Shown one piece after another: positions 1 to 34,956 of a stretch of DNA of 34,956 bases. The stretch is from Candidatus Rokuibacteriota bacterium (GTDB lineage: Bacteria > Methylomirabilota > Methylomirabilia > Rokubacteriales > CSP1-6). The stretch lies in the NCBI GenBank assembly GCA_003220475.1, contig QHSO01000067.1, forward strand, positions 1 to 34,956, written 5' to 3'. The position numbers and the translations under genes are program-made. The notes under the pieces were generated by a model, which was not told where the DNA came from, did not search any database, and saw nothing but the letters and a program-made list of their open reading frames with translations. Position 1 is the first letter of the stretch. Each line of letters opens with the position of its first letter.

Positions 1-622
1 CGGCGTCGCCCGTCCTGCGCGTACGCACGGTGAGCACCGGCAGGACGGCGAACACGGCGACGGCGCCGCCGATGTGCAGCCAGAGCCAGCCGGCGTGAGT
101 CAGCAGCGCGCCGAGCACGATCTGGGCGTAGATCAGCGCCGCCCCCACGAGGGCGAGACGGCGCAGGCCGCCGTCCACCGAGGCCGGCGCCTTCGCGGCA
201 GGCGAGGTCAGGTACGCGAGCGTGGCGATGAGCGCGAAAAAGGCCTGAGCGAGCGGCCCGTGCACCAGCGCGAGCTCATCGCGCAGCAGCACCACGCGCA
301 GGCCGCCGAGCGCGCCTTGTGCGATCACCGTGGCGACCGCGACGAGACCGAGGGCGCGCAGCGCGGGGCCACGGCGCCAGAGCGCGGCGGCGAGGGTCAG
401 CGTCAGCAGGCCGACCGTCGCGCCGAGCAGGCGGTGGCTGTGCTCGTAGAACACACCGCCGACCATGCCGGACCATGGATAGAGGAAGAGATTGTGCCCG
501 AACGTGTTGGGCCAGTCCGGGACGGCGAGCGCCGCCCCGGTGTTGGTCACCAGGCCGCCGAACACGATCAGGACGGCGGTGGCGACCGCCGTCCCGAGCG
601 CCAGACGATGAGCGAGCCTCAC
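1..622 (-). CDS. ctaA: Haem A synthase (CtaA/Cox15 family), 3' end off the window
   Basis: Multi-pass membrane enzyme that converts haem O to haem A for aa3-type oxidases. Read from the GTG at 622, the protein starts VRLAHRLALG and contains GGLVTN, VPDWPNTFGHN and the family motif EHSHRLLGATVG, where His is a haem ligand. Further hydrophobic helices follow, with LVHGPLAQAFFAL and WLWLHIGGAVAVF. About 207 residues are visible and the C-terminus is missing. The GTG is preceded by GGAGCAAGG and lies 20 bases after the coxA stop, so it is probably the last visible gene of the oxidase operon. No coxC lies between coxA and this gene; whether one follows beyond the edge cannot be seen. The family is clear from the EHxHR motif; the exact start is slightly less certain. 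Confidence 0.85.
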   Translation of the reverse strand, partial: MRLAHRLALGTAVATAVLIVFGGLVTNTGAALAVPDWPNTFGHNLFLYPWSGMVGGVFYEHSHRLLGATVGLLTLTLAAALWRRGPALRALGLVAVATVIAQGALGGLRVVLLRDELALVHGPLAQAFFALIATLAYLTSPAAKAPASVDGGLRRLALVGAALIYAQIVLGALLTHAGWLWLHIGGAVAVFAVLPVLTVRTRRTGDA

Positions 623-641
623 ACCTTGCTCCGCGCGCGTG

Positions 642-2387
642 TCAGTGGTGGCGCCGCGCCCCGGCCCCGACCGGCGCCTGCGACTGCGGCAGAAAGTCCT
701 CGCGCGCGTCCGGATCGCTGTACTCGTAGGGCCCCCGGTACACGGTCGGAACGTGGGCACCCCAGTTGAGGTGTGGCGGCGGCGAGGGCGCGGTCCATTC
801 GAGCGTGTTCGAATTCCACGGGTTCAGTGGCGCCTTCTTGCCGGCGAAGAGCGACCAGAAGAAGTTGATGACGAACAGGATCATGCCGGCGCCGAGCATC
901 AGCGCCCCGTACGTCATGAAGACGTTCCAGTGCTGCTGGTGCTGCAGGAACTCGTACTGCATCGGGTTGTAGATCCGTCGCATCTGGCCGCCCACGCCGA
1001 TGATGTGCATCGGGAAGAACGTCCAGTTGAAGAAGATGAACGTCGACCAGAAGTGCAGGTGGCCGAGCAGCGGGTTCATCATCCGGCCGAACATCTTGGG
1101 GAACCAGAAGTAGATGCCGGCAAAGGCGCCGAAGATCGAGCCGCCGAAGACGACGTAGTGGATGTGGGCCACGATGAAGTACGTGTCCTGGATGTAGATG
1201 TCGACGGGCGTGCTGGCCATGAAGATGCCGCTCAGGCCGCCGATGACGAACATCGACACGAAGCCGAGCGCGAACAGCATCGGCACGGTGAACTGGATCC
1301 GGCCGCCCCACAGCGTGCCGAGCCAGTTGAACGTCTTGATGGCCGACGGCACCGCGATGACCATTGTCGTCACCGTGAAGGCCATGCCGAGCGACGGGCT
1401 CATGCCGGACACGAACATGTGGTGGCCGTAGACGATCCACGACAGGAACGCGATGGCGATCATCGAGAACGCCATCGCGTGGTAACCGAAGATCGGCTTG
1501 CGCGAGAAGACCGGCAGGATCTCGGAGGCGATGCCCATGGCGGGCAGGATCAAGATGTAAACCTCTGGATGGCCGAAGTACCAGAAGAGGTGCTGCCAGA
1601 GCAGCGGCTCACCGCCGCCCGACGGCGCGAACCACGACGTGCCCAGCGTGCGGTCGAAGAGCAGCATGGCCACCGCCGACGTCAGCACCGGCAGCGCGAG
1701 CAGCAGCAAGATGGCCGTGATGAACAGCGACCACACCACGAGCGGCATGCGGAAGAGGTGCATGCCCGGCGCGCGCATGTTGATGATGGTCGTGATGTAG
1801 TTGATCGAGCCCATCATCGACCCGATACCCATCACGAACAGGGCGATGCACCAGAGGTTCTGGCCCCAGTTCACGCCGGTGTACTGCGGCACCGCGGACA
1901 GCGGCGCGTACGACGTCCAGCCGGCGGCGGCGTGGCCGCCCTCGACGAAGAAGCCGCTCAACATGATCACGCCGGCCGTCGCCGTCACCCAGAACGAGAG
2001 CATGTTGAGGGTGGGAAACGCCATGTCGCGCGCGCCGATCATCAGCGGGATGCAGAAGTTGCCGAACGCGCCCGCCAGGATCGGCATGATCACGAAGAAG
2101 ATCATGATGGTGGCGTGCATGGTGAACGCCATGTTGTAGGTCGAGGGCTCGAGGATGCCGCCGGTGTCCTTGAGGATCACGCTCAGGCCCGGCACCGCGG
2201 TCTCGGGCCACGCCAGCTGCCAGCGGACCATCAGCGCCAGCAGGCCGCCGATGATCATCATGAACAGTCCCATGAACAGGAACTGGCGCGCGATCATCTT
2301 GTGATCGGTGGAGAAGACGTACGTGCGCACGAAGCTGGTGTCGTGGTGCGCGTGCGCGGTATGCGCGGTCGCGGCGTGGGCGCTCAT
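642..2387 (-). CDS. coxA: Cytochrome c oxidase subunit I, aa3-type
   Basis: Catalytic subunit of a haem-copper oxidase that reduces O2 and pumps protons. The 581-residue protein has the full ligand set: His91 (FTMHATIMIFF) and His410 for haem a, His408 for haem a3 in AHIHYVVFGG, and His273, His322 and His323 for CuB in FGHPEVY and YGHHMF. Tyr277 is the expected His-Tyr cross-link residue. Glu275 of HPEVY and Lys351 (PSAIKTFNW) mark an A-type enzyme with D- and K-channel features. Twelve or so membrane helices are evident. The start at 2387 overlaps the coxB stop as ATGA; the frame stays open further upstream, but that part is the shadow of coxB. The His-rich N-terminus (residues 8-15) is a minor oddity. 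Confidence 0.97.
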   Translation of the reverse strand: MSAHAATAHTAHAHHDTSFVRTYVFSTDHKMIARQFLFMGLFMMIIGGLLALMVRWQLAWPETAVPGLSVILKDTGGILEPSTYNMAFTMHATIMIFFVIMPILAGAFGNFCIPLMIGARDMAFPTLNMLSFWVTATAGVIMLSGFFVEGGHAAAGWTSYAPLSAVPQYTGVNWGQNLWCIALFVMGIGSMMGSINYITTIINMRAPGMHLFRMPLVVWSLFITAILLLLALPVLTSAVAMLLFDRTLGTSWFAPSGGGEPLLWQHLFWYFGHPEVYILILPAMGIASEILPVFSRKPIFGYHAMAFSMIAIAFLSWIVYGHHMFVSGMSPSLGMAFTVTTMVIAVPSAIKTFNWLGTLWGGRIQFTVPMLFALGFVSMFVIGGLSGIFMASTPVDIYIQDTYFIVAHIHYVVFGGSIFGAFAGIYFWFPKMFGRMMNPLLGHLHFWSTFIFFNWTFFPMHIIGVGGQMRRIYNPMQYEFLQHQQHWNVFMTYGALMLGAGMILFVINFFWSLFAGKKAPLNPWNSNTLEWTAPSPPPHLNWGAHVPTVYRGPYEYSDPDAREDFLPQSQAPVGAGARRHH

Positions 2388-3043
2388 TTCTTCGCTCCCC
2401 CTCCCGTCTCTGCCGTCAGGTTCTCGGCCGCCCACTTCTTGTAGTCCTCGGCCGAGTGGACGTAGATCCAGCCGCGCATGCCGGAGTGACCGAACCCGCA
2501 CAGCTCGGCGCACGGCCACTCGTACTTGCCCGGCTTGGTCACCTCGAACCACGCGATGATCGACCGACCGGGAACGGCGTCCTGCTTGACGCGGAACTGC
2601 GGCACGAAGAAGCTGTGGATCACGTCCTGCGACTTGAGGTCCACGTGGATGACCTTGTTCACGGGCACGTGCATCTCGTCGAGGAAGACCTTGTCGGAGT
2701 TCGGATGCTTGACCTGCCAGTTGAACTGCTTGGCCGTGACGTCGACGACGAAGTCGCTGGGCGGCCGCGTCATCTTGATCTTCGACCACGCGGGCGCCGA
2801 CAGCGCGGTGAGCACGACGAGGATGAGGGCGGGCACGATCGTCCACACGATCTCCAGCGTCGTGTTGCCGTGCGTGTAGCGGGCGCGGCGGCCGGGGCGG
2901 TCACGATACATGATGAGGAAGGCGATCATCGCCGCCGCCACGAGGACGAAGGTGACACCGGTGATCGCGTAGATCAGATGGAACAGCCAGTCGATGTCAC
3001 GGCCGAACGTGGAGACGTTTTCCGGCAGCCACCAGTCGAGCAT
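2384..3043 (-). CDS. coxB: Cytochrome c oxidase subunit II with CuA centre
   Basis: Accepts electrons from cytochrome c or a cupredoxin at the CuA site and passes them to subunit I. The 219-residue protein has two N-terminal membrane helices (about residues 22-46 and 63-83) and then a periplasmic cupredoxin domain. CuA ligands are all present: His143 (VIHSFF), Cys178, Glu180, Cys182 (CAELCGFGH), His186 and Met189. There is no fused C-terminal cytochrome c domain, so it is the plain aa3 form, unlike many caa3 enzymes. The gene starts 15 bases after the cupredoxin gene with a GGAGAG ribosome site and overlaps coxA by four bases. Confidence 0.96.
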   Translation of the reverse strand: MLDWWLPENVSTFGRDIDWLFHLIYAITGVTFVLVAAAMIAFLIMYRDRPGRRARYTHGNTTLEIVWTIVPALILVVLTALSAPAWSKIKMTRPPSDFVVDVTAKQFNWQVKHPNSDKVFLDEMHVPVNKVIHVDLKSQDVIHSFFVPQFRVKQDAVPGRSIIAWFEVTKPGKYEWPCAELCGFGHSGMRGWIYVHSAEDYKKWAAENLTAETGGGAKK

Positions 3044-3058
3044 GGGCTCTGGCTCTCC

Positions 3059-3754
3059 TTACTTGCCCTTCATCTCGAAGCTGACCTTCGTCGTCTGCCC
3101 GGCCTTCACGTCGACTTCCTTGTCCTGCTTGCCGAGCGTCTCGTGCCAGACCTCGATCTTCTGCTTGCCGGCGGGGACGTTCTCGAGCTTGGCCACGCCG
3201 TTGGTGTCCGTCACCGCGGCGATGCCGGGCACCACCGCCAGCCAGCCGAGCATCCACGAGTGGACGTCGCACGTGAGCTTGATCATCTCCGGCTTCTCGA
3301 ACTTCTCGGTCATCGTCTTCTTGAATTTGGGCTGAGCCTTGTTGATGGCGGGATTGGCCGTCGAGTACGTGTGGATGTTGTGCAGGATGTCGTCGGAGTT
3401 CTTCAGCTCCATCTCGCCCGGCGCCATCACGCTGACGTGGGGCACGAACTTGCAGCCGTGCTGATCGACGACGGCCTTGATCGGCTTGGCGCCCTTGGCG
3501 TTCGGCGCGGAGGCGACGGCGTTGGCGAGGCCCTTGTTCGAGCCGACGACGACCTTCTCGATGGTCGCCTCCTGCCCGCACTTCTCGGTATCCTTGTTGA
3601 CCTTCAGCTTCTCGACCTGGGGCGCGCCGTTGTACTTCACCTCGACCTCGACCGTTCCGCCGCCCTGGGCGCCCGCGAGTCGCGGCCCCACCGCAAACAT
3701 CACCGCGCTGCCGACGAGCGCCATTGCTGTCAGCGCCACGAACGTCTTGCGCAT
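3059..3754 (-). CDS. Secreted cupredoxin with C-terminal Ig-like/regulatory fold
   Basis: The 231-residue protein has a cleavable signal peptide (residues 1-29, ending LAGAQ) and is probably a periplasmic or surface blue-copper protein. Residues 95-175 look like a plastocyanin-type domain with candidate copper ligands His125 or His128 (DILHNIHTY), Cys162 and His165 (TCDVHSWM) and Met168. Residues 176-231 (GVAKLENVPAGKQKIEVWHE) resemble the carboxypeptidase-regulatory-like beta domain seen in methylamine-utilisation-type proteins. An AGGAGGACG ribosome site precedes the ATG. It lies directly before coxB, so it may shuttle electrons to the CuA site (inference). The exact donor and acceptor are unknown. 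Confidence 0.8.
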   Translation of the reverse strand: MRKTFVALTAMALVGSAVMFAVGPRLAGAQGGGTVEVEVKYNGAPQVEKLKVNKDTEKCGQEATIEKVVVGSNKGLANAVASAPNAKGAKPIKAVVDQHGCKFVPHVSVMAPGEMELKNSDDILHNIHTYSTANPAINKAQPKFKKTMTEKFEKPEMIKLTCDVHSWMLGWLAVVPGIAAVTDTNGVAKLENVPAGKQKIEVWHETLGKQDKEVDVKAGQTTKVSFEMKGK

Positions 3755-3765
3755 GGATCGTCCTC

Positions 3766-3793
3766 CTGCGTGGCTCGAGCTGCGTGGCTCGAG
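3766..3793. repeat. Perfect 14-bp tandem repeat in the cupredoxin leader
   Basis: CTGCGTGGCTCGAG occurs twice head to tail (3766-3779 and 3780-3793) in the 58-base gap between the two upstream cytochrome/cupredoxin genes. A looser repeat of GAGTTCC follows. It may be slippage debris or a regulator half-site pair; nothing in the sequence decides. Confidence 0.6.
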
Positions 3794-3812
3794 TTCCTTA
3801 TCGTTGAGTTCC

Positions 3813-5236
3813 CTATTGGACGGCGCGGCTCCGCGCCGCGCGCACGATCAGCCCCAGCACAGCGAACGTGAGAAGAGCGACAGCGGGAGGAATGAAGAAC
3901 CTGCGGTTCGACTGCGGCTCCTCCAGCCGCAGATAGTACCACGAGGTCAGCGACATCTTGGGGCCGCTCTCCCCCGCGCCGCCCTCCCACGCTTGGAACG
4001 CGACGGGCGTGAACACGCGCGGACGGAAGCTCGGCCGCTCGGTGCCGGTGGCCGCGAGCGAACGCTTCATCACGAGCGCGTACTGGCCATTCTTGAACAC
4101 CGCCTTGCCCGACGCTTCGCCGCCGGGTATGGCCGCCAGCTTCGTCGGACCGTGCGCGCTCAGCTCGCTGACGCCCTTGCCCTGCTCCCAGCGCAGCAGA
4201 TAGACGCCGGCGGTGGCATCACCCATCAAAAAGTACGGACGCTCCGTCCCCGTCGGCTGCTGCGGAGCGAACTGCAGCGAGATCGCGTCGGGAAACGTCG
4301 TCTTGCCGTCGCCCTTCGTCTCGCTCGGATCGTCCCAGGTGAGATGGAACGCGATTTCCTTGTCGTTGTAGACGGCGCGCACACTCACCAGGTCGATGGC
4401 GGGGTTGAAGTTCCGCGGATCGACGATGACCTGGCCCTCGAGCAGGATGTTGTTCGGCGTGATCTTCTTCCAGAAGTCGGCGGCCGGATCGTCGGGAATC
4501 GCGTCCTTCACCGAGCTCACCGTCACGAGCGTGGCCGGCTGCGGCGAGTCCGGCCCGAGCGACACGATGTAGTTGGTCAGGTGCCAGATGTCCTCGGGCT
4601 TCTCGACGGCCTCGAGGAACGCCGGCATCGGCGTGCCGAGCACGCCGTTGGCGATCCGCGTGGCGATCTCCGTGCGCGAGCGGCCGCCGCGAAAGTTCCA
4701 GCGCTTGGTGAGGTTCGCCGGCGCCACCGGGTTGCCCCACTCGTCCTTCAGCTCGGGGTGCGAGGGACCGTCGGCGCGGCCCTCCGTGCCGTGGCACTTG
4801 TGGCATTCGATAGCCTCGAACATTTCCTTGCCGCGCTTGATCGACGCCTCGGAGGAGCCGACCTCCTTCGGCAGCTCGAGCTTCTTCGGCGGCTCCTTGA
4901 AGGCCTCAGGGCGCTCACGATGCGGAAGAGATCCTGATCGGTGGGCGTCTTGTTCGCGGTCGATCGGATCTTGAACAGCCCTTTGGTGAAGTCGCGCGGC
5001 TTGGGCAGCAACAACTCCGCCGCCGCCCCCTTCCCGTCCCCCTTCTCCCCATGACACCCCACACACTTCCGCTCGTACACCACCTTCCCCGCATTCGCAT
5101 CCTGCGCCCACGCTGGCGCCGCCGTGAAGACGACAGCAAAGAAAGCCAGCCCGATCGAACCGAAGGTTCGATCGAGAGGCGATGGGGGGGTTCGGGGGGA
5201 GCCGCAGGGGCCCCCCGATCTATTAGTGCGAGGCAT
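3813..5236 (-). pseudogene. Di-haem cytochrome c with ethylbenzene-dehydrogenase-type haem domain, frame broken near 4911
   Basis: Two frames together give one protein. From the ATG at 5236, residues 1-44 carry a signal peptide (GLAFFAVVFTAAPAWAQ), then a cytochrome c domain with haem site CVGCH (Cys58-His62) and TDQDLFRIVS, where the frame ends as homology. The other frame resumes at PEAFKEPPKKLELPKE, has a second haem site CHKCH and an LTNYIVSLG helix, then an EB_dh-like domain (GQVIVDP, FNPAIDLVSVRAV, PYFLMGDATAGV) and a final membrane helix (IPPAVALLTFAVLGLIV). Between the halves the usual tail of the first cytochrome domain (MPGT..MP..., then the last helix) is absent. The gene is either a pseudogene or hit by an assembly deletion. 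If intact it would anchor c and b haems in the periplasm and feed the oxidases. The ATG overlaps the upstream stop by 14 bases. Confidence 0.8.
5181..5220. repeat. G-rich palindromic element (copy 1)
   Basis: Plus strand runs GATGGGGGGGTTCGGGGGG and closes with GGGGCCCCCCGAT. TCGGGGGG (5192-5199) pairs with CCCCCCGA (5211-5218) around an 11-base loop. The left arm closely matches the element at 32461 (GATGGGGG, then A or G, then GTTCG, then a G run). It lies inside the first codons of the leftward cytochrome gene and supplies its Pro/Gly/Arg-rich n-region. The multiple G-runs could also form a quadruplex. Confidence 0.6.
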
Positions 5237-5987
5237 GCTCGCTCGCCTCCCACCGTCGCGGCTGCTGTCCCGTCGCGTCGTAGAGATACATGATGACCTG
5301 CCAGATCTGCTCCTCGGTCAGCCGGTCTTCCCACGGCGGCATCACCGAGTTCCACGGCGTCGATTCCTTCGGGAGGCCCGGACCGCCCTTGGCGATGCGC
5401 CAGAAGAGGAAAGCCTCCTGCAGCATCGCGATCGTGCCCGGATCCTGAAAGTTGGCGGGCGGCGGATTGAAGCCCGGCGCGAAGTGGCCTTTGCCGTCGA
5501 GGTTGTCGCCGTGACAATAGACGCAGTTACGGATGTAGATCTCGCCGCCTTTCGACACGTGCTCGCGGAACTTCGCGGCATCCTTGCGCAGCGGATTCTC
5601 CGCGCCCGAGATGTTGAACTCCTTGTTGCGGAACTGGATCGAGGCCGGCGGCGCCGGGTGCACGGCGCGCAGCTCGGGCGGCGCCTGCGGCTTCGCCGCG
5701 GCCTGCGTGTAGGCGTAGTAGCCGACGAGCAGGGGGATCACGATCACGAGCGCGATGCGCAGCGGGCGACGCTCGGGCCGGACCAGCGTTGTCCAGATCG
5801 GGCCGATGAAACTGCGCCACGAGTCCCTGTCGGAGGAGACGAAGACCATCACGGCCATGAAGATGATCGCCAGGTAGAGCGTGAGCACGCTCCAGGGCGC
5901 CGGTGGCCGGATGCCGAAGCGCAGGATCACGAAGGCCAGTACGAGGATCAGCACTGCCTGCAGGAATCGCGAGCGGAGGAGTCTCAT
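5223..5987 (-). CDS. Membrane-anchored mono-haem cytochrome c
   Basis: The 254-residue protein has three predicted membrane helices (about residues 7-25, 32-50 and 77-94), then a periplasmic cytochrome c domain with haem site CVYCH (Cys155-His159) and a likely axial Met in WNSVMPPWEDRLTEEQIWQVIMYLY. That C-terminal helix is typical of class I cytochromes. The ATG at 5987 overlaps the stop of the preceding di-haem gene as ATGA. The open frame continues upstream to 6215 but there it only mirrors the neighbour. Operon position suggests a role in electron relay between quinol-side donors and the oxidases. The protein family is not recognised beyond the cytochrome c fold. Confidence 0.88.
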   Translation of the reverse strand: MRLLRSRFLQAVLILVLAFVILRFGIRPPAPWSVLTLYLAIIFMAVMVFVSSDRDSWRSFIGPIWTTLVRPERRPLRIALVIVIPLLVGYYAYTQAAAKPQAPPELRAVHPAPPASIQFRNKEFNISGAENPLRKDAAKFREHVSKGGEIYIRNCVYCHGDNLDGKGHFAPGFNPPPANFQDPGTIAMLQEAFLFWRIAKGGPGLPKESTPWNSVMPPWEDRLTEEQIWQVIMYLYDATGQQPRRWEASEHASH

Positions 5988-6784
5988 TTCAGGGTGAGCA
6001 GGAAGGCCAGGAGGTCGACGTATTCCTTCGACGTGAGCCGCGTGCCGAAATCCTGCGGCATCACGCCGGGCGGAAAGTTCGCCACCGTCCCCGCGCCCTT
6101 GGGGTCGAGGATTTTTTTCATGATGTAGTCGGGCGTCTGGATCTTCGCGATCTGCGAGAGATCGGGTCCCACCTGGGCGGCACCGATCTTCCCCGCCTTG
6201 TGACACGCGATGCACGTGCCCTTACCCTGAAACACCGCTTCGCCGGCCTTGGGATCGCCGGGAATCTTCAGCTCGGCCACCGCACCGGCGCCGCCGCTCC
6301 CCGCGCCGACCGTCGCGGGCACGTCGTTGAGCGTGACGTCCACGTTGCCGCCGAGCGACTCGAGAAACGCCGTCAGCGCCCAGACCTCGGAGCGGTTGAG
6401 CGCGATCGGCGGCTTGTCGACCGCCGGCATGATCGGCGGATAGCCCTCCACGATGTACGCTGCGGGCTGCAGCAACGACTCGAGAATGTAGGCCTTGGCG
6501 CTCATGCCGGGCTTGGTCTTGGCGGCACGGGCACCGATGCCGGCCAGGTCCGGCGCGCGCGTTCCCTTCTGGCCGATCCGGTGACAGATCTCACACGTGC
6601 CCTTCGTGTGAAAGATCTCCTCGCCGGCCTTCACGAGCTGCGCGGGCGTGACGTTGCCGCCCTCGAGCGACAGCTCTTGCGGCGGCTTGGACTCGATCTG
6701 CGGAATCGAGTTCGCGAACATCGCATAGCTGCCCATCACGAGCACGGCAAAGACGCCGACGCGAACGACGACGGGGACGCGCAT
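5984..6784 (-). CDS. Di-haem cytochrome c, membrane-anchored or secreted
   Basis: The 266-residue protein has an N-terminal hydrophobic segment (residues 4-24, signal anchor) and two class I cytochrome c domains. Haem sites are CEICH (Cys64-His68) and CIACH (Cys191-His195). Likely axial Met residues lie in GYPPIMPAV (Met119) and FPPGVMPQDFG. A glycine/alanine-rich linker (about residues 158-170) separates the domains. It overlaps the upstream bd-like oxidase gene (ATGA) and the downstream cytochrome gene (ATGA), so it is probably translated with them. It is a plausible electron donor to the bd-like subunit, by analogy with bd-like oxidases that sit beside cytochromes c. Confidence 0.9.
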   Translation of the reverse strand: MRVPVVVRVGVFAVLVMGSYAMFANSIPQIESKPPQELSLEGGNVTPAQLVKAGEEIFHTKGTCEICHRIGQKGTRAPDLAGIGARAAKTKPGMSAKAYILESLLQPAAYIVEGYPPIMPAVDKPPIALNRSEVWALTAFLESLGGNVDVTLNDVPATVGAGSGGAGAVAELKIPGDPKAGEAVFQGKGTCIACHKAGKIGAAQVGPDLSQIAKIQTPDYIMKKILDPKGAGTVANFPPGVMPQDFGTRLTSKEYVDLLAFLLTLK

Positions 6785-8568
6785 CAGGCACGCATGTCAT
6801 CACGACCGCCGGCGATCACCGGCGCCGCGTGGCCGTGGACCTCGGCGGCACCGCGCTCGCCGAGCCCGCCGAGCCAGAAGATGAAGAGCACGAGCGCGAA
6901 GAACGCGAGCGTCACCACCGTGATGACGTTGGCCGCGTAGCCGAGCGCGGGCGTCGCCGCGTCCACCGAGCTGTCGCGCAGGACACCGTAGACGTGCCAG
7001 TGTTGGCGGATGCCCGACCGCGCGAAGCCCATGAGGCCCATGAGCCAGGTGAAGGTCACCGCCAACAAGATGAGGACGTACTGCGAGTGCGGCGCGATCG
7101 TACCCCAGCGGATCTGGCCCGTCGTCCGGGCGCCCTTGAACATCGGGATGTCGATCGCCATCACGAGGACGATGGCGGCCAGCACGGCCAGCACCTGGTA
7201 GACCGAGAATCCGATGCGGATGATCGACTCCACGAAGTAGCCGTAGACGCCGTAGAAGACAACCACGCCCGCGGCCGCGGCGAACGCGGCCCACTGGATG
7301 GCCATGCCCGTCTTCACCCACGATTTCGTCGGAATCTTGTTGGCGCGGCGGTAGAGCACGAACGACAGGAACGTCGTGAGGATCATGAGGTTCACGACGG
7401 TGTTCTTCGCCGACATGACGCCGAAGAAGCCGAGCAGCGGGTGATGGGTGCCGCCCATCGCGCGCGCCTCGTCGAGCGTGACCACCATCGAGCGCGGCGT
7501 GGCCCAGATCATGAAGCCGACCGTGAGGATGATGAGCATCGGCGGCACGTACTTGCGGTAACGCTCGGAGCCGGGGATGCGCTCCATGCCGAGCCACAGA
7601 TAGTAGTTGCTGCCGAGGAAGAGCACGCCGATCAGGATGGCCTGGATGATCCACAGCCACGACATGAAGCCGCCCATCATCGTGATGCCCATGGTCTGGT
7701 TGAACGCGTAGATCTCGCGGCCCAGGTAGTAGCCGGCGAACGGCAGCACGATGAACGCCGAGAGCGCGATGAAGTTGCCGATGTAGCCCATCCAGTCGTA
7801 GCGGGCACGCTCTTCCTGCGTCTGCGCACCGAGGAACCGGAAGGCGGCGTAGGCGCCGCAAATGGTGCCGCCGAACACGATGTTGGCGATGAGGCGATGG
7901 ATGTTGATGGGCATCCACGTGTAGTTGTTGATGGCCGCCCACACCCCACCCTTGAGCGCACCGGACTCATCGATGCCGGCCGGGGACATCATGAACGTCA
8001 CCCACGAATTGGCGACGACGAGGATGGCCGTGCCGAAGAGGTTGCTGAGGACGCCGAGGCCGACGTGGATCCACTTGCGCGATCCGGAAAGCCAGTTCCA
8101 GCCGTAGTACCAGAGGTAGACCGTGAACGTCTCCGCGAAGAACAGCAGCGCGTAGACCCAGTACGTCGGGAAGAAGATCGAGGTCATGTACGTCCAAAAC
8201 TTCGGGTAATAGCCGACGAACAAAAACAGGAGGAAGGCGCCGAGCAGCGCCGTCGTTGAGAACGCCGCGAAGGTCAGCTTCACCAGCTCGTGGGAGAGCC
8301 AGTCGTATCGTGCCTCGCCCGTTCGCCAGCCGATCGCCTCGATGATGACCGCGAAGATCGGCACACCGAGGATGAACGCCGCGAAGTTCAGATGCAGCTG
8401 CGCCACCGCCCACACGGCCAGACGCGATCCGAACACGGGAAACGCGCGGTACGCAGGCTCCTTCGCCGCATTCTGCGCCGTTTGCGCATCGACGGGGAGC
8501 ACCGCCAGCACGGTTAGCGCGACGCCGCAGAAAACCAGCAGCCAGACGGCACGGCGCGCAAAGGTCAC
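6784..8568 (-). CDS. Cytochrome bd-like oxidase subunit I (CydA family, atypical, no CydB)
   Basis: The 594-residue polytopic protein has about 14 hydrophobic segments. It resembles CydA in its N-terminal half: His59 (QLHLNFAAFILG) and His224 (WMPINIHRLIAN) fit the haem ligands, and Glu146 (FFAETFTVYLWYYGW) lies in a conserved helix. The canonical GRQPW motif with its haem-ligand Met and a long quinol-binding Q-loop are not seen; the matching place reads GYYLGREIYAFNQTMG. The next gene is a di-haem cytochrome c rather than cydB. This fits the divergent bd-like oxidases thought to take electrons from cytochrome c (inference). The GTG at 8568 was chosen because GAGAGGG precedes it and the predicted promoter lies just upstream. 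Longer ATG starts (8628, 8685) would lie inside or before the promoter. A short cleavable-looking helix (residues 7-28) opens the protein. Confidence 0.8.
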   Translation of the reverse strand: MTFARRAVWLLVFCGVALTVLAVLPVDAQTAQNAAKEPAYRAFPVFGSRLAVWAVAQLHLNFAAFILGVPIFAVIIEAIGWRTGEARYDWLSHELVKLTFAAFSTTALLGAFLLFLFVGYYPKFWTYMTSIFFPTYWVYALLFFAETFTVYLWYYGWNWLSGSRKWIHVGLGVLSNLFGTAILVVANSWVTFMMSPAGIDESGALKGGVWAAINNYTWMPINIHRLIANIVFGGTICGAYAAFRFLGAQTQEERARYDWMGYIGNFIALSAFIVLPFAGYYLGREIYAFNQTMGITMMGGFMSWLWIIQAILIGVLFLGSNYYLWLGMERIPGSERYRKYVPPMLIILTVGFMIWATPRSMVVTLDEARAMGGTHHPLLGFFGVMSAKNTVVNLMILTTFLSFVLYRRANKIPTKSWVKTGMAIQWAAFAAAAGVVVFYGVYGYFVESIIRIGFSVYQVLAVLAAIVLVMAIDIPMFKGARTTGQIRWGTIAPHSQYVLILLAVTFTWLMGLMGFARSGIRQHWHVYGVLRDSSVDAATPALGYAANVITVVTLAFFALVLFIFWLGGLGERGAAEVHGHAAPVIAGGRDDMRA

Positions 8569-8628
8569 GATGGGAAAACCCTCTCGAAAGACGCGCTTGT
8601 TCCCGCAGTCACATGAGCGTCGAGGCAT

Positions 8629-8657
8629 GTTGTATGGCCAACTCCTTGGTGTGTCAA
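8629..8657 (-). promoter_or_regulatory. Sigma70-type promoter for the respiratory operon
   Basis: Reading leftward: -35 TTGACA (8657-8652), a 17-base spacer and -10 TACAAC (8634-8629). It sits 60 bases before the chosen GTG of the bd-like gene. Its -35 box is one arm of an inverted repeat (GTGTGTCAA / TTGACACAC) shared with the ftsH promoter. Confidence 0.6.
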
Positions 8658-8678
8658 GCGAAATGTACCCCAACCGGT

Positions 8679-8707
8679 TTGACACACTCGAGCGCGAGGC
8701 ATAGCAT
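8679..8707 (+). promoter_or_regulatory. Sigma70-type promoter for ftsH-htrA
   Basis: -35 TTGACA (8679-8684), a 17-base spacer and -10 TAGCAT (8702-8707); transcription should start near 8714, shortly before the ftsH ATG at 8725. It mirrors the leftward promoter, with 21 bases between the two -35 boxes, so one regulator could cover both. Confidence 0.6.
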
Positions 8708-8724
8708 GACGAACGGAAAGCCCG

Positions 8725-10623
8725 ATGAAGCCGCGGATGTCTCAGCGCATCCAGTTTTCCCTCGCCTATCTGCTCGTGGCGGTCATCGTCCTGTCGTTCT
8801 TACAGAGCTGGCTGCTCGCGCCGCGCACGATCGAGATCCCGATGTCGAAGTTCCTCGAGCTGCTCGAGGCCGATCAGATCCAGAAAGTCGCGGTGACGGA
8901 GCGCGAGATCCGCGGCATCGCGAAGCCGGGCGCGCTGCCGGCGCCGCCGACAGCCGCCGGCGATCGGCTACGCAAGATCCTCGGCACCGAGGAGGAAACG
9001 CGGGTCTTCGTCACCACGCGGATCCCGCTCGTCGACGATCAGCAGCTGGTGGACGAGCTGCGCGCGCACAACGTGGAGTTTGCCGGCCGCATCGAGACCA
9101 CGTTCTGGAAGGATCTGCTCTTCGGCTGGGTCATCCCGCTCGCGGTCATGGTCGCGATCTGGATGTTCCTCATGCGCCGCGTGGGCGGCGGACCGACGCA
9201 GGCACTGTCGTTCGGGCGCAGCAAGCACAAGATCTTCGACCGCAAGGAGCTGAAGACGACCTTCGCCGACGTGGCCGGCGTCGACGAGGCGAAGGCGGAG
9301 CTGGTCGAGATCATCGACTTCCTCAAGAACCCACGCAAGTATCAGCGCCTCGGCGGCCGGCTGCCCAAGGGCGTGCTGCTGGTGGGGCCGCCCGGCACCG
9401 GCAAGACACTGCTGGCCCGCGCGGTCGCGGGTGAGGCCGACGTGCCGTTCTTCACGCTGTCCGGCTCCGAGTTCGTCGAGATGTTCGTGGGTGTCGGCGC
9501 CGCGCGCGTGCGCGACCTCTTCGAGCAGGCCAAGGACAAGGCGCCGTGCATCATCTTCATCGACGAGCTCGACGCCATCGGTAAGTCGCGCGCCGGCGCC
9601 AGCGGCTTCGTGGGCGGCCACGACGAGCGCGAGCAGACACTGAACCAGCTGCTGGCGGAGATGGACGGCTTCGACTCCTCCAAGGGCGTGATCATCATGG
9701 CGGCCACCAACCGTCCCGAAGTGCTCGACCTGGCGCTGCTGCGTCCGGGGCGCTTCGATCGCCAGGTGGTCGTCGACAAGCCCGACATCCGCGGCCGCGA
9801 GGCCATTCTGCGATTGCACGCGCGCGCCGTGGTGCTGGCGCCGAACGTCGAGCTGGCCGTGATCGCCGCGCGCACGCCCGGCTTCGCGGGTGCCGAGCTC
9901 GCAAACATCGTCAACGAGGCCGCCCTGCTGGCCGCGCGGAAGGAGAAGAACGCCGTCGAGATGGCGGACTTCGAAGAGGCCATCGACCGCGTCGTGGCCG
10001 GGTTGGAGAAGCGCAGCCGCGTGCTCTCCGAAAAGGAACGCGACATCGTCGCCCACCACGAGATGGGGCACGCATTCGTGGCGACCTCGGTGGCCCACGC
10101 CGATCCGGTACACAAGGTGACGATCATCCCGCGCGGCATCGCCGCCCTCGGCATGACCTACCAGCTGCCCACGGAAGACCGCTTTCTGCTGACGCGCGGG
10201 GAGCTCGAGGACCGCATCGCGGTCCTGCTCGGCGGGCGTGTGGCGGAGGAGCTGGTGTACGGCGAGGTCTCGACGGGCGCCCACAACGACCTGGAGCGTG
10301 CCACCGAGCTGGCGCGGCTGATGGTCACGAAGTACGGCATGTCGGAGCGGCTCGGCCTCGCCACCTACGGCGAGCGCAGCCCGCTCTTTTTGAAAGCGAA
10401 CGGACTCGGCGGCGAGCGCGATTTCAGCGATGCGACGGCGCGCACCATCGACGAAGAGGTGCGGGCCATCCTCGACCGCACGCACGACCGGGTCCGCGGG
10501 CTTCTGACAACGAAAAAATCAGCGCTGGTCGCCGCCGCCGGCGAGCTCAAACGCGTCGAAACTCTCGAAGGCGAAGCTTTGCGTCGTTTGCTCAACGGCG
10601 AAGCCGCCGCGACAGTGGCCTAA
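8725..10623 (+). CDS. ftsH: ATP-dependent zinc metalloprotease FtsH
   Basis: Membrane-bound AAA+ protease that degrades misfolded membrane proteins and short-lived regulators. The 632-residue protein has helices at about 12-30 and 132-150 flanking a periplasmic domain. The AAA module follows: Walker A GPPGTGKT (221-228), Walker [12 protein letters not shown] (276-286) and the second region of homology [20 protein letters not shown]. The zinc protease site is HEMGH (His445, Glu446, His449), with Asp522 in NDLERAT as third ligand. Length is normal for the family. The ATG at 8725 has GGAAAG upstream; the ATG at 8737 is an alternative. It is followed after 16 bases by htrA, making a membrane and periplasm quality-control pair. 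Confidence 0.96.
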
Positions 10624-10639
10624 GGAGGCGTTGAATTCC

Positions 10640-12109
10640 ATGATGCAGCTCAAGCGAACCTATTTCGTCGCGGCCCTGGTACTGATGCTGGTGGCCGGCG
10701 TCACGCTCGGCGCCGTCGCCGGCGGGCGCACCGACCGCCCGCCGCAGGCGGCCGCACCCACGGCCCCCGTGCTGCCCGTGCAGATGCCGCTCAACACGGG
10801 CACCTTCGCCGGTGTAGCGGAGATCATCAAGCCGGCGGTCATCAACATCAACACCGTCTCGAAGGGCGGCACTCCCGGCAGCGGCGGGCGCACGCCGTTC
10901 GAGGAGTTCTTCGGCGAGGACTTCTTCCGGCGGTTCTTCGGCGACGCGCCGGAGCGCATTCCGCAGCGCAGCCTCGGCTCGGGCGTCATCGTCGACGCGA
11001 GCGGGATCGCGCTGACCAACGCGCACGTCGTCGAGAAGGCGACGGAAATCGAGGTCATCACCCTCGACGGCAGCAAGCACAAGGCGAAGGTCGTGGGCGC
11101 CGACAAGAAGACGGACCTCGCGGTGCTCAAGCTCGACGACGGCAAGGCGCAGTTCAAGTTCGCCCGTCTCGGCGATTCCGACCGCATGCAGGTGGGTGAC
11201 TGGGTGATCGCCGTCGGCTCGCCGTTCGGCCTGCAGGCGACCGTCACGGCCGGCATCGTCAGCGCCAAGGCGCGTAACATCGGGCAAGGCCCGTTCGACG
11301 ACTTCATTCAGACCGACGCCGCGATCAATCCCGGCAACTCCGGCGGCCCGCTCGTGAACATGGCCGGTGAGGTCATCGGCATCAACACGGCCATCGTGGC
11401 CGGCGGCTCGGGCATCGGCTTCGCGATCCCGTCGAACATGGCCAAGAAGATCTACACGGAGATCAACAGCAAAGGTCGTGTGACGCGCGGCTGGCTGGGC
11501 GTCTCGATCCAACCCCTCACCGCGGAACTGGCCAAGTCATTCAACGCCAAGGACACGAAAGGTGTGCTGATCTCCGACGTCATCGGCGAGAGTCCGGCCG
11601 CCAAGGCGGGGCTCAAGCCGGGCGACATCCTGCTGGAGTTCGACGGCAAGAAGGTCGAGGCGCCGGCGGACCTGCAGCGCACCGTCGGCCTGGCGCAGCC
11701 TGGTCAAGAGGCCAAGATGAAGGTGTGGCGCGATCAGGGCGAGAAGACGATCGACATCAAGATCGGCGAGGCGCCGGACGACAAGGAGACGCCGGCGCGT
11801 CCAAGCCGCGTGGCCCCGAGCACGCTCGGACTCGAAGTCCGTCCGATCACGCCCGAGATCGCGCGCCAGCTGAACCTCAAGTCCAACGACGGCGTGATCG
11901 TCGCGCGCGTCGACGAGGGCAGCGCCGCCGGCGACGCGGGCGTGCAGCGCGGCGACGTGATCCGCGAGATCAATCGTCAGAAGGTGCGCTCGATGGCCGA
12001 CTACGAGCGCCTCACCAAAGACGTGAAGGAGGGTGACCGGCTCACCGTGCTGCTCCAGCGCGGACAGATGTCGTTGTACGTCGCCTTCACCGCCACCGGC
12101 CGCGGCTGA
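10640..12109 (+). CDS. htrA: Periplasmic serine protease DegP/HtrA with two PDZ domains
   Basis: Secreted or membrane-tethered protease-chaperone for misfolded envelope proteins. Taking the ATG at 10640, the protein has 489 residues: a signal anchor (about 8-27), an acidic/aromatic loop (FEEFFGEDFFRRFFG) typical of HtrA, a trypsin-like domain with triad His129 (TNAHVV), Asp159 (TDLAVLK) and Ser234 (GNSGGP), then PDZ1 (RGWLGVSIQPL...) and PDZ2 (LGLEVRPITPEIA...). A TTG at 10631 is also in frame but lies only two bases after the GGAGG ribosome site; the ATG gives a more usual gap of 11. It follows ftsH closely and is ended by a strong hairpin at 12140. Confidence 0.95.
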   Translation: MMQLKRTYFVAALVLMLVAGVTLGAVAGGRTDRPPQAAAPTAPVLPVQMPLNTGTFAGVAEIIKPAVININTVSKGGTPGSGGRTPFEEFFGEDFFRRFFGDAPERIPQRSLGSGVIVDASGIALTNAHVVEKATEIEVITLDGSKHKAKVVGADKKTDLAVLKLDDGKAQFKFARLGDSDRMQVGDWVIAVGSPFGLQATVTAGIVSAKARNIGQGPFDDFIQTDAAINPGNSGGPLVNMAGEVIGINTAIVAGGSGIGFAIPSNMAKKIYTEINSKGRVTRGWLGVSIQPLTAELAKSFNAKDTKGVLISDVIGESPAAKAGLKPGDILLEFDGKKVEAPADLQRTVGLAQPGQEAKMKVWRDQGEKTIDIKIGEAPDDKETPARPSRVAPSTLGLEVRPITPEIARQLNLKSNDGVIVARVDEGSAAGDAGVQRGDVIREINRQKVRSMADYERLTKDVKEGDRLTVLLQRGQMSLYVAFTATGRG

Positions 12110-12139
12110 TCCCGTCCGGGCCGACAGGCTGAGGTCCAG

Positions 12140-12166
12140 AAAGGGGGCCTGCGTTGGGCCCCCTTT
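12140..12166 (+). terminator. Rho-independent-type terminator after htrA
   Basis: Perfect 10-bp stem AAAGGGGGCC (12140-12149) / GGCCCCCTTT (12157-12166) with a 7-base loop, 30 bases after the htrA stop, then a T-rich run (CCATTTGGCTTGGTTTG). It separates ftsH-htrA from dnaJ-clpB. Confidence 0.8.
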
Positions 12167-12180
12167 CCATTTGGCTTGGT

Positions 12181-12199
12181 TTGAGTGGCGGAGACTCAA
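12181..12199. promoter_or_regulatory. HAIR operator (HspR-associated inverted repeat)
   Basis: TTGAGT-N7-ACTCAA (12181-12186 and 12194-12199) matches the core of the known HAIR consensus CTTGAGT-N7-ACTCAAG; only the outermost C and G differ (T and T here). It sits 34 bases before the dnaJ start and covers the place of the -35 box, as expected for a repressor site controlling a chaperone operon. HspR is a MerR-type repressor known to control dnaK or clpB operons in other bacteria. No hspR gene is in this window. Confidence 0.75.
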
Positions 12200-12205
12200 T
12201 TGACC

Positions 12206-12222
12206 TGCTACACTTCGTGTAG
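12206..12222 (+). promoter_or_regulatory. Extended -10 promoter with overlapping palindrome, dnaJ-clpB
   Basis: TGCTACACT (12206-12214) fits an extended -10 (TGn then TACACT), with the HAIR site in the -35 region. A 6-bp inverted repeat CTACAC-TTC-GTGTAG (12208-12222) covers it. AGGA (12221-12224) precedes the ATG at 12233. An alternative, -35 TTGACC (12200) with -10 GATTTA (12223), would start transcription inside the gene and is less likely. Confidence 0.4.
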
Positions 12223-12232
12223 GATTTAACTG

Positions 12233-13285
12233 ATGGCCGTCGAATTCAAGGATTACTATCGGATCCTGGGCGTCGATCGGAAGGCCGACGACAAGACGAT
12301 CAAGTCCGCCTACCGGAAGCTCGCCCGGAAGTACCACCCCGACGTCAACAAAGGTCAGGACGCGAGCTTCAAAGAGATCAACGAAGCGTACGAGGTTCTG
12401 TCGGATCCCGAGAAGCGACGGCGATACGACACCCTCGGTCCCGACTGGCAGCGCTACACGCAGCAGGCCACGGGTCAACAGCCCGGTGGCTTCACGGTGG
12501 AGTACGGCGACGCCGGAGACTTTTCTGAATTCTTCCGCACGATCTTCGGTGATCTCGGCGCCCGCATGGGCGGCGCCGGCCAGGCAACGGGCAGCCGCGT
12601 GGGATTTGGGCGCGGCGGCTTCGAAGATCTCCTCGGCGGTGGGATGGGCCGGGGCACCCGCCGCCGACGCGGCGAAGACGTTCAGGCAGGGATCGAGATC
12701 ACGCTGGACGAGGCGTTTCACGGCACCCGCAAGTCGCTCGCGCTCGAGATGGACGAGCCGTGTGCAACATGCCAGGGCAGCGGCAACGTCGGCGGGAAGC
12801 CGTGCGCGTCGTGCCACGGTACGGGCTGGCAGCGCGCGCGGCGCGACGTCGACGTCCGAATCCCCGCCGGTGTCCGCACCGGTCAAAAGGTGCGCGTCTC
12901 CGGTGAGGGCGGCGGCGGCGCGGACGGCCGCGGCGACCTCTATCTCGTCGTTTCGGTCGCGCCGCATCCGCAGTTCGAGCGCAAGGGGGACGACATCCAC
13001 GTCACGCTGCCGATCACCGCACCCGAGGCCGCGCTGGGCGCGACGATCGAGGTGCCGACGCTTCGCGGCAAGGTCTCGATGAAGATTCCGCCGGCGACGT
13101 CGAGCGGTCGCACGTTCCGCCTGCCGGGCTACGGGATGCCACGCGTGAAGGGCGGTGGCGCCGGCGACGAGCTGGTGACCGTTCGGATCATGATGCCGGC
13201 CGAGCTGACGGCCGCCGAAAAAGAACTCTACGAGCGCCTGCGCGCGCTCCGGACCGATTCCCCGCGGGGGTACTCCCATGGATAA
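12233..13285 (+). CDS. DnaJ/CbpA-like co-chaperone with half zinc finger
   Basis: The 350-residue Hsp40 presents substrates to Hsp70 and works with ClpB in disaggregation. The J domain (residues 6-68) has the HPD triad at 35-37. A Gly/aromatic region (85-150) follows. The zinc region holds only two CxxCxGxG repeats (Cys177/180 and Cys191/194) where classical DnaJ has four, so at most one zinc centre can form. Two C-terminal beta domains follow (residues 198-330). The gene directly follows a HAIR operator and promoter and is 152 bases before clpB, which suggests heat-shock control of both. The final residues (DSPRGYSHG) overlap a small repeat-borne reading frame. Confidence 0.92.
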   Translation: MAVEFKDYYRILGVDRKADDKTIKSAYRKLARKYHPDVNKGQDASFKEINEAYEVLSDPEKRRRYDTLGPDWQRYTQQATGQQPGGFTVEYGDAGDFSEFFRTIFGDLGARMGGAGQATGSRVGFGRGGFEDLLGGGMGRGTRRRRGEDVQAGIEITLDEAFHGTRKSLALEMDEPCATCQGSGNVGGKPCASCHGTGWQRARRDVDVRIPAGVRTGQKVRVSGEGGGGADGRGDLYLVVSVAPHPQFERKGDDIHVTLPITAPEAALGATIEVPTLRGKVSMKIPPATSSGRTFRLPGYGMPRVKGGGAGDELVTVRIMMPAELTAAEKELYERLRALRTDSPRGYSHG

Positions 13286-13355
13286 CAGACGGCGCGCGTC
13301 GATTCGCCGACCGTCGAGCCCCGGAGCCCGGCGCAGGGGCTCCGACGGCACATAG
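13278..13355 (+). CDS. Arg-rich micro-ORF 1 in repeat copy 1 (25 codons)
   Basis: An ATG at 13278 overlaps the dnaJ end in another frame and opens a 25-codon frame (begins MDNRRRAS, contains RRPSSPGARRRGSDG, stops TAG). A near-identical frame occurs in repeat copy 2. A GGGGG run lies about eight bases upstream, but no good ribosome site is seen. Translation is unproven; the frame may be chance in a palindromic element. Confidence 0.2.
   Translation: MDNRRRASIRRPSSPGARRRGSDGT
13288..13350. repeat. 63-bp direct repeat, copy 1, with internal hairpin
   Basis: First of two copies spaced 73 bases apart, 61 of 63 positions identical. Each contains GAGCCCC ... GGGGCTC (here 13316-13322 and 13336-13342). 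The flanking CCGTC / GACGG extends the stem to 12 bp with one bulged base. Confidence 0.9.
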
Positions 13356-13356
13356 G

Positions 13357-13428
13357 ATGAGACGGCGCGCAACGATTCGCCGACCGTCGAGCCCCGGAGC
13401 CCGGCGCAGGGGCTCCGACGGCAAATAA
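13357..13428 (+). CDS. Arg-rich micro-ORF 2 in repeat copy 2 (23 codons)
   Basis: The ATG at 13357 begins one base after the TAG of micro-ORF 1 and gives MRRRATIRRPSSPGARRRG..., stopping TAA at 13426. It matches micro-ORF 1 except for the first residues, one Ser/Thr change and the last residue. The stop lies just before the clpB ribosome site, so translation could couple to clpB. Existence of the peptide is unproven. Confidence 0.2.
   Translation: MRRRATIRRPSSPGARRRGSDGK
13361..13423. repeat. 63-bp direct repeat, copy 2, with internal hairpin
   Basis: Second copy, differing from the first only at 13371-13372 (AA for GT). It carries the same bulged 12-bp stem and ends 14 bases before the clpB start. 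Together the copies fill nearly the whole dnaJ-clpB gap. Confidence 0.9.
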
Positions 13429-13437
13429 AGGAGAGCG

Positions 13438-16038
<2,601 letters not shown>

Positions 16039-16061
16039 AACACCGCGCGAGTCTTCTCCGG

Positions 16062-16091
16062 CCAATCCGCCGTCGCACGACGGCGGGTTGG
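16062..16091 (+). terminator. Stem-loop terminator after clpB
   Basis: 13-bp stem CCAATCCGCCGTC (16062-16074) / GACGGCGGGTTGG (16079-16091) with one G-T pair and a 4-base loop, 24 bases after the clpB stop. The following U-run is weak, so it may be a transcript-end hairpin rather than a classic intrinsic terminator. Confidence 0.5.
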
Positions 16092-16133
16092 CTGGGTGAA
16101 TCGCCTCCGGCGCGTGCCATCATCTGAAGCCTC

Positions 16134-17408
16134 ATGACGCCAGCGCGCCGGCTGCACCCCGCCTGGATCGTTCTCGCCGCGCTCACCGTATGCATGCTCG
16201 CCTCCACGGGCGTGCGCTCCGTGTTCGGCGTCTACATCAAGCCGATGGAAGAGGAGATGCACTGGAGCCGCGGCGCGCTCTCCACGGCCGCCGCACTCGG
16301 GCTGCTACTGCTGGGCGCGGCGGGACCGTTCGCCGGTCGCCTGGCGGACCGCTGGGGACCCGCGCGCGTCATCGTGGCGGCGATGGCGCTGCTCGGCGTC
16401 GGCTCGATCGCGTCGTCGTTCGTCTCGAGCCTCTGGCAGCTGTTCGTCTCCGCGGGCGTGTTGATGGCGATCGGCGCGGGAGGCGCCGCGCTGAGCACGG
16501 GCTCGGCGATCGTCGCCCGGTGGTTCGACACGCACCGCGGCATGGCCATGGGCGTCGCGGCGGGCGGCATGTCGGCCGGCCAGCTCATCTTCATTCCGCT
16601 GGCGACGAAGCTGACGTATGGCTTCGGCTGGCGCTGGTCGTTCTTCTGGCTCGGCCTCGGTCTGGTGCTGCTCACCGTGCCGCTCGGCCTGTGGCTGCTG
16701 CGCGACACGCCCGAGGAGCGCGGACTCCGCCCGCTCGGCGCGACGGGGCCGACGCAGACGGCGGCCGACATCGCCGCCGCCAAGCACGCGGGCCGCGTGT
16801 CCGTCACCGAGGCCGCGCAGACGCTGCCCTTCTGGCTCCTGATGGGCTCGTTCTTCGTGTGCGGCTACACGAGCAACGGCATGGTGCTCACGCACTTCAT
16901 GCCGCACGCGCTCGAGCACAACTTCACGGCCATGCAGGCCTCCACCGCGCTCGGCGTCATGGGCGCGATGAACATGATCGGCACGATCGGCTCGGGTTGG
17001 CTCTGCGACCGCCTCGGCCGCCGCGGCCCGCTCGCCTTCTACTACTTCGTCCGCGGTCTCTCGCTGATCTTCCTGCTCTATGTCTGGGACGTGCCGTCGC
17101 TGCACCTGTGGGCGGCGCTGTTCGGGCTGAACTATATCTCGACGGTCCCGCCGACCACGACGCTGACCGCGAACATCTATGGACGCTTCTCCGTCGGCGA
17201 GCTCTCGGGCTGGATTTTCTTCGCCCACCAGGTCGGCTCGGCGCTGGGCGCCGCCGGCGCGGGCTGGATCTTCGAGTGGACCGGCTCGTACTCGAGCGCC
17301 TTCGTGTCGGCGGCGGTGATGGCGTTTCTCGCCGCGGGCATGGCGCTGATGATCCGCGAGGCGCCTGTCCGCGCGCGGCCGCTCACGCCGGCGACGGCGA
17401 CGACCTAG
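16134..17408 (+). CDS. MFS transporter, oxalate/formate or monocarboxylate-type
   Basis: The 424-residue protein has 12 predicted helices. The family loop motif GRLADRWGPARV lies after helix 2 and a related DRLGRRGPLAFYY after helix 8. The N-terminal half (GVRSVFGVYIKPMEEEMHWSRGALS) resembles the MCT/OFA branch that moves monocarboxylates or dicarboxylates. No substrate can be assigned. It lies between the clpB hairpin and a small membrane gene, without an obvious partner. A +1 frame in the same span is only a shadow. Confidence 0.85.
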   Translation: MTPARRLHPAWIVLAALTVCMLASTGVRSVFGVYIKPMEEEMHWSRGALSTAAALGLLLLGAAGPFAGRLADRWGPARVIVAAMALLGVGSIASSFVSSLWQLFVSAGVLMAIGAGGAALSTGSAIVARWFDTHRGMAMGVAAGGMSAGQLIFIPLATKLTYGFGWRWSFFWLGLGLVLLTVPLGLWLLRDTPEERGLRPLGATGPTQTAADIAAAKHAGRVSVTEAAQTLPFWLLMGSFFVCGYTSNGMVLTHFMPHALEHNFTAMQASTALGVMGAMNMIGTIGSGWLCDRLGRRGPLAFYYFVRGLSLIFLLYVWDVPSLHLWAALFGLNYISTVPPTTTLTANIYGRFSVGELSGWIFFAHQVGSALGAAGAGWIFEWTGSYSSAFVSAAVMAFLAAGMALMIREAPVRARPLTPATATT

Positions 17409-17440
17409 AGCGACCCAGGCGGCTCGGAAGACGGCGGCGA

Positions 17441-17680
17441 GTGACGGCTGGCGAACTGTGGGCGCAGATAATTCGGAACGTGGCCACGCACGCCGTCGTT
17501 CTCGGCGCCGCGGCCATCGTGGGTCTGCTGACGGCAGCTGTAACCGTCATCGTGATGCGCCGTCAATCTGCCGCGCACACGGCGCGGGTGTCCGAGCGAG
17601 CGATGAAGGTTGTTTGGTATGGCGTTCTTGGGCTCGTGCTCGGCGCATTCATCATCCTGGCGATCGTCAACAACCGTTAG
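17441..17680 (+). CDS. Small membrane protein, two helices, unknown function
   Basis: Starting at the GTG at 17441 the frame gives 79 residues with two hydrophobic helices (about 17-39 and 58-76) joined by a polar, basic linker (RRQSAAHTARVSERAMK). The start lies 32 bases after the MFS stop, with GGAAG some 11 bases upstream. The composition is protein-like and unlike antisense noise. No family is recognised; it may be a transporter accessory subunit. Confidence 0.6.
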   Translation: MTAGELWAQIIRNVATHAVVLGAAAIVGLLTAAVTVIVMRRQSAAHTARVSERAMKVVWYGVLGLVLGAFIILAIVNNR

Positions 17681-17721
17681 GTTCAGCCGTCAACGAAGCG
17701 GCGGACGATCAGTGAAAAATA

Positions 17722-19316
17722 TCAGTGCGCGATCGCGTGCGCACCGCGGCGCGGATCGGCGCCGGTCCAGCGCGCGCCGTCATCGGCGACGCGCACGGCA
17801 CAGACAGCGCCCGCGCGCCATTCCCACTCCGGCCACTCGCTGACCTCGTGGCCGCGCGCGGCCAGCGCGTCGCGCGTCTCCTTCGGCACGCGGCGCTCGA
17901 CCTCGAGCTTGCCCGGCGCGTACGCGTGCGGCCAGAACGAGTCGGGGAACGAGCGCGACGCCACGCGCGGCGCCTCGATGGCCTGCTGCAGCGGCATGTC
18001 GAACACGACGTGGTTCAATAGCACCTGCAGCATGGCCTGCTGCTGGACGTCACCGCCCGGGGTGCCGACCGGCATCACGAGCTTGCCGTCGCGCAACAGC
18101 ATCGCCGGCGCGGGCGTGAGCCGCGGCCGCTTGCCGGGCGCGACCACGCTCTTGTGTGCCGGATCGAGCCAGCCCTGCGAGCCGCGCCCGGACACTACGC
18201 AACCGACGCCGGCGACGGCCGGCGAGTCCACGTTGGGATCGCTCGGCGTCGCGGAAAAGCCGTTGCCGTCCGCGTCGACGACGGCCACGTACGACGTGTC
18301 GAGCGATTCGTCGGCGCCACCCGCGATGGCGGCGGTCGGTCGGCGATCACCCGCGGGCGGCATCTCGCGCCACGCGCGGTCGCGAATCAGCGCGCGACGC
18401 TCGGCGGCGTGGGCCTTGGACAGCAGCATCTCGGCCGGCACGTCGACGACGTTCGGATCGCCGTAGTACGCCTCGCGCTCGGCAAACGCGACCTTCACCG
18501 TCTCCGCGATGAGGTGCAGGTAGGCCGGCGAGTTGTGGCCGAGTGCCGCCAGGTCCGTGCCCTCGAGCAGGTTGAGCATCTGCAGCAGGACAGGGCCCTG
18601 ACACCAGAAGCCGCACACGCCCACCTGCCACGGGCCCCACGTGCCGACCAGCGCGCGCTCGATCTCGACCTCGAACGCCGCGAGATCATCCAGCGTCAGC
18701 GGGCCCTTCTCGGCACGATGGAATTCCGCGATGCGCTTGGCGGTCTCGCCGCGATAGAACTCGTCGCGTGCCGCGCGAATTCCCGCGGCGCGGCTGCCGC
18801 CGGCGCTCTTCTCCGCGCGCGCCATCCGGCCGAGCGTGTCACCCAGCTCCGCCTGCGGCGTGCGTGCTCGGTGGCCGCCGCCGCGACGTCCGCGAAGGAC
18901 ATCGTCCCCCAGCGTTCGAGCGCCCCGCACCAGGCCGCCGGCGCCGCGGGCACGACGGTGCGCGCCAGCCCCGGCGGGATCTGGTTGCCGAGGCCCCGGA
19001 AGTACTCGAGGGTCGACGCGCGCGGATACGGGCCCACGCCCGAGACCTGAAATGTCTCCCCCGTGCGCGCGAGGTGCACCAGGATCGGCGCGACGCCGGC
19101 GACGCTCACCATATCGGGATGGACGACGCCCAGCGTGAGGCCCGCGGCAACTCCGGCGTCGATCGCGTTGCCGCCGGCGCCCAGCACGTGGGCCGCCGCC
19201 TCGGCGGCGAGCGGGTGGCCGGCCGCGACGGCCCAGCGCGAGCCGATGGCCTGCACGGTGGCGGTCGGACGGTACGCGGGCGCGCTCTGCTGGGAAGAGG
19301 CGGAATCGAGGCTCAT
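17722..19316 (-). pseudogene. Gamma-glutamyltransferase-like protein, frame broken near 18858
   Basis: Ntn-hydrolase family that cleaves or transfers gamma-glutamyl groups. The first frame (ATG 19316, MSLDSASS) carries the N-terminal domain GHPLAAEAAAHVLGAGGNAIDAGVAAG through to WGTMSFADVAAAATEHAR. The second frame resumes at QAELGDTLGRMARAEKSAGG and runs to the end, including the candidate nucleophile Thr in ESLDTSYVAVVDADGNGFS (codon about 18297-18295) and late motifs NVDSPAVAGVG and GTPGGDVQQQAML. The block normally found between (a few tens of residues) is missing and the frame changes. Unusually, the Thr is followed by Ser-Tyr instead of Thr-His, and the N-terminal glycine cluster is replaced by SVAGVAPI, so it is a divergent paralogue. 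An ATG at 19343 is an alternative start. Confidence 0.8.
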
Positions 19317-19357
19317 GGCCGGGATGATACCCCGTGCGGGCATGCTACGCTCGCCGC

Positions 19358-20089
19358 GTGTCCGCGCCTCTGATCGGCGTCTCGACGTCCGTCACGATCG
19401 ACGAGTACCCCGAGCGCGCCTACGTCAATGCGGCGTACCTGCGCGCGGTCGAACAGGGCGGTGGTGTGCCGGTGCTGCTGGCGCCGCAGCTGTCGGCGGC
19501 GGCGCGCGACGCGCTGTGGCCGCGGCTCGACGGTCTCGTGCTGACGGGCGGCGGCGACATCGAGCCATCGCGCTTCGGCGAAGCCGCACATCCCAAGACG
19601 GCCCTCGTCTCGACCGACCGCGATGCGCTCGAGCTGGAGCTGGTCGACCGCGCGCTGCGCGACGACGTGCCGATGTTCGCCATCTGTCGCGGCCTGCAGG
19701 TGCTCAACGTCGCCCTCGGCGGCAGCGTCCATCAGCACGTCCCCGACGCGTTCGGCGACGGCATTCAGCACAGCCAGGCCGCCAGGCGCGACGTCGCCAC
19801 GCACGACGTGAAGCTGCAGACCGAGGGCACGCGGCTCGGCGCGATCCTCGGGACCTCGGAGCTGCGCGTGAACAGCTTCCATCACCAGGCCGTGCATCGC
19901 CTGGGCCGCGATCTTCGTGACATCGGCTGGGCTCCCGACAATGTGATCGAGGCCCTCGAGCACGCCGACCGCCGCCGCTTCGTCGTCGCGGTGCAGTGGC
20001 ATCCCGAAGAGCTCGTCGGCCACGACGCCGCCGCGCGGGCACTTTTTACCGCCGTCGTCGACGCCGCCCGCGCACGCGGGAGAACCTGA
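19358..20089 (+). CDS. Gamma-glutamyl-gamma-aminobutyrate hydrolase-type class I amidotransferase
   Basis: The 243-residue protein of the peptidase C26 / PuuD type hydrolyses gamma-glutamyl amides such as gamma-glutamyl-GABA. The triad is Cys110 (FAICRGLQVLNV), His215 and Glu217 (QWHPEE). LVLTGGGDIEPSRF and NSFHHQAV are conserved family blocks. The GTG at 19358 gives the usual MxxPLIGV start; the frame is also open from 19334. It is divergent from the gamma-glutamyltransferase-like gene with a gap of about 40 bases, which supports a shared role in gamma-glutamyl metabolism. Confidence 0.9.
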   Translation: MSAPLIGVSTSVTIDEYPERAYVNAAYLRAVEQGGGVPVLLAPQLSAAARDALWPRLDGLVLTGGGDIEPSRFGEAAHPKTALVSTDRDALELELVDRALRDDVPMFAICRGLQVLNVALGGSVHQHVPDAFGDGIQHSQAARRDVATHDVKLQTEGTRLGAILGTSELRVNSFHHQAVHRLGRDLRDIGWAPDNVIEALEHADRRRFVVAVQWHPEELVGHDAAARALFTAVVDAARARGRT

Positions 20090-20109
20090 CGGGCTCCGCG
20101 GAGGAACTC

Positions 20110-20126
20110 CCGGGCGCCCTGCCCGG
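20110..20126. terminator. Weak hairpin after the amidotransferase gene
   Basis: CCGGGC (20110-20115) / GCCCGG (20121-20126) with a 5-base loop, 20 bases after the stop. No T-run follows, so termination is only possible. Confidence 0.25.
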
Positions 20127-20203
20127 CGGTCGCGAGAGCGCCTGCAACGACGCATAGTTAGCGCTCGTCAGGTCTGGCAGCGCCGTTGCTCTTTACCGCG
20201 CCC

Positions 20204-20377
20204 GTGAAGCGCGGACGCATCGCGGGCTGGCAGCTGCCGTACCTGAGAGTCGCCCTCATCCTTCGCAAGCTCGAGTACGAGTCGCAGGAAGGCTCCGAGC
20301 CCTATCTCGTCAGGCGAGAGATCGCCAACGTCGAGCGCGTGCGCGGAGAAGTCCGCCGCGCCGGGTGGTTCAACTGA
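20204..20377 (+). CDS. Small basic protein, unknown
   Basis: From the GTG at 20204 the frame gives 57 residues (MKRGRIAGWQLPYLRVALIL..., ending VRREIANVERVRGEVRRAGWFN). It has a short hydrophobic stretch and a charged helical tail. An in-frame TTG at 20186 is an alternative. Its stop overlaps the next gene's GTG by 13 bases, which suggests translational coupling. No family is recognised; it could also be the tail of a deleted gene. Confidence 0.35.
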   Translation: MKRGRIAGWQLPYLRVALILRKLEYESQEGSEPYLVRREIANVERVRGEVRRAGWFN

Positions 20378-21231
20378 GCCGCCTCCGCTCGCGCAGCGCG
20401 CTCGTCGCCGCCGTCGCGCTGCTGCTCGGCGCCGGCACGGCGCCCGTGGTCTCGAGCCCGGCGGCCGGCGTGGCGGGAACGACGGCGGGCGTGGAGATCG
20501 TCGGGGGCCCACGCACGGGCGGCATCGACCGCGTCGTGGAGGTGCTCACGCGCGACATCGGGCTGCCGCTGCCTGCCGGCACGCGCGTGCACGTTTACAC
20601 GACGCGCGAGGCGTTCCGTCGCGGGCTCGTGAAAGACGCCGCGATGGGCGAGGAGGGCGCGGACGAGCTGGCGGCATTCGCGATCGGCATCGCGCGTCCG
20701 GGACGCGTGCTGCTCAACGGGCGGCTGGCCGGGGGCGGGCGCGAGTGGCTACGTCTGATCGCGCACGAGCTCACGCACGTCTCGCAGTTCGAGCTCGCGG
20801 GGGGCGAGGGCCGCGCCGAGCAATGGCTGGCCGAGGGCACGGCGGAGCACGTCGCGTTCCAGGTGCTGGAGCGGCTGGACGCCGGCTCGCTCGATCTGCA
20901 CCGGCGGCTCGCGCTCGTGCGGGTGCAGCGCCAGCCCGCCTTCGCGCACGGCCGCCTCGACCTCAGCACGCTCGGCTCGCCGCGCGACTTCACGCTGCGC
21001 CACCAGCGCGAGGGCTCCGTCGAGACCTATCACCTGACGTTCCTGCTGGCGGACTATCTCGTCGAGCGCCACGGCTTCGACAAGGTGGTCGAGTACTTCC
21101 AGCGGTTGAAGCGCCAGTCCTCGGCCGTGGCGTTTCGGTCAGCCTTCGGCTACTCGATCGCGACGTTCGAGAGCCAGGCGCTCGCGCAGCTGCAGACCGC
21201 TGCATTGGCGGCGCCGGCCGCCGGCGACTAG
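20365..21231 (+). CDS. Secreted HExxH zinc metallopeptidase (peptidase MA/gluzincin-like)
   Basis: The 288-residue protein has a signal peptide (about 1-30). The zinc site HELTH (His134, Glu135, His138) is followed by WLAEGTAEHVA, whose Glu157 or Glu161 would be the third ligand, as in gluzincins. Later segments (TYHLTFLLADYLVERHGFDKVVEYFQ) match the MA-like pattern of helices after the active site. No substrate is known. The start at 20365 (GTG) overlaps the small ORF upstream. Its TAG shares the palindrome CTAG with the stop of the converging hydrolase. Confidence 0.8.
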   Translation: MVQLSRLRSRSALVAAVALLLGAGTAPVVSSPAAGVAGTTAGVEIVGGPRTGGIDRVVEVLTRDIGLPLPAGTRVHVYTTREAFRRGLVKDAAMGEEGADELAAFAIGIARPGRVLLNGRLAGGGREWLRLIAHELTHVSQFELAGGEGRAEQWLAEGTAEHVAFQVLERLDAGSLDLHRRLALVRVQRQPAFAHGRLDLSTLGSPRDFTLRHQREGSVETYHLTFLLADYLVERHGFDKVVEYFQRLKRQSSAVAFRSAFGYSIATFESQALAQLQTAALAAPAAGD

Positions 21232-22073
21232 CGCAGGATCGTCCAGCGCGACGGCCGGTCGCGCTGCGTTTCCTCCCGGACCCGTCCCTCGCGCGCCAGC
21301 TTCTTGAGGTGCGACTCCACCGACAGTGCGGCGACGGGATGCAGCGCCGGCGCCACGTCGATGTAGATCCGCGCGACGATCGCGGGGATCGTCTCGATCC
21401 GCTCGGTCAGCGCCTCCAGAATCTGCCGCTCGCGTAGCATCCGGTGCTCGAGGTACTCCGCGATCTTGCCCGGGCCGTCCTCGATCACCGGACCGTGCGC
21501 GGGATAGATGCGTCGCACGTCCATTACCTGAAGCCGCCGCAGCGAGTCGAGATAATCGGCGAGGTCGCCGTCGTCGGCCGGAATCACCGTCGTCGAGCCG
21601 CCGAGAATCACGTCGCCCGTGAACAGCGCGCCCTCTTCGACGAGGTAGTAGCAGAGGTGGTCGGAGGCGTGACCCGGCGTGTACACCGGCACCAGCGTCG
21701 CGCCCTCGCCGTGCACGGTCTCCCCCGCGCGCAGGTCCTCGATCGGCTCCGGCAGCTCGGCGTCCTTGTGGCGCATCTTCGACACGCGCAGCCCTTTGAA
21801 GCGCGCGCGCAATGACGCGACGCCGCCGAGATGATCGCGATGGCGGTGCGTCAGCAGCACGCGCGAAGGCTGCGTGAACCCGCGCTCGGCGAGATACCGC
21901 TCCAGCAGCGGGACGTAGTCCGGGACGCCGGCGCCAGTGTCGATGAGGATGGGATCGCGACGGCCGACGAGGTACGTGTTGGTCCCGGGGCCGGTCATCA
22001 TGCCGGGATTGAGTCCCAGCACGCGACCGACCAGATCGCTCGGCGTGGCGGTGGTCGGAAAGGGCGCGGCCAT
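21228..22073 (-). CDS. MBL-fold metal-dependent hydrolase (LACTB2-like)
   Basis: The 281-residue hydrolase has the metal motif THRHRDHLGG (His76, His78, Asp80, His81), a third-metal-ligand block YTPGHASDHLCYY, TGDVILGG with the bridging Asp, and PAHGPVIEDG with a late His. The C-terminal helical/winged part (VAALSVESHLKKLAREGRV) is typical of the LACTB2 group, members of which hydrolyse RNA or thioester-like substrates. It follows livF by ten bases as the last gene of the leftward operon. The substrate is not determined; thioester hydrolysis within aromatic catabolism is possible. Confidence 0.85.
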   Translation of the reverse strand: MAAPFPTTATPSDLVGRVLGLNPGMMTGPGTNTYLVGRRDPILIDTGAGVPDYVPLLERYLAERGFTQPSRVLLTHRHRDHLGGVASLRARFKGLRVSKMRHKDAELPEPIEDLRAGETVHGEGATLVPVYTPGHASDHLCYYLVEEGALFTGDVILGGSTTVIPADDGDLADYLDSLRRLQVMDVRRIYPAHGPVIEDGPGKIAEYLEHRMLRERQILEALTERIETIPAIVARIYIDVAPALHPVAALSVESHLKKLAREGRVREETQRDRPSRWTILR

Positions 22074-22083
22074 CAGCGTTCGA

Positions 22084-22788
22084 TCATACGCCGAGGTAGC
22101 GATGCTGCACGTCCACGCGCGTCCGCAACTCGGCCGAGGTGCCGTCCCACACCACGCGCCCCTTCTCGAGGACGTAGTGATGATCGCCGAGCCGCGTGAC
22201 GGCGCCGACGTGCTTGTCGATCAACAAAATCGACAGGCCGCTCTGCTTCAGCCGCTCCAGGCACGCCCAGATCTCCGACCTCACGAGCGGCGCCAGTCCC
22301 TCCGTGGCCTCGTCGAGGATGAGCAGCGCGGGATTCGTCATGAGGGCGCGTCCGATCGCCAGCATCTGCTGCTCGCCGCCGGACAGCGTGCCGCCCAGGC
22401 TGCGCGCGCGCGCGGCCAGGTGCGGAAACAATTCGAACACACGCTCGACCGTCCACGGCTCGGCCGCGCCGCGGCGATTGGCCGCGGTGGCGACGAGATT
22501 CTCGCGAACGGTAAGATTAGGAAACACCTGTCGTCCCTCGGGCACGAGGCCCAGACCCGCGCGCGCCACGATGTACGACGGCAGACCGTGCAGCGGACGC
22601 CCGCCGAAGTGGACGCGGCCCGCCTGGATCGGCACGAGGCCCATCACCGCGCGCACGGTGGTGGTCTTGCCCATGCCGTTGCGGCCAAGCAGCGTGACCA
22701 CACGGCCCGCCGGCACCTCGAGCGTGATACCGAACAGCACCTGGCTGAGGCCGTACGCAGCTTCGACGGCCTCGAGCCGCAGCGTCAC
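22084..22788 (-). CDS. livF: Branched-chain amino acid-type ABC transporter ATPase LivF
   Basis: The 234-residue ATPase of a HAAT-family importer. Walker A is GRNGMGKT (35-42), the signature is LSGGEQQMLAIGRAL and Walker B is LLILDEATEGLAP. The GTG at 22788 overlaps the livG stop as GTGA; longer starts would only read livG in another frame. The typical Lys in IDKHVGAV and a short C-terminus (HRYLGV) fit LivF. The substrate may not be an amino acid, since the operon carries aromatic-acid genes. Confidence 0.93.
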   Translation of the reverse strand: MTLRLEAVEAAYGLSQVLFGITLEVPAGRVVTLLGRNGMGKTTTVRAVMGLVPIQAGRVHFGGRPLHGLPSYIVARAGLGLVPEGRQVFPNLTVRENLVATAANRRGAAEPWTVERVFELFPHLAARARSLGGTLSGGEQQMLAIGRALMTNPALLILDEATEGLAPLVRSEIWACLERLKQSGLSILLIDKHVGAVTRLGDHHYVLEKGRVVWDGTSAELRTRVDVQHRYLGV

Positions 22789-23546
22789 GCCGGGACCTCC
22801 TCGCCCAGATAGGCGCGGCGCACCTCCGCGTTGGCGCGAATCGCCTCGGGCGTGCCGCAGGCGATGACGCGCCCGTAGACCATGACTGCGATGCGATCGG
22901 CGAGTGCCCACACGACGTCCATATCGTGCTCGACGAGCACGATCGTGTGCCGGCCGCGCAGCTCGCGCAGCAGTCGCACCATGCGCTGCGACTCGTCGGC
23001 GCCCATACCGGCCACGGGCTCGTCGAGCAGGAGCAGCCGCGGCCGCGTGGCCAGCGCCATGGCGATCTCGAGCTGCCGCTGCTCGCCGTGCGCGAGGGTG
23101 CCGGCGACGACGTCGGCGCGGGCGCCCAGGCCCACCCGCTCGAGCGTCGCCCGCGCGGGCTCGCGCAGCGCACGCTCGGTGAACGCCGGCGTCCAGAAGC
23201 GAAAGCTGTGGCCGGCGTGCGCCTGCACCGCGAGCGCGACGTTGTCGAGGGCGGTGAACTCGCGAAAGATGCTCGTGATCTGGAACGAGCGCGCCAGCCC
23301 GCGCTGCGAGCGCGCCGGCGCCGGCAGCGCCGTGACGTCAACGCCGGCGAACCGGATGCTTCCGGCATCGGGTGGGAGATCGCCGGAGAGCTGGCCGATC
23401 AGCGTCGTCTTGCCGGCGCCGTTCGGCCCGATGACGGCCAGCGTCTCGCCCTCGGCCACGTCGAGGTCGATGCCGTCGGTGGCCACGAGGCCGCCGAAGC
23501 GCTTGATGAGGCCGCGCACAGCCAGCAGCGGCTCAGCCGTCGGCAC
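22785..23546 (-). CDS. livG: ABC transporter ATPase LivG
   Basis: The 253-residue partner ATPase has Walker A GPNGAGKT, the LivG-type insert (ARSFQITSIFREFTALDNVALAVQA), signature LAHGEQRQLEIAMALA, Walker B LLLLDEPVAGMG and switch His in LVEHDMDVV. It overlaps livM by 14 bases and livF by four. The signature has LAHGEQ where LSGGQ is usual, a common LivG variant. Confidence 0.93.
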   Translation of the reverse strand: MPTAEPLLAVRGLIKRFGGLVATDGIDLDVAEGETLAVIGPNGAGKTTLIGQLSGDLPPDAGSIRFAGVDVTALPAPARSQRGLARSFQITSIFREFTALDNVALAVQAHAGHSFRFWTPAFTERALREPARATLERVGLGARADVVAGTLAHGEQRQLEIAMALATRPRLLLLDEPVAGMGADESQRMVRLLRELRGRHTIVLVEHDMDVVWALADRIAVMVYGRVIACGTPEAIRANAEVRRAYLGEEVPA

Positions 23547-24480
23547 GCCGTGCCTCCGGCAGCAGGCCCCAGAGCCCGCGCCGCGCGTAGAGCACGACGA
23601 GAACGAGCAGCGGACCGAGCACGACCTGCCAGTGCACCGTCCACGCGGAGAGCACGTCCTCCAGCAGCAGGAAGGCGACGGCGCCGAGCACCGGGCCGTA
23701 GAGCGTGCCGATGCCGCCCAGGATGACCATGACCATGATCTCGCCCGAGCGCGTCCAGTGCATGTAGCTGGGTGTGAGGTACTCGGTCTGGTTCGTCAGC
23801 AGCGCACCGGCGAGCCCGCCGATCGCGCCCGCGATTCCGAAGGCCGCGAGTTTGTAGCGGAACGTCGAAAACCCGATCGCGCGCATGCGCGGCTCGTTGG
23901 ATCTGGCGGCGCGGATGACGACGCCGAAGCGCGCGTGCACGAGCCGGTTCCCCAGCCACAGCAGCGTGAGCAGCAGGCCGAACACGACGTAGTAGAAGAC
24001 GTAGCCGTTGGTCAGATCGAGCACGCCCCCGAACTGGCTACGCCGCGCCAGGCGCATGCCATCATCGGCGCCCCAGGCGTTGATCGAGATACCGAGGTAG
24101 TAGAGCATCTGCGCGAACGCGAGCGTGATCATGATGAACGACACGCCGCTGGTGCGGAGCGAGACGGCGCCGATGGCCAGCGCGGCCAGCCCCGAAAGCA
24201 CCATGGCCAGCGGCCACTGCACGAGACCGCTGTGGATGCCGTAGAAGGCCGGAATCGCGACGGCGTAGGCGCCGATGCCGAGGTACGCCGCGTGCCCGAA
24301 GCTGACCATGCCGCCGAAGCCGAGGATGAGGTCGAGACTCACCGCGGCGATGGCGAAGATCATGATGCGACGGAAGAGATCGAGATAGAACGGCTGCTGA
24401 GTCAGCGCGGCGACGAGCGGCACGAGACCGAGCGCGAGCAGGCCCGCCAGCAACGTCAGCACGCGCGCGCGCGAGCGCAT
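23533..24480 (-). CDS. livM: ABC transporter permease LivM
   Basis: The 315-residue permease has about nine helices, with the family block SLDLILGFGGMVSFGHAAYLGIGAY and the cytoplasmic EAA-like loop (RAARSNEPRMRAIGFSTFRYKLAAF). The ATG at 24480 overlaps the livH stop (ATGA); the frame stays open upstream only as a shadow of livH. Confidence 0.92.
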   Translation of the reverse strand: MRSRARVLTLLAGLLALGLVPLVAALTQQPFYLDLFRRIMIFAIAAVSLDLILGFGGMVSFGHAAYLGIGAYAVAIPAFYGIHSGLVQWPLAMVLSGLAALAIGAVSLRTSGVSFIMITLAFAQMLYYLGISINAWGADDGMRLARRSQFGGVLDLTNGYVFYYVVFGLLLTLLWLGNRLVHARFGVVIRAARSNEPRMRAIGFSTFRYKLAAFGIAGAIGGLAGALLTNQTEYLTPSYMHWTRSGEIMVMVILGGIGTLYGPVLGAVAFLLLEDVLSAWTVHWQVVLGPLLVLVVLYARRGLWGLLPEARRADG

Positions 24481-25403
24481 CAGCCGCGGAGGGCGGGGAA
24501 CAACCCCTGCGGCCGGAAATAGAGCACGGCCGCCATCAGGATGTAGATCAGCATGGAGGCCAGCGCCGGCCCCGCGTTGTCGGCGGCGGAGGGGCCGATG
24601 ACCGTGCTCAGCATCGGTCTGAGAAACGCGCGGCCGAGCGTGTCGACCATGCCGACGACGACGGCACCGGCGAGCGCGCCGCGAATCGAGCCGATGCCGC
24701 CGATGACGATGACGACGAAGACCTGGATCAGGATCTCCTCGCCCATCCCGGGCAGCACGGTATAGATCGGCCCCGCCATCAGCCCGCCGAGCGCGGCGAG
24801 CGCGGCGCCGAAGCCGAAGACGACGGTGTAGAGCAGGCGGATGTTCACGCCGAGCGCGCCCACCATCGTGCGGTTGCTCGCGCCGGCGCGGATGAGCATG
24901 CCGAGCCGTGTGCGCGTCACGACCACGTACAGCAGCAGCGCGACGAGGAGACCGACGACGATGATGACCGCCCGATACGCGGGATAGCGGATGCCCGGCA
25001 GCACCTGGATGTGTCCGGACAGCGCGGACGGCACCGCCGTGAAGAGGGCCGCGCGTCCCCACACGATGGCCACGGCCTCGTTGAAGAAGAGGATCAGGCC
25101 GAAGGTGGCGAGCACCTGGTCGAGATGGTCACGCTCGTACAACGTCCGGAGCGCGAGCACCTCCATCAGCATGCCGATGGCCAGCGTTCCCAGCAGCGCG
25201 AACACCACCGCGGCCAGGAACGAGCCCGTTCGCGTCACGGCCGCGGTCGCCAGGTAGGCGCCGACCATGTAGAGCGAGCCGTGCGCGAGGTTGACCAGGT
25301 TCATGATGCCGAAGACCAGCGTGAGGCCCGCGGCCATCAGGAACAGCATGACGCCGAACTGCAGCCCGTTGAGGCATTGCTCGACGACGAGAAGCCAGTT
25401 CAA
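24480..25403 (-). CDS. livH: ABC transporter permease LivH
   Basis: The 307-residue permease has eight or nine helices. GLTLVFGIMNLVNLAHGSLYMVGAY and the loop GMLIRAGASNRTMVGALGVN are typical of LivH. It begins 13 bases after the livK stop and overlaps livM. With livKMGF it forms a complete importer. Confidence 0.93.
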   Translation of the reverse strand: MNWLLVVEQCLNGLQFGVMLFLMAAGLTLVFGIMNLVNLAHGSLYMVGAYLATAAVTRTGSFLAAVVFALLGTLAIGMLMEVLALRTLYERDHLDQVLATFGLILFFNEAVAIVWGRAALFTAVPSALSGHIQVLPGIRYPAYRAVIIVVGLLVALLLYVVVTRTRLGMLIRAGASNRTMVGALGVNIRLLYTVVFGFGAALAALGGLMAGPIYTVLPGMGEEILIQVFVVIVIGGIGSIRGALAGAVVVGMVDTLGRAFLRPMLSTVIGPSAADNAGPALASMLIYILMAAVLYFRPQGLFPALRG

Positions 25404-25416
25404 CGGGCGCGTGCGC

Positions 25417-26595
25417 CTACCACTTCATCGGACACTCGTGATAGTAGGCGTCCTTGTGGTTCTCGAAGATGGTTTTCTGGATCTGCATCTCGGTCTCCCC
25501 GCCGGGGCCCTTCACCGCCCGCAGCAGGTAGAAGTTCTCGATGGGGGTGTGGTTGACGTTGAACGTGAACTTGCCGCGTGTCGACTTGAAGTCGGCCTTT
25601 CGCATGGCGGCGACCATCCCCTTCTTGTCGGAGAGATCGCCTTTGACGGCACGCACGGCCGAGTCGATCAGCAAGATGCCGTCGTAGCTCTGCGCGCCAT
25701 AGTAGGACGGCGTGTAGCCGAACTTCTTCTTGAAGTCGGCCACGTAGCGCTGGCTCGCCTCGTTCTTCAGATCCGGACTCCAGTAGCGCGCCTCGAAGTT
25801 GCCGAGCGCGGCGTCGCCGACGGCCGGCAGTGTCGTCTCGTCGACCGTGTAGACCGAGTAGAGCGGGATCTGGTCACGCAGGCCCGCCTGTGCGTACTGC
25901 TTGAGGAACTGGATCCCCATGTCGCCCGGGTAGAACACGAAGACGGCTTTCGGATTCTTGCCGCGCAACTGGCTGATCTCCGCCTGGTAGTCCTGCTGGC
26001 CGAGCTTCGTGTAAACCTCGTCCACGATCCGGCCTTTGAAGTAGCGCTTGAAGCCGTTGATCATGTCCTTGCCGGCCGCGTAGTTCGGCGCCATCGCGTA
26101 GACGTCGTTGATGCCCTGATCCTGCATGTACTTGCCCATCGCTTCCGGCGTCTGGTCGTTCTGCCACGACGTCGTGAAGTAGAGCTCGTTGCACATCTTG
26201 CCCGACAGCTCGTGCGGACCCGCGTTGGTGCCGACCATGATCGTGCCGGCGCCGGTCACAGTCGGCGCCACCGCGAGCATCACATTCGACCAGATGATGC
26301 CGCTCACGAAATTGACCTTGTGCTTCTTGAGCATCTCGTCGGCGAGCTGCTTGCCGACGTCGGGCTTGCGCTGATCGTCGCCGTAGATGACCTCGGTGTC
26401 GAGGCCGCCGACTTTGCGCCCCAGGTGGTCGAGCGCTAGCTCGACGGAATCCTTCATGTGCTTGCCGATGACGCCGGCCGGGCCCGAAAGCGAGGTGATG
26501 AACCCGATCTTGACGGTCTCCGCCGCGCGCGCGGCCTGGCCCGCGAGCAGGCCGACGACCACGCCGAGGATCATCATGAGTCGCAATACGCGCAC
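25417..26595 (-). CDS. livK: Periplasmic substrate-binding protein LivK-like
   Basis: The 392-residue protein starts at a GTG with AAGGAGG 5-12 bases upstream and has a signal peptide (LMMILGVVVGLLAGQAARA). The receptor domain begins KIGFITSLSGPAGVIGKHMKDSVELAL, typical of the type I periplasmic-binding fold. A block (TNAGPHELSGKMCNELYFTTSWQND) matches LivK-like proteins encoded beside aromatic-catabolic genes, so an aromatic acid or phenylpropanoid ligand is plausible (inference). The frame is open far upstream and appears fused to the dioxygenase, but this results from that gene's frame break. Confidence 0.92.
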   Translation of the reverse strand: MRVLRLMMILGVVVGLLAGQAARAAETVKIGFITSLSGPAGVIGKHMKDSVELALDHLGRKVGGLDTEVIYGDDQRKPDVGKQLADEMLKKHKVNFVSGIIWSNVMLAVAPTVTGAGTIMVGTNAGPHELSGKMCNELYFTTSWQNDQTPEAMGKYMQDQGINDVYAMAPNYAAGKDMINGFKRYFKGRIVDEVYTKLGQQDYQAEISQLRGKNPKAVFVFYPGDMGIQFLKQYAQAGLRDQIPLYSVYTVDETTLPAVGDAALGNFEARYWSPDLKNEASQRYVADFKKKFGYTPSYYGAQSYDGILLIDSAVRAVKGDLSDKKGMVAAMRKADFKSTRGKFTFNVNHTPIENFYLLRAVKGPGGETEMQIQKTIFENHKDAYYHECPMKW

Positions 26596-26624
26596 GCTGG
26601 CCTCCTTGGGTTTGGCGCGGAATT

Positions 26625-27354
26625 CTAGCACGTCAGCGAGATGACGTAGTTGCCGCTGCCGGACGACGGACCGCAGCCACGCCCACGCCTTGTCGTATTC
26701 GCCGTCGGCGATCAGCTGTGCGAGCCGGTGATCCAGCTCCTGCTCCGCCGCGCCCGGCCAACGCTCCGGTCCGCGCACGAGCTTGTGCGACACGCTGCCG
26801 CTGGCGACGAACGCCGCGCGCCGTCCGAGCGCTGCCGTCGCGCGCGCGATGTGTCGCCCCCACGCGAAGCTCTCGTCGAGATCCGCGGACAGGCACACGG
26901 AGATGGGCACGACGGGAATCCGCTGCGCCCTGTCGAGGTAACACACAACCGGCATGACGGTTCCGTAGTCCAGCGGGTAGTGCACGTCGTTCGCGAGCGT
27001 GCACGGCAGCCCGGCCGCGCGGCCGCGCTCGACAAGCGCCGCGGCCAGCTCGAAGTCGCCGGGAAAGTCGTAGGCCACGCCGTGAATCAGCTCCGGCGCC
27101 TCCTGCGCGGTGAGCACGCCGGCGTGGCGCGGCGTGCCGTCCACGACCGTCGGGAACGTCGCGATGAGATGGCAGGAGTTGATCACGATCGCGTCGGGAG
27201 CGAGCGTCGCGACGTGCCGGCCCTGCGCGACGAGTCCGTCGCGCACCGCCTGGAAGTCGGGATGCGCGAGCTTGCCCGCAAACGCCGCGTCGTAGGTGCA
27301 GTAGCGGGGCGTGTGGACGGACAGGTAGACGCCGACGAGACCCGAGTGACTCAT
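26625..27354 (-). pseudogene. LigB-type extradiol ring-cleavage dioxygenase, frame broken near 26673
   Basis: Class III (LigB/MhpB-like) non-haem Fe(II) enzyme family that opens catechol-type rings. Frame one from the ATG at 27354 gives 227 good residues: MSHSGLVGVYLSVHTPRYC with His14, INSCHLIATF with His62, NDVHYPLDYGTVMPV, VASGSVSHKL and LIADGEYDKAWAWL. Then homology stops, although the frame runs on into livK. The other frame supplies the expected family tail GPSSGSGNYVISLTC and a TAG at 26627-26625. The block between (perhaps 30-40 residues) is missing. It overlaps the amidohydrolase stop as ATGA, and the true stop lies 29 bases before livK. Confidence 0.8.
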
Positions 27355-28613
27355 GATGGCCTCTCGTAAATGACGCGGCCGTTGCGCAGCACGAGGCGAA
27401 CGCGACTGAGCGCGCGGATGTCGCGATCCGGGCGGCCATCGACGACCGCGACGTCGGCGGCCATGCCCTTCGAAAGTCGTCCCGTTCGCTTGGCGGCACC
27501 GAACCTCGCCGCGGGGGCCGCCGTGAGGGCGGCGAGGATCGCCGGGTACGCCAGCCCGGCGGCCTGCATCGCGACGTATTCGTCGGTGGGATCGTCGTCC
27601 GCCATGTAGCCGACGTCCGTGCCGAACAGCACCTGGCCGCCCAGCTCTCGGAACGCCAGGAGCTGCTCGCGCGCGTTGCGGGTCACCCGCTCGATCACGG
27701 CCGGTGGCAGACCCGCGCGGGTCAGCTCGTACGAAAAAAGCTTCAGCGTCGGAATCATCGCCATGCCGCGCGCGCTCATGAGTGAGGGCAGCGCGCGGTC
27801 CCACGGGCGGCCGTCGAGCTCCGACGGAAACGCGTGAGCGAGGATGTCGACGCCGCCCTCGATCGCCGCCCGCGCGCCGGCGCTGTTCGATGGATGGGCG
27901 ATGACCAGGTTTCCGCGCCGGTGCGCCACGGCCACCGCAGCCCGGACGACATCCACGGGCATGACCACGATGGCGTCGGGACGCGCCCACGAACCGGTGA
28001 AGAGCTTCACCACGTCAGCGCCATCGTCGAGCGCGCGCTCGACGATGGCGGCCGCTTCCTCGGCGGTCGCCGCCTCCGGAAGCCGGGCGGGCAGGATGTA
28101 GTACGGACTCCCGCCCGCAGGCGCGAGACCCGCGCCGGCCGTGAGGATCGCCGGTCCGGCGATCTCACCCGCCTCGATGCGTCTGCGCAACGCCAGCGTG
28201 TCCTGTATGAATGATCCGGTGTCGACGGCGTGGACGACCCCGCGGGAGGTCAGCATCGCGCGGAGGGCACCCTCGAGTTGCGCCGACGGCGCCGACCCGG
28301 CGTTGCGGAAGGCTGCCCGGGTGAGGTGCACGTGGCTGTTCCAGAATCCGGCGAGCACGGTGGCGCCGGCGCAGTCGATCACGCGCGCGCCCGTCGGCAC
28401 GCCGACCTGAGATCGCGCGCCGACCGCGGCGATCGTGTCCCCGCTGATCAGGACGACGGCGTCGTCGATCGCGGCGGTCTCGGGGTGCGCCTGTACGCGG
28501 CCCCCCACGAGCGCGAGCATCGCTTGCGCCGTCGGCTCGCTGGGCCGTGGTGGCGTCGACACGCACGCGGTGACCACCACCACGAGCACGAGGACGAGCG
28601 CGCAACGGATCAT
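27351..28613 (-). CDS. Lipoprotein amidohydrolase (imidazolonepropionase-like)
   Basis: The 420-residue amidohydrolase begins with a lipoprotein signal (LVLVVVVTAC, lipobox VTAC), so it is probably anchored outside the cytoplasm. The TIM-barrel metal site is complete: NSHVHL, the carboxylated-Lys position VVKLFTGSW, His in VIAHPSN and DILAHAF, and Asp in FGTDVGY. A beta-sandwich composite domain flanks it (ALVGGRVQAHP..., KGMAADVAVVDGRP). The substrate may be a cyclic amide or N-acyl compound; this is unproven. It overlaps ridA and the dioxygenase by four bases each. Confidence 0.88.
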   Translation of the reverse strand: MIRCALVLVLVVVVTACVSTPPRPSEPTAQAMLALVGGRVQAHPETAAIDDAVVLISGDTIAAVGARSQVGVPTGARVIDCAGATVLAGFWNSHVHLTRAAFRNAGSAPSAQLEGALRAMLTSRGVVHAVDTGSFIQDTLALRRRIEAGEIAGPAILTAGAGLAPAGGSPYYILPARLPEAATAEEAAAIVERALDDGADVVKLFTGSWARPDAIVVMPVDVVRAAVAVAHRRGNLVIAHPSNSAGARAAIEGGVDILAHAFPSELDGRPWDRALPSLMSARGMAMIPTLKLFSYELTRAGLPPAVIERVTRNAREQLLAFRELGGQVLFGTDVGYMADDDPTDEYVAMQAAGLAYPAILAALTAAPAARFGAAKRTGRLSKGMAADVAVVDGRPDRDIRALSRVRLVLRNGRVIYERPS

Positions 28614-29014
28614 CGTGGAATCCACGCGATCGCGTCGATCTCGACGTTGACGCCCTTGCGCGGCGCGGCGGCTTCGACGGTCGTCCGCGCCGGCTGCACG
28701 CCCTTGAAGTACTCGCGGAAGACGCGATTGAACGTGTCGAAGTCTTTCATGTCGCGCAGGAACACGCCGACTTTGACGACGTTGGCCAGCGACGTGCCGG
28801 CGGCCTCCAGCACCCTGGTGACGTTGTCGAGCGTGACGCGCGTCTGCTCGGCGAGATCGTCGGACACGACCTGCTTGGTGACGGGATCGAGCGGCCCCTG
28901 GCCCGACAGGAAGACGAAGTCGCCGCATCGCACGCCCTGCGCGATCGGCGACTCCTGGCCCTCCGAGAATCCGGTCTTCGGCGCTGCCTTGGTGAACACG
29001 ACTTCGGGTTTCAC
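28610..29014 (-). CDS. RidA/YjgF-family enamine/imine deaminase
   Basis: The 134-residue protein has the Rid fold signature (GDFVFLSGQGPLDPVTKQVV, TRVTLDNVTRVLEAAG, VKVGVFLRDMKDFDTFNRVF, ARTTVEAAAPRKGVNVEIDAIAW). The late Arg of PARTTVE is the usual substrate-binding residue. The GTG at 29014 overlaps the thioesterase stop (GTGA) with GGAGGAG upstream. Some relatives deaminate 2-aminomuconate, which would suit an aromatic pathway with an extradiol dioxygenase. Confidence 0.88.
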   Translation of the reverse strand: MKPEVVFTKAAPKTGFSEGQESPIAQGVRCGDFVFLSGQGPLDPVTKQVVSDDLAEQTRVTLDNVTRVLEAAGTSLANVVKVGVFLRDMKDFDTFNRVFREYFKGVQPARTTVEAAAPRKGVNVEIDAIAWIPR

Positions 29015-29436
29015 GCGGCTCCTCCCTTGAGCTTGCGAACGACCTCGTCGGGAATCGGCTTCGTCGACAGCGGTCCACCCGGCGTCGTCGGGCGCGCGAC
29101 CCAGGCGCGAACCTCGAAGCCCGTCGCGCACAGCCGCTCGTCGACCGAAATGGTGTGCTCCATACGAAACGTGGTGGTCTTCACCCACGCCACGGCCGAG
29201 CGGATGGTCAGCACGTCGCCGTAGCGGACCGGCGACGAGAACGTCGAGCCCGATTCGACGATCGGCACGCCGACGATGTCGTACTTCGGAAACGTCTCCG
29301 GCCACGCCAGACCGAGCGAGGCGAACAGCGCCTCGCTGCCGAGGTCGTACCACTCATAGAAACGCGGATAGAAGGCGATGCCGGCGAGGTCGACATCGCC
29401 CCAGCGAACGTGGACGGTGGCGGCGTGTGCGGTCAT
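29011..29436 (-). CDS. 4-hydroxybenzoyl-CoA thioesterase-like hotdog protein
   Basis: The 141-residue 4HBT-family thioesterase has the active-site block VRWGDVDLAGIAFYPRFYEWYDLGSEAL, in which Asp of the GDVD pattern corresponds to the 4HBT catalytic carboxylate. It overlaps both neighbours by four bases. Its place beside a benzoate-CoA-ligase-type gene suggests hydrolysis of an aryl-CoA, with the exact thioester unknown. Confidence 0.85.
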   Translation of the reverse strand: MTAHAATVHVRWGDVDLAGIAFYPRFYEWYDLGSEALFASLGLAWPETFPKYDIVGVPIVESGSTFSSPVRYGDVLTIRSAVAWVKTTTFRMEHTISVDERLCATGFEVRAWVARPTTPGGPLSTKPIPDEVVRKLKGGAA

Positions 29437-30971
29437 GCGCCTTCGACCCGTTCTCTGAGACGAAAGCGCTGGACCTTGCCCGTGGCCGTGCGCGGCAGCT
29501 CGTCCACCAGCGCGATGCGACGCGGACGCTGGTGCGGCGGCAGCCGCTCGGCCGTCAGCGCGGCAAGTTCATCCGTGAGCCGCTCGCCGCGCGCGCCGTT
29601 CTTCGCGACGACGAACGCGAATGCCTTGACGAGGCCGCCGGCGTCGGCGGCGCCCACGACGGCCGCCTCGGCCACCCCCGGATGCGCCAGCAGCACGTGT
29701 TCAACGTCGGTCGGCGTCACCCACTGGCCGGCGACCTTGAACACGTCGTCGGCGCGTCCGCGGTGGTGGTAGAAGCCGTCGGCGTCCCGTACGAATACGT
29801 CGCCGGTGCGGAACCAGCCGTCCACGAACGCGCGACGTGTCGCCTCCGCCCGGCTCCAGTAGCCCGGACTCGCCGACGGTGTGCGCACGTGCAGGACGCC
29901 CGGCACGCCGTCGTGCACGGGCCGACCGTCGGCGTCGAGCAACCGCGCGTCTGTCCCCGGCACGACCGTCCCCGTCGAGCCCGCGCGACTCGCGCCGGGC
30001 CGGTTCGAGAGCACCATGAAAATCGTCTCGGTGGCGCCGAGCCCGTCGAGGATCTCGACGCCGAAGCGCGTCCGCCACGCGTCGTAGATTTCCGCCGGCA
30101 GGCGCTCGCCGGCCGAGACGCAGGCGCGGACCGAGCGGAACGTGTCGGGCGCCAGTTCCGCGCGCAGCATGCGCGCATAGAAGGTCGGCACGGAGAAGAA
30201 CAGCGTCGGCCGGAACGCGGCCACGGTGCGGGCGACGACATCGGGCTCGGCCCAGCGCGCGTCGAGAAAGGTTTGCGCGCCGGCGTAGAGCGGAATGAGC
30301 AACGCGTTGCCGAGCGCATACGCGAAGAAGAGCTTGGACGTCGCCAGTATGCGATCGCCCTCGGTCGCGCCGAGGACGTCGATGCCATAGTGGCGGCACG
30401 CGAGCAGGTCGCCATGTCTGTGGACGGCGGCTTTGGCGCCGCCCGTCGTGCCCGACGTATAGAGCCAGAATGCCATCGCCTCGTCGTCCACCGGCTCAGC
30501 CGGCAGCGTGTCGGACGCCCGCGCCTGCAGCGCTTCGAGAGCGGTGTTGCCGCCGTCGCCCGCGACGATGACGCGCTCGAGCTGCGGCCGCTCGCCGAGC
30601 GTTGCCGTGAGATCGCCGAGCAATGTCGCGTCGCCCACGAGCACGCGCGCGCCGCTGTCGGCCAGCATCGCCGCCCAGTCGGCGGCGCCGAGCCGCGTGT
30701 TGAGCGGAACGGCGACGGCGCCGATGCGCAGCGCGCCGAAGAATGCGGCGGCCCACGCGACGCCATCGGGCAGCAGCAGCGCGACGCGCTGGCCGCGCTC
30801 GACACCCGCGCCGCGCAGCACGTGGCCCGTCCGGCACACGAGACCGAGCAGCTCCGCGTAGGTGGTCGTGGCCTCGACCGTGACGATGGCCGGACGGGCG
30901 CCGCGCCCGTTCGCGACGTGGTCGTCGAGGAACGAGAGTGTCGCGTTCGCCATGGTCGTGTGGCCGTTCAC
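29433..30971 (-). CDS. Benzoate-CoA ligase-type AMP-forming acyl-CoA synthetase
   Basis: The 512-residue ANL enzyme activates a carboxylic acid with ATP and CoA. The P-loop-like motif YTSGTTGGAK is at 171-180; note GGAK where GxPK is usual. DGLGATETIFMVLSNRPG holds the A5 motif, GWFRTGDVFVRDADGFYHHRGRADDVFKVAGQWV the hinge region, and PRTATGKVQRFRLRE the catalytic Lys. The N-terminal and C-terminal regions resemble benzoate-CoA ligases. The GTG at 30971 overlaps the preceding stop (GTGA); the ATG at 30953 is possible. It likely activates an aromatic acid. Confidence 0.88.
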   Translation of the reverse strand: MNGHTTMANATLSFLDDHVANGRGARPAIVTVEATTTYAELLGLVCRTGHVLRGAGVERGQRVALLLPDGVAWAAAFFGALRIGAVAVPLNTRLGAADWAAMLADSGARVLVGDATLLGDLTATLGERPQLERVIVAGDGGNTALEALQARASDTLPAEPVDDEAMAFWLYTSGTTGGAKAAVHRHGDLLACRHYGIDVLGATEGDRILATSKLFFAYALGNALLIPLYAGAQTFLDARWAEPDVVARTVAAFRPTLFFSVPTFYARMLRAELAPDTFRSVRACVSAGERLPAEIYDAWRTRFGVEILDGLGATETIFMVLSNRPGASRAGSTGTVVPGTDARLLDADGRPVHDGVPGVLHVRTPSASPGYWSRAEATRRAFVDGWFRTGDVFVRDADGFYHHRGRADDVFKVAGQWVTPTDVEHVLLAHPGVAEAAVVGAADAGGLVKAFAFVVAKNGARGERLTDELAALTAERLPPHQRPRRIALVDELPRTATGKVQRFRLRERVEGA

Positions 30972-31417
30972 GATACCATCGGCGGCCGCGGACGGACGGC
31001 ACGCGCCAGGGCCACCTGCCAGGCGACGAACAGCGCGATGCCGAGCACCACCCACACGCCGCCGGCGCGCCAGGCGCCGGGCGAGCTCTCGAGGAACGCG
31101 TCGCGGCCGTCCTCGGTCGCGAGACCGACATAGGCGATGGCCGCGTAATGCGCCACCGCCAGCGCGATCAGATAGTGGATGGGCACGAGACCGGCGCGCA
31201 CGATGTCGGCCACCGCGGCATACAGGAAGTGCAGTGCGGGGGCGACGAGAAACGTCAGCCATCCGATCGAGCTCACCACGAGCAGCGGCGCGTAGAAGAC
31301 GACGAATGGCACGTAGATGCCGTTGCCGAAGCCGGCGGCCGCGAACATCAGCACCCAGAGCGCCAGCGCGAACGGCACCGTGAGCGCGACGGCGCGAAAT
31401 CTCGTCAGCGAGTCCAT
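30968..31417 (-). CDS. Small 4-helix membrane protein, unknown function
   Basis: The 149-residue protein has four hydrophobic segments (about 9-31, 33-55, 77-96 and 121-141). It starts MDSLTRFRAVALTVPFALALW. The family is not recognised. It overlaps the NUDIX gene by 13 bases and the ligase by four, so it belongs to the operon. Confidence 0.8.
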   Translation of the reverse strand: MDSLTRFRAVALTVPFALALWVLMFAAAGFGNGIYVPFVVFYAPLLVVSSIGWLTFLVAPALHFLYAAVADIVRAGLVPIHYLIALAVAHYAAIAYVGLATEDGRDAFLESSPGAWRAGGVWVVLGIALFVAWQVALARAVRPRPPMVS

Positions 31418-32106
31418 CGCCCCGCCCTCCAGTCGAAGTCCTTCCAGAATTGGAACTCGATGCGGTCGACGATTCCCGTGAACTTCTCGCGGTTGTCGTC
31501 GCACGCGGCCCACAGCTCGTCCACCGAGCGGAACTGCGCGATGTACGCCAACCCGTACTCGGCGGGCTCCGCCATCGCCATCTCTTTCGCGAGAAAGCGT
31601 CGATAGCCGGCCGCCGGATGGATCCAGAACCCCTCGGAGGTTTCCTCCGTGTAGAGCCGCGGCGTCTGACCCGCCGGCAGACCCACCGTCGGCTCCGGCG
31701 CCGCCACGATGCGCCCCGCGCCGTCGCAGGCGAGCAGGACGCCGCTTTCTTCCAGCAGCTCGCGCACGGCGGCCACCCAGAACGCCAGCGGCGGCAATGC
31801 GTCGTGGCCGGGAAAGCACCGCGCCGCGTCCGCGGCGTCGAGCCCGCAGCAGCCGGCCAGCACCGCTGGCGCCGCGTCGCCCGCGTCGAGCCCGCAGCAG
31901 CCGGCCAGCACCGCGGGCGCCGCGTCGCCCGGATCGACCTTGCCGCCGGGAAATGCGTAGAAGCCGCCGAGGAATTTCATGCTCCGCTGGCGGCGGATCA
32001 TGTAGACCTCGATCGGCTCGGCCGCGCCCGCCGCCGCGTCGCGCACGATGATGACGGATGCGGCCGGGCGGGGCTCGACGGGCACGGCGCCGGTGTCGGG
32101 CATCAC
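31405..32106 (-). CDS. NUDIX hydrolase with an in-frame 16-residue duplication
   Basis: The 233-residue protein has IRRQRSMKFLGGFYAFPGGKVDPGD, then AAVRELLEESGVLL, which holds the REXXEEXG part of a Nudix box for cleaving nucleoside diphosphate-linked or CoA-type substrates. Between FPGGKVD and RELLEE the insert GDAAPAVLAGCCGLDA occurs twice in a row, lengthening the box. The C-terminal part (YTEETSEGFWIHPAAGYRRFLAKEMAMAEP) is less typical. It is the first gene of the thirteen-gene leftward operon; it starts at the ATG at 32106 or 32103. Confidence 0.85.
   Translation of the reverse strand: MMPDTGAVPVEPRPAASVIIVRDAAAGAAEPIEVYMIRRQRSMKFLGGFYAFPGGKVDPGDAAPAVLAGCCGLDAGDAAPAVLAGCCGLDAADAARCFPGHDALPPLAFWVAAVRELLEESGVLLACDGAGRIVAAPEPTVGLPAGQTPRLYTEETSEGFWIHPAAGYRRFLAKEMAMAEPAEYGLAYIAQFRSVDELWAACDDNREKFTGIVDRIEFQFWKDFDWRAGRWTR
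31835..31930. repeat. 48-bp in-frame tandem duplication in the NUDIX gene
   Basis: Copies at 31835-31882 and 31883-31930 match at 47 of 48 positions, the exception being GCTGGC versus GCGGGC. The length is a multiple of three, so the frame is kept and 16 residues are repeated. Confidence 0.95.
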
Positions 32107-32160
32107 TTACTTATACTCGACGTGCGGAGCGCCAGGGAGCGCTGCCGCGGAGGTGACGTC

Positions 32161-32520
32161 ATGCGCGTGGTGGATCTCACCGAGACGTTCGGTCGCTTCG
32201 CGGACGCCTGGTCACCGAAGATCGTCGGCGACGTGAACGACATGCACGTGAAGGTCGTCAAGCTGCGTGGCGAGTTCGTCTGGCACCATCACGACGCCGA
32301 GGACGAGCTGTTCCTCGTCGTGGCCGGCCGCCTGCGCATGCAGCTGCGCGACGGCGACCGCGACGTCGGCCCCGGTCAGTTCATCATCGTCCCGCGCGGC
32401 ATCGAGCACTGCCCCAAAGCGCTGTCCGCCGAGGTCCACGTCGGGCTCGCTCGATACGCAGATGGGGGAGTTCGAGGGGGGCGCGTTCGACGTGCCCCCC
32501 TCGATACCAAGAAAAACTAG
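32161..32520 (+). CDS. Cupin-domain protein with repeat-derived C-terminus
   Basis: The 119-residue single-domain cupin has the metal motif VWHHHDAEDELFLVVAGRL (His/His/Glu) and GQFIIVPRGIEHCPKAL with the late His. Such small cupins are often mannose-6-phosphate-isomerase-like or sugar/aromatic-binding. After AEVHV the usual family tail is replaced by ADGGVRGGRVRRAPLDTKKN, encoded by the G-rich palindrome, so the 3' end may have been rewritten by that element. GGAGGTGACGTC precedes the ATG. It is divergent from the NUDIX gene with 54 bases between. Confidence 0.85.
   Translation: MRVVDLTETFGRFADAWSPKIVGDVNDMHVKVVKLRGEFVWHHHDAEDELFLVVAGRLRMQLRDGDRDVGPGQFIIVPRGIEHCPKALSAEVHVGLARYADGGVRGGRVRRAPLDTKKN
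32461..32507. repeat. G-rich palindromic element (copy 2)
   Basis: GATGGGGGAGTTCGAGGGGGG on the left and GCCCCCCTCGA on the right. TCGAGGGGGGC (32472-32482) and GCCCCCCTCGA (32494-32504) form an 11-bp perfect stem around an 11-base loop. The left arm resembles the element at 5181. It covers the last codons of the cupin gene and may also serve as a transcript-end hairpin. Confidence 0.65.
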
Positions 32521-32559
32521 GGCATTCGATATCGCGCCGCGTGCGACTAGACAGGCAAA

Positions 32560-33696
32560 CTACAGATTGATCAGCTGCGCCACCCGCTCACGATGATAGG
32601 TCGCGTCCCCGAACGTCGCCTCCGAAGACTTGGCGCGCTTGAAGTATAGATGCAGGTCGTGCTCCCAGGTGAAGCCGATGCCGCCGTGCAGCTGGATTCC
32701 GGCGCCGGCGATCTTGCGAAACGCATCCGAGGTGTACGCCTTCGCCATCGACGCGGCCAGCGCGGCTTCGGGCACCTTCTCGTCCACCGCCCAGGCCGCG
32801 TAGTACGTCAGCGACTTCGCGTTCTCCACCTCGACCAGCATGTCGGCGGCCTTGTGCTTGACGCCCTGGTAGGAGCCGATCGGCTTGCCGAACGCGATGC
32901 GGATCTTCGCGTACTCGGTCGTCATGTCGAGGACCCGCTGCGCGCCGCCGCACATCTCGGCGCACAGCGCCACCGTCGCGCGCTCGATCACGCGCGCCAG
33001 TGGCGTCCAGCCAGCGTCCTTGGCGCCGATCAGCGCGCCGGCCGGCACATTCACGTCTGCGAGCGTGACCTCGCAGAGCTTGCGCGTCTGGTCCATCGTC
33101 GGGAGCAGCTTCACCGAGAGGCCCTTCGTCCCGGCCAGGACCAGGAAGAGGCTCACACCCTCCTCCGGGTTCTTGCCCTCGCGCGTGCGGGCCACGACTA
33201 CGAGCGCGTCGGCGACGTGCGCGTCGGGCACGAACAGCTTCGTTCCCGCCAGCGTGAAGCCGCCGCCGGTCGCCTTCGCGGTCGTCGTCACTCCGGCCGC
33301 GTCCCAGCGCGCGTTCGGCTCCGTCCACGCCAGCGCCGCGCGCGCCTGCCCTTCGGCGATCTTCGGAAGCCACTCCTTTTTCTGCGCGTCGGATCCGGCC
33401 TCGAGCAGCACGAGGCCCGCCATCAGCGTGGAGAAAAACGGCCCGGGCATGACCGCGCGTCCCATCTCCTCCATCAGCACGGTCAGATCGACGAAGCCGA
33501 GGCCGGCGCCGCCATACTGCTCGGGATAGACGAGGCCGAGCCAGCCTTGCTCGGCGAGCTTGTTCCAGAACTCCGGTGTGAAGCCGGTGTCTTCGGCCAT
33601 GCGGGCGCGGACGAACTCGGACGTGCACTCGTTCTCGAGGAACTTCCGCGCGGTCGCGCGCAGCATCTCCTGGTCGGCGTTGAATCCGAAGTCCAT
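32560..33696 (-). CDS. Acyl-CoA dehydrogenase, second of a pair
   Basis: The 378-residue flavoprotein has the N-terminal helical domain MDFGFNADQEMLRATARKFLE, ARAALAWTEPNARWD (the flavin/substrate block, here AWTEPNARWD instead of the common TEPxAGSD), and the C-terminal domain with RIAFGKPIGSYQGVKHKAADM and QLHGGIGFTWEHDLHLYFKRA. The catalytic Glu that some families place near the GGIGFT motif is not obvious. The ATG at 33696 has an AGGAGAAGG site. It follows the other dehydrogenase by 11 bases; such pairs often form a heteromeric enzyme for CoA esters with bulky side chains (inference). Confidence 0.92.
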   Translation of the reverse strand: MDFGFNADQEMLRATARKFLENECTSEFVRARMAEDTGFTPEFWNKLAEQGWLGLVYPEQYGGAGLGFVDLTVLMEEMGRAVMPGPFFSTLMAGLVLLEAGSDAQKKEWLPKIAEGQARAALAWTEPNARWDAAGVTTTAKATGGGFTLAGTKLFVPDAHVADALVVVARTREGKNPEEGVSLFLVLAGTKGLSVKLLPTMDQTRKLCEVTLADVNVPAGALIGAKDAGWTPLARVIERATVALCAEMCGGAQRVLDMTTEYAKIRIAFGKPIGSYQGVKHKAADMLVEVENAKSLTYYAAWAVDEKVPEAALAASMAKAYTSDAFRKIAGAGIQLHGGIGFTWEHDLHLYFKRAKSSEATFGDATYHRERVAQLINL

Positions 33697-33707
33697 ACCG
33701 CCTTCTC

Positions 33708-34898
33708 CTAGCCCTTGGGCAGTCCGAGCACCCGCTCGCCGATGATGTTCTTCTGGATCTCGGTCGTGCCGCCCTCGATGGAGTTGGCGCGCGACCGGAG
33801 GAAGGAATACTGCCATACCCCGTTGTCGACGGCGACGTCGGCGCCGCGCCCGAGCATCGCGTACGGCCCCTGAATCTCCATGGCCAGCTCTTGCAGCCGC
33901 TGGTGCGTGTCCACCCAGCCCATCTTGCCGGTCGAGGCTTCGGGGCCGGGCAACTCGCCGCGCAGCAGCTTGGTGACGGCCCGCGCGCCGGTGTACTTCA
34001 GCGCCTCGGTGTCGATCCACAGCGTCGCCAGCTTCTGCCGCATGACGGGATCCTTCGTCATGCTGCGCCCGTGCTTCTCCATCCGCTTGGCCATGTCGAT
34101 GAGTGACTCCAGCGTGATGCGCAGCCGCACCTGCAGGCCGAAGCCGAGCGCGAGCCGCTCGTACATCAGCGTGGTGAGGCCCACGGCCCAGCCATTGTTG
34201 ACGCCGCCGAGGATCTGGCTCTCGTGCACGCGCACGTTGTCGAAGAAGACCTCGTTGAACTCCGCGTCGCCGGTGATCTGCTTGAGCGGCTTGACGGTGA
34301 CGCCTGGCAACTTCATGTCGAGGAGGAAATAGGTGATGCCCTTGTGCTTGGGGGCGGCGGGATCGGTGCGCGCCAGCAGCATCATCCAGTCGGCGATGTG
34401 CGCCAGCGACGTCCACACCTTCTGCCCGTTGATCACCCAGTACTCACCGTCCTTGACGGCGCGGGTCTGCAGCGACGCGAGGTCGGATCCGGAGTTCGGC
34501 TCCGAGTAGCCCTGGCACCAGATCTCCTCGCAGGACAGGATCTTCGCCGGGTATCGCTTCTTTTGCTTTTCGGTTCCATAAGCAACGATGGTCGGACCCG
34601 CCATTCCAACACCCAGGATGTTGAGTACCGGCGGCGCCTTCTGAAGCGCCATCTCCTCCTGCAGGACCATCTCCTCGACGAAGGTCAGCCCCTGGCCGCC
34701 GGACTCCTTGGGCCACGTCAGGCCGATGAACCCCGCGTCGTGCAGCGCCTTCTGCCACTTACGGAGGAAGTCGTAGGCCTCGGGCCGGGGCACCTCGGAA
34801 AGGCCAAACTTTTTCCAGTCGTCGGGAATGTTGGCGCTGAGCCAGGCGCGAACGCGCTTTCGTAACGCTTCTTGGTCGGGAGTCAGTGTGAAATCCAC
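33708..34898 (-). CDS. Acyl-CoA dehydrogenase, first of a pair
   Basis: The 396-residue protein has MDFTLTPDQEALRKRVRAWL, the flavin block WCQGYSEPNSGSDLASLQTRAV, WVINGQKVWTSLAHIADW and the C-terminal SIEGGTTEIQKNIIGERVLGLPKG, a complete FadE-like core. The GTG at 34898 has GGAGG with a good gap; longer starts only extend into a sequence like a leader. It is probably co-transcribed with the next gene. Its substrate class is unknown. Confidence 0.94.
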   Translation of the reverse strand: MDFTLTPDQEALRKRVRAWLSANIPDDWKKFGLSEVPRPEAYDFLRKWQKALHDAGFIGLTWPKESGGQGLTFVEEMVLQEEMALQKAPPVLNILGVGMAGPTIVAYGTEKQKKRYPAKILSCEEIWCQGYSEPNSGSDLASLQTRAVKDGEYWVINGQKVWTSLAHIADWMMLLARTDPAAPKHKGITYFLLDMKLPGVTVKPLKQITGDAEFNEVFFDNVRVHESQILGGVNNGWAVGLTTLMYERLALGFGLQVRLRITLESLIDMAKRMEKHGRSMTKDPVMRQKLATLWIDTEALKYTGARAVTKLLRGELPGPEASTGKMGWVDTHQRLQELAMEIQGPYAMLGRGADVAVDNGVWQYSFLRSRANSIEGGTTEIQKNIIGERVLGLPKG

Positions 34899-34937
34899 AG
34901 TCCCTCCTGGGAATCGACGAGGTCGCCGGGCGCTGAC

Positions 34938-34951
34938 TGAACGGCGGTTCA
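34938..34951. promoter_or_regulatory. Palindromic operator, TetR-type
   Basis: TGAAC-GGCG-GTTCA is a perfect 5-bp inverted repeat with 4-base centre, about 40 bases before the dehydrogenase start. Such sites are common for TetR-family regulators of acyl-CoA genes. No regulator gene is visible in the window. Confidence 0.4.
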
Positions 34952-34956
34952 TTCTA

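Follow-up and report, generated by a model that had tools for sequence, protein, structure and literature searches.

What a pair of near-identical repeats is doing in the gap between dnaJ and clpB is the question raised by this locus, which forms part of a 34,956-nucleotide stretch of DNA (the window) from a Candidatus Rokuibacteriota bacterium. The upstream cistron, dnaJ, is an open reading frame on the plus strand at 12233..13285 (NCBIfam DnaJ_bact, E 2e-94, under the curated cut-off), and the downstream cistron, clpB, occupies 13438..16038 on the same strand (NCBIfam chaperone_ClpB, 1374 bits against a cut-off of 1232). An initial annotation, made from the window alone, pointed to twin repeats here and offered a mobile palindrome, an mRNA device and leader peptides among the possible explanations.

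The repeats between dnaJ and clpB

The two repeats lie in register on the plus strand at 13287-13354 and 13360-13427, spaced 73 nt apart and 96% identical over 68 nt with three differences, much as the initial annotation had them (61 of 63 positions identical at the same spacing). Each belongs to a tandem unit made up of a 5′ flank plus the element, the first unit spanning 13287..13359 and the second running from 13360. Scored with a 53-position model (R1), the full element copies fall at 13301..13353 (73.8 bits, E 2.4e-16) and 13374..13426 (76.4 bits, E 4.6e-17); the window holds no copies beyond this pair. The bulged 12-bp hairpin described for each copy was recovered, with a single bulged C in the stem and an apical purine-rich internal loop. 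In copy 1 the hairpin (13311..13348, seen by RNAalifold, by covariation and in the single-copy fold) comprises an outer helix CCGTCG/CGACGG (13311-13316 with 13343-13348), the bulged C (13342), an inner helix AGCCCC/GGGGCT (13317-13322 with 13336-13341), the internal loop GGA/GCA (13323-13325 / 13333-13335) and a 2-bp tip (13326-13327 with 13331-13332). Copy 2 repeats this layout at 13384..13421, offset by 73 nt. A single copy folds at -25.8 kcal/mol, a value equalled in 2-4 of 200 shuffles. From copy 2 to the clpB start, at 13427..13437 on the plus strand, an A-rich tail and a Shine-Dalgarno-like AAAGGAG can be read from the sequence.

Copy 1 together with its own 5′ flank also folds into an alternative hairpin (13288-13315) that sequesters CCGTC of the main stem, and the flank motif GACGGCSCGC is present in all five copies at the dnaJ-clpB junction in three species, which makes a local switch possible at this junction.

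Both of the small ATG frames to which attention had been drawn are there, on the plus strand. Micro-ORF 1 (13278..13355, MDNRRRASIRRPSSPGARRRGSDGT and a stop) starts inside dnaJ and overlaps its stop codon at 13283-13285, micro-ORF 2 (13357..13428, MRRRATIRRPSSPGARRRGSDGK and a stop) begins one base past the first stop, and clpB starts at 13438, nine bases past the second. We judge both frames to be incidental.

Within the gap between dnaJ and clpB, the element is found in three congeners only, with two copies in G000 and G001 and one in G002. In 25 relatives from outside the genus in which clpB could be located (at two further relative loci there was no clpB on the contig), the gap measures -4 to 35 nt and holds no gene in 20, and consists of 70-157 nt of other sequence in five; on the strength of the 20 geneless gaps we rejected the suggestion that the repeats stand in the place of hspR, which occupies this position in some HspR-controlled operons. 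At three of the relatives' loci (L041, L044 and L046) the gap carries 102-157 nt of unrelated sequence, perhaps further repeats. Nor is the pair an obvious assembly duplication, since in a congener this junction holds a pair of its own that differs from the one in the window (L052/L136). No Rfam covariance model matched at the gathering score across the window, or up to E 1 in 13240-13460, and a known Rfam RNA family was discarded as a candidate for that reason.

Distribution and structure of the family

With a 73-nt query, matches at E <0.001 came up at two dozen positions of the genome itself, and many more matches in congeners. A covariance model based on an alignment of 67 copies (A1) put the number of full copies in the genome at 31, all scoring at least 63 bits, with a drop to 45 bits for the next match. 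The twin repeats, two of these 31, are thus two neighbouring copies of a dispersed palindromic family, the existence of which the initial annotation had proposed to check by just such a search. Matches number 35, 35 and 40 in the three genomes of the genus (G000, G001 and G002), 17 in G006 and 0-10 in the other family genomes. The element is present in 36 of 57 family genomes, with no match in 21 (all are draft MAGs, in which an absent gene or copy may mean missing sequence), and at a stricter threshold applied to 95 genomes of the phylum it matches 34 of the 57 family members against one, weakly, of 38 others. That this is a dispersed palindromic repeat is near certain; apart from the one weak match, it was confined to a single Rokuibacteriota family, whose members are uncultured bacteria of soil. 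Neither an exact pattern search of viral_contigs nor blastn against plasmids and phages gave a match to the element, and a phage or plasmid vehicle was rejected on this basis.

The core consensus reads CGA-CCGTCG-RGCNNC-GGA...GNA-GNNGCY-C-CGACGG-CAAAT, and RNAalifold, unaided, returns the outer helix, the bulged C, the 6-bp inner helix, the internal loop and the 2-bp tip. Hairpin pairing is maintained by compensated changes: 97.5% of the 924 cells of A1 are paired, with changes on both sides in eight of 14 pairs (61 such cells), a result matched by none of 500 shuffles and nowhere near reached by slid versions. Between copies at orthologous junctions, 68 of the stem-pair differences involve a change on each side with a Watson-Crick pair in each copy, whereas 40 lack this, and compensated differences are found at 12 of 23 multi-genome junctions. 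The dnaJ-clpB junction is itself such a case within the genus, the inner stem being AGCCCC/GGGGCT in the window and GGCACC/GGTGCC in G001 and G002. Unpaired positions are also conserved, the bulge being C in 140 of 143 copies, the purines of GGA opposite GNA being almost invariant across the same 143, and the CGA at the foot having its C in 140, its G in 143 and its A in 143 of them. A 5′ extension of the kind seen in GCGGGTT at -14 is not general, with GSGGGT at -14 in only six of 110 upstream flanks.

G-U pairs make up 11 of 1707 stem cells. Di Nocera and colleagues, in the available part of their account, take the frequent G-T pairs of REP stems as speaking for a role at the RNA level (PMC3733652); the near-absence of such pairs from the Rokuibacteriota element is the opposite situation. 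The scarcity of G-U argues against a purely RNA-level constraint and for constraint on DNA form as well, so that DNA-level constraint or propagation has at least some share in it.

At 40 of 118 sites there are two or more units, invariably direct, with no inverted neighbours within 300 nt in the fetched loci. Between units, the spacer copies the flank that lies upstream, at several sites together with the stop codon of the preceding gene. Left-half units number 28, of which 27 have a full copy 3′ to them, and by the cut-offs used there are no right halves. This pattern would fit duplications in which one breakpoint falls close to the tip of the hairpin, as polymerase slippage there could produce, and the tandem copy at dnaJ-clpB may have arisen when flank and element were duplicated together on the spot. 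The loci L138, L143, L148, L157, L163, L182, L216 and L241 carry arrays in which left-half units precede a single full copy at the 3′ end, and never right halves.

Placement and history

Placement was scored in 118 regions from 17 genomes, fetched around the best-scoring matches and thus a subset of all matches; 116 of these sites have a full copy and the two without one were left out, as were loci L189 and L190, which gave no match. Genes were called with a simple ORF picker based on codon usage, for which five genes of the window served as the training set, and some starts are wrong (the dapB-like gene at L203, for example).

The element is nearly always found a short way before a protein gene and in the same orientation as that gene, most often in the short gap of a co-directional pair. 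Among the 116 sites around best-scoring matches, 80 fall between two genes of one direction and share that direction, and a further 17 are in sense with the gene that follows; seven are in sense inside a called ORF, three are antisense inside an ORF and three were left unassigned. With respect to the next gene, 97 sites are sense and six antisense (p 3e-22, a value that overstates the evidence, as do all such p-values here, because kinship among the genomes means that samples are not independent). Co-directional junctions are split 80 to 3 in favour of sense, all six sites in divergent regions are sense to the following gene, and convergent junctions account for one site in 116. The distance from element end to start codon peaks at 4 in the co-directional set, the element ending exactly 3 nt ahead of the start in 14 of the 80, with a second peak at 16 (11 of the 80). 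A Shine-Dalgarno-like motif between element and start is found at 45 of 57 sites where the interval is 10-60 nt and at none of 31 where it is 9 nt or less.

The flanking genes have no pathway in common. Named junctions that carry the element include rplJ-rplL, gcvT-gcvH, ddl-murG, SDR-SCP2 and nuoI-like to nuoJ-like (the nuo names being read from Pfam domains), as well as positions upstream of pdxS and of rpsT. Copies also lie beside tandem tRNA-Ser genes and one tRNA-Gln (L142, L150, L157 and L172) and are antisense to the tRNAs, in three genomes for tRNA-Ser and in one for tRNA-Gln; few and not independent as they are, these copies suggest that the orientation rule concerns translated genes. 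Some copies are found within coding sequence. One at L194 (G000:C113:2303-2356) is in frame inside a MutS2-like ORF, between its MutS_V and Smr domains, one at L184 is in frame in the C-terminal tail of a Fer4 protein (L163 and L141 look similar by eye), and those at L148, L183 and L202 are in frame at the N-terminus of a hydantoinase-like gene, so named by eye.

Occupancy of orthologous junctions differs within the genus: gcvT-gcvH is occupied in G001 and empty in G000 and G002, and the pdxS junction is occupied in G000 and G001 and empty in G002. The gcvT-gcvH junction also carries the element in G006, G023 and G063. The mobile palindrome among the earlier suggestions is well supported by this and by the dispersal of the family. 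Other junctions are shared, with 13 of 71 junction clusters occupied in at least two genera and eight of nine G006 junctions common to the genus of the window. Cross-genus copies at the same junction are 88.8% alike, against 85.3% for other cross-genus pairs (0 of 1000 permutations). Shared junctions and the higher same-junction identity indicate that some copies have probably been kept in place since the genera split, others having come or gone.

Known systems and possible roles

In the broad sense the element is REP-like, with multiple dispersed hairpin copies that are mainly extragenic, but on the features compared we file it outside both the GTAG and the CGTC families. Like the GTAG REPs, as described in the available parts of PMC2817692 and PMC3733652, it is a short imperfect palindrome, dispersed, mostly intergenic and clustered, with conserved unpaired bases at the 5′ foot. 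That foot, however, is CGA rather than GTAG, and where the GTAG system has inverted pairs (REPIN, BIME), neighbouring copies of the element are direct and never inverted; there are ~31-40 copies, sense-only, on the start side rather than the 3′ side. GTAG REPs also have RAYT transposases, whereas eight element-rich genomes with at least three element matches each (G000, G001, G002, G006, G010, G013, G018 and G023) gave no match to Y1_Tnp, and RAYT-driven mobility was rejected for that reason. Six family genomes that do have Y1_Tnp (G004, G008, G011, G012, G020 and G022) hold 0-2 element matches.

The CGTC-tagged REPs, as far as the available text of PMC3733652 goes, are likewise chromosomal palindromic repeats containing CGTC, and no dedicated transposase is known for them; for the element the search covered Y1_Tnp alone, with none in the eight element-rich genomes. 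In those REPs, however, CGTC is an unpaired terminal tag, whereas here it is paired inside the stem, and the stem is 8-9 bp as against 12 bp with a bulge, the loops differing too. Head-to-head dimers predominate among them and head-to-tail dimers are negligible, whereas all neighbours here are head-to-tail, and they are found close to 3′ ends and between unidirectional and convergent genes, whereas the element is start-side. According to the same source, Rickettsia palindromic elements are tolerated in frame inside coding genes, as is this one, although its in-ORF sense sites are a small minority (7 of 116) and RPE-1 inserts are longer. Another parallel is the E. coli intercistronic REP cited in PMC12306157, also a hairpin between cistrons with a proposed role in mRNA stability, but E. 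coli REPs are 3′-terminal or intergenic, whereas for the element the convergent class is almost absent and sense orientation nearly fixed. No description of such a repeat family in Rokubacteria was found in the available portions of the literature searched.

The sense bias, the divergent sites and the persistence of copies point to an RNA function for the hairpin, so that the mRNA device among the earlier suggestions is favoured as far as orientation goes, its function being a matter of inference. The whole statement that we prefer, namely that a REP-like mobile palindrome acts as a start-side mRNA hairpin on the downstream cistron, could equally well prove right or wrong. The element would have been moved between sites enzymatically. 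In the dnaJ-clpB mRNA, a stable hairpin immediately before the ribosome-binding site of clpB would set the two cistrons apart, shielding the clpB start region from upstream sequence, protecting the 5′ end of a processed clpB message, or both, and in this way clpB output would be set relative to dnaJ. With no match in 21 of 57 family genomes, such patchy occupancy implies that any function is dispensable. Several observations weigh against the start-side hairpin: the in-frame copies in coding sequence show sites where a leader function is impossible, insertion into short gaps would by itself place the element near a start, so that nearness proves little, and the flanking genes share no pathway, with the tRNA copies antisense.

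The strongest rival is a REP-like element, selfish or neutral, that serves no purpose in its host, inserts preferentially into short intercistronic gaps and is purged by selection where it is antisense or damages expression. Patchy occupancy that differs even within the genus, flanking genes without a common function, in-frame insertions in coding genes and the hot spot for local duplications are all as such an element would have them; copies that persist at the same junctions across genera, compensated changes at orthologous junctions and an extreme sense bias that extends to divergent regions are not, and we regard this reading as plausible but somewhat doubtful. If the DNA form were what matters, as a protein-binding site, a cruciform or a single-strand transposition substrate dependent on Watson-Crick arms and the CGACCGTCG half-palindrome, the scarcity of G-U pairs and the near-invariant CGA and bulged C would follow, but the sense bias would be unexplained by this alone and no candidate proteins were identified, which leaves it improbable.

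It is very improbable that the hairpin stabilises or terminates the dnaJ message from the 3′ side, a role that has been proposed for enterobacterial REPs, even though it folds stably close behind the dnaJ stop: convergent sites are almost lacking, the six divergent sites have no upstream sense gene, and no T run of an intrinsic terminator follows the GC hairpin, the 3′ flank being CAAATAAAGGAG or similar. In favour of Arg-rich leader peptides or coupled micro-ORFs, dnaJ-clpB has two complete frames, and the congeners' gaps contain readable short ATG frames as well, but the consensus has no stops in any of its three sense frames, which are open by composition in 133, 137 and 128 of 137 copies. 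The frame singled out by the initial annotation lacks an ATG in 98 of the 137, and 24 copies have an ATG frame no longer than 40 aa; a conserved start, frame and peptide, as expected of a leader-peptide attenuator, were not found among these copies. Between the window and G002/G001 the dnaJ-clpB peptide has five changed codons against one or two silent ones, with stem pairs retained. We therefore rejected leader peptides, which have next to no chance of being the explanation; the many copies without a conserved frame are what the annotation itself had said would speak against a coding role. From the frame statistics and the unconserved peptide, the micro-ORFs are best read as a by-product of the element.

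A stronger form of the start-side hairpin, in which a mobile hairpin that punctuates operons spreads through genomes but survives only where it reads in sense before a translated cistron, there serving the start region as a movable insulator or 5′ stabiliser, is tentative and on balance unlikely. Were it true, a repeat family would rewire stoichiometry inside operons such as rplJ-rplL, gcvT-gcvH, dnaJ-clpB and ddl-murG, and the antisense placement between tRNA genes would tie the orientation rule to translation, not merely to transcription. The REP families compared in the available text of PMC3733652 lie near 3′ ends and between unidirectional or convergent genes; a start-side palindrome in near-fixed sense orientation, which recurs at matching operon junctions in different genera with no RAYT in the element-rich genomes searched, contrasts with them. 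Occupied and empty orthologous junctions provide a natural test set for the long-standing question of a regulatory role for REP-like palindromes in operons, and for an uncultured group the element provides a repeat family that can be searched for.

A second dispersed palindromic repeat (TGCGAGCCGCAGGCCGTCGCGGGGCTGGGGCCCCGCC...) was seen in the sister genus g4 (L047, L048, L308 and L314-L333, in G005, G026 and G061). It is often preceded by a GTAG whose TAG is the upstream stop codon, it has 47 matches in G026, and in g4 it too occupies the dnaJ-clpB gap. In a small set of 23 loci, of which L047 and L308 are one place, its co-directional sites are 13 sense and five antisense, against 80 and three for the element (Fisher p 0.004).
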